A program made the position numbers and the translations under genes. The notes under the pieces were generated by a model. The model saw only the letters and a list, made by a program, of their open reading frames with translations. It searched no databases and was not told the DNA's origin. A stretch of DNA of 52,532 nucleotides, taken from assembly GCF_002259645.1 (NCBI RefSeq), contig NZ_MWWV01000017.1:1-52532 (forward strand), written 5' to 3'. Of the stretch, positions 1-52,532 are shown piece by piece. How positions within the stretch are numbered: the stretch's first letter is position 1; every line of letters starts with the position of its first letter. The stretch is from Bifidobacterium tissieri (GTDB taxonomy: Bacteria; Actinomycetota; Actinomycetes; Actinomycetales; Bifidobacteriaceae).

Positions 1-545
1 ATGAGCTGTGGGTCACCGACATCACCGAGTTCTCGATCCCCGCGGGCAAGGTGTACCTGTCGCCGGTGATCGACTGCTACGACGGCATGCCGGTCGCGTG
101 GACGATCGGCACCAGCCCCAACGCCGCGCTGGCCAATGGGATGCTCGAGGACGCGTGCGCCACGCTCAAACCCGGTCAGACGCCCGTCATCCACTCCGAC
201 CGGGGATGCCACTACCGGTGGCCCGAATGGATTCGCATCTGCACGGATCATGGATTGACGAGGTCGATGAGCGCGAGGGGCTGCAGCCCGGACAACGCCG
301 CCGCCGAGGGGTTCTTCGGCCGGCTCAAGCAGGAGTTCTTCCACAAGAGGAGCTTCCAGGGCGTCACGATCGACGAGTTCATTGCGATGCTGGACGAGTA
401 CATGGTCTGGTACCGGGACAAGCGCATCAAACTCGAATACGGGATGAGCATCATGGACAAGCGCATCCAGCTCGGGCTCGTCGCCTGAACACATGTGATA
501 TCGTTCTGAACGACCATTCAGACAACGAAGTCCAACAAAACGTCA
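1..545 (+). mobile_element. IS3-family insertion sequence, right-hand part
   Basis: Only the 3' part of the element lies in the window: the end of the orfB transposase gene and about 57 nt of non-coding DNA. The probable right end is near GTCA at 542-545, because the next in-frame codons already align with the Panacea family. The AT-rich stretch ACAACGAAGTCCAACAAAAC looks like a terminal inverted repeat, but its partner is outside the window, so the exact boundary is inferred. Confidence 0.6.
3..488 (+). CDS. IS3-family transposase OrfB, C-terminal part (5' end outside window)
   Basis: This is the integrase-like DDE transposase that cuts and joins the IS ends. The frame is open from the window edge, reading ELWVTDITEFS. 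The catalytic triad is visible: Asp in VTDIT, Asp in HSDRG and Glu in DNAAAEGFFGRLKQE. There are 35 residues between the second Asp and the Glu, the classic IS3-family DD(35)E spacing. The C-terminal part with YNxxR-like positions (MVWYRDKRIK) is also typical. The N-terminal helix-turn-helix part (OrfA and the start of OrfB) is missing only because the window starts here. Family assignment is secure. The subgroup is not. Confidence 0.9.
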   Translation, partial: ELWVTDITEFSIPAGKVYLSPVIDCYDGMPVAWTIGTSPNAALANGMLEDACATLKPGQTPVIHSDRGCHYRWPEWIRICTDHGLTRSMSARGCSPDNAAAEGFFGRLKQEFFHKRSFQGVTIDEFIAMLDEYMVWYRDKRIKLEYGMSIMDKRIQLGLVA

Positions 546-555
546 CCACCCCCAA

Positions 556-942
556 TTGCAAAAACTGGCATTCTATTCACAAGCGGAATCATTGTCCCGC
601 CATGGTCGTCCTCTTTTTGACGAGGACTTTCAGGCATGGCGTGGCGGGCCCGTATGCAGCCCCCTGTATGCGCAACACCGGGGGAAGTTTCTGATACGCG
701 ATGGTGAGCTGAACGGCGATATTGGCGTATTGAACGACAGCGAACGTGCCATCGTGGACTCCGTTTGTCAATCACTGTCGAACCTGACTGGCAATCAGCT
801 CAGCGCTCGAACCCACAGGGAATCGCCGTGGAAGGACGCCCGTAACGGACTGTCCGGTACTGCTCCAAGTAGCACCATAATCAGCAAAAGCTCCATAGCG
901 GAGTATTACCGGAATAATCCCGTCATCTCTGATATTTACTGA
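556..942 (+). pseudogene. Panacea-domain (DUF4065, SocA/GepA-like) protein, 5' end lost to the IS
   Basis: The 128-residue translation LQKLAFYSQAESL...GRPLFDEDFQAWRGGPV...LYAQHRG matches the Panacea domain, found in antitoxins of diverse toxin-antitoxin pairs and in phage and mobile genes. Family members normally have about 15-30 further residues before the LQKL motif. Here homology starts at codons 550-558, directly next to the IS3 end. An upstream in-frame stop at 496-498 removes any longer native start. TTG at 556 could start translation but has no convincing ribosome-binding site. No toxin partner is visible. I read it as a gene decapitated by IS insertion. A functional short form is not excluded. 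Confidence 0.65.
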
Positions 943-955
943 TCAATTCTCGTCC

Positions 956-1186
956 TCAATCCCAGTATCTGTACCATTGCTCGTTGAACGAGCATGTGGT
1001 TGCAGCGGAATCGATGATCTCGCTGCCGGTACCGCCATCGGCCGTGGTGTAGAACAAGTTGATGGCATCGTCTCCTAGGGGCATGGCGGCCACCACCGTA
1101 ACCGATTGATCCGGCATGATACCGGCAATGGCAACGCCCTGCTTGATGTCATCAAACGTCAACGCCATATCGGTCATATCGTCCAT
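956..1186 (-). pseudogene. N-terminal remnant of a large helicase-like protein
   Basis: This 76-codon frame reads LTFDDIKQGVAIAGIMPDQSVTVVAAMPLGDDAINLFYTTADG. That resembles the short N-terminal module of large SNF2/DEAD-type helicases of defence islands (FDDI.PG..V.G..P...VTVV.....G.DA...Y....G). After about residue 55 the resemblance ends and the frame stops, so no helicase motifs follow. It sits beside the IS-truncated Panacea gene and downstream of ispG, so the interval looks like a decayed accessory insertion. Family assignment is from memory of the motif and is tentative. Confidence 0.4.
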
Positions 1187-1345
1187 GCCGTTCCTTCCGC
1201 CAACTCACCGGATAATTCAACGGTACCCGGTATGACGGCCGGTATGGCGTATTGTCCGGCCTCGGACACGCAACGTATCGTACGGAAACGGCATTTTTAT
1301 AGTTGCCACCGTCCGCAGTCAGTAATCGTCCGCGGCGATCGACCG

Positions 1346-2620
1346 TCAGGCGTTGTGGTGCTTGCCGTCGGAGGTGATGGGCACGACGACGGGTTCGGTG
1401 CCGTCGAGCGTACGACCTTCGGATTCGGCCTGGTCCTTCATCCGTTCGGCGATCTCGTGGGCCTTGTCGAGCAGGGTGTCGACGATGCGATCCTCGGGCA
1501 CGGTCTCGATGACCTTACCCTTGATGAAGATCTGTCCCTTGCCGTTGCCGGACGCCACGCCGAGATCGGCTTCGCGAGCCTCGCCCGGACCGTTGACGAT
1601 GCAGCCCATCACGGCCACGCGGATCGGGGCGGTGATGCCCTTGAGTCCGTCGGTGACGGCGTTGGCCAGCTGGATCACGTCCACCTGCGCGCGGCCGCAG
1701 CTCGGGCAGGAGATGATGTCGAAGTGACGTGCGCGCAGACCCATGTATTCGAGCAGCTTGCATCCGACCTTGACCTCTTCCACGGGCGGGGCGGACAGGG
1801 ACACGCGGATGGTGTCGCCAATGCCTTCCGCCAGCAGTGCGCCGAACGCGAGACACGACTTGATGGTGCCCTGCCATGCCGGGCCCGCCTCGGTGACGCC
1901 GAGGTGCAGCGGCCAGTCGCCCTTGGATGCGAGCAGACGGTAGGTCTGCACCATGGTGATCACGTCGTGGTGCTTCACGGAGATCTTGAAGTCGTGGAAT
2001 CCGACGTCCTCGAACAGTCGCGCCTCCTTGAGCGCGGACGCGACCAGAGCCTCGGGGGTGGGGCCACCGTACTTGGCGTACAGCTGCTTGTCGAGCGAGC
2101 CAGCGTTCACGCCGATGCGCAGGCTGATGCCGGCGTCGGTGGCCGCCTTGCAGATGTCGGGACCCACCTGATCGAACTTGCGGATGTTACCCGGGTTCAC
2201 GCGTACCGCCGCACAACCGGCGTCGATGGCCTGGAACACGTACTTCGACTGGAAGTGGATGTCGGCGATCACGGGGATCGGCGACTTGGCGACGATCGAC
2301 GGCAGTGCGTCGGCGTCGTCCTGGCTCGGCACTGCCACACGGACGATGTCGCAGCCAGCCTGGGCGAGCTCGCCAATCTGACGGAGCGTGTCGTTCACGT
2401 TCGCAGTCACGGTGTTCGTCATCGACTGCACGCTGATGGGCGCGCCGCCGCCAACGGGCACGGGGCCCACCATGATGCGACGGGACTTGCGCCTCGGGTG
2501 CAGGGGGGATTCGGCGATGGACGGCTCCCCCGTCTTGCGGAACGGCTTGGCACCGTCCGCGGTCGTGGTGTTCTGTTCGTTCACGGTTACGGTCGTATTC
2601 GTTTCAGTCACGTCAGTCAC
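1346..2620 (-). CDS. ispG: 4-hydroxy-3-methylbut-2-en-1-yl diphosphate synthase (flavodoxin)
   Basis: IspG (GcpE) is the [4Fe-4S] enzyme that reduces methylerythritol cyclodiphosphate to HMBPP in the MEP isoprenoid pathway. The 424-residue protein has the N-terminal TIM-barrel signature ([15 protein letters not shown]) and the C-terminal cluster-binding cysteines in CPSCGR and GCIVNGPGE. Length is normal for the actinobacterial form with a polar N-terminal extension. The proposed start is a GTG overlapping the end of dxr by 8 nt, so the two MEP enzymes are very probably translationally coupled. The upstream order is DivIVA-like gene, dxr, ispG, all on the minus strand. Confidence 0.96.
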
Positions 2621-3851
2621 GGTTGTTGTCTATCAGATGATCGGCCAGTCGGCGGGCGGTTTCCTCGAGTCGGCTCATTTCCTCCACGGACTCGAACAGG
2701 GGTGCACTCCTCAATTCGGCGTCCATCTCGTCGAGCACCTCGCGAACGGTGTCGACGATGCCGAGGTAGGGCAGTCGATGGTTGAGGAACGCGTGAACGG
2801 CCTGCTCGTTGGCCGCGTTGAGAACGGCCGTGTGCTTCTCCGACGCGGACAGGCAATGCCGGGCCAGGCTCACCGCGGGGAAGGTCTCGTCGTCCAGCGG
2901 CTCGAACGTCCACTGGGCGGCCTGCGTCCAGTCACACGGTTTGGCGATATCGCCCAGACGGTACGGCGCGGACAGGCCGAGCGCGATGGGCAGACGCATG
3001 TCGGGCGGCGACGCCTGGCTGATCGTGGCGCCGTCGCGGAACTCCACCATGGAGTGCACGATGGACTGCGGGTGCACGGTCACACTGATGCGGTCCGGTG
3101 GCACATCGAACAGTCGGCTCGCCTCGATAACCTCAAGTCCCTTGTTCATCAGCGTGGAGGAGTTGATGGTGACGACCGGTCCCATGTTCCACGTGGGGTG
3201 ATGCAATGCCTGTTCCGGAGTGACGTCGGTCAGTTCGCTGCGGTGCTTGCCGCGGAACGGACCGCCGGATGCGGTGACGACGAGTCGTTCCACCTCGCCG
3301 TGCGTGCCCGAGCGCAACGACTGCCAGATGGCGGAGTGCTCAGAGTCGACGGGATTGATCTGCTTGGCACGGATCTGCGCGTCGAACAGCAGATGGCCGC
3401 CGGCAACCACGGATTCCTTGTTCGCGAGGGCGAGCTGCGATCCGGCCTGCAGTGCGGCGATGGACGGTTCAAGACCGATCGATCCGGTGATGCCGTTGAG
3501 CACCACGTCCGCGCCGATGCCGGCGATATCGATGACCGCCTGATGTCCCGCAGTCGTTTCGACCCCGCTTGCCCCTTCTCGGGCGAGCGCCTCGCGAAGG
3601 GCGGGCAGTGCGGATTCGTCGTGCACGGCCACGTGACGGACGTGGAACTGCACGGCCTGACGGGCCAGCAGCTCCACATGGGCACCGCCGGCGGCAAGCG
3701 CCACGACGTCGAATCGTTCGGGATGCCGTGCGATGACGTCGAGTCCTTGGGTGCCGATGGAACCTGTGGAGCCGAGGATGGCGACGGTGCGATGCCAATC
3801 GTCGTTCTCGTTCGGCAGGGTCGGATCGGGGAAATCGGTTGTTGGTGTCAT
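2613..3851 (-). CDS. dxr: 1-deoxy-D-xylulose 5-phosphate reductoisomerase
   Basis: Dxr catalyses the NADPH-dependent rearrangement and reduction of DXP to MEP, the committed MEP-pathway step. The N-terminal Rossmann motif [16 protein letters not shown] and the substrate-loop region ([31 protein letters not shown]) are all present. I place the start at the ATG at 3851, preceded by AGGAG about 10 nt upstream, giving 412 residues. An in-frame GTG at 3875 would add eight residues. The 3' end overlaps the ispG start. The DivIVA-like gene ends 27 nt upstream, so the three genes probably form one transcript. Confidence 0.95.
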
Positions 3852-3878
3852 GATCTGTGCACTCCTGTCAGACACGTC

Positions 3879-5588
3879 CTATCGCGTTTCCTTGTCGTCG
3901 TCCGGCGAGGGGAAGGTCAGGTTCGGAATATGGAAGTCCACCGCCGGGATCGAGCTTGTGTCGAGCAGGGTGGAGAAGTAGTCGTCGGGTGCGGATGCGG
4001 CGTTCGTTGAATCGGCGGACGTTCCGGTGGACGCAGGGCTCGATGCCGCCGCCGGGGTCTGTGTCGATGCCGTTGCCGCGGCCGGAGTCGACACCGAAGG
4101 CGTATGCGGCGTGAATGTCGATTCGACGGGCGAGGTTCCGACGACGCCGGATTCGATGGGCAGATAGCTGGTATGCCGTCCGTGATGGGCCGCGCCGGAC
4201 TCTTCCGATACGGGTGTGGCATCATATGTCGGATATGCCGGCGCGGTGTATGCGGCGGGTGCGGATTGCACGGGCTGGACCGGTGCAGCCGTTACGGGGG
4301 CCGGGGCGGCGTACTGTTCCGATGCCGAAACCGGCTGGGGCTGCGTCTGCGCGTGGAAGAACGGCGGCGTGGATGCCGTTCCGTCGAAAGTGAATTGTGA
4401 TGCGGCCGGTTCGACCGAACGCGGAATCGCAGTGGTCGGCGTTTCGTTGACCGACGCGGTTGCGTACTGCGCGTTCGTGGGGAACAACGGCGTCGATGTG
4501 GGGGCCTGTACCGGCGTCTGGCTTCCCACTGCAGCATTTTCCACCGCGGAATTCATCAGTCCGTTGAGGGATCCGGCAACCGCTGCGGCGGGCGTGTCCG
4601 CCGCGGGTGCGGTGTCGGCCAGACCGCTGAAGATCTCGGTTTCCGCCTCACGCAGGTTGGTGAACGAATCGTCGCGCTTGCGCTGCTGTTCCTCGCGCGC
4701 CTCGTCCACAACGGGTGCCACGGGGGTCGCGGCAACAGGTGCCGGAGTCGCCGGGGTGATGATCGGAGCTGCGGCGGATGCGGCCACGGTAAGCGGTTCC
4801 GGTCCGGACGGGGTCGCCGGGGCCACAGGAGCCACAGGTGCCGAAGACACCGGGAATGCTGGCGCAGGCTGTGCTGGGGTTGCAACGGGTTCGGTTGCAA
4901 CGGGCTGGGAAGCCGGCAGCGATGCACCACTCGATTGGAACAGCGCGCCTTCCAGACGGGAGAATGATTCGAGCCTCGCCAGCACCTGAATCGCACGATT
5001 CAGATAGGCGTCGACCTGACGTTCGCTATATCCACGCTTGCCGATGCGCTGGGTGAAGATGATGTTGGACACGCGGGTGGACGTCAGTTCGGCATCGAGC
5101 TTGCGCACGGCGTCGCTTTCGTGTTCCTCGGATTCCCCGAGTTCACGCCTGATCTTGCCGATCACCTGATTGACCAGTCGATCGACCTGCTTGCGATCGT
5201 AGGAGGGATGACGGGATGCGCCGGGCTCGAATCGGTCCTTTTCCGGACGGTCGGCACGACCGTAGAGGCTGTGTGCCAGCTGTTCCGTGGCGGCCCTCCA
5301 TGCCACGCGACCGAAGTGGGTCACATCCCATTGGGTCTGCTTGTCGACCACGGCCTTTTCCAGACGGTTGAGCGCCGCGTCGACCTGGGAGATCACATAG
5401 CCGTCCTTTTCCAAGGCGAACGACACGTTCTGGATGTCTTCCTGGCTCATCTTCGGCTCGTCGTCCTCATACAGGGTGTGGGCGCGTTCCAGAAATGCAT
5501 CCACCTGCCCGACGTCATAGCCCCACTTACGCTTGCCTGCGCGAGCGATCGTCGCGCTATTGCGCTCTGCCGCGGGCTTCCGTGCCAT
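3879..5588 (-). CDS. DivIVA-like multi-repeat protein with Ala/Pro-rich disordered tail
   Basis: The 569-residue protein carries several short DivIVA-type modules in its first 220 residues: GYDVGQVDAFLERA, GYVISQVDAALNRLE, SYDRKQVDRLVNQV and GYSERQVDAYLNRA. These modules belong to the actinobacterial DivIVA/Wag31-related domain family that recruits proteins to cell poles and septa. Residues from about 230 onward are low-complexity Ala, Pro, Thr and Ser, presumably disordered. The start ATG follows a strong AAGGAGG ribosome-binding site. No transmembrane segment is visible, and its exact role is unknown. Co-transcription with dxr-ispG is likely from spacing but no functional link is evident. 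Confidence 0.8.
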   Translation of the reverse strand: MARKPAAERNSATIARAGKRKWGYDVGQVDAFLERAHTLYEDDEPKMSQEDIQNVSFALEKDGYVISQVDAALNRLEKAVVDKQTQWDVTHFGRVAWRAATEQLAHSLYGRADRPEKDRFEPGASRHPSYDRKQVDRLVNQVIGKIRRELGESEEHESDAVRKLDAELTSTRVSNIIFTQRIGKRGYSERQVDAYLNRAIQVLARLESFSRLEGALFQSSGASLPASQPVATEPVATPAQPAPAFPVSSAPVAPVAPATPSGPEPLTVAASAAAPIITPATPAPVAATPVAPVVDEAREEQQRKRDDSFTNLREAETEIFSGLADTAPAADTPAAAVAGSLNGLMNSAVENAAVGSQTPVQAPTSTPLFPTNAQYATASVNETPTTAIPRSVEPAASQFTFDGTASTPPFFHAQTQPQPVSASEQYAAPAPVTAAPVQPVQSAPAAYTAPAYPTYDATPVSEESGAAHHGRHTSYLPIESGVVGTSPVESTFTPHTPSVSTPAAATASTQTPAAASSPASTGTSADSTNAASAPDDYFSTLLDTSSIPAVDFHIPNLTFPSPDDDKETR

Positions 5589-5711
5589 AGTATCGACCTC
5601 CTTGGCCGCATGATCATCCGGTTTGACTATAAGCCACCTTACGTGACTGCGCGGTCAATTGCGACGGGCGTTGCCGGCAAAACCGTAGAAAAAAACGCCC
5701 GGAAACACAAA

Positions 5712-5735
5712 GAACCGTTGAATTCTCAACGGTTC
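5712..5735 (-). terminator. Rho-independent terminator behind tRNA-Val
   Basis: A perfect 10-bp stem (GAACCGTTGA / TCAACGGTTC) with a 4-nt loop lies 5 nt past the tRNA 3' end. On the minus strand it is followed by TTTGTGTTTCC and then a longer T run, as expected for an intrinsic terminator. Confidence 0.75.
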
Positions 5736-5740
5736 AATCG

Positions 5741-5814
5741 TGGGTGATGAGGGACTCGAACCCCCGACATCCACCGTGTAAAGGTGGCGCTCTAACCAAC
5801 TGAGCTAATCACCC
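5741..5814 (-). tRNA. tRNA-Val (anticodon TAC)
   Basis: The reverse strand folds as a standard tRNA. The acceptor GGGTGAT pairs with ATCACCC, the D arm contains AGCTCAGTTGGTTAGAGC, the anticodon stem is CCACC/GGTGG around TTTACAC (anticodon TAC, reading GUA), and the T loop is GTTCGAGTC. The discriminator is A and no CCA is encoded. A strong hairpin terminator follows directly. Length is 74 nt. Confidence 0.95.
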
Positions 5815-5942
5815 GATCAGGCATCCACGCACTTCGGCGCGGCATGCCTTAAAAGAATACCATCCCGCCGGACAAAACCGAACATTGTCCACGCTCGCAT
5901 GTCCGACGGGGATGTTTTCCACGTGTTACATGGTATTGCGGA

Positions 5943-6362
5943 CTACTGCCGTCCCTTGCCGAAGGCACGCAGACGAACGGCGTTCCAATCGGAATTCAGC
6001 GTCTGCGGAGTGGCGGCGTTCATGCCGGAAGTCTTTGCGGCGTTCTCAATGGTGGTGGCGGCAGCGGCTCCCTCACGGCCAGGCTTCGGAGTGAGCACCC
6101 AGAAGGGGCCACCCTCGTTCAGCACATCCACTGCATCCATGATCGTATCGGACAGCGCATCCTCGTCATCGCCGTCACGCCACCACAGGATCACACCGTC
6201 GACAGGGGAATCATAATCCTCGTCGACCAAATCCTCGCCGGTGACGGATTCGATGCTTTCACGCACGGAGTCGTCAACGTCGTCATCCCATAGCCACTCC
6301 TGGACGATATCGCCGGAATGGAACCCAAATACGTCAGCCTCTTGCCTAGTAGTTTCAACCAC
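5943..6362 (-). CDS. DUF3052 family protein
   Basis: The 139-residue acidic protein reads VVETTRQEADVFGFHSGDIVQEWLWDDDVD at its start, typical of DUF3052. This is a small, conserved and functionally unassigned family of Actinobacteria. I choose the GTG at 6362 because homology begins there. The open frame continues to an ATG at 6416, but the extra 18 residues (RFVTALFVVCCYAVL) look like a chance hydrophobic extension rather than a signal peptide. Later segments ILWWRDGDDEDALSDTI and GGPFWVLTPKPGREG are conserved in the family. It lies downstream of the Lon-like protease gene on the same strand. Confidence 0.85.
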   Translation of the reverse strand: MVETTRQEADVFGFHSGDIVQEWLWDDDVDDSVRESIESVTGEDLVDEDYDSPVDGVILWWRDGDDEDALSDTIMDAVDVLNEGGPFWVLTPKPGREGAAAATTIENAAKTSGMNAATPQTLNSDWNAVRLRAFGKGRQ

Positions 6363-6437
6363 GAGAACAGCATAGCAACATACGACGAACAATGCGGTAA
6401 CGAATCGGCGCGACACGAACGGGGTTGTCGACCATGA

Positions 6438-7307
6438 TCATCCGACCGTGCAATGCGGAAGGGTATCCCCCTTGCCCTGACCGATCTTCACCAGCGCCTC
6501 GTACGCATCCGCAAGCGTGTCGACACGTACGTCGCGAATGCCGTCGGGCACGTGGCCGACCACCTCATCGCAGTTGTCCTTCGGGGCGAGGAACCACGTG
6601 GCACCGTCGCGTTTGGCGCCGATCATCTTCAGTCGGATGCCGCCGATGGGACCGACCTTGCCCTTGTCGTCAATGGTGCCCGTGCCGGCGATCGTCGCCC
6701 CACCTGTCTCGTCCGCCTCCGTCAGTTTGTCGATCGCGCCGAGCGTGTACATGAGTCCCGCCGAAGGGCCACCGATCTCGTCGACGTTCATGGAAACCTT
6801 CACATTTGAGGTGTCCATTCCTTGAGACGACAGGAACGCGAGCGCCTGCGACGAGGCCGAATCCTGCGCGCCGGTCATCTCCTGCTTCGCGTTGTCCGTG
6901 TACTCCTTGACGCTCTGTCCCGGCGGGATCACCGCCTCACGGGGCAATACTCCGGCCTGGGGATTGAACCATGCGACCAACACCTGCGCATTGACGGCCG
7001 GGGAGTTCACGCCGTAGCTGTTGACCGTGGTCAGCAGCAGCTTTCCCGAGTCCTTATACGTCTTGGCACCCGAAACCACGATCATCTGCTCGGCCTTGCC
7101 GTTCTCCACCGTGACCGTGCCAAGCACATCACGCGTGGGGCCGGGACCTTCGGTCACGAACGCGCTGGGCATGCACAGCATGACGATGCACAGCAGGGCA
7201 CCGACCAGCCCCAGGTGATACCGCAGTCCACGCCATTCGAGGCCAACATACGACGCAGCACGCTTCACCATGGTGCTTAGCGTGAACTTGCCGTGTCTGA
7301 AGTGCAT
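6438..7307 (-). CDS. Membrane-anchored Lon-like serine protease (S16, YlbL-type), no PDZ domain
   Basis: The 289-residue protein has one N-terminal transmembrane helix (about residues 31-48, HLGLVGALLCIVMLC). A C-terminal Lon-type protease domain carries the Ser-Lys dyad: Ser182 in EIGGPSAGLMYTLG and Lys227 in GPIGGIRLKMIGAK. YlbL-type proteins usually carry a PDZ domain between these parts and run to about 340 residues. Here the sequence goes from AVIPPGQSVKEY straight to the protease domain, so the PDZ is missing. The start at 7307 is chosen because GGAGG lies about 9 nt upstream. An ATG at 7316 abuts the ribosome-binding site. It faces outward by topology prediction. Confidence 0.85.
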   Translation of the reverse strand: MHFRHGKFTLSTMVKRAASYVGLEWRGLRYHLGLVGALLCIVMLCMPSAFVTEGPGPTRDVLGTVTVENGKAEQMIVVSGAKTYKDSGKLLLTTVNSYGVNSPAVNAQVLVAWFNPQAGVLPREAVIPPGQSVKEYTDNAKQEMTGAQDSASSQALAFLSSQGMDTSNVKVSMNVDEIGGPSAGLMYTLGAIDKLTEADETGGATIAGTGTIDDKGKVGPIGGIRLKMIGAKRDGATWFLAPKDNCDEVVGHVPDGIRDVRVDTLADAYEALVKIGQGKGDTLPHCTVG

Positions 7308-7426
7308 GTTCGGCATACCTCCAATACTATGGATGAAAAGACTTCCCGAATGCCTAGGGTACCCGGGCTGTCTTGACGATAATGGCCCCGGCGCACATCA
7401 CGCGCCATGCGAATGATGGTGAAGGT

Positions 7427-8935
7427 ATGGAAGACAACGAATTGCATCAGTGGCTTATCGAGGCCTTCGGCCCGATTCAGGGAGAGATGGCATGGAAGCA
7501 GTTCTCGTCACTGCCGGATTCGATTCGTGAGCAGATCATGAGTCAGGGCGTGGAAGGCCTGCCCAAGCCGTCCGAGGTACGCTCCCTGGCCGAGGCGCTC
7601 ACCGCCGGTGGTCTCAACTCCGTGGGGGACGTGCACCGCACGATGGAGGAGGGACCCATCAACGTCAAGCTCGCCCAATCCATCGCCCTGAACAAGACCC
7701 GCGACGCCGGATCGCAGACCATGGTCAGCGCCGAGGACGGCGCCGCAGCCCGCCGCGCACTCAGCGAGGCGAACCTGTGGCTGGACTCCGTGATCGAATT
7801 CGACCCGGTCAAGGGGCAGCCCGACGTGCTCACCCGAAGCGAATGGGTGGAGAAGACACTGCCGTCATGGGCGTCGTTCGCCGCCCCGGTTGCGGAATCC
7901 ATGAACGACGCGCTCGCCGCCGTACTCACCGAACGACTGGGCGGTGCGCTGAACGGCGAGATCTCCGGCATGTTCGCCGGTCCGGTGCCGATTCCGATCC
8001 CCGATGATCTCAAGGACCCGTCCACGCTGATGAAGCTGCTGGGCAACACGTCGTTCGCCATGCAGCTGGGCGGTGCCGCCGGCAACCTGTCCACCGAAGT
8101 GCATGGCAGCTTCGATCAGGGCATCGCCTTGCTGAAGAATCCCGCCGGGGCGCTGATTCCCGAGAACATCACGGCGTATGCCAAGGAGCTGGAGATCGAC
8201 CGCAACGAGGTGATGAGCTTCCTCGCGCTGCATGAGGTGGCCCATGCCCGTCTGTTCGCCTCCGTGCACTGGCTCATGCCGCGCTTCGAGGCGCTGATCG
8301 GCAAGTACGCGCGCGGCATCTCCATCGATCTGGATGCCATGGAGGAACAGCTGCGTGAGGCGGAGACGATGAATCCCGAGTCGATCGCCGGAGCGGTGAA
8401 CCTGACCAAGGTCGGCCTGTCCGACACCCCGGAACAGCAGGAGGCCTTGGCCGGATTGGAACGCCTGCTCGCTTTGGTGGATGGCTGGGTGGATTGCGTG
8501 GTATGGCGCGCCGGCATGGCGCACATCCCGCATATCGAACAGCTGCGCGAGATGATGCGCCGCGAGCGCGCGGTGGGCGGACCCGCCGAGCTGACCTTCG
8601 AATCGCTGCTGGGACTCAAGCTGCGTCCCAAGCGTCTGCGCGAAGCGGCCGATGTCTGGGAGTCGATCACGTTCGCCGAAGGTTCCGAGGGACGCGATGG
8701 CAAGTGGAGTCACCCCGACTTGCTTCCCGCGCTCGTCGACAAGCCCGCAACGGACGCTGCCGAGTCCGGCGATGGTTCCGATGATGCCGGCGCGACCGCG
8801 GGCGGTTCCGATACGAAGATCGATTGGGATGCCGAGCTGAGCAAGCTGCTTGACGAGGACAGCGGCAAAGACGACGGCGATCCTGACGACAACGCCCCCA
8901 GCGCCAATGACGATCCGTCCGACAACGACAAGTAG
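7427..8935 (+). CDS. Zinc-dependent metalloprotease (actinobacterial TIGR03624/DUF2342-like)
   Basis: The 502-residue protein contains an HExxH zinc motif, HEVAH at residues 269-273, inside SFLALHEVAHARLF. It also has the C-terminal segment ELTFESLLGLKLRPKRLREA typical of the actinobacterial family once annotated as F420-biosynthesis-associated. The final 60 residues are Asp/Ser-rich and presumably disordered. There is no signal peptide. The start at 7427 follows GGTGAAGG. The frame is open further up to 7373 but without a ribosome-binding site. It ends convergently with the helicase gene, with a 16-bp stem-loop between them. Substrate unknown. Confidence 0.85.
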   Translation: MEDNELHQWLIEAFGPIQGEMAWKQFSSLPDSIREQIMSQGVEGLPKPSEVRSLAEALTAGGLNSVGDVHRTMEEGPINVKLAQSIALNKTRDAGSQTMVSAEDGAAARRALSEANLWLDSVIEFDPVKGQPDVLTRSEWVEKTLPSWASFAAPVAESMNDALAAVLTERLGGALNGEISGMFAGPVPIPIPDDLKDPSTLMKLLGNTSFAMQLGGAAGNLSTEVHGSFDQGIALLKNPAGALIPENITAYAKELEIDRNEVMSFLALHEVAHARLFASVHWLMPRFEALIGKYARGISIDLDAMEEQLREAETMNPESIAGAVNLTKVGLSDTPEQQEALAGLERLLALVDGWVDCVVWRAGMAHIPHIEQLREMMRRERAVGGPAELTFESLLGLKLRPKRLREAADVWESITFAEGSEGRDGKWSHPDLLPALVDKPATDAAESGDGSDDAGATAGGSDTKIDWDAELSKLLDEDSGKDDGDPDDNAPSANDDPSDNDK

Positions 8936-9017
8936 TCAACACAGGCGGTCGTGACCGTATTCCGGCATTGGCATTCGAAAACGACGATTAATATCACCGG
9001 ATATCATCTCACCAGAA

Positions 9018-9056
9018 TGGGCTGGTGTTCCGCCATTGTCGCGGAACACCAGCCCA
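9018..9056. terminator. Bidirectional stem-loop between convergent genes
   Basis: A perfect 16-bp stem (TGGGCTGGTGTTCCGC with its complement) and 7-nt loop lie between the convergent metalloprotease and helicase genes. Flanking T runs are weak, so its strength as an intrinsic terminator is uncertain. Confidence 0.65.
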
Positions 9057-9101
9057 TCGTCATATTCGCCTTCCCTCCTATCGCGGGAAAACTCGGGAAG
9101 A

Positions 9102-10607
9102 CTATCGTAGGAACCGGCTTGGCGTACGCCGCTGTCCGCTGGCGGCCTCCTTGCCGTAGGCGAAGGACACGTCGACGGTGTCCTCGCCGCGGGTCACCGC
9201 CACATAGAACAGTCGGCGCTCCTCCTCAAGCAGCGCGCCGGCGGACGGCGAGCCAAACGGCATCAGTCCTTCAGAGCATCCGATGATGAACACGTGCTTC
9301 CATTCCAGGCCCTTGGATGCGTGGATCGTGGATATGCTCACCTGACCGGCCCGACGCGCCGTCAGATCATCGGCGGCTGCCTGCGCGGCGGCGGATGACG
9401 AATCGATCAGCGTGGCCTCGGTCTGCGCATACTCGGCACGGATGCGCGAATGAATGCCGAGCTTGCCGAGCGCGGTACGGATCAGCGGCCCCTGCGCGTT
9501 GATGCGCATGAGCACGGCCACATCATTGGGACTCACTCCCCTGTCGATCAGCGCGGCGATCCGTCGGGCGACGCTGGTCGCCTCTTTCTCGTCATTGTCA
9601 TACGCGGTGACCATCATGCGTCGGCCGGTGTCACGGCCGGAATGAAGCACCAGATAGTCGCGGGCCTGCGGAGAGGCGGACAGCACGCGATTCGCATAAT
9701 TGACGATCTGCGGCGTGGACCGGTAATCGGTATCCAACCGGACGTCGGTGCATGGTCTGCGCCACTCCTGTGCGAAATGCAGCAGATAGTGACTGGTGGC
9801 TCCGGCGAACGAATAGATGGTCTGTGCGGGATCGCCCACCACGCACAGCGAATCACGCCCGCGCATCCACAGATTCAGCAGACGATGCTGCAACGGGGAT
9901 ACGTCTTGATACTCGTCCACGGTGATCCAACGGATCCGTGAGCGAATCGAGGACGCCTCCGGGTCGAACCGTTCGAGAACATGACAGGTCATGAGCAGGA
10001 TGTCGTTGAAATCCATCTGATTGCGACCGGTCTTCTCCCGCTCGTAGGCCTCGATCACGTCGGCCATGGCATCCGGTTCGAGCCCGGCCGGCGGCTGCCG
10101 ATGCGTGGCGGCGCACACGCGCGCATAATCCTGCGGCGCGATCAGCGACACCTTGGTCCAGTTGATTTCGGCGAGCAGGGCGCGAACCGTGGCGGCGTCG
10201 GGTTCGGCCTGTCCGCTCACCCGTGTCAGCGCGATCGTGGCCAGCTGTCTGGGATCCGTGACGATCGACGGGAAGTATGCGTCGCTCAGATCGGGCCAGA
10301 CGCGCCTGAGCTGATGAAGTGCGGCCGAGTGAAACGTGGCGGCCTTCACCATGGGCACGCCGAGCGCGGCAAGTCGGGAGCGCATTTCGGTGGCCGCTTT
10401 GACGGAGAACGTGACGGCGAGCGTACGCATCGGATCCCATTGGTCCGTCGCGCATGCGTAGGCGATGCGTCGGGTGATGGTGCGTGTCTTGCCGGCGCCC
10501 GCACCCGCGATGATGCGCACGGGCCCTTCGATGCTCGTCGCCGCGGCCAGTTGGGCCTCATCAAGCCCTTCGAGGATTTTCTCGCCATTCGTGTTCACAC
10601 GTCCCAT
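9102..10607 (-). CDS. Compact UvrD/PcrA-type ATP-dependent DNA helicase (SF1A)
   Basis: All SF1A motifs are readable: Walker A GAGAGKTRTITRRIAY, motif II VDEYQDVSPLQHRLL, motif III VVGDPAQTIYSFAGA, motif IV LDTDYRSTPQIVNYANRVL, motif V STIHASKGLEWKHVFIIG and motif VI EERRLFYVAVTRGED. At about 501 residues it is much shorter than UvrD (about 720), so the accessory subdomains are reduced and there is no C-terminal HRDC domain as in UvrD2. Start at ATG 10607 (MGRVNTNGEK). An upstream in-frame ATG at 10640 is possible. It is divergent from a phosphotransferase-fold gene 53 nt away, a pairing I recall for UvrD2-like helicases in Actinobacteria. Confidence 0.9.
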   Translation of the reverse strand: MGRVNTNGEKILEGLDEAQLAAATSIEGPVRIIAGAGAGKTRTITRRIAYACATDQWDPMRTLAVTFSVKAATEMRSRLAALGVPMVKAATFHSAALHQLRRVWPDLSDAYFPSIVTDPRQLATIALTRVSGQAEPDAATVRALLAEINWTKVSLIAPQDYARVCAATHRQPPAGLEPDAMADVIEAYEREKTGRNQMDFNDILLMTCHVLERFDPEASSIRSRIRWITVDEYQDVSPLQHRLLNLWMRGRDSLCVVGDPAQTIYSFAGATSHYLLHFAQEWRRPCTDVRLDTDYRSTPQIVNYANRVLSASPQARDYLVLHSGRDTGRRMMVTAYDNDEKEATSVARRIAALIDRGVSPNDVAVLMRINAQGPLIRTALGKLGIHSRIRAEYAQTEATLIDSSSAAAQAAADDLTARRAGQVSISTIHASKGLEWKHVFIIGCSEGLMPFGSPSAGALLEEERRLFYVAVTRGEDTVDVSFAYGKEAASGQRRTPSRFLR

Positions 10608-10660
10608 TCTGTCAGGTTTCCTGACCGAATTGAACGCCATCGTGCATTAGAGTGGAAGAC

Positions 10661-12217
10661 GTGAGTAAACGTTCAGTATTTACCTTGGCGGCTCTGGCGT
10701 CCGCAGCCATGCCCGAATTCGCCGTGGCCAGCACGCGCGAATCCGAGCAGTACCTGCTCTCCGGTCCGGACGATATCGACGTCGCCGTGGTAACCGATAC
10801 CGCAGGCCGTGAATTCGACGTCAGCGTGTCCAGCAGCGACACCGGCAAACAACTGCTGACCTCCCGCGCCAAGGCATCATCGGCGTTGATCCGCGCCAAG
10901 GAGCCGGCGGGGCTCGGCTTCGCACTGGAACGCACCGTCGCGTTCCAGCCCGGCGAGAACGATCGTGGCCCCACAGGATCCACCGCCGTACTGATCACCA
11001 TGCACAACGATGGTGCCGCCACGCCGCTTAGCCAGCTGACCGAAAGCCAGTGCGTATCGGTGGGTACCGCCATTGGCGCCATCCACCGTCTTCGCCCCGC
11101 CTTTCTTGAAAAGGAAGGCTATCCCGTGTATTCCGCCGCGCAGATCCGTCAGCAGCTGGTGGCGTGGATCGCCCGGCTCAAGGAGGCCGGTCACGTGCCG
11201 GACGAGATCACGTCGAGCTGGGAGCGCATCGTATCCACCGAAGGCCTGTGGTCCTTCCGTACCTGCCCGGTCCACGGTGGGTTCGACGACGGCGACATGA
11301 TCTTCTCCAGCACCGGACTGAACGCGATCTACCGCTGGAGCGACATGCAGGTCAACGATCCCGCCCGTGATCTGGCCTGGATCTTCGACAAGCTCGATTC
11401 CAAGCGCCGCAACAACGTACTGTCCGCCTACGCGCGTCTGATCGGCTCCCGTCTGGATGATCTGATCATGCTTCGGGCCAGTCTCTGGCTGCAGATGGAG
11501 CAGGTGGGCGAATTCATCCGCGCCCTCGACCGCGCCGACAACGACAGGATCCTCGAATTCAAGGCCCATGTGGAGCGGCTTGCACACCAACTTTCCGTAC
11601 GCACCTCCAAGGCGAACGCATCCAAGGGTCGGAATGGACGCAATCCGTCGACGATTACGGTGGGCACATTGCTTGATGATGGCGACAGCCGCAACGACGG
11701 TCGAACCAATCGTGATGACGACCGTCGCGTCAGCGAATCCACCAAGCCTCATCAGACGATCCCCGACGAGATGTCTCCCGCCCCCGCCGCTATTTCCCCG
11801 GTCTCGGACCGCTGGCGGCGTGACGACGAACATGCGGCGACGAACGAATCCGCCGGCGCTCGATTCCAGCCGCACACATCGCCACAGCGCGTGGAGTCGA
11901 ACACCATTCCCGTGGAGCCGCCGAACACGCAGTCCAATGACGAGGAGACCATGGCGTTGCCCAAGCTCAGGCCCGAGGACTTCGACGATGACGGCAACCT
12001 TGTGGACACCAATCGTGCCGCAACGGAAACGGATTCACAGGAGACCACCGGGCAGACCACCGATACCAAGTCCAACAAGGAACAGGAACGCCCGGCAGGA
12101 TACGTCTCGCTCATCGACAAGGACAGCGTGAACGCGGCGTCTGACGATGACTCCTCGACTGACGCCCAGAGCGAAGATGCGGACGGCTCGACCGGAGAAC
12201 AGCAGTCTGCTCGCTAG
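10661..12217 (+). CDS. Phosphotransferase (APH-fold) family protein, probably catalytically degenerate
   Basis: The first 330 residues follow the aminoglycoside/macrolide phosphotransferase fold: TAIGAIHRL helix, then the catalytic-loop region CPVHGGFDDGDMIF and the metal-loop region AIYRWSDMQVNDPARDLAW. The active-site pattern is broken. The usual HGDxxxxN reads HGGFDDGD and the usual IDW reads YRW, so this looks like a pseudokinase. A long hydrophilic, Asp/Thr-rich and presumably disordered tail of about 190 residues follows. Start GTG at 10661 has GGAAG upstream, with another GTG at 10652. DUF3107 follows 52 nt later. Function unknown. Confidence 0.75.
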   Translation: MSKRSVFTLAALASAAMPEFAVASTRESEQYLLSGPDDIDVAVVTDTAGREFDVSVSSSDTGKQLLTSRAKASSALIRAKEPAGLGFALERTVAFQPGENDRGPTGSTAVLITMHNDGAATPLSQLTESQCVSVGTAIGAIHRLRPAFLEKEGYPVYSAAQIRQQLVAWIARLKEAGHVPDEITSSWERIVSTEGLWSFRTCPVHGGFDDGDMIFSSTGLNAIYRWSDMQVNDPARDLAWIFDKLDSKRRNNVLSAYARLIGSRLDDLIMLRASLWLQMEQVGEFIRALDRADNDRILEFKAHVERLAHQLSVRTSKANASKGRNGRNPSTITVGTLLDDGDSRNDGRTNRDDDRRVSESTKPHQTIPDEMSPAPAAISPVSDRWRRDDEHAATNESAGARFQPHTSPQRVESNTIPVEPPNTQSNDEETMALPKLRPEDFDDDGNLVDTNRAATETDSQETTGQTTDTKSNKEQERPAGYVSLIDKDSVNAASDDDSSTDAQSEDADGSTGEQQSAR

Positions 12218-12269
12218 AATCCCCTAGTAGCGAAACGTTCGCATATCCACAATTCCAAGGAGGAATCAC

Positions 12270-12497
12270 ATGGACGTTGAAATCGGCATCCGCAACGTGG
12301 CCCGCGCGGTCAATTTCGCCACCGACAAGTCGGCCGACGAAGTCAGCGACGCGATCAGCAAGGCCGTGGCAGACGGCACCGTGGTCGATCTGACCGACAC
12401 CAAGGGCCGTCGCATCGTCGTCCCCGGCAGCGCCATCGGATACGCCATCGTCGGATCCGAAACCTCTCATCCGGTTGGTTTCGGCGCTCTGAACTAG
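12270..12497 (+). CDS. DUF3107 family small protein
   Basis: The complete 75-residue protein MDVEIGIRNVARAVNFATDK...DTKGRRIVVPGSAIGYAIVG matches DUF3107, a small conserved actinobacterial family of unknown function that is often found next to helicase/phosphotransferase pairs like this one. It has an AAGGAGG ribosome-binding site 7 nt before the ATG. A strong stem-loop terminator follows 23 nt after the stop. Confidence 0.88.
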   Translation: MDVEIGIRNVARAVNFATDKSADEVSDAISKAVADGTVVDLTDTKGRRIVVPGSAIGYAIVGSETSHPVGFGALN

Positions 12498-12519
12498 CAG
12501 GGCAACTCGGCCACATACG

Positions 12520-12555
12520 GAAAACGGCTCTCCTCATCACGAGGGAGCCGTTTTC
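12520..12555. terminator. Bidirectional terminator
   Basis: The arms GAAAACGGCTC and GAGCCGTTTTC form a stem, with an inner CCTC/GAGG extension and ATCAC loop. A TCGTTCTC tail follows on the plus strand, and A-rich sequence on the other side gives T's on the minus strand. It separates the convergent DUF3107 and VKOR genes. Confidence 0.75.
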
Positions 12556-12614
12556 TCGTTCTCCGCTCCGCTCCCATCCAAGAAATCGGAGCACGAGCCG
12601 AACCATTACCACCG

Positions 12615-13265
12615 TCAGAACAGTGCGGGTCCTTCCTTGACCACGATGATCGCGACCAAAGCCAGCACCCACACCACGTCGACCATGAGATCGGCGTTGA
12701 GACGATAGTACGTATCGAGGCCACGACGCAACGATCCGAATCGTCCATCCAGCCTCGGCAGATCCTGCACCACCACGCTCGCATGCGTCAGGGCCATGAA
12801 CTGGATCGTGGTGGAGAACATGAGTATCAGGCACCACGGGCACAGCGCGTGGATCACGAACACGGACTGCGTGAACAGCCAGTACGCATATGCCAACGCG
12901 GCCAGACCTCCCAGCCACGTGCACACGGCGAACCAGCGCGGTACGATCACGCGTGCCAGACCGATCACGGCTACGGTGATGAACACCGCCTCGGCGGCGA
13001 TGCCGAAGAACGCATTCGGATAACTCAATCCGTTGAATTTGATGATCTCCGCCTGCCAGCTCTGCGCCACGGTGGAGCAGGAGACCACCGCGTTGAGATC
13101 GCAATCGAGCTTGGTTCCCGGGTCACGAGCGAGCTGCAACGTCTCCGCCGACAACACGAACGAAACGACGAGCGCCACCGCGGATGCCAGCAGCATGATC
13201 AGATACGTCCATCCGGCCGTATGGCGACGTCCCTGAGGCGCGCCAAGATATTCGTTCTCACCCAT
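12615..13265 (-). CDS. Vitamin K epoxide reductase (VKOR) family membrane protein
   Basis: The 216-residue protein has about five predicted transmembrane helices. It carries the full VKOR redox set: loop cysteines Cys55 and Cys63 (CDLNAVVSC) and the active-site CPWC (Cys142, Cys145) in a helix end. A conserved Ser/Asn segment (GLSYPNAFFGIAAE) lies between them. In Actinobacteria such proteins reoxidise DsbA-like thiol oxidases using quinone, supporting disulfide formation outside the membrane. No DsbA gene is adjacent, so its partner must be encoded elsewhere. Confidence 0.92.
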   Translation of the reverse strand: MGENEYLGAPQGRRHTAGWTYLIMLLASAVALVVSFVLSAETLQLARDPGTKLDCDLNAVVSCSTVAQSWQAEIIKFNGLSYPNAFFGIAAEAVFITVAVIGLARVIVPRWFAVCTWLGGLAALAYAYWLFTQSVFVIHALCPWCLILMFSTTIQFMALTHASVVVQDLPRLDGRFGSLRRGLDTYYRLNADLMVDVVWVLALVAIIVVKEGPALF

Positions 13266-13366
13266 GTCGATGGTTCCCCTTGTATTTTGCCATCACAAAC
13301 GACACGCATATGCCTTTGCCGACGATACGGCACACGTATATGCCGCACTCAGCTTACGATAGTCAT

Positions 13367-14239
13367 ATGACTGCTAACGAATCCGCTCCCGGTTGGGACC
13401 TGCACTGCCATACCGTATACTCCGACGGCACGGAAACCCCGGAAGCCCTGATCCTGGAGGCGAAGCGCCGAGGTCTCCATGGCGTGGGCATCGCCGACCA
13501 CGATACCTGGGCCGGATGGGATGAGGCCGTCACCGCCAGCCGCAAGCATGGCGTTCCGCTCATGCGCGGCACCGAAATCACCGCCGACATGGACGGCATT
13601 TGCGTACACATGCTTGGATTCCTCTACTCCCCCGACGATGAGGTGCTACGCGATCTGTTTGAAACGACACGGACGAACCGCATCCGCCGCATGAAGAAAA
13701 TGGTGGAGAACCTGTCCGCTGATTTCCCGATCACCTGGGACGACGTCGTCAACCAGGTCAAGGAGGGCGAGCATACCACCATTGGACGCCCGCACATCGC
13801 CGACGCCATGGTGGCGATGGGCTTCTTCGCCAATCGTTCCGAAGCGTTCGCGAAGACGATCAACAAAAACGGACCGTATTACGTGCCGATCGTTTCGCCT
13901 AGCGCGAAGAGCGTGGTGGAAGCGGTGAAGCACGCCGGCGGCGTGAGCGTCATCGCCCATCCGGCGGCCACATCGCGCAACAAGCGCATCCTGTCCGATC
14001 AGAACATCGCCGATCTCGCGGCGGTCGGTCTTGACGGACTTGAAGTGTTCCACCGCGACAACTCCCCCGAACAACAGCAGCGTCTGCTGGGTCTGGCTTC
14101 CGACCTGCATCTGCTCACCACCGGCGGATCGGATTGGCACGGAGCCTCGGGCAAGCCGAACATCGTGGGCGAGAACGTCACCAGCGACGACGTGGTGGCG
14201 CAGATCGTGGAACGCGGTGCGATCGGCCTGATCGACTGA
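13367..14239 (+). CDS. PHP-domain metal-dependent phosphoesterase
   Basis: This 290-residue protein has the full PHP metal-ligand series: DLHCHTVYSDG (His13, His15, Asp20), IADHDTWAGW, RGTEITADMDG, VHMLGF, RPHIADAM, SVIAHPAA and the terminal GGSDWHG. Such proteins (YciV/TrpH-like) are 3',5'-nucleotide or oligoribonucleotide phosphoesterases. The exact substrate here is not shown. There is no ribosome-binding site before the ATG. A TACGAT box ends 7 nt upstream of the ATG, so translation may be leaderless. It is divergent from the VKOR gene. Confidence 0.88.
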   Translation: MTANESAPGWDLHCHTVYSDGTETPEALILEAKRRGLHGVGIADHDTWAGWDEAVTASRKHGVPLMRGTEITADMDGICVHMLGFLYSPDDEVLRDLFETTRTNRIRRMKKMVENLSADFPITWDDVVNQVKEGEHTTIGRPHIADAMVAMGFFANRSEAFAKTINKNGPYYVPIVSPSAKSVVEAVKHAGGVSVIAHPAATSRNKRILSDQNIADLAAVGLDGLEVFHRDNSPEQQQRLLGLASDLHLLTTGGSDWHGASGKPNIVGENVTSDDVVAQIVERGAIGLID

Positions 14240-14284
14240 TCATACGACCGGTTGCGTCGAACGAGCCGCCGCAGCCGGTCGTGA

Positions 14285-15205
14285 TTACAGCAGTTCCACC
14301 TTGCCCACGATCGCGGCATCGCCGGTGAGCTCCACATGCGCATCATCCACGGCCACGCGCAAAGTGCCGCCACGCACGGTGATGGTCCAATCGCCGATGC
14401 CGGTGAGCTGACGCAACGTCACGGCCGTGGCGCACAGACCCGTACCGCAGGACAGCGTCTCGCCCACGCCGCGTTCGTTGACGCGCATGAAGGCACGGCC
14501 CGTCCCCGATTCCTCGTCGATGGCGTCCACGCGCACGAATTCAGCATTCTGGTCGGAGGCGAGAACGGGATCGACCACGGGCTTACGGGCGAGGTCCAGA
14601 TCCTCCACGGCGGGCAGGGTCGCATCATCGGCAAGACCGCGACCGGACCGATCCTCAAGCACGGCGACCACATGCGGATTGCCCATATCGACGAACGTGC
14701 CCCGGGCGGCACCCTCATGATCGGGAATCGTCACCACGAAGGCACGGGACTCACCCGCCTTCCACGCGCCCATGTCGATGCGGAACACGTTGCGGCCCAA
14801 TCCGGGGACTTCGCCGAGCGAGGTGAGCACCTTCACGCCGGCACGCGTTCCCAGCCGCAACGGCTCGCCGCCGGGGGCATCCATGTAGCCCAGTCGCTGG
14901 GCGAACAGGGCCGTGGCGCGCGTGCCGTTGCCACACATCTCGGCCAGCGAACCGTCCGCGTTGCGATAGTCCATGAACCATTCGGCGCCCGCTGCCTCAA
15001 GATCGGCCACCTGCTCCGCACTCAGATCGGAGACGTATCGGGGGTGGGTCAGACGCAGCAGACCGTCGCCGCCCACACCGAAATGACGATCATCCAGGAA
15101 CCGGATCTCATCCTCCGTCGGCTCGTACTCGCCATCCGGATCGGCATACATCACGAAATCATTGCCGGTGCCGTGTCCTTTGTAAACAATCTGTGGAATG
15201 CTCAT
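14285..15205 (-). CDS. dapF: Diaminopimelate epimerase
   Basis: DapF converts LL- to meso-diaminopimelate for lysine and peptidoglycan. The 306-residue protein has both catalytic cysteines, Cys91 in EMCGNGTRA and Cys253 in SCGTGLCAT. The N-terminal KGHGTGNDFV and the FGVGGDG and MGNPHVV signatures are also present. I use the ATG at 15205. An in-frame GTG lies two codons upstream. It is divergent from murI, another peptidoglycan-precursor racemase. About 40 extra residues compared with E. coli DapF are usual in Actinobacteria. Confidence 0.95.
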   Translation of the reverse strand: MSIPQIVYKGHGTGNDFVMYADPDGEYEPTEDEIRFLDDRHFGVGGDGLLRLTHPRYVSDLSAEQVADLEAAGAEWFMDYRNADGSLAEMCGNGTRATALFAQRLGYMDAPGGEPLRLGTRAGVKVLTSLGEVPGLGRNVFRIDMGAWKAGESRAFVVTIPDHEGAARGTFVDMGNPHVVAVLEDRSGRGLADDATLPAVEDLDLARKPVVDPVLASDQNAEFVRVDAIDEESGTGRAFMRVNERGVGETLSCGTGLCATAVTLRQLTGIGDWTITVRGGTLRVAVDDAHVELTGDAAIVGKVELL

Positions 15206-15353
15206 GGACACCTAGCGTATGTCAGCGAACAGACGAATCGACCGCGGAGGACTACGCTATGGTGTGGCTGTGGCATGAATATCCGTACCACGGCCTGACG
15301 CACACGACGAATATGCGGAACGGAACCATGCGAAGCGGAAAAGGAGTTGGAGC

Positions 15354-16130
15354 ATGACGTCGAACGCACCCATCGGAGTGTTTGATTCCGGACTTGGCGG
15401 ACTGTCCGTGGTCCGTCAGATCAGACAGGACCTGCCGAACGAATCCGTCCTGTATTTCGGGGACAGTGCGCATGCGCCATACGGCATCCGCGAACCGGAG
15501 CAGATCAAGGGATTCTGCTTCGACATCTGCGATCGGTTCATCGATCAGGGGGTCAAGGCCATCGTGGTGGCGTGCAATACGGCCACGTCGGCGGCGGTCA
15601 ATGATCTGCGCACACGGTATTCGATTCCGATCATCGGCATGGAACCGGCCCTCAAGGTGGCCTGCGACCGCGGTCATGGCGTCCGGCAGCACATTATCGT
15701 GGCGGCGACGCCGCTGACGCTCAGGGAGCGCAAGTTCGAACGGCTGGTCCGCCGGTTCAACGACGATCATGAGATCTTCAAGCAGCCGTGCCCCGATCTG
15801 GTGCGTATCGTGGAATCCGGACAGCTGTCCGACCACGATCTGGTGATGGACACGTTGCACGGCTACTTCGACCGCTACGATCTCGCCGGCATCGACAGCG
15901 TGGTGCTCGGCTGCACCCACTTCGTGTTCTATCGCGACTACTTCCGCGAGCTGCTGCCGGACGACACCGCCATCATCGACGGCAATGCGGGCACGGTGAA
16001 CCATCTCGAGGTCATTCTCGAATCGTTGGGCGCACTGGCCGAGGAATCGCACACGGGTACGGTAGCGATCTCGAACTCCGATCATGATCCGCGGGTCATG
16101 ACGCTGTCGCATTCGCTGCTTGGCGAATGA
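15354..16130 (+). CDS. murI: Glutamate racemase
   Basis: MurI makes D-glutamate for peptidoglycan. The 258-residue sequence has the start motif [13 protein letters not shown] with the catalytic-site Asp-Ser pair, [12 protein letters not shown], catalytic Cys74 in [10 protein letters not shown] and Cys187 in LGCTHF. The start ATG has AAGGAG 8 nt upstream. Length is normal. A 17-bp tandem duplication lies just after the stop. Confidence 0.96.
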
Positions 16131-16147
16131 CCCGATGATCATACCGG

Positions 16148-16181
16148 CGCGTATCGGCGACCATCGCGTATCGGCAACCAT
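16148..16181. repeat. Tandem 17-bp duplication
   Basis: Two directly adjacent copies of CGCGTATCGGC(G/A)ACCAT differ at one position. They lie between murI and the patatin-like gene. No function is evident. Confidence 0.7.
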
Positions 16182-16267
16182 AAGGACGCCCTTCGCGCCT
16201 ACAATGAACTCTTAACGAAAAGGAACTCGTAATACAAAGGTCCTGGCGTAGCCATGGGGAGGCACAT

Positions 16268-17110
16268 ATGAAAACGGGAATCATCGATGTCGGGGGCGGA
16301 TTCCGAGCGATCTACGGCGCTGGCGTGGTCGATCGTCTGCTGGAGGACGACGTTCATCTCGACGCCGCGATCGGCGTATCCGCGGGCAGTGCGAATCTGT
16401 CCTGTCTGCTCTCCAAGCAGAAGAACCGCTGCTACCGCTTCTACACGACCTACGCGTTCCGCCGCGAATACGCCAGCACGTACAACTTCATGAAGGATCG
16501 CAATTTCGTGGATCTCGACTACGTGTATGGCACGTTGTCGAATCATGGCGGCGAGGATCCGTTCGACTATCAGACCGCGCACGACAATCCGATGGATTTT
16601 CAGGTGGTGGCGTGCGAGGCGGAGACGGGTGAACCGCATTACTTCCCCAAGAGCCGTTTCCGTCAGGACGACTATGACATCTGCAAGGCGTCGAGCGCGG
16701 TACCGGTGGCGTGCGAACCGTATGTGGTGGATGACGTGGCCTACTTCGACGGCGGCATAGCCGATCCCATTCCGGTGCAGAAAGCGTTCGACGACGGTTG
16801 CGACAAGCTGGTGGTGGTGCTCACCCGTCCCAAGGACGTGCTGCGCGAACAACGCAAGGACAAGGGACCGGCCGCCATTCTCAAGCGCACCTACCCGGCG
16901 TCGGCCGAACGGCTGCTCAACCGGTATGCGCTGTACAACGAGGAGGTGGCGCTGGCCAAGCGTTACGAGGCCGAGGGTCGTGTACTGATCCTGGCACCGA
17001 CCGATCTGTTCGGCCTGTCGACGCTGCACAAGAGCTACGAGGGACTCAACCGCATGTACCGTCAGGGCTACGCGGACGCCGCCGTGGTGGCCGAGTTCCT
17101 GGCCGAATAG
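16268..17110 (+). CDS. Patatin-like phospholipase family protein
   Basis: The 280-residue protein is a bacterial RssA/YjjU-type patatin. The Ser-Asp dyad sits in IGVSAGSANL (GxSxG nucleophile) and FDGGIADPIPVQKA (DGG). The oxyanion-hole glycine-rich start GIIDVGGGFRAIYGAGV is also present. These enzymes are predicted acyl hydrolases, probably cytoplasmic or membrane-peripheral, with unproven substrate. There is no signal peptide. GGGGAGG lies 5 nt before the ATG. The flavoprotein gene follows on the same strand after 115 nt. Confidence 0.9.
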   Translation: MKTGIIDVGGGFRAIYGAGVVDRLLEDDVHLDAAIGVSAGSANLSCLLSKQKNRCYRFYTTYAFRREYASTYNFMKDRNFVDLDYVYGTLSNHGGEDPFDYQTAHDNPMDFQVVACEAETGEPHYFPKSRFRQDDYDICKASSAVPVACEPYVVDDVAYFDGGIADPIPVQKAFDDGCDKLVVVLTRPKDVLREQRKDKGPAAILKRTYPASAERLLNRYALYNEEVALAKRYEAEGRVLILAPTDLFGLSTLHKSYEGLNRMYRQGYADAAVVAEFLAE

Positions 17111-17225
17111 GGCACGCGCGCACGCAGGCACGCAACATAACGACGGCGTTTCACGCGCGGCGCATCCCCGATTCCCCCGTATAGTGGTCTCTGGTACACA
17201 CACAACAAAACATAGGAGTTTTGCC

Positions 17226-18605
17226 ATGACCACGGTAGCCATCGTCGGTTGCACCCATGCCGGAACCTTCGCCGCGCAGTCGATCCTGCAGGCGCATCCC
17301 GACTGGACTGTGCACGTCTACGAACGCAACGACACGCTGTCGTTCCTGTCCTGCGGCATCGCGCTGTGGGTGGGCGATCACGTCTCCGACCCCCAGCGCA
17401 TGTTCTACTCCTCCCCCGAGGCGCTGGGCAAGCTCGGTGCGCGCATGCACATGCGCCACGACGTGCTCAATGTGGATGTGAAGGGCCGCACGCTGCTGGC
17501 GAAGGATCTCGAAACCGACGAGCAGACCACGCTCGCGTTCGACAAGCTGGTCGTCACCACCGGATCCAAGCCGGTCATTCCGCCGATCCCGGGCCTTGCC
17601 GAAGGTCTGGAGGATGGCCGCGTGAAGCTGTGCAAGAACTGGGGCCATGGTCTGGCGATCAAGGAGATGGCACGCAACGCGAAGTCCGTGGCCGTGATCG
17701 GTGCCGGATACATCGGCGCGGAGCTGGCCGAGCAGTTCAGTGAGATCGGCGTGAAGACGGTGCTGATCGACGGACTGGATCGTGTGCTCGCGAAGAACTT
17801 CGACAAGCCGATCAGCGATGTGGTGGAGCAGGCGTTCACCGATCATGGCGTGACGCTCGCGCTGGGTCATATGGTCACCGAGTTCCGTCTTGGCGCGGAC
17901 GGCAATGGCGTGACCGTGATGACCAGTGAAGGCGAGTTCACGGTGGACTGCGCGATCATGGGTGCCGGGTTCCTGCCGCGCACCAACCTGTTTGACGGAC
18001 AGCTGGACATGCTGCCGAATGGCGCGATCACCACCGACGAGTACATGCGAGCGACGATCAGCGGCGAATCAGAGCCGTCGCAGGATGTGTTCGCGGCCGG
18101 TGACTCCGCCACGGTGTTCTACAATCCGACCGGCACGTACGATTACATTCCGCTGGCCACGAACGCGGTGCGTCAGGCGCTGCTGGTGGGCGCGAACATT
18201 GTGGAGCCGACGCAGAAGTACATGGGCACGCAGGCCACGAGCGCGGTGCAGCTGTACGATCTGTCGATGGCCGCCACCGGCCTGACGCAGGGCGGTGCCG
18301 AGGCGCGTGGCGTGACCACGCGGTCCACCACGCTGACGCAGGACTTCCGCCCCGACTTCATGCTCACCACCACGCCGGTGACGTGCACGCTGACGTGGGA
18401 TCCGGAAACGCGTGTGATCAAGGGCGCGCAGTTCCTGTCCCGCCAGGCGGATGTGGCGCAGGCAGCCAACGCAGTGTCGATCGCCATTCAGGCCGGGTTC
18501 ACGATCGATCAGCTGGCCAATGTGGATCTGCTGTTCCAGCCGAACTTCAGCCAGCCCGTCAACTACATCGCCGCGGTGGCCATGCAGGCCGTGGCCGAGT
18601 CGTGA
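17226..18605 (+). CDS. NADH oxidase-like FAD/NAD-dependent flavoprotein
   Basis: The 459-residue protein belongs to the NADH oxidase / CoA-disulfide reductase group of two-dinucleotide-binding flavoproteins. An N-terminal FAD fold (VAIVGCTHAGTFAA) is followed by a single redox cysteine, Cys43 in LSFLSCGIALWVG, as in water-forming NADH oxidases that use Cys-sulfenate. A second Rossmann motif (VAVIGAGYIGAELAEQ), the FAD-closing motif DVFAAGDSATV and a C-terminal dimerisation domain come next. The ATG follows AGGAG at 7 nt spacing. The likely role is NAD+ regeneration and O2 detoxification in an oxygen-sensitive anaerobe. Peroxide-forming or thiol-reductase activity cannot be excluded. Confidence 0.9.
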   Translation: MTTVAIVGCTHAGTFAAQSILQAHPDWTVHVYERNDTLSFLSCGIALWVGDHVSDPQRMFYSSPEALGKLGARMHMRHDVLNVDVKGRTLLAKDLETDEQTTLAFDKLVVTTGSKPVIPPIPGLAEGLEDGRVKLCKNWGHGLAIKEMARNAKSVAVIGAGYIGAELAEQFSEIGVKTVLIDGLDRVLAKNFDKPISDVVEQAFTDHGVTLALGHMVTEFRLGADGNGVTVMTSEGEFTVDCAIMGAGFLPRTNLFDGQLDMLPNGAITTDEYMRATISGESEPSQDVFAAGDSATVFYNPTGTYDYIPLATNAVRQALLVGANIVEPTQKYMGTQATSAVQLYDLSMAATGLTQGGAEARGVTTRSTTLTQDFRPDFMLTTTPVTCTLTWDPETRVIKGAQFLSRQADVAQAANAVSIAIQAGFTIDQLANVDLLFQPNFSQPVNYIAAVAMQAVAES

Positions 18606-18667
18606 GCGTGAGGCATGGCTGACAGCAACGCGAGCTGACAGCAGCGTGACGTAATACCAGTAATACG

Positions 18668-18705
18668 AAGGGGGTGGCATCGGTTAGTATCGATGCCACC
18701 CCCTT
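18668..18705. terminator. Bidirectional terminator
   Basis: A 15-bp stem (AAGGGGGTGGCATCG and complement) with an 8-nt loop is followed by TTTGTGT on the plus strand. It separates the convergent flavoprotein and metB-like genes. Confidence 0.8.
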
Positions 18706-18753
18706 TGTGTCCCTTCGCATTGCGTGTATCGCGCGTATCACGTACTGGTTGAA

Positions 18754-20076
18754 TCAGTACTGCGCCGCCGACACGTTGGCATCCGTTGCAGCCGACTCGT
18801 TTCGTGCCGCCGACGGCACGCCATCGGATTCCAGACCGTCCTGTCCGAACGCCTTCTGGAACGAGTCGGCGTCCACGGCGATGCGGTTGCGTTCCGTGGT
18901 GCGCACGGCGTTGCGCTCGGCGAGATCCAGCGCCTGACGCAGATCCTCCACGAGGTCGTATTCGTCCTCGATGCCCACGGCCAGACGGATCAGCTCATCG
19001 CTGATGCCGAGCTTGAGACGCTCTTCGCGCGGCACTTCGAAGTGGGTCATGCGTGCGGGGAACTCCGCGAGGCTTTCCACCGCGCCCAGGCTGACGGCCA
19101 GTCGGAACACGTGCAGGTTGTTGAGCACGTCGGCCGGATTCACGCCCTTCTTCACCTCGAACGAGAGCACGCCACCGCAGCCGTGGAGCTCGCGCACCGC
19201 CAGATGGTAGTACGGCGAGTCGGCCAGTCCCGGGTAGTGCACGGTGGCGACGGCCGGGTGGTTCTGCAGGAATCGGGCGATGGCCAGCGTGTTCTCCTGC
19301 TGACGGTCCATGCGCAGCGCCAGCGTCTGGATGCCGCGACGCACCGAATCGCATTCCGTGGGGGCGAGGATGCCGCCGATGCGGTTGAGCGAGTAGTAGA
19401 GGCGCTCGGCGACGTCGCGGGTGCGTGCAACGGCAAGTCCGGCGTTCACATCGGAGTGGCCGGCGAGGTACTTGGTGGCCGAATGCAGCACGATGTCCAC
19501 GCCGAGATCGAGCGGACGCTGCAGGTACGGGGTGAGGAACGTGTTGTCCACGATGGAGAGCGCGCCGTGACGCTGTGCCAGTTCGGCGAGCGCGGCGGTG
19601 TCGTTGACCTTGAGCAGCGGGTTGGTGAGCGTTTCGAAATAGATCGCCTCGACGTGGTCGCCGGCGGCTTCGATCTGGTCGAACACGGCGGTCACGGCGT
19701 TGAGATCGGTGGTGTCGACCGGGTGGAATTTCAGGCCCCAGCGGTTGAAGTGTTCGTTGACGAGCGAGTAGGTGCCGCCGTAGATATTGTCGCCGACGAT
19801 GATGTGATCGCCGGGCTTGAAGATGGCGAGCGCCGCGTGGATGGCGGCCAGTCCGGAGGAGAATGCGAAGCCTTGACAGCCATGTTCGAGCTGGGCGATC
19901 TGCCGTTCGAGGAATTCACGGGTGGGGTTGCCGGATCGCGCGTAGTCCCAGCGCGGAGTGTCCTCCACGGAGGAGAACGTGTAGGTGGACGAGTTGTAGA
20001 TCGGCGGGTTGACCGCACCGGTGTTGTTGTCGTCGACGGTGACTCCGTGTACGAGCTGGGTCCTGAATCGTGCCAT
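18754..20076 (-). CDS. metB: Cystathionine gamma-synthase-like PLP enzyme
   Basis: This is a Cys/Met-metabolism PLP enzyme (fold type I). The PLP-binding lysine is in HSATKYLAGHSDVNAG. Other conserved parts are YSRSGNPTR-like YARSGNPTREFLE, AFSSGLAAIHAALAI and SLGAVESLAEFPARMTH. The expected reaction joins an activated homoserine and cysteine to cystathionine. Some relatives are gamma- or beta-lyases, so direction is inferred. I use the ATG at 20076 with GGGAG upstream. The open frame runs further to 20559 but the added residues are not protein-like. The C-terminus has about 50 hydrophilic residues beyond the usual end. Confidence 0.88.
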   Translation of the reverse strand: MARFRTQLVHGVTVDDNNTGAVNPPIYNSSTYTFSSVEDTPRWDYARSGNPTREFLERQIAQLEHGCQGFAFSSGLAAIHAALAIFKPGDHIIVGDNIYGGTYSLVNEHFNRWGLKFHPVDTTDLNAVTAVFDQIEAAGDHVEAIYFETLTNPLLKVNDTAALAELAQRHGALSIVDNTFLTPYLQRPLDLGVDIVLHSATKYLAGHSDVNAGLAVARTRDVAERLYYSLNRIGGILAPTECDSVRRGIQTLALRMDRQQENTLAIARFLQNHPAVATVHYPGLADSPYYHLAVRELHGCGGVLSFEVKKGVNPADVLNNLHVFRLAVSLGAVESLAEFPARMTHFEVPREERLKLGISDELIRLAVGIEDEYDLVEDLRQALDLAERNAVRTTERNRIAVDADSFQKAFGQDGLESDGVPSAARNESAATDANVSAAQY

Positions 20077-20416
20077 TGTTCGCTCCCTTCGTCGGTGCGG
20101 TGCCTGATCGGTTGGCACCGTGCTGGTGTCGTTCGTTTCGTCGTGTCCGCTGGTGTGCGGGAAAGTGTTGTGATTTCTACATAAGCGCATGTGCGCGCGG
20201 CTTTCAACCGTGTCATATTCGGGAAAATTTATATGCCGTTGCACGGGTGGTCGTGCTGCCATGCGCGTTGGGGGCTTGATAGCGGGGTATAGAAAAAACT
20301 GATGGGGATGTCGTCGTGTATCGAACACGCCAATGGAGGCGGATGATGAAGCGTGCGATTGGGCGCCGCGAACGGTGGGGGGCGTGAGTCGGCGGAGCGG
20401 CGTAGGTTCGGATGAC
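20077..20416. other. Intergenic region between metB-like and GNAT genes
   Basis: This 340-bp divergent intergenic region is AT-richer around 20160-20240 (TTTCTACATAAG, AAAATTTATATG) and must hold both promoters. I see no recognisable riboswitch, T-box or palindromic operator in it. Confidence 0.5.
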
Positions 20417-20998
20417 ATGAATGACGTGAACAACGACGCTGTGCACAACAACGATGTGAAACGCGACGACGGTATGATCATCCGGCACGCGACGATGGCC
20501 GACCTGGATGCGCTGGCCGGCGTGGAGGCGGAATGCTTTCCACCCGCGGAGGCTGCCACCCGTGAGGATCTCCGCGATCGTCTTGCGGTATATCCCGATC
20601 ATTTCTGGCTGTTGTTTGACCGTAACGGTACCGTCGACGGGAATATCGGCGCGGATTCCGCGGACGGCCGACTGGTGAGTTTTGTGAACGGCATGACGAC
20701 CGATACACCCGATCTTGCCGACGGCATGTACGCGGATGCGTCGTTGCATGACGATCATGGCGCATGGCAGATGATCTTCGGTGTGAACACGATCCCCGCG
20801 TATCGACGTCGTGGCTGCGCATCCCGTGTGATCCGTCACGCCGCCGACGAGGCTCGTGCCCAGGGACGTCGCGGGATGGTGCTGACGTGCAAGACCGGGA
20901 AGATCGCGTTCTATGCGCGTCTGGGTTTCGTGGATGAGGGGCTGTCCTCGTCCACGCATGGCGGCGTTCCGTGGCATCAGATGCGTCTGACGTTCTGA
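20417..20998 (+). CDS. GNAT-family N-acetyltransferase
   Basis: The GNAT core starts at residue 20 (MIIRHATMADLDALAGVEAECFPPAEAA). It contains the acetyl-CoA pyrophosphate-binding segment VNTIPAYRRRGCASRVIRH and the terminal FYARLGFVDEGLS. The pattern resembles the AANAT-like subgroup. The start is uncertain: ATG 20417 is used here, ATG 20474 sits exactly at the domain start, and the frame is open to 20333. None has a clear ribosome-binding site. Substrate unknown. It converges on the livGF-type gene with a strong stem-loop between. Confidence 0.82.
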   Translation: MNDVNNDAVHNNDVKRDDGMIIRHATMADLDALAGVEAECFPPAEAATREDLRDRLAVYPDHFWLLFDRNGTVDGNIGADSADGRLVSFVNGMTTDTPDLADGMYADASLHDDHGAWQMIFGVNTIPAYRRRGCASRVIRHAADEARAQGRRGMVLTCKTGKIAFYARLGFVDEGLSSSTHGGVPWHQMRLTF

Positions 20999-21062
20999 AT
21001 GCCCGGCCAACGAATCCGATTCCGCAAACGATCGCAATACATCGCAATGCCACATACCAACA

Positions 21063-21123
21063 GTGGTCCAAACGCGGCGGCGCGAACACGATACCATCGT
21101 TCGCACTGTTACGTTTGGACCAC
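21063..21123. terminator. Nested long stem-loop between convergent genes
   Basis: A perfect 12-bp inverted repeat (GTGGTCCAAACG / CGTTTGGACCAC) encloses a second hairpin (CGAAC...GTTCG, about 21083-21103). It lies between the convergent GNAT and ABC-ATPase genes. It has no long T run, so it may be a factor-assisted terminator or a relic of a small repeat element. Confidence 0.5.
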
Positions 21124-21216
21124 CATCAGAACCGAATCCGGTCGGACTGCAGGACCGTATCCGGTCCGGATCACCGCATTCGGACCGCCTGACCGTCCGC
21201 AGAATCCGCTGATCCC

Positions 21217-23025
21217 CTAGCTCTTGGCTCCGCCGAGATAGGCCTCCTGCACCTGCGGATTACCGAGCAGATCGGACGCCTTGCCATGCAGTCGAATACG
21301 ACCATTCTGCAACACGTACCCGTAATCGGCAATCGTGAGCGCCAGTTCGGCCTGCTGCTCAACCATCAGCACGGACAAGTCGAGCTCGTCACGCAACCGC
21401 GCGATCTGCTCAAGCACATCCTCCACCAATTTGGGCGACAGACCCATGGTCGGCTCATCCATGCAGATGATCTTCGGTCGACTCATCAGCGCGCGGGCGA
21501 ACGCCAGCATCTGCTGCTCGCCGCCGGACATCGTACCCGCCTGCTGACCGCGACGCTCCTTCAGACGCGGGAACCGCTCGTACATGGAATCCAGATCCTC
21601 AGCGATACCCGCCTTGTCGGTACGCGTGTACGCGCCGGACAGCAGATTCTCCTGCACGGTCATCTGCGGGAACACGCGACGCGCCTCCGGCACGGACGCG
21701 ATGCCCGACGCCACACGACGACGAGTGGATTCATGCGTGATGTCAGCGCCCTCGTAATGAATCGTGCCGCTCTTCGGATGATTGATGCCAAGAATCGTCT
21801 TCATGGTGGTGGACTTGCCGGACGCATTGCCACCCAGCAGGGAGACGATCGCACCCTTGGGAATGGTGATCGACACATCCTGCAACGCATGCACCTGCCC
21901 GTAGAACACGTTGATGTTGTCCAACGACAGCAGCGTCTCCGTGCCGGAAAACGGATCGGCAGCCGCGGACGATTCCGCACCGCCAGACGATTCCGGTTCG
22001 TTCACTGTGGCGACGCCGTCATGTTCGATGGCGTTCTGCATGGCGAGCACGTTCACCTGACCATGGCTGCGCGTCTGATTCGTCTCCTTGCGCTTGCCCA
22101 GATACGCCTCGACCACCTGCGGATTGGTACGTACCTCATCAGGGGAACCCTGCGCGATGATCCGTCCGCCATCCATGGCCAGCACACGGTCGGACAGTGC
22201 GGTCACCAGATCGATCTTGTGCTCCACCAGCAGAATCGTATGACCCTGCGCCTTGAGATGCTGCAGCTGCTCAAGCACCTCCGCGGTCTCCGACTGGTTC
22301 ATGCCGGCCGTAGGCTCATCCAGCAGCAGCAGTTTCGGCTCGGAGATATGCGCGCGGGCGATCTCCGTACGACGACGGTTCGCATACGACAGCGTGTAGG
22401 TCAGATCGTTGCGACGATCACCGAGGCGCTCGCGGAACCGATCGATCTCGCGGCCGACGCGCACGTCGACCTCCTTGATCTCGCGGACGGTTTTCGGCCC
22501 GTGAATCAGGGCCACGCCGGTCTCCGCAAGCAACGGGATCCAGCGGACGATCGGATACTTCTGCAGGTTCTTGAACGGACGCTGCGCCTGCAGTTTCTTG
22601 TGGTAGCCAAGGTTGATGTTCTCATCCACCGTCAGTCCGCCGAACACTCGACCGTTCTGGAACGTGCGCGACAAGCCGCGTTCGGACACCTCGGTGGCGG
22701 GCAGCCCGGCCACGGGATCGTCATCGATGTCGATGATGCCCGAGTCGGGTGTGATGAATCCGGAGATCAGATTGATCGTGGTGGACTTGCCCGATCCGTT
22801 CGGGCCGATGATCGAGATCACCTCGCCCTTGTGCAGGTCGAACGACACCTTGTTCACGGCGTGCAGGCCGCGGAACGACTTGTCAAGCTCGCGCACGCGC
22901 AGCACCACGGGAGCCTCGAGCACCTTGCGGCGATGCTCCTCGGGGCTCATCACCACATCGGGAACGTCATGCCCGTCCGGGACGACGGAAACGGAGTCAA
23001 TTGCGGAATCGTGTACCGAAGTCAT
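21217..23025 (-). CDS. Fused branched-chain amino acid ABC transporter ATPases (LivG-LivF fusion)
   Basis: Two complete ABC ATPase domains sit in one 602-residue chain. The LivG-like half (about 45-311) has Walker A GPNGSGKST (74-82), a modified signature (LSYANRRRTEIARA) and Walker B LLLLDEPTAGMN. The LivF-like half (about 365-602) has Walker A GGNASGKST (398-406), signature MSGGEQQMLAFARA and Walker B IICMDEPTMGLS. A polar Ala/Ser/Glu linker of about 50 residues joins them. LivG and LivF are usually separate proteins forming a heterodimer. The gene starts 11 nt after the fused permease gene stop and is the last gene of the operon. Confidence 0.93.
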   Translation of the reverse strand: MTSVHDSAIDSVSVVPDGHDVPDVVMSPEEHRRKVLEAPVVLRVRELDKSFRGLHAVNKVSFDLHKGEVISIIGPNGSGKSTTINLISGFITPDSGIIDIDDDPVAGLPATEVSERGLSRTFQNGRVFGGLTVDENINLGYHKKLQAQRPFKNLQKYPIVRWIPLLAETGVALIHGPKTVREIKEVDVRVGREIDRFRERLGDRRNDLTYTLSYANRRRTEIARAHISEPKLLLLDEPTAGMNQSETAEVLEQLQHLKAQGHTILLVEHKIDLVTALSDRVLAMDGGRIIAQGSPDEVRTNPQVVEAYLGKRKETNQTRSHGQVNVLAMQNAIEHDGVATVNEPESSGGAESSAAADPFSGTETLLSLDNINVFYGQVHALQDVSITIPKGAIVSLLGGNASGKSTTMKTILGINHPKSGTIHYEGADITHESTRRRVASGIASVPEARRVFPQMTVQENLLSGAYTRTDKAGIAEDLDSMYERFPRLKERRGQQAGTMSGGEQQMLAFARALMSRPKIICMDEPTMGLSPKLVEDVLEQIARLRDELDLSVLMVEQQAELALTIADYGYVLQNGRIRLHGKASDLLGNPQVQEAYLGGAKS

Positions 23026-23036
23026 GATCTAGCCTC

Positions 23037-24848
23037 TCAAACCTTGCGCGCGAAAAGTCCCTGCGGACGGAACAGAATGATGACGACCAGCAGCACACCG
23101 TAGAGCAGCACGCGGGCGTCGGACGCCACACGCAGCAGTTCTGGACCGCCGATGAGCACGATCGAGCCGAGTACGGCACCGAGCGGCGAGTTCATGCCGC
23201 CGAGCACGATGATCGTCAGGATCAGGATCGACATGTTCGAGTTGAAGATGGTCGGATCGATGTACGTGTACTGGTGGGCGAGTAGCGATCCGGCGAGTCC
23301 GGCGAAGAATGCGGCCAACGCGTAAGCGAGCGCCTTGTAGGCACCGGTGCGGATGCTCAGCGCCTCGGATGCCTCCTGATCGGAGCCTACGGCCTCGAAT
23401 ACGCGGCCGAGGTGCGAGGAACGGATGCGACTGACGATGACGAGGGTCAGCAGCAGCACGATCACGTCAAGCAGGTATTGCATCTGCTGCGTGTACAGGG
23501 ACTGCCCGAATATCTTGGGGAACGGAATGCCCTGAATGCCGAGCGAGCCCTTGGTCAGCGGCTCCCAGATGCGGATGATGGCGACCATGACCGCACCCAC
23601 GCCGATGGTGGCGATGGCCACGTAATGGCCGGACAGCTTCCACACGGGGAAGGTAAGGATGCTTGCGGCGATGGCGGCGATCACCCCGGCGACCAGGAAC
23701 GCGGCGAGGAACGGCCAGTCGAGACGGGTGGAGAGAATGGCCGACGCGTACGCGCCCACGGCGAACGGCCCGGCCATGCCGAGAATGGTCTGGCCTGCGG
23801 ATCCGGAGATCAGCGTCAGACCCACGGCGGCGATCGAGTAGATGGCGATCTGCGTGCCGACGCCCGACAGGTAGTCGGAGAAGAAGAACGGCGTGGCGAG
23901 CGCGAGGATGGCGAGGCCGAGATTGCCCCACCACGGTAGGGTGATGGGTCGGCCACCGCCGAGGAACGTGCCGGTCAGCGGTTCGGATTTCACATCGTCG
24001 CCGCCGAGCAGTCCCTGCGGACGGATGATGAGGATGATGAGCAACGCGCCGAAGGTGATGAGATCGTGTGCACCGTCGCCGAGGAACGAGATGCCCACGG
24101 ATTCGATGAGACCAAGGGCCAGACCGCCGACCACGGCACCGGGGATGGAGCCGAGACCGCCGATGGTGGCCGCCACGAAGGCGGTCATGCCGATCGTGCC
24201 GCCGTTCATCGGGTTGATGTTGGTGTTGAACAGGCCGACGAAGATGCCGGAGACGCCGGCGAGCACGGCACCGATGACGAAGGAGAGGTTGCGGATGGCC
24301 TTGACGGGGATGCCCATCTGGCTGGCGGCCTGCGGATCCTGCGAGGTGGCGCGGATGGCCTGACCTGCCTTGCCGTATTTGAGAAACGCCCACAGACCGA
24401 GCATGGACAGGATGGCGAAGATGATCATGACCACGTCCGACGTGCCGAATCGCACGCCGGCGAGTTGCAGATTGTAGGTGGGCAGCAGTTCGGGGAAGCG
24501 TCGGGTCTGTGTGCCGAAGATGATCTGCAGGCCGTTGTCGAGGATCTGGCCGACGCCGATGGTGGCGAGCAGCGCGGCGATGGGCTTGCGACCTTCAAGC
24601 GGGGTGATGACCAGCGCGTTCATGATCAGGCCGAGCAGGCCGGTGACCACGATCACCGCGATGGCGGTGGGAACGATCCCCCAGCCGAGGGAGGTGCCGA
24701 GCCACCATGCGGTCATCATGCCGACCGCCACGATGGAGCCCTGGGCGAAGTTGGCGACGTTGGTGACGCCGAAGATCAGCGACATGCCGACCGCCACGAG
24801 CGCGTACGCGCTGCCGTGGATCAGGCCGGCGAATATGGTATCAAACAT
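23037..24848 (-). CDS. Fused branched-chain amino acid ABC transporter permeases (LivH-LivM fusion)
   Basis: The 603-residue membrane protein joins a LivH-type half (residues 1 to about 290, with IVAVGMMTAWWLG, GVSGIFVGLFNTNINPMNGG and IPGAVVGGLALGL) to a LivM-type half (about 310-603, with GMAGPFAVGAYASAIL, RIWEPLTKGSLGIQGI and LGGMNSPLGAVLGS). Both halves end in RPQGL, the usual C-terminus of LivH and LivM. Together they would form the whole transmembrane channel of a HAAT-type importer as one chain. It precedes the equally fused ATPase gene, so the transporter needs only three polypeptides including the binding protein. Confidence 0.92.
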   Translation of the reverse strand: MFDTIFAGLIHGSAYALVAVGMSLIFGVTNVANFAQGSIVAVGMMTAWWLGTSLGWGIVPTAIAVIVVTGLLGLIMNALVITPLEGRKPIAALLATIGVGQILDNGLQIIFGTQTRRFPELLPTYNLQLAGVRFGTSDVVMIIFAILSMLGLWAFLKYGKAGQAIRATSQDPQAASQMGIPVKAIRNLSFVIGAVLAGVSGIFVGLFNTNINPMNGGTIGMTAFVAATIGGLGSIPGAVVGGLALGLIESVGISFLGDGAHDLITFGALLIILIIRPQGLLGGDDVKSEPLTGTFLGGGRPITLPWWGNLGLAILALATPFFFSDYLSGVGTQIAIYSIAAVGLTLISGSAGQTILGMAGPFAVGAYASAILSTRLDWPFLAAFLVAGVIAAIAASILTFPVWKLSGHYVAIATIGVGAVMVAIIRIWEPLTKGSLGIQGIPFPKIFGQSLYTQQMQYLLDVIVLLLTLVIVSRIRSSHLGRVFEAVGSDQEASEALSIRTGAYKALAYALAAFFAGLAGSLLAHQYTYIDPTIFNSNMSILILTIIVLGGMNSPLGAVLGSIVLIGGPELLRVASDARVLLYGVLLVVIILFRPQGLFARKV

Positions 24849-24923
24849 GTGATTTCAATCCTCGTAGGGGATGGTTGGAGTGACGGGATTGTGCGTATTG
24901 TGCGTGAGGAGGAATGGGATGGA

Positions 24924-24971
24924 ACGTGGCGGCTCCCGATCCGGATATCCGGCTGAGGGGAGCCGCCACGT
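24924..24971 (-). promoter_or_regulatory. Intercistronic stem-loop between binding-protein and permease genes
   Basis: A 14-bp stem (ACGTGGCGGCTCCC and complement) encloses a second palindrome CCGGATATCCGG. It sits between the binding-protein gene and the permease gene of one operon. There is no T run, so mRNA stabilisation or partial termination that raises binding-protein levels is a likely role (inference). Confidence 0.55.
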
Positions 24972-25012
24972 CATGTGGTTATGGATGTTGAGCGTCGGGC
25001 AGACGGTCACTT

Positions 25013-25070
25013 GACTATTCGACTACCCGGATACCCGACTACACAGCTACCCGACTATTCGACTACTCGG
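25013..25070. repeat. Degenerate direct repeats downstream of the binding-protein gene
   Basis: GACTATTCGACTAC(C/T)CGG occurs at 25013-25030 and 25053-25070, with further ACCCGACTAC-type units between them. The stretch touches the stop codon of the binding-protein gene. No function is evident. Confidence 0.6.
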
Positions 25071-26249
25071 TCACTCGCCGTCGTACTGGACGAACTTGCC
25101 ATCCTTGACGATCAGCAGGATCGGATCGATGTTGTCGGCGCGACGGGTCTGCGTGTTGAACTTGAACGTGCCGCCGTTGCCCTGATAGAGCGGGAAGTCG
25201 GTCACGGTCTGCAGGGCCTTCTGGATGCCTTCGCGGGTGGGTTCGGTCTTGTTGGCCGCGTAGGCGAGATCGATGATCGCCTGGTAGGCGGTGACTTCGA
25301 AGTTGCCCGGGTTGTTGCCGTACTTGGCGTTGAAGTCCTTGACGAACTGCTGGGCCTTCTCATCCTTGGTGCCGGTGGCGGAGAAGCTGCCGGTGATGAT
25401 GGTGCCTTCGGCGTTCTTGCCGGCGTTGTCGAGGAACTCGGAGGTCTCCTGTCCGCCGAAGAACGGACCGGTGTAGCCGAGCTTGTCGCGCAGGGTGTTG
25501 ACCACCAGGGCACCGTCGGGACCGTAGCCGATGTTGACCACGGCGTCGGGGTTGGCGTCACGCGCGGGGATCAGGATCGGGGACAGATCAGTGGAGTCGG
25601 GCAGGTAGGAGGATTCGTAGGCGATCTCGGTGCCGTTCTTCTCGGCCTCCTCCTTGAAGTACTGGTAGGCCTGCTTGCCCCAGTCGTTCTCGATGTAGAC
25701 CACGGAGATCTTCTTGGCCGTCTTCGCCACGATGTCGGCGTTCGCCTTCTGGTAGATGTCCTGGCCGATCTGCGGCGTCCACACGTGATCGCCGGTGTTG
25801 GTGAACGTGGGTGCGGAGTTGTTGAATCCGTAGTGGACCAGTCCGGCCTGCTGGAAGATCGGGCTGGCGGCGGACGAGGCCGGGGACGTGTAGTCGCCGA
25901 CCACGGCGATGATGGACTTGTCGGACACGAGCTTGGGTGCCACGGCGGCGTCCTGCTTGGCATCGGACTGGGTGTCGTAGTACTTCAGGCCGAGCTTCTT
26001 GCCCTTGATGCCACCGTCCTTGTTCACCTTCTCGACGGCCAAATCAAAGCCCTGCTGGAACAGCTTGCCGTATTCGGCGTACTGTCCGGTCTTCGGATAG
26101 ATCACGCCGATGTTGACAGTGTCGGAGTCGGTGGACGACGAGGACGATGCGGCGTCGCCACCCAGACCGCAGGCGGAAACGCCCAGCAGGGTGGCGGCCA
26201 CGGTGGCGGCCACGGCCGCGTTGCGCAGTGTTTTCTTCCAGATGTTCAT
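25071..26249 (-). CDS. Branched-chain amino acid-type ABC transporter substrate-binding lipoprotein
   Basis: The 392-residue type I periplasmic-binding protein (LivJ/LivK, Leu/Ile/Val-binding Peripla_BP_6 family) has a lipoprotein signal peptide with lipobox LLGVSAC (Cys27) and a Ser/Asp linker. The mature domain opens VNIGVIYPKTGQYAEYGKLFQQG and continues KSIIAVVGDYTSPASSAASPIF and AYQAIIDLAYAANKTEPT, all typical. The start ATG at 26249 has GGAGAGGAAG upstream. It delivers ligand to the fused LivHM-LivGF transporter encoded next. Although the family name is branched-chain amino acids, ligands vary widely, and the neighbouring methyltransferase-like gene makes a sulfur or methylated amino acid plausible. 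Confidence 0.92.
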   Translation of the reverse strand: MNIWKKTLRNAAVAATVAATLLGVSACGLGGDAASSSSSTDSDTVNIGVIYPKTGQYAEYGKLFQQGFDLAVEKVNKDGGIKGKKLGLKYYDTQSDAKQDAAVAPKLVSDKSIIAVVGDYTSPASSAASPIFQQAGLVHYGFNNSAPTFTNTGDHVWTPQIGQDIYQKANADIVAKTAKKISVVYIENDWGKQAYQYFKEEAEKNGTEIAYESSYLPDSTDLSPILIPARDANPDAVVNIGYGPDGALVVNTLRDKLGYTGPFFGGQETSEFLDNAGKNAEGTIITGSFSATGTKDEKAQQFVKDFNAKYGNNPGNFEVTAYQAIIDLAYAANKTEPTREGIQKALQTVTDFPLYQGNGGTFKFNTQTRRADNIDPILLIVKDGKFVQYDGE

Positions 26250-26368
26250 GATTCTTCCTCTCCTGAACAGTGTTGACGAATGATGTTGACGAGTGACGAG
26301 TTTTGGATGAGCGCGGCGGATGGCCGATCGGGTCAGACGGTGTAGCGCACTCAAATGGCACGACAGAC

Positions 26369-27412
26369 TCAGACGGCACGATGGGCCGCGAGCGTCTTGA
26401 GCGCATCCTCCCCCGCCGGCGTGAACACCGTGCAGCTGGGGGCGAGCAGGAACGGCTTGCCGTCGCGCAGTGCGATGGTTTCGTCAAGCTCACGTTCCAC
26501 GGCCTCGGGATCGCCGTCCACGTTGAACAGCAGCACGTTGGCGCCGCCAACTGGCACGGCCTTGAGGTCGGCGTCGATCTTCGGGTTGCCGGGCAGATAC
26601 TGATCCCAGTGGATCAGGTCCACACCGAGATCGTCGAACCAGTCGGGGTGGGATTCGGCGCGGCAGGTGTGCAGCAGGATGGCCGCGTCGGGATTGGCCT
26701 TGCGGATGGCGTCGATCACGATCCGGTCGTACGGCTTGGAGAACTCCTCGTACTGTGCCTTGCTGAAGTAGCCTTCGCTCACGGTGCCGGTGACCGCGTA
26801 GAACACGCCGTCCACGCCGGCGCCTCCCTGATCGGCCGGTGTGACGAGCGCGGTCGCGTAGTCGGCGAGTGTCAGGGCGATGTTGTTCAGGGCCTTCTTG
26901 GCGCGTTCGGGCTGGTCGAGGATCAGCTCCTTGACCGTGGTGTTCGGCGTGGCGTACTCATCGCCCGGGTAGAGCGGTAGGTCGGCGATCTGCAGCAGGG
27001 CGGACAGCGGCGAGAACACGGTCTGCAGCACGGCACGATCCTGCAGCTGTTCGCGGATCAGCGTCGCACCCTTGATGTGCTCAGCGAACGGAGCGCTTTC
27101 ATGCACGTCCAGTCGGGTCACCTTGTCGATGTCGTCCGGAACGTCGATGCCGTTGGTGAGCTTCTTCGGCAGGACGAACCCGTCGTAGCGGTCCCGATCG
27201 TACGTGGAGCCCCACGCTTCGGAATAGTAGACGGCACGAGGATTGATCTTCACCCAGTCCCAATCCCAGGTCTTGACGAAGTCCACGTAGGCTGCGGCGA
27301 ACTCCTCGGCACCGTACTCGTGGCCGACGAGATGCTGCCAGGCGGCGGTCAGATACGGTACGGTTGCGGTGCCCTTGACGATGTCATGGAAGACTGCGCG
27401 ACGATCGGTCAT
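26369..27412 (-). CDS. URO-D-fold protein with HxC...C zinc/thiol motif (methyltransferase-like)
   Basis: The 347-residue protein belongs to the uroporphyrinogen decarboxylase / cobalamin-independent methionine synthase superfamily. No haem gene is nearby. It carries His248-x-Cys250 (AILLHTCRAESH) and Cys327 (LLAPSCTVFTP) at the ends of barrel strands. That is the HxC...C zinc pattern used by MtaA/MtbA-type methyltransferases to activate a thiol acceptor. I therefore favour a thiol methyltransferase over haem synthesis. No corrinoid protein gene is in the window. It leads the minus-strand operon with the Liv-type transporter (120 nt to the binding-protein gene). Its ribosome-binding site is AGAAGGA. 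Confidence 0.75.
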   Translation of the reverse strand: MTDRRAVFHDIVKGTATVPYLTAAWQHLVGHEYGAEEFAAAYVDFVKTWDWDWVKINPRAVYYSEAWGSTYDRDRYDGFVLPKKLTNGIDVPDDIDKVTRLDVHESAPFAEHIKGATLIREQLQDRAVLQTVFSPLSALLQIADLPLYPGDEYATPNTTVKELILDQPERAKKALNNIALTLADYATALVTPADQGGAGVDGVFYAVTGTVSEGYFSKAQYEEFSKPYDRIVIDAIRKANPDAAILLHTCRAESHPDWFDDLGVDLIHWDQYLPGNPKIDADLKAVPVGGANVLLFNVDGDPEAVERELDETIALRDGKPFLLAPSCTVFTPAGEDALKTLAAHRAV

Positions 27413-27437
27413 GATGGTTGTCCTTCTCTTGGGATGG

Positions 27438-27654
27438 CATGCCGTGACGAACCGCCCACGGCATGAGTGTTGGAAACGAGAGAATATCCGTTCCGATCCG
27501 AGGTCTGCAGCTCCCGGTCGATTGGATGGTTTTAAGAAAAGCGCACTTGATGTTTCAGCGCAAGCCGTGAAAGGCGTGTTGATTACAGGCTTTTCTTATA
27601 GCCATTCATCGATGCGAACGTTTTCCATAGGTTTTGCAGACCCTATCGAAAACG
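27438..27654 (-). promoter_or_regulatory. Structured leader/operator region of the methyltransferase-Liv operon
   Basis: Three inverted repeats lie upstream of 27412. The first is CATGCCGTG/CACGGCATG (27438-27465), just before the ribosome-binding site. The second is TAAGAAAAGC/GCTTTTCTTA (27533-27598), enclosing smaller GCGC and CGTG pairs over 46 nt. The third is a 13-bp arm pair with one mismatch, CGTTTTCCATAGG/CCTATCGAAAACG (27619-27654). The middle one looks like a closed RNA junction. The last looks like a repressor operator. No known riboswitch class or T-box core was recognised. The region also serves the divergent proC gene. Confidence 0.5.
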
Positions 27655-27810
27655 CTTATATGGCAGATCGCAGAAAATGCTGTCGGATCGACGCGCATTC
27701 GGGTATGAAGGGAATGACACAACATGTTCGAACTGCCGCATCCGGTCGATCTTCGATATCACCGTTGAAACTATCGGGGTGTGGCATCCGCAAGCGTAAG
27801 GGGACCGATT

Positions 27811-28614
27811 TTGGCAGCCAAACTGTACTTCATCGGCGGCGGCAACATGCCCACCGCGATCATCGAGGCGGTGCGCCGCAAGGCCGACGCCTACCCGGTG
27901 GATCACATCTACGTGGAGGAGATCTCTTCCGAACGCAGTGATTATCTGGCCAGAACGTACGGCACCGAAACCGCCACGCCAACCAGTCGTGTGGATGCGG
28001 ACATCGTGGTAATCGCCGTGCGCCCGCAGGACGATGTGGCCGGCGTGGCCAAGTCGATTTCCGAACGATTCGATCCGGCGAAAACCGTCGTCGTATCGAT
28101 CGTGGCCGGATATACCATCGCCAAGCTGCAGGCCGTGCTGGGCGCGGACTGGCGTGTGGTACGTATCATTCCGAACACGCTGACCACCGTCGACTACGGC
28201 TACAGCGGAGCCGCACTGGGTGAGGGGGCCAACAAGGATGACGTGGACGCGTTCCTCACCACGTTCGGCAAGGTGCTGTACGTGGAGGAGCGTCTGATCG
28301 ACATCATCACCGGCTTCTATCCGCCGAACATCGTGTACCACTTCATCGACGCCTACGTGGACGCCGGCGTACTCGCCGGACTGCCGCGCGACATCGCCAA
28401 GGCCATCGCACTCGACACGCTGATCGGCGGCACCGAATTCCTCAAGCAGAAGGACGTATTGCCGCAGGTGCTGCTCAACATCAACAACTCCCCTGGCGGC
28501 GTGGGCATCACGCAGGCGTACACGCTCAACAAGACCGGGTTCGCGGCGGCCATCCAGTCGGCCGTGCTCGCGGCGGTGGAACGCACCACCGCGCTGGGAT
28601 CGAACTCGAAGTAG
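27811..28614 (+). CDS. proC: Pyrroline-5-carboxylate reductase
   Basis: ProC reduces pyrroline-5-carboxylate to proline with NAD(P)H. The 267-residue protein has the N-terminal nucleotide motif YFIGGGNMPTAII, the DIVVIAVRPQD segment, RIIPNTLTTVDYG and the C-terminal substrate loop NSPGGVGITQAY. The start is a TTG with AAGGGG about 7 nt upstream. No ATG is available before the Rossmann motif. The sequence is somewhat divergent from standard ProC (SPGG is followed by VGIT rather than TT), so a ProC-like relative is possible. It is divergent from the methyltransferase-Liv operon. Confidence 0.87.
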   Translation: MAAKLYFIGGGNMPTAIIEAVRRKADAYPVDHIYVEEISSERSDYLARTYGTETATPTSRVDADIVVIAVRPQDDVAGVAKSISERFDPAKTVVVSIVAGYTIAKLQAVLGADWRVVRIIPNTLTTVDYGYSGAALGEGANKDDVDAFLTTFGKVLYVEERLIDIITGFYPPNIVYHFIDAYVDAGVLAGLPRDIAKAIALDTLIGGTEFLKQKDVLPQVLLNINNSPGGVGITQAYTLNKTGFAAAIQSAVLAAVERTTALGSNSK

Positions 28615-28683
28615 CGGAGGATCGTCGCGGATAAGCGGCGAAAGGAATCGGAGGGGAATCCGAAAGGAAAGGGGTAAACGATC

Positions 28684-29472
28684 ATGGCACAGCAATTCAC
28701 ATGGGATCATACGGTCGAATTCGTCAACGACCTCAAGCAGGCCGAGCAGGCGTTCGCCGAACAGGGACTGACCGCCAGCTACGGCGGCAAGCACGTGGGG
28801 CACGGCACCGAGAACTCGCTCGCCTACTTCAACGACAACTACCTCGAGTTTCTGACGCTGTACAGCCGTAGCGAGGCGTTGGCGGAAACGCTGACACGCG
28901 GTCAGATCTTCCACGAGGCGGGCGAGCTCCTGCCCGAGTTCGAGGGCTTCTACCGTCCCGCGTTGCATGTGCACGGCATCGAGGCGGCCGCTGAACGGCT
29001 GCGGTCCAAGGGCGTGGAACTCGGCGAGATCGTGCCGGGCAACCGCACCACGGCCAACGGCGAGGAGATCCGCTGGCAGCTGCTCTGGCTGCAGGGTGAC
29101 GATCACGGACTGCGCTACCCGTTCGTGATCGACTGGAATGCGGACGAGGCCACGCAGCTGGAACGCTACGAGCAGAGCGGTCTGCTGCATCGTCACGCGA
29201 TCGGCGAGGTGAACACCCGTCGTGCGATCTTCGAAGTGCCCGATCCGGCAACGATTTCCGCGCACTGGGCGGACCTGTTCGATCTGGAACGTACAATCGG
29301 CGTTGACGATGAAGGACGCAAGTACTTCGATCTCGCCGTCGGCGGCGGACGCGACTGGCGCTTCGTGGCCGGCGAGCGCAACGGCATCACCGAACTGCAG
29401 TACACGGCACCGGCCGGCAAGTCCTTCGACATCACCATCGGTCAGGCCCGCTACCGCAGCGTGGAGGCGTGA
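28684..29472 (+). CDS. VOC-superfamily (glyoxalase-like) protein
   Basis: The 262-residue protein begins FTWDHTVEFVNDLKQAEQAFAE, the first beta-alpha unit of a glyoxalase_3-type VOC domain, with the metal-ligand-like His in WDHTVEF. A GGKHVGHGTENSLAYFNDNYLEFLT strand pair follows, with PALHVHGIEAAAERLRSKGVELG for the second module. The chemistry of such two-module proteins is varied and not predictable here. It follows proC by 69 nt on the same strand, so co-transcription is likely. A copy of the window's dispersed repeat begins about 20 nt after its stop. Confidence 0.8.
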   Translation: MAQQFTWDHTVEFVNDLKQAEQAFAEQGLTASYGGKHVGHGTENSLAYFNDNYLEFLTLYSRSEALAETLTRGQIFHEAGELLPEFEGFYRPALHVHGIEAAAERLRSKGVELGEIVPGNRTTANGEEIRWQLLWLQGDDHGLRYPFVIDWNADEATQLERYEQSGLLHRHAIGEVNTRRAIFEVPDPATISAHWADLFDLERTIGVDDEGRKYFDLAVGGGRDWRFVAGERNGITELQYTAPAGKSFDITIGQARYRSVEA

Positions 29473-29493
29473 TCGGCGGATTATTCCGGTTTT

Positions 29494-29536
29494 CCCGTAC
29501 TCCAAAACAGGATCTGGGTATTTCCGTATCATGAAC
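29494..29536. repeat. Dispersed repeat, copy A (left half only)
   Basis: The segment shares CTGGGTATTTCCGTATCATG with copies B and C and has a similar preceding CCGTACTCCAA stretch (CCGGACTCCAA in B and C). The right arm of the hairpin is missing, so it is a partial copy. It lies about 20 nt after the VOC gene stop. Confidence 0.75.
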
Positions 29537-29652
29537 ACCCCGTCGTCAACTGGACTGCGGTCGTTGGACGACGGTGACTACGGGAACTATGCCCATCGAG
29601 ACTGATGGCTATGGCGCATGGATAGAATGTGCATGCAAAGGAGGAAAGTCGT

Positions 29653-30507
29653 ATGCCGGAACCTGTCAGGCTCGTCACTTGGCTACAGCGTGAACGCGAA
29701 CAACGTGTTGACGGGGGCCTCTACGCCACCACGCAGATCCTGTTCTCATACAACTCGAATCACATGGAAGGGTCCACGCTCTCACCCGAACAGACCGCGC
29801 AACTTTTCGATACGGGTGCATTGCTGCCATCTGACGCGAACAATGAGATCAAGGCGGACGATGTCATCGAGACGACTAACCACTTTCGTGTATTCGACTG
29901 GATGCTTGACCACGTTGACGAACCCGTGAACCGGGACATGATTTGCACGATGCATGCCATGCTCAAACGCGGTACACGTCAGGAACTCGACCCCGACAGG
30001 AACGTTGGCGGCTATAAGATCCTTCCCAATGTCATCAGTCAACTTGTTGGCATCCATACCGCGTTACCTGAGGACGTGCCCGCCGCCATGGAACACGTCT
30101 TCCACTTGTATGCGAGTCTCATGGATGACCCGTATGCCATTGCCAGAGCGCATTGGATGTTCGAATCCACCCATCCGTTCTCCGATGGCAACGGGCGTAT
30201 CGGTCGACTCGTTATGTTCAAGGAGCTGCTCAGACTCGATACGATCCCTGCATTGATCCTTGACCAGCATCACAACCTGTATACGCGCGCATTGACGAGC
30301 TTCCCCGACGAACCCGGGTATCTCGTTGACCTACTGCTCTCCGAGCGTGATCATTACCAACAGCTCGTCAGGCAGCTCGCGCCAGAACGCATCTCCTACA
30401 CCTACAACGATCAATGGGATCGGAGTAGTGTCACCTCGTCGGTTCGAAATCCCTATGTCAAGGACCGTTGGGACGAAGAAGAACTTCGTCGCGGGACGCG
30501 CTCCTAG
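29653..30507 (+). CDS. Fic-domain protein with N-terminal autoinhibitory motif
   Basis: The 284-residue protein has the Fic active-site motif HPFSDGNGRIGR (residues 174-185), which supports AMP transfer or related nucleotide/phosphate transfer to proteins. The N-terminal segment YNSNHMEGSTLS contains S35xxxE39G40, the (S/T)xxxE(G/N) inhibitory helix of class II Fic proteins, which blocks ATP binding in cis. The ATG is preceded by an ideal AAGGAGG. No separate antitoxin is next to it, consistent with built-in inhibition. Targets are unknown. It is flanked on both sides by copies of the dispersed repeat (29494 and 30514). Confidence 0.9.
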   Translation: MPEPVRLVTWLQREREQRVDGGLYATTQILFSYNSNHMEGSTLSPEQTAQLFDTGALLPSDANNEIKADDVIETTNHFRVFDWMLDHVDEPVNRDMICTMHAMLKRGTRQELDPDRNVGGYKILPNVISQLVGIHTALPEDVPAAMEHVFHLYASLMDDPYAIARAHWMFESTHPFSDGNGRIGRLVMFKELLRLDTIPALILDQHHNLYTRALTSFPDEPGYLVDLLLSERDHYQQLVRQLAPERISYTYNDQWDRSSVTSSVRNPYVKDRWDEEELRRGTRS

Positions 30508-30513
30508 CGCTAT

Positions 30514-30775
30514 GGGTATTTCCGGACTCCAACAATCGGCTCTGGGTATTTCCGTATCATGAACAGCCTCAATGCAGGGTCTTCGTGATACGGAAATACC
30601 CAGAGCCGGTTATCTATACCGGTTCGACCCAGACTTATCATCCGGGAATACCCAGACCCATGTCCGGAAACACCCAGATCAGAGTCCATCGAGTCCGGAA
30701 ACACCCAAACCCGTGTCCGCCGTGTCCGGAAATACCCAGACTCGTGTCCGGAAACACCCAGACAATAACAAACAA
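30514..30775. repeat. Dispersed repeat, copy B, with 23-bp hairpin and TCCGGAAAYACCCA array
   Basis: A perfect 23-bp inverted repeat (30537-30559 with 30586-30608, arms starting CGGCTCTGGGTATTTCC) encloses a 26-nt loop. It is preceded by a GGGTATTTCCGGACTCC unit and followed, at about 30630-30771, by five irregularly spaced TCCGG(A/G)AA(T/C)ACCCA units all in the same orientation. Open frames through it (MIRKYPEP... type) are by-products of the repeat. The same organisation recurs at 38409-38635. Confidence 0.85.
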
Positions 30776-30844
30776 AGGGCGGGTGTCTGCCCAATCTCCC
30801 AAAGATCAGGCAGACACCCGCTCATACTCGCTACCTTCTCGCCG

Positions 30845-32101
30845 TCACAGCACGGTGGTTTCGATGAGGCGCTGGTAGACGGAGAAACTGGGCTTGGGGG
30901 TTCGCTTGAAGGTGCCGGATTCGCGGTCCACGGAGCACAGGCCGAGTCGCGAGTCGTAGGCGGAGACCCATTCGAAGTTGTCCATCAGGGTCCAGTGGAA
31001 GTATCCCTTGACGGGAACGCCGTCACGGACCAGATGGATGAGCGGGCTGAGGGATTCCTTGAGGAACGTGCAACGCAGCGCGTCGTCATCGGTGGAGATA
31101 CCGTGTTCGGTGACCACGACCGGCAGGCCGGTCAGCTCGTGCACATACAGCACCGCGTGAGCCAGGGATTCGGGGCGGATCGCGGTTCCCATGCCGTTGA
31201 CGGGTTCGCCTTCGGGAGGCGGCAGGATGCCATCGTCGCCGAATACCAGCTGTTCGTAGTTCTGCACGCCGATGAAGTCATCACCCTGCACGGCGTCGAC
31301 CCATGTGCCGTAGCATGCGTCCCGCCTCTGCTGGCAGAGTTCCTTGCCGCGTTCGGTCACGTAGGTGTCGTCCATCACGGACAGGGACAGTCCGACCGGC
31401 ACGGACGGGGCGACGGCGCGGATCGCGGCGACGGCGGCGCGGTGGGCGCGCTTGAATCCGTCTTCCAGTTCGTCGAATTCCTCGGGAACCGCCACGTTGC
31501 CGGCACGGTATTTCGGTACTCCGGCCTTCGCGGTCGCGGCTTCCAGACAGGTGCGCTGCAGTTCGATGGCTTCCGGCGGCAGTCCTCCCATGGCGAGGAT
31601 GTGGGGCAGGTTGGGTTCGTTGAAGGTCACGGCGAATGCCGCACGATCGCCGAGTCGTTCCATGACCCTGGTGCATTCGTCGGCGAACCAGTCGGCGGCC
31701 TGCGGATTGAACCAGCTACCCTGCCTGGCGAACCAGTCGGGGGCGGTGAAGTGGCTGAGGGTGAGCGCCGGGGTGATGCCGCGTTCGAGGCATGCGTCGA
31801 CCTGTCGGTCGTAGTGGTCGAGCGCGGTGTCGTCCACCATGCCTTGTTCGGGTTCGATGCGGGACCATTCCACGGAGAACCGGTAGGCGTTGAGCCCGTG
31901 GTCTCGGATCAGGTCGAGGTCGGTCTCCCACATGTTCCAGCTGTTGTCGGCGAGTCCTGCCGGTTCCTTGAACACGCTCGGGGTCACGTGTTCGAGGAAC
32001 GTGGTGTCCGCGTGCTCGTCGCTGCCGTCGATCTGGTGTCCTGCGGTGGATGTTCCCCAGAGGAATCGGTTGGGAAACTGTGCGGTGCTGGTGGTGGTCA
32101 T
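30845..32101 (-). CDS. GH1 family beta-glucosidase-type glycoside hydrolase
   Basis: The 418-residue protein is a complete GH1 retaining glycosidase. It has N-terminal FPNRFLWGTSTAGHQIDG, acid/base Glu162 in TFNEPN and nucleophile Glu332 in VVVTEHGIS, as well as WSRIEP and the terminal KGYFHWTLMDNFEW. It has no signal peptide, so it acts in the cytoplasm. The start ATG at 32101 has AAAGGAG 8 nt upstream. Its neighbours (GH78 rhamnosidase, MFS transporter, IclR regulator) suggest it removes a beta-glucosyl unit after rhamnose release. The protein is slightly shorter than the usual 440-470 residues. Confidence 0.92.
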   Translation of the reverse strand: MTTTSTAQFPNRFLWGTSTAGHQIDGSDEHADTTFLEHVTPSVFKEPAGLADNSWNMWETDLDLIRDHGLNAYRFSVEWSRIEPEQGMVDDTALDHYDRQVDACLERGITPALTLSHFTAPDWFARQGSWFNPQAADWFADECTRVMERLGDRAAFAVTFNEPNLPHILAMGGLPPEAIELQRTCLEAATAKAGVPKYRAGNVAVPEEFDELEDGFKRAHRAAVAAIRAVAPSVPVGLSLSVMDDTYVTERGKELCQQRRDACYGTWVDAVQGDDFIGVQNYEQLVFGDDGILPPPEGEPVNGMGTAIRPESLAHAVLYVHELTGLPVVVTEHGISTDDDALRCTFLKESLSPLIHLVRDGVPVKGYFHWTLMDNFEWVSAYDSRLGLCSVDRESGTFKRTPKPSFSVYQRLIETTVL

Positions 32102-32220
32102 GATGGTCTCCTTTGTCATTGTGGAAGTGTCGTTATGTGTCGTTACGTGTCGTTTGCGGGTCGTGCCGATGATCGCATGAGGCGGCCGACCGCGTGGCAG
32201 GCCGCCTGATCGTATGGGCC

Positions 32221-35025
32221 CTACAGACCGTGCCGGGTCATGAACACATTGACCGCGGTGACGATGAGCTCAGGCATCGGGCAGTAGCCGCGTGAGGATG
32301 CCACGGTAGGCAGTTCACTGATCGGATCGTCGAGATACGCCTTGGCGTTTCCGGCAAATACGACGTCGGCGTTGTCTCCCGAATACATCGGGTTGCCGCA
32401 CTCGTGCAGCACGTCGCGCAGTTCGCTGAACAACGCAGTGTCGTCGATCAGATCGCGGATCGTAGCGATACGACGTTCCGGGACGTCAACGTCAACGACC
32501 CACGTGTGGTTGCCGTGACCAACCGTGTGGACGTTGCCGTCGGGCAGGGTCACGTCGGCGGTGACGCCGACGGGCACGGTCAGCGATGCGGTCAGTCGTC
32601 CGTTGTTGATTCTCCACGCGGCATCGATGACGCCGTACGGGGTCGTCTGCCTGGCGTGGGCGTGGCTCAGCGCGCCAGTCGTGTTCGGTGTGAAGCCGAT
32701 CCTGCGGTAGCCGGGTTCCTTGATCGACAGGCCAGCGACACCGGAAAGGAGCCAGCCTGCGATGGCGCCGAGCGCGTAGTGGTTGAACGAGGTCATCTCG
32801 CCGGGGTTGATGTCGCCGTTGGGCAGCATCGAGTCCCAGCGCTCCCAGACCGTGGTGGCACCCATCGTCACCGGGTACAGCCAGCTGGGGAAGCCGCGCT
32901 CGAGCAGCAGTCGCATGGCCAGGTCCATGTGTCCGGCCTTGGCCAGTGCCGGGCAGACGAGCGGAGTGCCGAGGAAGCCGGTGGATACGCGGAAGCCGGT
33001 GGTACGTACGATATCGGCGAATCGGTTCGCCGCACCGTCGAACTGGCGTCCGGGTTCGAGCAGATCCCATGCGATCGCCATGGCGTACACACTGGCGCAG
33101 TCGGAGAGCACGCGACCGCCCACGGTCACGTATTCATCGCGGAACGCCTGCGCGATCTTGTCGGCGAGTTCCTCGTAGCGTGCGGCGCCCTCGGCGTCGT
33201 TCAACGCGGCGTGCGCGCGAGCGACGAGCCGAGTGGAGTGGGCGAAGTACGCGGTGGCGACCACGTCCGAGTCGGCCTTCGAACCCCCTGGGTTGTCCGG
33301 CGGGGCGGTGGGATCGAGCCAGTCGCCGAACTGGAAGCCTCCAGCCCAGATGTGCGTACCGCCGGTGAGCCGGTCCACGCCGTCCACGAACGCATCCATC
33401 ATGGCGAGGTTGTCGGCGAGCACGCCCGTGTCCCCGGTGGCCTCATAGATCGCCCACGGGACGAGTACGGCGGCGTCGCCCCAGCCGCAGGTCAGCTGCG
33501 GTCCGTCGAGCACCTGGGGCACGACGACGGGGATGCCACCGTCACTGCCGCGATCGGAGTCCACGTCGACCATCCAGGACGCGAGGAACGCCGCGGAGTC
33601 CAGAAGTCTGACAGCGGTCGGGGCGTATACGGCGATGTCACCGGTCCAGCCGAGTCGTTCGTCGCGCTGCGGGCAGTCGGTGGGAATCGTGATGAAGTTG
33701 TCGATCGTGCTCCACACCGCGTTGAGGAACAGCCGGTTGACCTGTTCGTCGGAGCAGTCGAACCATGCGAGCCGATCCATGTCGGCGGACACCACACGCA
33801 ATGCGATGTCCTCGGGACGCAGGCCGGGCACACCGTCGACCTCGACGTAGCGGAACCCGTGTTGGGTGAGCATCGGCTCCAGCTGCTGTTCCGCCACGCC
33901 GTTGAGAATGAACGTGTCGGTGGCCTTCGCGTTGCGCAGGGGACGCACGCCAAGTTCGCCGTGCTCCATGACCTCGGCGTGGCGCAGGGTGACGGTGTCG
34001 CCGGCCCGGCCGCCACGTACGGTCAGGCGTACCCATCCGGTCGCGTTCTGCCCGAAGTCGATGACGGTTCTGCCGGACGGGGTGGTGATGATGTCTCGTG
34101 CGGCCAGTTCGTCGACCACCCTGGCCGGAGGCATGGGCATCGGCACGATGGCTGCGTCCGGCATGGCGATGGTACGGACTGCATGGATTTCCGGATCGTC
34201 GCCGATGGTTCCAAGCAGCGGCATTCGCGTGTCCGCGGCCTGCCCCTGATACAGGTCGTTGGCGAGAATATTGGATGCCCGCCACGACCATGAGTCGCCG
34301 GTGCCAATGGATTGGTCGCCGGTGTTATCCGTCCAGCGCAGGTCGGCAAGCAGCCACAGATCCTCCCCGTACACGTTGGTGCGCATGGCCCAGGTGAGGT
34401 TGCCACGCCACCAGCCGTTGCCGAGGATGACGGCGAGCTCGTGGTCGCCCGGCGTCAGCATATCGGTCACGTCGTAGGTGAGCGAGAGGATGCGCTTGCC
34501 GTATTCCGTCCACCCCGGTGTCAGTTCGTCATGTCCGATGCGTCGCCCATCGAGGTAGGCGATGAAGATGCCTCCGGCGGTGATCGCCAGTCGGGCATTC
34601 GCCGCCTCCTCCCCCACGGTGAATCGTCTGGTCAGCACCGGTGCCGGATCCTCACGTCCAACGAACGGTTCCGGGGTGATCGGCCGGGCGTTCCAGTTCG
34701 TCTTATCGAGCAGTCCGCATTCCACGGTGGTCGGCGTCGACCAGTCCGACCATACGCCGTCCGCGCCAGCGACGCTGACACGGACCGTGGCCGAATCGTA
34801 TGAGGAAAGCGGCGCGGCCGGCCAGGGAAGGAACATCCCGTCGGCGACGGCGACGTCATGCACAGTCGGAGTCCCGCCCATGGTCACCTCGATCCGCGCG
34901 GCGGCCTGACGCCATTCATCCGCCATGTCCTCTATACGCCACGACAATGCCGGACGAGGATCGTCGAAGCCGATGACACGATCGGCAGGACGACGGTGTC
35001 CGAAACGTACGTCCACAACCTTCAT
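32221..35025 (-). CDS. GH78 alpha-L-rhamnosidase
   Basis: The 934-residue protein has the bacterial GH78 layout. An N-terminal beta-sandwich (WRIEDMADEWRQAAARIEV) leads to the Bac_rhamnosid region with GIFIAYLDGRRIGHDELTPGW, and a C-terminal (alpha/alpha)6 barrel holds the hallmark DCPQRDERLGWTGD with the acidic catalytic residues. A terminal beta domain ends the chain (TVPVGVTADVTLPDG). There is no signal peptide. The ATG at 35025 has GGAAGGA 7 nt upstream. It inverts and releases L-rhamnose from glycosides. It lies between the MFS transporter and GH1 genes on the same strand, 119 nt before GH1. Confidence 0.92.
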   Translation of the reverse strand: MKVVDVRFGHRRPADRVIGFDDPRPALSWRIEDMADEWRQAAARIEVTMGGTPTVHDVAVADGMFLPWPAAPLSSYDSATVRVSVAGADGVWSDWSTPTTVECGLLDKTNWNARPITPEPFVGREDPAPVLTRRFTVGEEAANARLAITAGGIFIAYLDGRRIGHDELTPGWTEYGKRILSLTYDVTDMLTPGDHELAVILGNGWWRGNLTWAMRTNVYGEDLWLLADLRWTDNTGDQSIGTGDSWSWRASNILANDLYQGQAADTRMPLLGTIGDDPEIHAVRTIAMPDAAIVPMPMPPARVVDELAARDIITTPSGRTVIDFGQNATGWVRLTVRGGRAGDTVTLRHAEVMEHGELGVRPLRNAKATDTFILNGVAEQQLEPMLTQHGFRYVEVDGVPGLRPEDIALRVVSADMDRLAWFDCSDEQVNRLFLNAVWSTIDNFITIPTDCPQRDERLGWTGDIAVYAPTAVRLLDSAAFLASWMVDVDSDRGSDGGIPVVVPQVLDGPQLTCGWGDAAVLVPWAIYEATGDTGVLADNLAMMDAFVDGVDRLTGGTHIWAGGFQFGDWLDPTAPPDNPGGSKADSDVVATAYFAHSTRLVARAHAALNDAEGAARYEELADKIAQAFRDEYVTVGGRVLSDCASVYAMAIAWDLLEPGRQFDGAANRFADIVRTTGFRVSTGFLGTPLVCPALAKAGHMDLAMRLLLERGFPSWLYPVTMGATTVWERWDSMLPNGDINPGEMTSFNHYALGAIAGWLLSGVAGLSIKEPGYRRIGFTPNTTGALSHAHARQTTPYGVIDAAWRINNGRLTASLTVPVGVTADVTLPDGNVHTVGHGNHTWVVDVDVPERRIATIRDLIDDTALFSELRDVLHECGNPMYSGDNADVVFAGNAKAYLDDPISELPTVASSRGYCPMPELIVTAVNVFMTRHGL

Positions 35026-35116
35026 ATTGGGTCCTTCCATGACTATCCGATCCCGTACGCCGTTCCTGAAATCAGCGTGCAGATCATGCTCTGGTGTCCG
35101 GTTCCATATTCGGTTA

Positions 35117-35159
35117 ACGACTCCCCGCCGGAGGAACCGGATATCCGACGGGGAGTCGT
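35117..35159 (-). promoter_or_regulatory. Stem-loop between transporter and rhamnosidase genes
   Basis: An 11-bp stem (ACGACTCCCCG/CGGGGAGTCGT) encloses an inner CCGGAGGAACCGG. It sits 8 nt after the MFS stop on the minus strand. It is not followed by a T run, so it may act as a weak terminator or processing site separating the transporter from the hydrolases. Confidence 0.5.
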
Positions 35160-35166
35160 CATGCGG

Positions 35167-36480
35167 CTACTTGACACCCTTGACGAGGGGCATCATGCCG
35201 GCGGCGACCAGTGCGAGCACCGCGGCCACGCACCAGTAGAGCAGGTAGTTCTGGCCGGCTCCCATGTTGATGAAGAACGGTGCGAACGCGGGGGCCGCGG
35301 CCTGGCCGATGGACAATGCCACGGAGAACATGGACATGTCCTTGCCGGTGTCCTTTTTGTTCGGCAGCACGGCCACGCACAGCGCCAGATCGACGGTGAG
35401 GTACATGGCCTGACCGATCGCGAACAGCTCCCATGCGATGGCGAACTGGACGAATCCGTGTGACGTGCCGGCCAGTACCAGCGCGGCGGCCATGCAGATG
35501 CCGGCGACGACGACCAGCGGCTTGCGCCGGCCGATCTTGTCGGAGACCCATCCCGAGACGGTGAAGAAGATGACACTCACCGGCGCGGACATGAGCGTCA
35601 GCGTGCCGGCAGCAGCACCCACGGAGGTCAGCGGGGTGTCGAGCTTGTCGATGAGGTAGTAGGTGAAGTAGCTGAACATCGCGGCGATCGTGAAACCGGA
35701 CAGCACACGGGTGATCCACACGAGCATGTAGTCGCGGGTCTTGAAGCCGGAAAACAGTCCGCGGAACACGTCGCTGGCCTTGCCCTCGGGCACTTCGGCC
35801 TTGGTCTTCCTCGGATCCTTGTACAGGATGAGCAGCGGAATCGACGTGATGAGACCGAGCAGGACCGGCGTTGCCATAAGCGCCACGGGCCAGCGGACGA
35901 GCGCACCGGCGAGGTAGGAGCCGAACGACGTGGCAAGCGCGCCGAACATGCCCATGAAGCCCATCACGCGGGCACGGTACTTGTCAGGGACGCCTTCCGC
36001 GGGGATGACCGAGTAGATCGAGAAGCCGCATTGCATCATCATCAGGCCCAGACAGTAGCAGATGCCGATACCGATGGCGTTCGAGAACAGGCCCACGCCA
36101 GCCATCATGATGGCGGAGACGATCAGACATCCCGCGATCCAGGGCTTGCGGCGTCCCCACCGGCTGGTCGTACGGTCCGACAGCGCGCCGATGAACGGCT
36201 GGGCGACGATGTTCAACAACGCGCCGGTCGCGGTGATCGAACTGTAGATGGTGTTGCGTGTGGCGTCGTCGAGCGCGTTTGGACCGCTGGCGAGAGCGGC
36301 GATGCGCAACGACAGCGCGGTACCGAGCGACATGCACATGATGTACATGCCCACGGCGGCGATGAGCACCAATGCGATGGTGCGCTTCGGATCGCCGTAT
36401 TCGGCGACCACACGACGGTAATCCTCCTCCTGCGCCTGATGGATGACCGCGTTTTCGCTGACGGTCGATGACTCAGCCAT
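35167..36480 (-). CDS. MFS sugar/glycoside transporter (GPH-like)
   Basis: The 437-residue protein has about 12 predicted transmembrane helices. It carries the loop 2-3 motif GALSDRTTSRWGRRKPWIAG, characteristic of MFS carriers related to the GPH/sucrose type, and the second-half equivalent GWVSDKIGRRKPLVV. Its place between an IclR regulator and GH78/GH1 genes points to uptake of an intact rhamnosyl-glucoside that is split inside the cell. The substrate is inferred from context only. The start ATG has AAGGAG 7 nt upstream (AAGGAGACGCATC). It is divergent from the IclR-type gene. Confidence 0.88.
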   Translation of the reverse strand: MAESSTVSENAVIHQAQEEDYRRVVAEYGDPKRTIALVLIAAVGMYIMCMSLGTALSLRIAALASGPNALDDATRNTIYSSITATGALLNIVAQPFIGALSDRTTSRWGRRKPWIAGCLIVSAIMMAGVGLFSNAIGIGICYCLGLMMMQCGFSIYSVIPAEGVPDKYRARVMGFMGMFGALATSFGSYLAGALVRWPVALMATPVLLGLITSIPLLILYKDPRKTKAEVPEGKASDVFRGLFSGFKTRDYMLVWITRVLSGFTIAAMFSYFTYYLIDKLDTPLTSVGAAAGTLTLMSAPVSVIFFTVSGWVSDKIGRRKPLVVVAGICMAAALVLAGTSHGFVQFAIAWELFAIGQAMYLTVDLALCVAVLPNKKDTGKDMSMFSVALSIGQAAAPAFAPFFINMGAGQNYLLYWCVAAVLALVAAGMMPLVKGVK

Positions 36481-36663
36481 GATGCGTCTCCTTAATTGTG
36501 GACATCATTGTTCCCTCTGACTGCCGGCACCGAACCAGGATACGATTGGAAATGCGTACGGTCGTCGCCGGCGCTCGTGCCTCCGCAGTCGTTGCGGAAC
36601 CACGAATCATGTGCGATCGCTGTGCTTCGATTGTGTCCGATATCGCAAGCCAATTCGGTACAG

Positions 36664-36683
36664 GTTTCCACTGGATGGAAAAA
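36664..36683. promoter_or_regulatory. Candidate IclR-regulator operator, site 1
   Basis: TTTCCActggaTGGAAA is a perfect palindrome with 6-bp arms in the divergent MFS/iclR intergenic region. Two related sequences (36691-36710 inverted, and 37621-37638) share TTCCAyTGrrygG.AA, which supports a common regulator, presumably the adjacent IclR protein. Confidence 0.5.
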
Positions 36684-36690
36684 ATCACGG

Positions 36691-36710
36691 TTTTGCCGCT
36701 CAATGGAAAC
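36691..36710 (-). promoter_or_regulatory. Candidate IclR-regulator operator, site 2
   Basis: On the minus strand GTTTCCATTGAGCGGCAAAA aligns with site 1 and with site 3 (CTTCCACTGAGCGGAAAC). It lies 7 nt from site 1 and 43 nt before the iclR start, so binding of the two sites together could cover both divergent promoters. Confidence 0.45.
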
Positions 36711-36752
36711 ATCCTCCGGCCATGATCGGACGGCTGCCTATACTGAAAAGCT

Positions 36753-37592
36753 ATGGTCGAGAACAGGATGGCACAGTCGTCGAACAGCAATACCAGCGGG
36801 GGAAGATCCGGAGTGGTCGACCGCGTATTCGCGATCCTCGACTGCTTCACCTCAGAAACCCCGAAGCTGAATCTCACACAACTGGCGTCACGTTCAGGAC
36901 TGCCGATCAGCACGACCAGTCGCATACTCAACGATCTCGCCCGGCACGACGTCGTGGAGCGCATGCGCGACGGCACATACTCCATCGGCATGCATCTCAT
37001 GGAACTGGCGCAACTGGCCAGACCGCTGCTGTCGATCCGCGAGAGCGCATCACCCTGTCTCGACGACCTGAATCGGGCGACGGGCATGCATGTACAACTC
37101 GCCGTGCTCGACGGCCCGACGGTCGCCATCATCGACCGACGCGATGGACGGCAGAAACTACCCATCTACTATCACATCGGCGACTCCATGCCGCCGATCC
37201 CCACGGCGGTCGGACGCCTGCTGCTGGCCTTCGACTCCCCGAAACTGATCTCCGAAGTGGTGGACAACGATGATTTCATCTGGCCCACCTTCGACACGCC
37301 ACGTCCAAGCATCACTGACATCCACCGGGAACTCACCACGATCCGCAAACAGCGGTTCGCCATATTCCAACCCGAAGGAGCCCCCGTGCACTCCGTGGCC
37401 GCACCGATAACCGACCGCATGGGAACCGTCATCGCCGCCGTCGGCATCGTCGCGTCGGCCGATTTCAAACTTCCGGAACGGGTCATCGATCTTGTGAAAA
37501 GCACTGCCGTGGCCATATCCCGACGTCTGGCCGCACCACCGGCGCAACGATCATTACCACCATGGGAGGAAGCCAACGCACCGGCACAATGA
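36753..37592 (+). CDS. IclR-family transcriptional regulator
   Basis: The 279-residue protein has an N-terminal winged helix-turn-helix (GVVDRVFAILDCF...LTQLASRSGLPISTTSRILNDL, about residues 20-65) and a C-terminal IclR effector domain (MHVQLAVLDGPTVAIIDR, PTAVGRLLLAF, SVAAPITDRMGTVIAAVG). Such proteins sense small metabolites and usually control adjacent catabolic genes, here the divergent transporter-rhamnosidase-glucosidase genes. An ATG at 36768 is an alternative start. The inducer is unknown, with rhamnose or a rhamnoside as the natural guess. Confidence 0.9.
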   Translation: MVENRMAQSSNSNTSGGRSGVVDRVFAILDCFTSETPKLNLTQLASRSGLPISTTSRILNDLARHDVVERMRDGTYSIGMHLMELAQLARPLLSIRESASPCLDDLNRATGMHVQLAVLDGPTVAIIDRRDGRQKLPIYYHIGDSMPPIPTAVGRLLLAFDSPKLISEVVDNDDFIWPTFDTPRPSITDIHRELTTIRKQRFAIFQPEGAPVHSVAAPITDRMGTVIAAVGIVASADFKLPERVIDLVKSTAVAISRRLAAPPAQRSLPPWEEANAPAQ

Positions 37593-37620
37593 GCCAATAC
37601 CGAGCCCCCCAACGACCGGA

Positions 37621-37638
37621 CTTCCACTGAGCGGAAAC
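37621..37638. promoter_or_regulatory. Candidate IclR-regulator operator, site 3
   Basis: CTTCCACTGAGCGGAAAC lies 29 nt after the iclR stop and resembles sites 1 and 2. A further dyad GGAAACG/CGTTTCC follows at 37674-37698. They may control the small membrane-protein gene downstream. Confidence 0.35.
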
Positions 37639-37884
37639 CCCGTTGCCATGCCCTATATCATTCCGCCTACCGTGGAAACGAACACAGGCAACGTTTCCTG
37701 ACAATGAGGTAGGGAGGACTGCATGAACCCGGACACCGCATCGATGCGAAACCCCCGTCGGGAATCCGCCCGGCCGTGCAGCAGAAGTTGGCGATAACAT
37801 GCGGCGCGACCAACCGACATGTCGCGTCATGTAACGGTGGGATGCGATGATGGAACCGGGACACGATCGGAAGGGGTTTCAAGG

Positions 37885-38250
37885 ATGAAAAGGATCATGA
37901 TCCGTCTGGCCATAGAACTGATCGTGTTTGCGCTCCTACTGGCCGCACTGCCGGAATGGGCGGCTCCCCTGCCGCTGTTGATCGTCGGACTGCTCGCCGC
38001 CTACGACGCAATACGCCTGATCCGAGGCCCCCGCGAGACGGTCGCCCCCGTGGAACGCACCCACGACGAAGACCGGGACGACAAGCCCGTCGAAGGATCC
38101 CGCGTCGGCCCGCTGAAGGTCGAGTGGAACGACGTGCACCCGCTGGCGGTCGAACTAAACAAGACGCCCGAAGGCACAGTCGTGCGCGTCAGATACTATC
38201 CATCCCCATTCGGGCACGGACTACTCGAATCCATAGAGCGCGTTCCCTAA
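37885..38250 (+). CDS. Small two-helix membrane protein, unknown function
   Basis: This 121-residue protein is not recognised. It opens MKRIMIRLAIELIVFALLLAALPEWAAPLPLLIVGLLAAYDAIRLI, giving two closely spaced hydrophobic segments (about residues 6-23 and 27-44). A charged cytoplasmic-type region with EDRDDKPVEGSRVGPLKVEWNDVHPLAVE follows. The ATG is preceded by AAGG at short distance. It stands alone between iclR and a repeat block. Coding is supported by length, start position and coherent topology, but not by a known family. Confidence 0.6.
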   Translation: MKRIMIRLAIELIVFALLLAALPEWAAPLPLLIVGLLAAYDAIRLIRGPRETVAPVERTHDEDRDDKPVEGSRVGPLKVEWNDVHPLAVELNKTPEGTVVRVRYYPSPFGHGLLESIERVP

Positions 38251-38408
38251 TCGACGAGTACGAACACGCATCGATCGCCCGGCAAAACAACGCAATCAAC
38301 GCCGCCCATTCACGGTGACGAAGGTATTCGACTGGGGTGAATGAGCGTCAATTTCGAACCGCAAGCAGGAGAATTCGCCCTGATTGACGACGGACAGAAG
38401 GTGATCCT

Positions 38409-38635
38409 GGGTATTTCCGGACTCCAACAATCGGCTCTGGGTATTTCCGTATCATGAACACACCCAACACAGGGTCTTCGTGATACGGAAATACCCAGAT
38501 TCAGTTATTTATACCGGTTCGACCCAGACTTATCGTCCGGGAATACCCAAACCCGAGTCAACCGTGTCCGGGTATACCCAAACCGTTGTCCGGAAATACC
38601 CGGATCAGAGTCCATCGAGTCCGCACCCCTCTGGG
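38409..38635. repeat. Dispersed repeat, copy C
   Basis: The same structure as copy B. It has a GGGTATTTCCGGACTCC unit and a perfect 19-bp inverted repeat (38436-38454 with 38481-38499) with a 26-nt loop. The shared GTTCGACCCAGACTTATC segment and TCCGG(A/G)(A/T)ATACCC-type units run to about 38605. It ends just before the cas2 stop codon. A short frame from ATG 38341 (MSVNFEPQAGEFALIDDG) reads into it and ends at the same place in the repeat. I do not consider that frame a supported gene. Confidence 0.85.
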
Positions 38636-38650
38636 TACTGCCGACCCGGA

Positions 38651-39019
38651 TTACCGGCCAAAGCGACGACGACGGGCTGCAGTGCTCCAACCGGTTCTCG
38701 ACATATTCATACTCTTTTTGGCACTGTTGCTTCGTTGCTGCTGACTGGTGTTGGGACGCATGATCAGCTGAAGACCATCAAAATCTACCGGATCCCATTC
38801 CTGACCGCGCGTACGGAACTCCATCCCCTGCTCATTGTCCGCCGGATACACCATCACGGCACGTCCCTGGCCGATGTTCTCCAGAACCTGCTCCCACAGC
38901 AGTTCCCGCACACGCGCGGAAACCTTGCCGACGTACACGCCGGGAGAGATCTCGAACAGCCATCGTGTCAAATGCCCGCGCAGCCTCGGAGGCGAAACCG
39001 TCAGTACGATCACGATCAT
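38651..39019 (-). CDS. cas2: CRISPR-associated Cas2 (type I-E)
   Basis: Cas2e pairs with Cas1 in the spacer-integration complex. The 122-residue sequence MIVIVLTVSPPRLRGHLTRWLFEISPGVYVG, with later KVSARVRELLWEQV and GMEFRTRGQ, matches the I-E form. E. coli Cas2 is 94 residues. This one carries about 30 extra residues with a very basic end (AARRRRFGR). Its ATG overlaps the cas1 stop in an ATGA, so the two are translationally coupled. It is the last gene of the cas operon and ends next to repeat copy C. Confidence 0.95.
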   Translation of the reverse strand: MIVIVLTVSPPRLRGHLTRWLFEISPGVYVGKVSARVRELLWEQVLENIGQGRAVMVYPADNEQGMEFRTRGQEWDPVDFDGLQLIMRPNTSQQQRSNSAKKSMNMSRTGWSTAARRRRFGR

Positions 39020-40137
39020 GGCCGGCCTTCCGGAAATGCGGATTCGTCCATGACACCCAGATATTCGTTGCGAATTGACACGTCCGCCTGATCTACGACT
39101 GTGTCGATGCCAGCTACGAATTCCATATCGTTATCTACATATCCCGTCATAACCCCGTTCGAGTGATCAGCTCCGTCCCCAAGTGGCATCTCAGGAGAGT
39201 GATTCCGTCCTGCATCACGATATCCCGATGCGCCTGCCCATACCTGTGTGGTGATGTCCTGCACATCCAGCGACTCCTCGTCCAGTTCGTCGGCTGACAA
39301 CAGCAACGACCGGATGTCTTCCACGCATCGTCGCAGAAATCGTCCATCCTTCATGCGGTCGCGCATGCCGCGCCGAGCGGCGACGGAAACATCGGCAACC
39401 TGTGCGGCCACCAAATCAAAAGCCAGCGGAATCGTGATGTCCGCTTTGTACAGGTCGGCAATATCGTAGACGAAACTGCGCTCGTTGCGCGCATGGATAA
39501 ATCCCAATCCTGGTGAGCACCCCAACGCGACGATGACGGCATGCACCACCCCATACAAGGCGGTATTCACCGCAGACAATGCACGATTCACCTCGTCCGC
39601 GTCATCGAAATCAGACACTTTGTATGATCTACCTGACCAAGGAACCCCGGTTCGTTGCGATTCACGCTCGTACGCACGCCGGACACGGGTGCCTTCCTTG
39701 CCAAGCAGTTGCTGCATGGTCAAACCGTCGGTCGTCTCGTTGGGGAATCGCATCGCATACATGCGTCGCGCGACCTTTACCCGAGTGCGTTCGGAGGATA
39801 CCAGTTTGGCTTGAGCTTCAAGCAGTCTGGTTGATCGGGCGAGAGATGCGCCATGACAGTAGTAGCGCACGCCCCGCTCCCCCACCCAAATGCAGGTCGA
39901 GCGTGATTCGGCCAACAGGCAGATAGCCGCATAGGTTATGTTGCTGCCCGGCCCCAGCATCAGTACACTCAATGCAGCGGCCGGCACATGGACTGTGCCT
40001 CGAGCATCGGTGATCGTTACGGCGTTGTCCGCACGATTGACCACGCAATGTTCCGCGTACAGGAACGTCAGTCGGTCCTGTACACGAACCAGAGAAGTCA
40101 ACGGAGGCGGTTTGACACCAGGAATCCTGCGACCCAT
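39016..40137 (-). CDS. cas1: CRISPR-associated endonuclease Cas1 (type I-E)
   Basis: The integrase of spacer acquisition. The 373-residue protein has the I-E Cas1 pattern: LTFLYAEHCVVNRADNAV at the start, catalytic Glu in the RRAYERES helix, and His and Asp in GFIHARNERSFVYDIADLYK. E. coli Cas1 is about 305 residues. Here an acidic, Gly/Asp-rich tail of about 65 residues follows the core and has no recognised domain. It begins 65 nt after the cas6e stop and overlaps cas2 by 4 nt. Confidence 0.96.
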   Translation of the reverse strand: MGRRIPGVKPPPLTSLVRVQDRLTFLYAEHCVVNRADNAVTITDARGTVHVPAAALSVLMLGPGSNITYAAICLLAESRSTCIWVGERGVRYYCHGASLARSTRLLEAQAKLVSSERTRVKVARRMYAMRFPNETTDGLTMQQLLGKEGTRVRRAYERESQRTGVPWSGRSYKVSDFDDADEVNRALSAVNTALYGVVHAVIVALGCSPGLGFIHARNERSFVYDIADLYKADITIPLAFDLVAAQVADVSVAARRGMRDRMKDGRFLRRCVEDIRSLLLSADELDEESLDVQDITTQVWAGASGYRDAGRNHSPEMPLGDGADHSNGVMTGYVDNDMEFVAGIDTVVDQADVSIRNEYLGVMDESAFPEGRP

Positions 40138-40202
40138 CAGACACCTGCCTTCCCGAATTCCGGGATTATTACTATGACCTGCTCTACCGTTTCACCGTTC
40201 GG

Positions 40203-40871
40203 TCATTGCCGTTTGGGCAACGGCACCAGACTGAGCAGTCCGAAACCGTAGCCCTTGGCCCGGCCGATACCGCCGGTGAGTGCATGACGCAACAATTCAG
40301 GGTCGTCAACCGCGAGCACGCCGTCGTAGACCACAGATGCGAGTGTGATCGTCGCACCCTGACGTCTGAAATCCACCAGTCTGGAATCCCGAACCATAAC
40401 CTCCGGCATGCCAAGCCGATTGATGGGCATATGGAATCCCGATTCCTTCGCCTTGCGATGCAGCCATTCCAACTGGTCCTCCACGCGCGTCAATCCTTCG
40501 CGCTTACCGCGCACAGCCAGACTGCCCGACGCTTTGGACCGCGTGGGGTTGGCCTTGAGGCGAAAACCCCATTCCTGACCTATGGCGAGACGGTCCAGAA
40601 ATGGCTCATACGCGCATGTCGCCACACTATTCGGCCCGGCTCCAAGTTCCTCGAAGAGCACCTGCGCATCGGGAGTGACCGTGGACACGATATAGAGACG
40701 GTTTGGACGCCCGTTCCTGCCCACGTCAAGTCGCCATAGCACACGCTGACTACCATCATGACTGGAATCAACCGATCTAGCAACGATGGCGTGCAAACGT
40801 TCCAGCGACATCATTGCCCACCGCGCGTGACGGTGACGAGGATCGATGACGATTCGTGTGAACTGGGTCAT
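40203..40871 (-). CDS. cas6e: CRISPR RNA endonuclease Cas6e (Cse3/CasE)
   Basis: Cas6e cuts the pre-crRNA at the base of each repeat hairpin and stays bound to the crRNA 3' end in Cascade. The 222-residue protein has the N-terminal ferredoxin strand MTQFTRIVIDPR, a candidate catalytic His in LERLHAIVARS and the C-terminal G-rich loop GGIGRAKGYGFGLLSLVP. It overlaps cas5 by 4 nt (ATGA). Both normal repeats and the pseudo-repeats upstream of cas3 keep the stem that such an enzyme recognises, the latter imperfectly. Confidence 0.95.
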   Translation of the reverse strand: MTQFTRIVIDPRHRHARWAMMSLERLHAIVARSVDSSHDGSQRVLWRLDVGRNGRPNRLYIVSTVTPDAQVLFEELGAGPNSVATCAYEPFLDRLAIGQEWGFRLKANPTRSKASGSLAVRGKREGLTRVEDQLEWLHRKAKESGFHMPINRLGMPEVMVRDSRLVDFRRQGATITLASVVYDGVLAVDDPELLRHALTGGIGRAKGYGFGLLSLVPLPKRQ

Positions 40872-41698
40872 AGTTCCTCGCCTTCCGGATCAGCGATCGC
40901 ATCGAAGATCGCATCACCATCGAACAATGATTGGGGATACGCCACGTCGTTTCCGTTTTCAGGACTATCAGTAGAGTCGACAACTGGCGTATCGGGAGAT
41001 ACCGGACAATCCACGGTGGGTTCCGGTTGCGCATCATCCGGCAGACTGATGATCCTCCGCTGACGCCATTCCCGACGTCTGGGATCGAAACTCACCGGCT
41101 CATCGGCCAACGTATCCACAAACGTCCAGTCCAACTGTTCCTCGGAATTTGGTTCGATCATGATCCGTGCAAAACACCGTTCCGGGAACAATGACTCATC
41201 CCGGAGCGCCTTGCGCTGATACCACTCGGCGGCTCTCCATGGCGCATGTCGCAACGCGACCTCCAATGATTCCTCCGACATCCAGGTCCGGATGGGCCCG
41301 TCCGGCGGGCAGGATCGTCGTCCGAGAAATATCGGATAGTATGGCGAGCGCAACGCTTGCCGATATTCTTCGAGCCGTTCCTTGTCGTCACTTTCCAGTC
41401 CGACGAGGAACACGGCGTCCTGCAGATAATAGCGGTTGGATAGCGGCATCATCACGCCACGCTCGTTTTTGGCGGTTTGGTAGTCGCGTAACAGTGTTCC
41501 CGGCTGATCGGCTCGTACTCCGAACCGCAGTCCCTGAAATCGAGTGAGTGGTTCGTCACGTCCTATGCCCAATGCAGCCGCGATCATACCGATGACGCCG
41601 CTTTTGGTCGGCATCGCTTCGGTCTCGCGACGAGTGAACCGGCTGTTGGCCCCCCATGACTGCATGGGGGCGGCCAGGCGCATCAACAATACCGACAT
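40868..41698 (-). CDS. cas5: Cascade subunit Cas5e (CasD)
   Basis: Cas5e caps the crRNA 5' handle in Cascade. The start MSVLLMRLAAPMQSWGANSRFTRRETEAMPTKSGVIGMIAAALG is diagnostic, with the RF.RR.T..PTKSGV.G motif. At 276 residues it is longer than the E. coli protein (224), with a Pro/Asp/Ser-rich C-terminal tail of about 50 residues. A 3-nt gap separates it from cas7, and it overlaps cas6e. AGGAG lies 5 nt before the ATG. Confidence 0.95.
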   Translation of the reverse strand: MSVLLMRLAAPMQSWGANSRFTRRETEAMPTKSGVIGMIAAALGIGRDEPLTRFQGLRFGVRADQPGTLLRDYQTAKNERGVMMPLSNRYYLQDAVFLVGLESDDKERLEEYRQALRSPYYPIFLGRRSCPPDGPIRTWMSEESLEVALRHAPWRAAEWYQRKALRDESLFPERCFARIMIEPNSEEQLDWTFVDTLADEPVSFDPRRREWRQRRIISLPDDAQPEPTVDCPVSPDTPVVDSTDSPENGNDVAYPQSLFDGDAIFDAIADPEGEEL

Positions 41699-41701
41699 GT
41701 G

Positions 41702-42880
41702 CTACTCCTGATCCTGCACCGGGTCGGACAGTCGTTCACTGACGGTCGTCGTGATGCCGTCCAGCATCTCTCGCATGGACGTACGTTCGGCGAGCGCGTC
41801 AGCGGCTACCGTATCGTCACCGATACGTACAACCCAAGTCTTGACTGGGGTAATGCCGTAGACGTCGTCAAATTCCTGTTCGCGTCGGACCAGGGCCTTG
41901 GTAGCGTTCTGCACATAATCCGGTTCTACTGGACGTTCGAATGCACCGACGAGGTTCACCGCTTGGGTGTCACGCACGTTCACTATCGCCAGTTCGGGGA
42001 GAGTGCCGTGTGCAAACGTGTTGATCTTGCCTTGAGGCATGCTGGTCAGGAAGGCCTGAACGAATGCAGCAACGGCCTTGGCCGTGGCATTGGCGTCGCC
42101 TAGCGTGTCATTGAGCCGGTTGGCATCCACGTTCGCATATCGATAGAAGGTGGCTGCGTTGAATTCGATCTGGCCCATCATGGCGGCACCGGCATCGCCT
42201 TCCTCGTCGCTGTTCTGCTTGGCATCGTCCACGGCAGTGAAGAAATCCGATTCCGAGTCAACGGCCTGCACACTGATGGCATGCGCCACCTGAGCGGCCG
42301 CATCCACGTTGAGATCAGTGTCGTCCGCGACCATGCGGCCGAACAACGCCACGTCGATGGCCCGGTCGTCGGCAACGATCTGCTTGATGGTTTTCTTCGT
42401 CGATTTGATGAATTTAGCTGGGTCATCCTGTTCCAATGCCTCGACGACGATGTCGGTCAGGCGATCATACTGGCGATTACCCATGAACAGCAGGTACTGG
42501 GACTGCAGTAGTGCCTCATTGCCGTCATCTTCCGCGTTTTTCTTGGCACGGGGCTTGGCGAGTTTGATGCCGGCACCATCTTTCAGTACGGTTTCCGCAA
42601 GCTTGATGGCGAGTGCGTCATCCAAATCAGGGAGGCGTGCAAGGATGCGGTCGTGCAGTACTTCCACGACTCGCTTGGTGCGGACGCCAAGATCTTTGGG
42701 GTCGAGCAGGTCCTTGAACGTTTCACGAGTGGGGCGCTTCCATGCCTGACTGGAGACGCGGGCACGGGTGACACCACCGTATTCCACGGTCTTGGGACTG
42801 CCGGTGTCATCACGGTTCAGATTTCCTGCGGCGGTGGTTTCCAAAGCGTGGATTTCGATGATGGTGCGGTTTGTCGACAT
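41702..42880 (-). CDS. cas7: Cascade backbone subunit Cas7e (Cse4/CasC)
   Basis: Cas7e forms the six-copy backbone holding the crRNA spacer. The 392-residue sequence IIEIHALETTAAGNLNRDDTGSPKTVEYGGVTRARVSSQAWKR is the family signature (NRDD.G.PK...GG..RARVSSQ..KR). Further conserved parts are FGRMVADD, AIQVAHAISV-like AAQVAHAISVQAV and FAHGTLPELAIVNVRD. AAAGGA lies 7 nt before the ATG. A 103-nt gap separates it from cas11, the longest gap in the operon, which could hold an internal promoter or a processing site. Confidence 0.96.
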   Translation of the reverse strand: MSTNRTIIEIHALETTAAGNLNRDDTGSPKTVEYGGVTRARVSSQAWKRPTRETFKDLLDPKDLGVRTKRVVEVLHDRILARLPDLDDALAIKLAETVLKDGAGIKLAKPRAKKNAEDDGNEALLQSQYLLFMGNRQYDRLTDIVVEALEQDDPAKFIKSTKKTIKQIVADDRAIDVALFGRMVADDTDLNVDAAAQVAHAISVQAVDSESDFFTAVDDAKQNSDEEGDAGAAMMGQIEFNAATFYRYANVDANRLNDTLGDANATAKAVAAFVQAFLTSMPQGKINTFAHGTLPELAIVNVRDTQAVNLVGAFERPVEPDYVQNATKALVRREQEFDDVYGITPVKTWVVRIGDDTVAADALAERTSMREMLDGITTTVSERLSDPVQDQE

Positions 42881-42983
42881 GATTGTCCTTTCCGAAGAGG
42901 GTTGGTGGTGGTAACTGACTGTGGTTGAGCGTTAGAAGAATAGGTGTGGCAGCTATGCGGTGTTCAGCAACTGTCTCATGGCA

Positions 42984-43682
42984 TCATGATGCGTTGTTGG
43001 TTTCCTGATAATGGTAGGCGCTTTGGAAGTCGCGTCCCCAACGAGTGCGGACCACATTCGCCTGATTTCTGGTTCCTCGTAGGGCCAGCAGATCTTGAGC
43101 CAGCAGGCCATAGTTGATCGCGATGCGTTCCCGTTTGAGCAGAGTGATCAGCCCGCGTGAGTGCCGGACCAGCTCCTTCCAACTGCCGGCCGTCTGCAGT
43201 CGGTCGAACATGCTACGGATGCCGGACTCGTTGAGGTTTCCGTAGGCCATACGACCAACGGCGCGACCAAGCGAAACGTTCTCGTCCGTATGCGCCGACG
43301 TTTCATGGTTTGACTGTTGGTGCACCGCGAACAGGGTGACGGCGGCATGTGCAGCCTGTTCACGCGGCGATGGCCCGTTCTGGTATGGTGCCAGATTGCC
43401 AGCGATGTCGACATCGTCTATCGGAGGCATCGTCCACGCAAAGACCTCGGGGTCTGCACCCACGTCATGGCCGACGGCGTGGCGGAGTTTTGCTACGGCG
43501 GCCGTAGCGTAGGCCTCGTTCCCCAGATATCCGTTCTGCCGGACATGACTGGTATTGTCACGGTTGCTTTGACTGCCTTCGGCCAGTATCCGAACCGTCC
43601 GACTGACCCATTTCCCAAACGGTGTGAGTCGTATGTACCGTGGTTTTTCTCCGTTTTGTGGTCCGGGATGATTTCGTTCCAT
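42984..43682 (-). CDS. cse2: Cascade small subunit Cas11e (Cse2/CasB)
   Basis: Cse2 is the two-copy alpha-helical small subunit that stabilises the displaced DNA strand in Cascade. The 232-residue sequence contains the family pattern LRHAVGHDVGADPEVFAWTMPP near the middle of the N-terminal half, AAHAAVTLFAVHQQS, and the C-terminal LITLLKRERIAINYGLLAQDLL and WGRDFQSAYHYQ. AAGGAG lies 8 nt before the ATG. The gap to cse1 is 3 nt. Confidence 0.94.
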   Translation of the reverse strand: MERNHPGPQNGEKPRYIRLTPFGKWVSRTVRILAEGSQSNRDNTSHVRQNGYLGNEAYATAAVAKLRHAVGHDVGADPEVFAWTMPPIDDVDIAGNLAPYQNGPSPREQAAHAAVTLFAVHQQSNHETSAHTDENVSLGRAVGRMAYGNLNESGIRSMFDRLQTAGSWKELVRHSRGLITLLKRERIAINYGLLAQDLLALRGTRNQANVVRTRWGRDFQSAYHYQETNNAS

Positions 43683-43685
43683 GGA

Positions 43686-45428
43686 TCACATCTCCTTCCG
43701 AGTCTGTTCCGGTGCTTCGTCCGCGGTATTGTCTGAATCGACATCCTCCGACGTGGGGAAGATCGTGTTGAGTTTGCTGCGATACCATACTTCGGCGAGC
43801 GCGACGGAATAATGGCTGGTTTTGATGTCGCCGGCACTGGTCCGTATGGTGACGTCACGTCCGACGATCGCCCGAGGGGACGCTTGCGCGGCGAGTTGAT
43901 TGCCGAGACGGATCAGTGTCCGTCGGGCGATGGCACACCATTCATCATGTTTGATTGTCAGATCGTCATCGACGTCGAGTGTGACGACCCATCGTCGGAA
44001 TACCGAGTCGAACGTGGCGTATCCCAATTCGGATGCCCTCTGTCGTGGGGCTTCGACCGGCATGCCTTCAGATCGGGCGATATTGACTGCCAGATTACGC
44101 AGTGCGCCAATACCCTGATCAGTGAGATTCACCGCGCTACGCAGCATCTGTCCCATCTGGGGATCCTGCGTAGTCAGCACGGTAAGGTTCAGATCGAGGA
44201 AATCGTCGACCACGGAATCGACCACGGCCTCCTGATTGCCGTATTCGACACCGAAGGCATGAAGTCGGACGGGCAGATGCTCGTCTCCCAGTGCCTCGGT
44301 CAACCATTGCAATGTGTAGGGACGGATGAATGACGGCACAGCACCGGTATCGTCGTCCTCGCCAATGGTGAGCGTCGGCAGACCTCGCCACAGGGCCCGA
44401 GCCGGATCATGTTTACGCGGCATGTACACCAGCGGTCGTTTCAACGCCTTCTCCTGGGTTTCGCTGCGACGCCAGCCGCTCATCATCTCGAACCACTGGG
44501 CGTTCTGCGGTTTGAGACGGTCCCCGTTGCACATCAGCACACCGGTGACCTTCTGCCCCTCGTGTGCGAGCAACATACGACGGGATTGCCAGGTCAGCAG
44601 TGTTGCCGGGCCGTGGAAGCACCGCGTGTCGCCGGTTCTGTCCTGCGGCTGGTCGAAACCATCCGCCGCCTTCGCGGTATATGGTTCACGTTCCCAGACC
44701 GGTCTGTCATCCACCCACTCTGCGGCAGCTTCACCGAGTCCGAACACCTGCTGACTTACAAAATTCAGCATCAGCGTCTGCCACAAAGTTCTTCCCTCGA
44801 CCAGGTATCCGCCAAGATGGCCGGTCCACGCCACACCGATGGGATAGCCCTTGCCTCCCTTGACACGAGGATCACCCGCTGCCCCCGACTTGATGCCGGA
44901 CGCGTCATATGCCTGCACGGTTACCAGCCAGCGAGATGCCTCTGCGGCGCTCATGGCCTTCAACCCTTCACCGATGCGCGTGGTGAAAAACGGTTCGCCG
45001 CTGGGCACGTCCAGAACAAGTCGCTCCAGACCGGACACTTCGTGTTTGGCGGTATGCAGTCCCGCGACTTGATAGAACGGCGCTACCTTGTCGAATATAT
45101 CGAACCGATCATGATAACGGTCACAGTATTCACGGATCCGGCGAACGGTTTCAGGTTTTCCGGAGCCGCCGTCCAGCAGCCGACGCCAGTTTGCAGGACT
45201 GAGATCATTGCCATACACGCCATACAACGCACCGGTCAGAAAACGACTCAGAGTGAACCGCTGCAATGGAATATCGCCATCGATACTGCGGATCTCATCG
45301 GCACGCGTAAGCGTATCGACAATGGACAACTCAGCATAGGAACCATCAGACATCGTGACGGGAATCCATGCACGATCCATCAGGTTGAACGATGCTTCAT
45401 TGTCAGCGGCAAGCTCACTATTCGACAC
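43686..45428 (-). CDS. cse1: Cascade large subunit Cas8e (Cse1/CasA)
   Basis: Cse1 reads the PAM and recruits Cas3. The 580-residue sequence has the family features: FNLMDRAWIPVTMSDGSYAELSIVDTL at the start, PLQRFTLSRFLTGALYGVYG, then the FYQVAGL and GEPFFTTRIGEG region. A large C-terminal four-helix bundle follows. It is longer than the E. coli protein (502). The proposed GTG start lies within the last codons of cas3 (11-nt overlap), suggesting translational coupling. Confidence 0.94.
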   Translation of the reverse strand: MSNSELAADNEASFNLMDRAWIPVTMSDGSYAELSIVDTLTRADEIRSIDGDIPLQRFTLSRFLTGALYGVYGNDLSPANWRRLLDGGSGKPETVRRIREYCDRYHDRFDIFDKVAPFYQVAGLHTAKHEVSGLERLVLDVPSGEPFFTTRIGEGLKAMSAAEASRWLVTVQAYDASGIKSGAAGDPRVKGGKGYPIGVAWTGHLGGYLVEGRTLWQTLMLNFVSQQVFGLGEAAAEWVDDRPVWEREPYTAKAADGFDQPQDRTGDTRCFHGPATLLTWQSRRMLLAHEGQKVTGVLMCNGDRLKPQNAQWFEMMSGWRRSETQEKALKRPLVYMPRKHDPARALWRGLPTLTIGEDDDTGAVPSFIRPYTLQWLTEALGDEHLPVRLHAFGVEYGNQEAVVDSVVDDFLDLNLTVLTTQDPQMGQMLRSAVNLTDQGIGALRNLAVNIARSEGMPVEAPRQRASELGYATFDSVFRRWVVTLDVDDDLTIKHDEWCAIARRTLIRLGNQLAAQASPRAIVGRDVTIRTSAGDIKTSHYSVALAEVWYRSKLNTIFPTSEDVDSDNTADEAPEQTRKEM

Positions 45429-48400
45429 GTGTCACCCATCCCTTCGTCATTGAATATTGGAAGCGCAACGTTTTCATTGTCTCACCATCCTTTCCGGAAA
45501 CCTGTATTGGATATTCCGCTTTTCCATCGCCGTCCAGCACGATCAGCAATTGTCCTGCCAGACTCCGGTCCTGCTGCATATAGTCGAACCATTGCTGTGG
45601 CGTATTGCATTCCAGCGCGTTGATGACCGCATCAAGATTTTGGTAAGCAAGTGAGAACCGTGAAAGCGCAATGGTGCAGGATAGGATGTTTCGTACCTGC
45701 CTACGGTCCGGAACGCCCATGCCAGACGGCAATGGGCCCGTATCAAAATCTCCCCATGATGGCAGCTGAAGGTATCCATCGACATCTCTCTGCAGCACAA
45801 TAGCCTCGAACGAATCATCGCCCTCACGAACTCCGGTGGAACTCGGATGCTGCTGAACCGTGCCCGGTGCATCCGGATCCGGCATGGCTGTTTTCAGCCA
45901 GTCATCAAGCGTGAACGTTCCCCGGGGATCCTGAGGCTTGAAAATGCGGCTGCGATGAGCCTCACATTCACTCGCGTCTATGGTGTCCTGCAAGCTCTCG
46001 TATGCCACGATTTCCCCGCCATCTCCGCCCCTCCATGATTCTGGGCAAACGGGCACATCCCCATAAACGCTCTGCACCAGCCGAGGAATATCATCCGGTA
46101 CCGAAATCGTCGTTTCTCCGCCTTCGGGAATGTTCAAAACGGCAAGAGAACGCATCAGCAGATACCGGTGGTATACGCTTTCCAGTCCTCTGGCGAACTG
46201 TGGCGGATCCTGATCGGACTGTTGCACCACTCCCGATACGTACAATCGTGCCTTGCGCAATGGCAATGGCCTTTGGCATTCACCTTCGCCACGACGATGA
46301 CGATGCAGACGTCCCGATCGTTGCAAAATCAAGTCGATGGGCGCAATGTCCGTGACCATCATATCGAAATCAACATCCAACGATTGCTCCACCACCTGCG
46401 TGGCCACCACGACTCCAGACCGCTGACCGGAATCGCTGTTCTTGCCGTATCGATGAATCAGGTCACGATCGATACGAGCGCGGTCAAACGCCAAAAAACG
46501 GGAATGAGCCAATGTCACGTCCATGTCTAGTTTTCCCCGCAACACGTCATAGGTCTCCTGGGCACGGGAAACCGTATTACGGATCACGACGGCACATCCA
46601 CCATCTCGTAGCCGTTCACGCAACAGAGTAGCCAGAACGTCATTGTCATCGTCCAGCATTGATACGCAAATATCAGTGGAACGCCCCGACGCAGCAGGAG
46701 AGGAATCAACGATAGCGCTCTTTGTGGCCACTGAAATCAATGGATACCGCAGATCCAACGAGGACAGCACAGGGTTGTCGGCAGCGTTATTGCTCTCGCC
46801 AGTATTGTCGCCATTATCATTCCGACAACCGGGGTTCTTCTCGCAGGAATCATGTGACAATTGCCGTTCTGGATTAGGCTCCACCATGTCCACGGCAACG
46901 GCCCCTGATCTATACGCCTTCAGAAACGCCCTACGTTTGGTTTGCGGCAACGTCGCACTGAGCATGATGACCGGCGTGCCATACGCCCCCAACCATGACA
47001 GCACGGTCTCCATATATACGTTCATATACGCCGTGTTTGAATGGACCTCGTCAAGAATCACCACCTTGCCGGCGAGCGCCGCATGCCGTAACACGACATG
47101 TTTGCATTGCAATCCGGCCATGAGCACCTGATCGATGGTACCTGTCACGAACGTCGATAGATTGCCACGTTTGGGGCCGGTGAACCAGGAGTTCACCACG
47201 GCCTGCAATGTCATGCGATCATCTTCGTCGTTGCGCCCAGAATCGTCTTCACCGTATACAATGCCGTCGAATGGCCGATCGGCAAAACCCTTGTCAAGGC
47301 CATGCCCGTCATCGAACCACTGTTCACGCAACGTCTCATAGTCGTCGTTGAGTTCACGCTTACCATGCGCCAGAAACAGCGAAGCCATCATGCGTCTGTC
47401 TTCGGCAGGCAGATGACCGATCCAATCAAGAATACGTGTGAACATGGCATTGACCGTCGCCTGTGTGGGCAACGCGTAGTAGACACCACCACAGTGAAAT
47501 CGCGAAGCAAGAATCTCCGCGGCCAGCAGCGCGGCTTCCGTCTTGCCCTCCCCCATGTTTGCTTCAACGATCATCAGTCCGGGATCGGGCATGGTCTGCG
47601 CCATACGTATTGCTTCATATTGCACGGGACGGAGTTTCGCACCCGGAATATCGAATTGTTCGGCGAACAGACCATCTGCGGACTGATCGATTCCGGTCAC
47701 CTTCCATGGTTCCGGCAGCTGTAATCTGCGCCATGCGCGATCGGCACGACGACGAGGATCAAACAATTCCAGATCCGACTCCGATTCGTTCAGCGGGCAC
47801 AGTCGCGTATCGCTGGCGATCCAATCCGCGATGATCACCAGCGCAGTCAGCAGAATCAGCGTCCGCCGACGCAATGGATGATCTTTCAGGGAATGTAGAA
47901 GAGAGCGAATGTCGAGCGTATCCGCAATCCAGTCAAGGAATTCAGAACGCACGTCTGACCAAGATTTATCGCCGACGAAACCTTTGGCATTCCAAGAGTT
48001 CAACCACCGTTGCTTGTCTTTTGTCAATGACGTGCCATGATGACCGGCGACGATATCGGCAAGACCATGGGCAAACGTTCCCGAAGCGATTGGGAAATCC
48101 TGAGATCCCAGCCATTTCAATACGGCCTGATAGCCAACCAGTTCATGACGGTATTTACGACGGTCCTTATCCTTACTGAGGTTAGGTCTGATGGAGAAAC
48201 CCGCCATTTTCACGTAGTAGTCACGGTCTGATTTCACTACGAACGCAGGAGACGCCTTGCCGATATCATGGATTGCCGCAACGAACTGATACAGACGTTT
48301 TGCTGATTGATCGTCACCGACGTCCATGGCAATCAATCGCCGGACATCGTCGGCGACGAACTCGTCCCAGACCTTCAGTGCGATCTCGCCGGTATCTTCC

Positions 48401-48585
48401 ATGTGCTGCCATAGTTGCAGATAACGCTCATCGGTAGTGTCACGGAAAACGGTTTTCGCCCAAAATGAGAGAGCTCGTTCAGATAGCGGCGCGGGGATGC
48501 CAGACGGGAAATGGAAAGACCGCAAAGGGGCTGACTGTGAAAAGGACGATTCAGGAAAGCTCTCGGAGGCATGCACTTGGGACAC
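45418..48585 (-). CDS. cas3: CRISPR-associated helicase-nuclease Cas3 (type I-E)
   Basis: Cas3 degrades DNA marked by Cascade. The 1055-residue protein has an N-terminal HD nuclease (His106-Asp107 in AAIHDIGKASPAF, RHELVG near 147, GHHGTS at 181-186, ADWIASD near 254). The DExD/H helicase follows: EANMGEGKTEAAL (Walker A Lys348), ILDEVHSN (DEVH 512-515), MLSATLPQ and VATQVVEQSLDVDFDMMV. All catalytic motifs look intact. I choose the GTG at 48585 because an AAAGGAGG ribosome-binding site lies 9 nt upstream. ATG 48612 would place that site inside the gene. It is the first gene of the cas operon. Confidence 0.95.
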   Translation of the reverse strand: MSQVHASESFPESSFSQSAPLRSFHFPSGIPAPLSERALSFWAKTVFRDTTDERYLQLWQHMEDTGEIALKVWDEFVADDVRRLIAMDVGDDQSAKRLYQFVAAIHDIGKASPAFVVKSDRDYYVKMAGFSIRPNLSKDKDRRKYRHELVGYQAVLKWLGSQDFPIASGTFAHGLADIVAGHHGTSLTKDKQRWLNSWNAKGFVGDKSWSDVRSEFLDWIADTLDIRSLLHSLKDHPLRRRTLILLTALVIIADWIASDTRLCPLNESESDLELFDPRRRADRAWRRLQLPEPWKVTGIDQSADGLFAEQFDIPGAKLRPVQYEAIRMAQTMPDPGLMIVEANMGEGKTEAALLAAEILASRFHCGGVYYALPTQATVNAMFTRILDWIGHLPAEDRRMMASLFLAHGKRELNDDYETLREQWFDDGHGLDKGFADRPFDGIVYGEDDSGRNDEDDRMTLQAVVNSWFTGPKRGNLSTFVTGTIDQVLMAGLQCKHVVLRHAALAGKVVILDEVHSNTAYMNVYMETVLSWLGAYGTPVIMLSATLPQTKRRAFLKAYRSGAVAVDMVEPNPERQLSHDSCEKNPGCRNDNGDNTGESNNAADNPVLSSLDLRYPLISVATKSAIVDSSPAASGRSTDICVSMLDDDNDVLATLLRERLRDGGCAVVIRNTVSRAQETYDVLRGKLDMDVTLAHSRFLAFDRARIDRDLIHRYGKNSDSGQRSGVVVATQVVEQSLDVDFDMMVTDIAPIDLILQRSGRLHRHRRGEGECQRPLPLRKARLYVSGVVQQSDQDPPQFARGLESVYHRYLLMRSLAVLNIPEGGETTISVPDDIPRLVQSVYGDVPVCPESWRGGDGGEIVAYESLQDTIDASECEAHRSRIFKPQDPRGTFTLDDWLKTAMPDPDAPGTVQQHPSSTGVREGDDSFEAIVLQRDVDGYLQLPSWGDFDTGPLPSGMGVPDRRQVRNILSCTIALSRFSLAYQNLDAVINALECNTPQQWFDYMQQDRSLAGQLLIVLDGDGKAEYPIQVSGKDGETMKTLRFQYSMTKGWVTRVE

Positions 48586-48607
48586 GTGAACGTTCCTCCT
48601 TTGGAGC

Positions 48608-48626
48608 GACATTTTAACCTATGTCT
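48608..48626 (-). promoter_or_regulatory. Candidate self-target of the pseudo-crRNA in the cas3 promoter/leader
   Basis: On the minus strand AGACATAGGTT here is identical to the first 11 nt of the pseudo-spacer at 48691-48710. The match extends as GACAT...ATGTC with a 1-nt length difference. It lies 23-41 nt upstream of the GTG start and overlaps likely promoter elements (TAGTAAT just upstream, TAAAAT within). The 3 nt on its PAM side are AAT, one change from the usual I-E AAG. Bound Cascade here would block cas transcription. The dyad GACAT/ATGTC also fits an ordinary repressor operator. Confidence 0.5.
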
Positions 48627-48661
48627 ATTACTATGGAGAGTACCATCATCCAGAAGCGTCT

Positions 48662-48738
48662 GCAACCATCCCCGCAATTGCAGGGCAAACGACATATTAA
48701 ACCTATGTCTCGGAACACCCCCGTGCACGGGGAATCAC
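48662..48738 (-). ncRNA. Predicted CreR/CreA-like pseudo-crRNA (two degenerate repeats around a 20-nt spacer)
   Basis: Read on the minus strand (cas direction), pseudo-repeat 1 (48738-48711) has CCCCG-TGCA-CGGGG and ends GTGTTCCG, against ATGATCCG in the array (6 of 8). Next comes AGACATAGGTTTAATATGTC (48710-48691). Pseudo-repeat 2 (48690-48662) begins GTTTGCCC, is 29 nt long like the true repeat, and matches it at 21 of 29 positions. The 5' handle half of repeat 1 and the 5' half of repeat 2 are the best kept, as a processed crRNA would need. A TATAGG box at 48761-48756 could be its -10. Transcription is not shown. Confidence 0.55.
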
Positions 48739-48742
48739 AGGC

Positions 48743-48979
48743 TTGGCATATTCATCCTATACGCCCTCGCAGTCTCCCGACTTATGCGACCGCATCTTGT
48801 GGCGTCTCTCAGCCAAGGTCCAGGCGCACAGGTTCCGTGATAGATTGGCAAACAATCGACTAGCAGAATGGCAAAGAATGGAAGAGGCCTTCATTGCACA
48901 GCAACAACATCTCGTACCAAACGCGGCCATTCGAATCGCGCTCGCGACAAAAACAACTGCACTGGTTTCCGGTGCCTAA
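48743..48979 (+). other. Unsupported short frame / non-coding spacer between cas3 and the array
   Basis: An open frame of 78 codons beginning with TTG reads LCDRILWRLSAKVQAHRFRDRLANNRLAEWQRMEEAFIAQQQ, which looks helical and protein-like in its middle. There is no ribosome-binding site and no family I recognise. It could be a remnant of a mobile gene or a chance frame. I list it so the 240 nt are accounted for. Confidence 0.25.
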
Positions 48980-49106
48980 ACGCAAAAGCCCGACTTCTAC
49001 GAACGCAAACACATCAGCCATCACGGCAGACGTAACAAATACGTCAAGTGCACCAATCGATTTTTTTGGCATGCTGCTCGTCTTCGTTTCTTAGTAAAAT
49101 CAGACT
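48980..49106 (+). promoter_or_regulatory. CRISPR leader
   Basis: This 127-nt stretch before the first repeat is AT-richer than the neighbourhood, with a T7 run at 49061-49067 and a TAAAAT box at 49095-49100, just before the first repeat. The repeat orientation (hairpin then ATGATCCG handle) puts the leader on this side, as in other type I-E systems, so transcription runs rightward and new spacers enter at 49107. Confidence 0.7.
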
Positions 49107-51881
49107 GTTTGCCCCGCACACGCGGGGATGATCCGCCGATCTCATCGCCCACGGGTGGACGCTCGACGTTTGCCCCGCACACGCGGGGATGATCCGATCG
49201 GCTTCTGACCCTCCTCCCAATAACCAGAGTTTGCCCCGCACACGCGGGGATGATCCGATTCCCGCGACCTGCGCAAAGGATGAATATCGGTTTGCCCCGC
49301 ACACGCGGGGATGATCCTAGTCCTGTCCGCTGTCGGGGGTGATGATCCGGGTTTGCCCCGCACACGCGGGGATGATCCGCGCACGGGCCAAGCCAACAGT
49401 ACCGGATCCAGGTTTGCCCCGCACACGCGGGGATGATCCGACCATAGGCCCCAGTGAAATGGGTACGGACTGGTTTGCCCCGCACACGCGGGGATGATCC
49501 GGAATTGGGGCGTGTGGGTGTGGAGGATTGCACGTTTGCCCCGCACACGCGGGGATGATCCGGGCCCGCAGGGTGAGCAGGGGCCGCAGGGCGAGTTTGC
49601 CCCGCACACGCGGGGATGATCCGGGGCCGAAGGGTGACAAGGGTGATCCCGGTGCGTTTGCCCCGCACACGCGGGGATGATCCGTACGAGCGTAGGCCGG
49701 GCCAGCGCGGGCGCGGGTTTGCCCCGCACACGCGGGGATGATCCGGATTCGCCGTTGACGTCCACCGTCCACGCGGAGTTTGCCCCGCACACGCGGGGAT
49801 GATCCGCAGTTACATTACTCAATGGCATCTCAACATGTGTTTGCCCCGCACACGCGGGGATGATCCGGCCCGGTCAAGGGTCACCCATTTAGCACAGTAG
49901 TTTGCCCCGCACACGCGGGGATGATCCGCCTACCTCAACACGTTGAACCTGACACCGCAGGTTTGCCCCGCACACGCGGGGATGATCCGGCGCCGGGCGA
50001 CCCCGTGGTGTCCTTCAGCGCGTTTGCCCCGCACACGCGGGGATGATCCTAATGGAATTTGTCTGCGTTCTCACAGGCGACCTGTTTGCCCCGCACACGC
50101 GGGGATGATCCCTCCCCCCGGATAGGTACGTGATCGTGCCGTCCGTTTGCCCCGCACACGCGGGGATGATCCGTGCGCCACCAGACGCGGGTCAGCAAGA
50201 AGCCTGTTTGCCCCGCACACGCGGGGATGATCCGGACGTAATCAAAGGCACGCTGGTCAGCCTCCTGTTTGCCCCGCACACGCGGGGATGATCCGCTGAA
50301 TGGTTGGCCTCGCTAAAGGGGTTGGATGTTTGCCCCGCACACGCGGGGATGATCCGCGGTCCGCGGCACCGGGCTCGACGGGGGAAACGTTTGCCCCGCA
50401 CACGCGGGGATGATCCGATGGTCGCCGAAACCACACGCGAACTACTCAAGTTTGCCCCGCACACGCGGGGATGATCCGTCAGCGGCATCGTGGACGGCAT
50501 CAAGGGCCTAGTTTGCCCCGCACACGCGGGGATGATCCGCTCAAGCAGGACTATACGCCCCGTGAACTCACGTTTGCCCCGCACACGCGGGGATGATCCG
50601 GAGTTCGTGAGGGCACCATCTTGTGCGAGTTGGTTTGCCCCGCACACGCGGGGATGATCCGAGACGGCGGGGTGCTACCGCTCGGGAGGCTCCGTTTGCC
50701 CCGCACACGCGGGGATGATCCGAAACAACCATTGAAAAACAACCATTGAAAAACGTTTGCCCCGCACACGCGGGGATGATCCGTCATCATATGACAAATA
50801 TTGATAAAGGCTGGGGTTTGCCCCGCACACGCGGGGATGATCCCGCCTCGTGTGGGCGTGATGGTGCCGCCGGTGCGTTTGCCCCGCACACGCGGGGATG
50901 ATCCGGACACCGGTAGCCGATTCTTCGACCTGTCCGGGTTTGCCCCGCACACGCGGGGATGATCCGGCGTGGGCGGGCGTCAAATGAGCATGAATCCAGT
51001 TTGCCCCGCACACGCGGGGATGATCCGAGGATACGGCCGCGATCTCGCCGCCTTCCGTCGTTTGCCCCGCACACGCGGGGATGATCCGAACATGCGTTAT
51101 GAGATCACGACGGCGGCCGAGTTTGCCCCGCACACGCGGGGATGATCCGTGGGGCCGCGGGGGCTTGAACCCCGGACCGACGTTTGCCCCGCACACGCGG
51201 GGATGATCCGTAGGACGCGGCGAGGCCCCCGTGGCCGTTGGCGTTTGCCCCGCACACGCGGGGATGATCCGGTCGCCCGCGCCAAGGTACGGCCGCGTGG
51301 TGAGTTTGCCCCGCACACGCGGGGATGATCCGATGTGCACACTCATTAAGGCCATCGCCATCGAGTTTGCCCCGCACACGCGGGGATGATCCGGTGCGGT
51401 TATGAGTACGCGCGCATGGGTGCAGGTTTGCCCCGCACACGCGGGGATGATCCGACTGCCGTCATCGTTGACCGTGACGGTCAGCCGTTTGCCCCGCACA
51501 CGCGGGGATGATCCGGTCCTGGCTGGGATTGAGCGGCATGCGGTAGAGTTTGCCCCGCACACGCGGGGATGATCCGGCGACAACGGCCTCGTCTTCCGTG
51601 AAAACAACGTTTGCCCCGCACACGCGGGGATGATCCGAGTACAAAAGGGGAGTTTGGTGAGTACAAAAGGTTTGCCCCGCACACGCGGGGATGATCCGCT
51701 ATTCCGCAGCACCAGAACGGACAACAAGTGGTTTGCCCCGCACACGCGGGGATGATCCGTTCCGCATCCATACGGGTTTCCTCGCTTTCCTGTTTGCCCC
51801 GCACACGCGGGGATGATCCGTCCACGGCGGCGGGCTGGGCGGCGGCGCATTGGTTTGCCCCGCACACGCGGGGATGATCCG
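49107..51881 (+). CRISPR. Type I-E CRISPR array: 46 repeats, 45 spacers
   Basis: The 29-nt repeat starts GTTTGCCCCGCACACGCGGG and ends GATGATCCG, with a CCCCGCACACGCGGGG hairpin. I counted 46 copies starting at 49107 and ending at 51853, at a 61-nt period with a single 62-nt interval (50022 to 50084). The first 28 nt appear identical in every copy. Position 29 is G except at 49318 (T), 50050 (T), 50112 (C) and 50844 (C), consistent with that base coming from the PAM of each prespacer. Spacers are 32 nt (33 once). The last repeat is not degenerate, and an IS begins about 4 nt after it. The orientation is opposite to the cas operon. Confidence 0.98.
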
Positions 51882-51885
51882 TTCA

Positions 51886-52532
51886 GGGTTATAGGAACTT
51901 TTGTGGTGCTTATAACTGGCATCTGGCCTTGTGGCAGTAGGCGTGTCGGCTGGTTATTTTCGACGGCGGGAAAATAGCCGGCTTGTGCCATGGGTCGGGT
52001 GGTGGGCTGGATGTCGTGAGAACGAAATCCAGCAAGGCGAAGAAGTGCCCGATCTGCGGTCGGGCGATGAAGAAGAACGGCAGGACCGCGAAGGGCACCC
52101 AACGGTGGAAGTGTCCCGACTGTTCGTTGAGCTCGACGATGCCGCAGGAACGGGCCGCGCGGGCGCGCATGCTGGACGAATTCCTGACCTGGCTGCTGGG
52201 CAGGCAGCCGCAGTGTGCGATCGACCCGTCCGGTGACTCGCGCGCCCTGCGCAAGCGCACCGCCTGGTGCTGGAACATCCATCCGCGCATACCGTCCGTG
52301 ACGGCCAGGCATCATACGGTGATGGCGGACGGCACGTACATGGACCACGGCTGGTGCCTGATCATCGCCATCGACGGCGAGACCGGCGAGACGCTTGACT
52401 TCCAATGGTGCGGGCATGAGTCCAAGGCGGCCTACACGGCGCTGTTCTCGCGCATGCCCGCGCCGGACGTGCTCGTCACCGACGGGCTGCGCGGCGCGGA
52501 GACCGCCTGCCGTGAGACCTGGCCCGGCACGC
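51886..52532 (+). mobile_element. IS1249-type insertion sequence, left part (continues outside window)
   Basis: The element appears to begin at GGGTTATAGGAAC, 4 nt past the last CRISPR repeat, followed by a GTTATA...TATAAC dyad. A second imperfect hairpin (GGCTGGTTATTTTC with GGAAAATAGCCGGC, 51948-51982) sits before the transposase start and may limit its translation. The other end is outside the window, so the boundary is inferred. Confidence 0.6.
52016..52532 (+). CDS. IS1249-family (IS256-related) transposase, N-terminal part
   Basis: Open from GTG 52016 to the window edge (172 residues). It starts with a zinc ribbon (CPICGRAMKKNG...WKCPDCS, two CxxC pairs), then LDEFLTWLLG and RKRTAWCWNIHP, the N-terminal pattern of IS1249 transposases. 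Next come the first DDE Asp in MADGTYMDHGW and the second in VLVTDGLRGAETA. The catalytic Glu lies beyond the window. The ATG at 52011 is in another frame and stops at once. Confidence 0.85.
   Translation, partial: MRTKSSKAKKCPICGRAMKKNGRTAKGTQRWKCPDCSLSSTMPQERAARARMLDEFLTWLLGRQPQCAIDPSGDSRALRKRTAWCWNIHPRIPSVTARHHTVMADGTYMDHGWCLIIAIDGETGETLDFQWCGHESKAAYTALFSRMPAPDVLVTDGLRGAETACRETWPGT

Follow-up and report, generated by a model that had tools for sequence, protein, structure and literature searches.

The window, that is, the whole stretch of 52,532 nucleotides analysed here (Bifidobacterium tissieri, contig NZ_MWWV01000017.1), has at its end a complete type I-E locus, encoded by the minus strand, in which Cascade, processing and adaptation genes were recognised by PADLOC (8/8 proteins). 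The cognate effector and Cas6 genes (Cas3e, Cas8e, Cas11e, Cas7e, Cas5e, Cas6e, Cas1e and Cas2e; PADLOC) lie beside a small repeat unit that is placed between cas3 and the CRISPR array (Table 1). The open reading frame after the array (51881-52532) is transposase-like by eye and runs off the window end, and further copies of the array repeat were seen at the start of contig C12; the array may have been split by an insertion element. Comparison of the whole array with phage records gave five records (four at 60-80% identity and one 29-nt piece), and the 24-nt cores of 2 of the 45 spacers gave 0 matches each against viral contigs. The PAM reference for type I-E was taken from a published table (PMC8482600, Table 1) in place of array protospacers.

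Table 1. Features of the type I-E locus and the repeat unit, in window coordinates.
Feature	Position	Strand	Basis or remark
cas8e, cas11e, cas7e, cas5e, cas6e, cas1e, cas2e	38651..45428	-	PADLOC match for 7/7
cas3	45418..48585	-	PADLOC Cas3e, 8.1e-201; Pfam Cas3_HD; ORF open from ATG 48612
Ribosome binding site AGGAGG	48595..48600	-	Sequence; favours GTG 48585 as cas3 start
Seed target AGACATAGGTT	48616..48626	-	Before cas3; psiS nt 1-11 recur here; single genome-wide match
Target PAM, AAT	48627..48629	-	Sequence; AAN in 15/15 promoter-targeting units
Putative cas3 promoter TTGCAG-17-(TGG)TACTCT	48637..48665	-	By eye and by position relative to relatives; weak
psiR2 (pseudo-repeat 2), 29 nt	48662..48690	-	21/29 identical to array repeat; candidate 3' hairpin of RNA
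psiS (pseudo-spacer), 20 nt, AGACATAGGTTTAATATGTC	48691..48710	-	Seed nt 1-5 and 7-11 match site before cas3
psiR1 (pseudo-repeat 1)	48711..48739	-	Degenerate, shortened loop; 3' end is handle-like GTGTTCCG
CRISPR array	49107..51880	+	46 exact repeats, 45 spacers; strand opposite to unit

Anatomy of the unit and its match before cas3

The unit occupies 48739-48662 of the minus strand and consists of psiR1, psiS and psiR2, in agreement with an earlier note on this DNA, which had described two degenerate copies of the array repeat in opposite orientation, the second of exactly 29 nt and 21/29 identical. psiR2 was the best ungapped match to the array repeat in window positions 1-48999 (array excluded), and since the runner-up already reached 20/29, its identity by itself is weak evidence. 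A relaxed repeat pattern run over the whole 2.87-Mb genome gave 87 matches (control 0). Of these, 86 carry the sequence of the array itself and lie on contigs C9 and C12, and the remaining one is psiR2, the sole ectopic repeat found genome-wide by this pattern. psiR1 is more degenerate, yet it retains the handle-like GTGTTCCG and a 6-bp hairpin. Folding gave hairpin energies of -9.4 kcal/mol for psiR1 and -10.7 kcal/mol for psiR2, and the pair scored 41.9 on a repeat-plus-stem score (2-nt shift allowed for each repeat); 100 pieces of 1300 nt drawn at random from the window reached at most 17. When the whole 81-nt RNA was folded, the best structure was a long-range helix joining both repeats and not two hairpins, which counts against the reading as a creR gene, as does the strong degeneracy of psiR1. 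With its 21/29 repeat, 20-nt spacer and opposite strand, the unit departs from a canonical array of near-identical repeats and 32-33-nt spacers. Its ectopic degenerate repeats around a short spacer beside a cas operon are the arrangement of CreR, a cas-regulating RNA (Liu et al. 2023, Cell Host Microbe, as cited in PMC12737573).

The first 11 nt of the spacer recur before cas3 with AAT in the PAM position, again as the earlier note had it, and seed plus PAM (AANAGACANAGGTT) had one match in the whole genome (control 0). The seed target lies 31-41 nt before GTG 48585; the start of the longer cas3 reading frame, ATG 48612, adjoins the seed match and is without a good ribosome site. In haloarchaeal CreA the proven minimal seed is exactly nt 1-5 and 7-11 (PMC8501985), and scored at these positions the window's match is 10/10, before the genome's own cas operon and behind its AAT PAM, as in CreR. 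None of 2000 shuffles of the region reached this score, and the 45 real array spacers never exceeded 8/10 seed positions on the same DNA. Beyond nt 11, guide and target are mismatched at 12 and 15-20 (ungapped), a limited complementarity of the CreR kind by which the target would be bound rather than destroyed.

A consensus promoter scan found no promoter-like site for the unit or for cas3 in the window, a further point against a creR gene. The best formal score in the window belonged to a pair other than the one in Table 1, with a -10 TAAAAT at the target (P 0.30 versus shuffles). On a looser scan the cas or fic promoter beat shuffles (P<0.05) in 4/15 promoter-targeting units (L038, L041, L048 and L050; loci of the family comparison are cited by L numbers), the window not being among these, and the unit's own promoter did so in 1/20 units (L076).

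Guides and targets across the family

Of the 189 genomes of the family, 47 had matches in a cas3 search, at 50 places in all, and the 49 places outside the window were fetched. A unit of two repeats on the cas3 strand was present in 20 of the 50 cas3 upstream regions (the window and 19 relatives); units were pooled from scans and reading because a strict pair scan missed several that were evident on reading. No unit was found in the other 30 loci, a set taken irrespective of subtype in which some are cut by contig ends. The boundary of each unit was set at the handle-like end of psiR1, the target was sought mechanically over 190 downstream positions, and nt 1-5 and 7-11 were scored. The share of units having a target is biased upward, because some units (e.g., L038, L039, L041 and L050) were picked out by eye while the target could be seen. 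Cleaner in this respect, a first automatic pass over non-array candidates with a repeat score of at least 19 gave n=8, namely seven units (all with AAN) and one inverted repeat (L078).

Same-strand seed scores at the own locus were 10/10 in nine of the 20 units, 9/10 in five, 8/10 in one and 6-7 in five that belong to one spacer family. Among the 15 matching units there are 12 different spacers, and the targets lie just downstream of the own unit. When spacers were swapped between loci (348 trials), a score of 10 was reached in 0 trials, 9 in 1 and 8 in 50. The 12 pseudo-spacers match their own downstream regions far better than each other's, which supports the CreR/CreA-like reading of the earlier note; its proposed alignment across type I-E loci, meant to reveal whether seed and target co-vary, came out clearly positive (12 spacers, AAN PAMs).

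In a phase test, omission of positions 6 and 12, the ones that Cascade leaves out, gave nine perfect matches, and five other six-apart pairs gave 0, 0, 1, 0 and 0. Position 6 is mismatched in 12/15 and position 12 in 14/15 promoter-targeting units; these positions were unscored, so the mismatches denote absence of constraint only, and it is the phase test that carries the argument. AAN precedes all 15 targets (12 distinct spacers), although the PAM was not used as a search criterion; counted by distinct spacer, the PAMs are AAG (8), AAT (2), AAC (1) and AAA (1). The type I-E PAMs in Table 1 of PMC8482600 include AAC (Bifidobacterium), AAG, AAT, AAA and AAN. Shuffles run for each unit gave P values no higher than 0.002 where the match was perfect (nine units), of 0.004-0.0235 where it was 9/10 (five units) and of 0.0825 for L038, which is non-significant by itself without the PAM and reaches 0.0065 with AA. 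psiS is 20-21 nt long in 18/20 units and 32-33 nt in two. A length of 20 nt is 12 shorter than 32, that is, two Cas7 steps of six.

Judged by eye, the PAM falls 7-11 nt past the likely -10 in the window, L038, L039, L042 and L043, the target overlaps the likely -10 in L041, L047, L048 and L050, and it covers the likely -35 in L049. Targets with an assigned promoter position thus sit at spots where a bound complex should halt RNA polymerase.

Several elements were set aside. In L074 two unit-like repeats enclose a 20-nt spacer on the opposite strand from cas3, some 200-280 nt ahead of its first candidate start; the best nearby target of this element is 9/10 behind CGG, a search over 700 nt with the spacer start where expected gave no AAN-preceded target of at least 8/10, and the element was not counted. 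L085 has half a unit with a best target of 8/10, none convincing, and the array-like repeats before cas3 in L055 and L072 were likewise not counted as units. In L044 the unit's target is followed by a 173-aa open reading frame (298-819, minus) placed ahead of cas3 and overlapping its start; this frame had no Pfam or PADLOC match.

The five units with scores of 6-7 (L073 and L075-L078) have the seed TCTRTGTTTCG in common and entered the count as units that lack a target before cas3, where none was found in any of the five genomes. With position 6 free, seed plus PAM had exactly one match in each genome, each behind AAC. The reversed control pattern had 4 matches in the same genomes, so one match per genome is not telling by itself and it is the place of the match that tells. 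This target (L090-L094) lies in the last codons of cas3, on the other strand, and the next gene, which is cse1 by Pfam (2/2 tested of five), starts about 80 nt further on. Spacer and target agree at the variable nt 4 in 5/5 (A in two genomes, G in three); in related species the target stretch forms part of the cas3 coding region, and the five genomes are therefore counted as one event. Cascade would act here as a roadblock ahead of the Cascade genes.

Fic genes behind units in relatives

In L038, L039, L042 and L043 the unit and its target are followed by a complete Fic gene that heads the cas operon and ends 4-6 nt before cas3. The seed scores of these units are 8, 9, 10 and 9 of 10, respectively. 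The Fic motif HPFxDGNGR is present in 4/4 and the Pfam Fic domain in 2/2 tested (L038 and L042), and the protein from L042 (P0001) is SoFic in PADLOC (1.4e-66). P0001 also contains SSQIEN, which fits the inhibitory motif that class II Fic proteins have at the N terminus; the protein may thus be self-restrained rather than a plain toxin. The L046 sequence begins inside such a Fic gene (truncated). In L040 and L045, apparent remnants of a Fic gene end just before cas3 and no unit was found, an apparent loss of the Fic-unit module.

P0001 matched 29 genomes: five are the cas-linked Fic loci, 16 gave further Fic upstream regions that were scanned, and 8 lie outside the comparison. One of the 16 (L103, G133:C13:36000-37600; B. 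vespertilionis) has, on the contig that also carries cas3, a stand-alone Fic gene with a second same-strand unit of its own, from locus base 1122. The target of this unit, preceded by AAA and 63 nt upstream of the Fic ATG, scores 10/10 and is the only match in the G133 genome (control 0); the Fic ATG lies 119 nt past the psiS start. The other 15 of the 16 regions had no same-strand pair at a scan threshold that would also miss the L039 unit, and opposite-strand pairs before Fic in L107, L108 and L113 had no target of at least 9/10. A weak opposite-strand pair was seen before Fic in L101.

With Fic heading the cas operon behind a target in four species and the stand-alone B. vespertilionis gene equipped with a second unit, we consider it an even bet that the crRNA-like units of the Bifidobacteriaceae are a general switch guided by Cascade and that a Fic (SoFic-type) effector has come under its control repeatedly. 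If Cascade were lost or inhibited, Fic would then be set free as a backup or addiction module, and the window's creR would be the Fic-less form. No module joining Fic and CRISPR regulation was found in the literature searched, which was covered in part.

Probable autorepression by a CreR and competing explanations

The unit is most probably a creR gene through whose guide RNA the host's type I-E Cascade represses its own cas operon (probability about 0.9). Under this reading stand the anatomy of the unit, the complete effector gene set, the unique seed and PAM match and the co-variation in the family, and it is strongly supported because of the comparison across the family. How the RNA is transcribed and processed, how it binds and represses, which promoter is used exactly and what the physiological trigger is are inferred as follows. 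The creR gene, a minimal degenerate CRISPR, would be transcribed from the minus strand, and Cas6e would cut the transcript into a crRNA-like RNA with the handle GUGUUCCG, a 20-nt guide and a 3' hairpin derived from psiR2. Loaded onto the host's own I-E Cascade, this RNA would pair through its seed with one site behind the AAT PAM, which coincides with the -10 region of the cas3 promoter or follows it closely. Since the match ends at the seed, the complex would stay in place and block RNA polymerase, leaving cleavage by Cas3 unlicensed. A feedback loop is predicted to result, in which abundant Cascade represses cas3 to cas2, and array crRNAs or an anti-CRISPR that divert Cascade derepress the operon.

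The earlier note had offered as an alternative that both copies, being dyads, could be two operators of a repressor; in the form weighed here, a protein that represses cas3 would bind the two as a pair, and the likeness of the flanks to repeats would be incidental. Both copies, in spacer and target, do form the GACAT...ATGTC dyad that it described, their likeness extends past the seed if one gap is allowed, and GACATNNGTTN3-5ATGTC matches only these two places genome-wide (control 0); for the window by itself, paired dyads are a fair description. However, the spacing of the arms differs by 1 nt between the copies (9 and 8), and dyad arms common to spacer and target occur in 1/15 promoter-targeting units, that of the window; the other 14 keep the repeat flanks and the seed match. 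The dyad is thus not conserved before the orthologous operons, as an operator pair should be, and operators account neither for the AAN PAM nor for a match that follows nt 1-5 and 7-11, nor for the flanking hairpins. The earlier note had also held that relatives keeping the dyads and losing the repeat-like flanks would speak against a guide RNA; what was found is the reverse, flanks that stay and a dyad in 1/15. We regard paired operators as very improbable.

An antitoxin RNA of the CreA type, whose true regulated gene is a toxin and whose repression of cas3 is a side effect, could draw on the similar units that precede Fic genes in relatives. The window's only genome-wide seed and PAM site, however, precedes cas3, and the unit-linked Fic protein P0001, which was the toxin searched for genome-wide, has no homologue in the window genome at E <= 1e-40. 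With a single target, and that before cas3, the unit falls outside CreTA and CrePA, where the regulated target is a toxin gene, and an antitoxin has a very small chance of being the answer. It is just as hard to credit that the unit is a functionless, decayed fragment of an old array in opposite orientation whose promoter match is a leftover self-targeting accident: its repeats are degenerate and array-like repeats do precede cas3 in L072 and L055, but the spacers are 20-21 nt in 18/20 units, not 32-33, the seed match is retained with 12 different spacers and conservation lies mainly in the seed, and a dead remnant is rejected because it leaves the co-variation unexplained.

The preferred reading, a creR gene, can be set beside known systems. 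Like CreR, the unit is a degenerate mini-CRISPR beside cas genes that has a cognate Cascade and matches the cas promoter region, behind a PAM, by its seed only; unlike CreR, the units of the Bifidobacteriaceae are known from sequence alone, comprise many different spacer-target pairs, and may have their target before cas3, cse1 or a Fic-cas operon. Autoregulation by scaRNA or long tracrRNA with Cas9 likewise reuses the effector as a transcriptional repressor via limited pairing. It differs in being Class 2, in having no Cascade and in lacking a comparable pair of degenerate repeats (scaRNA is also mentioned in PMC9458426). With CreA of the haloarchaeal CreTA the unit shares the psiR1-psiS-psiR2 anatomy, the seed at nt 1-5 and 7-11 and a strongly diverged psiR1 (psiR1 sequences of CreA are especially diverged; PMC9458426), whereas the window unit is without a known toxin RNA gene and its target precedes cas3 itself. 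CrePA couples CreA to a protein toxin, CreP, which has a KilA-N domain and acts on FtsZ (PMC12737573). There, too, a crRNA-like RNA represses a protein gene, with which the Fic-linked units L038, L039, L042, L043 and L103 may be compared; the gene of the relatives is Fic/SoFic, however, and has no homologue at E <= 1e-40 in the window genome.

The novelty that the earlier note implied is reduced, since a 2026 review already lists type I-B, I-E and V-A systems as autorepressed by CreRs (PMC13131331). An autorepressing CreR in type I-E is thus published, and what is new here is a further case with unusually clear co-variation of guide and target. No report of CreR together with Bifidobacterium was found in the literature searched, which says nothing on journals outside it.

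The family preserves a natural record of guide-target co-variation, with 13 distinct pairs before cas genes and one before a Fic gene. These pairs obey the PAM and the flipped-out sixth base, which makes CreR detectable by a simple rule. Fic proteins are a possible new class of Cascade-repressed effectors, the freshest lead of this work, although it lies in relatives and outside the window; if the proposed switch is real, Fic would be a new effector class for RNA-guided repression. For bifidobacteria, the locus offers a system in which control of cas expression by the level of Cascade and by anti-CRISPRs can be tested, which is relevant to editing with the endogenous type I-E system.
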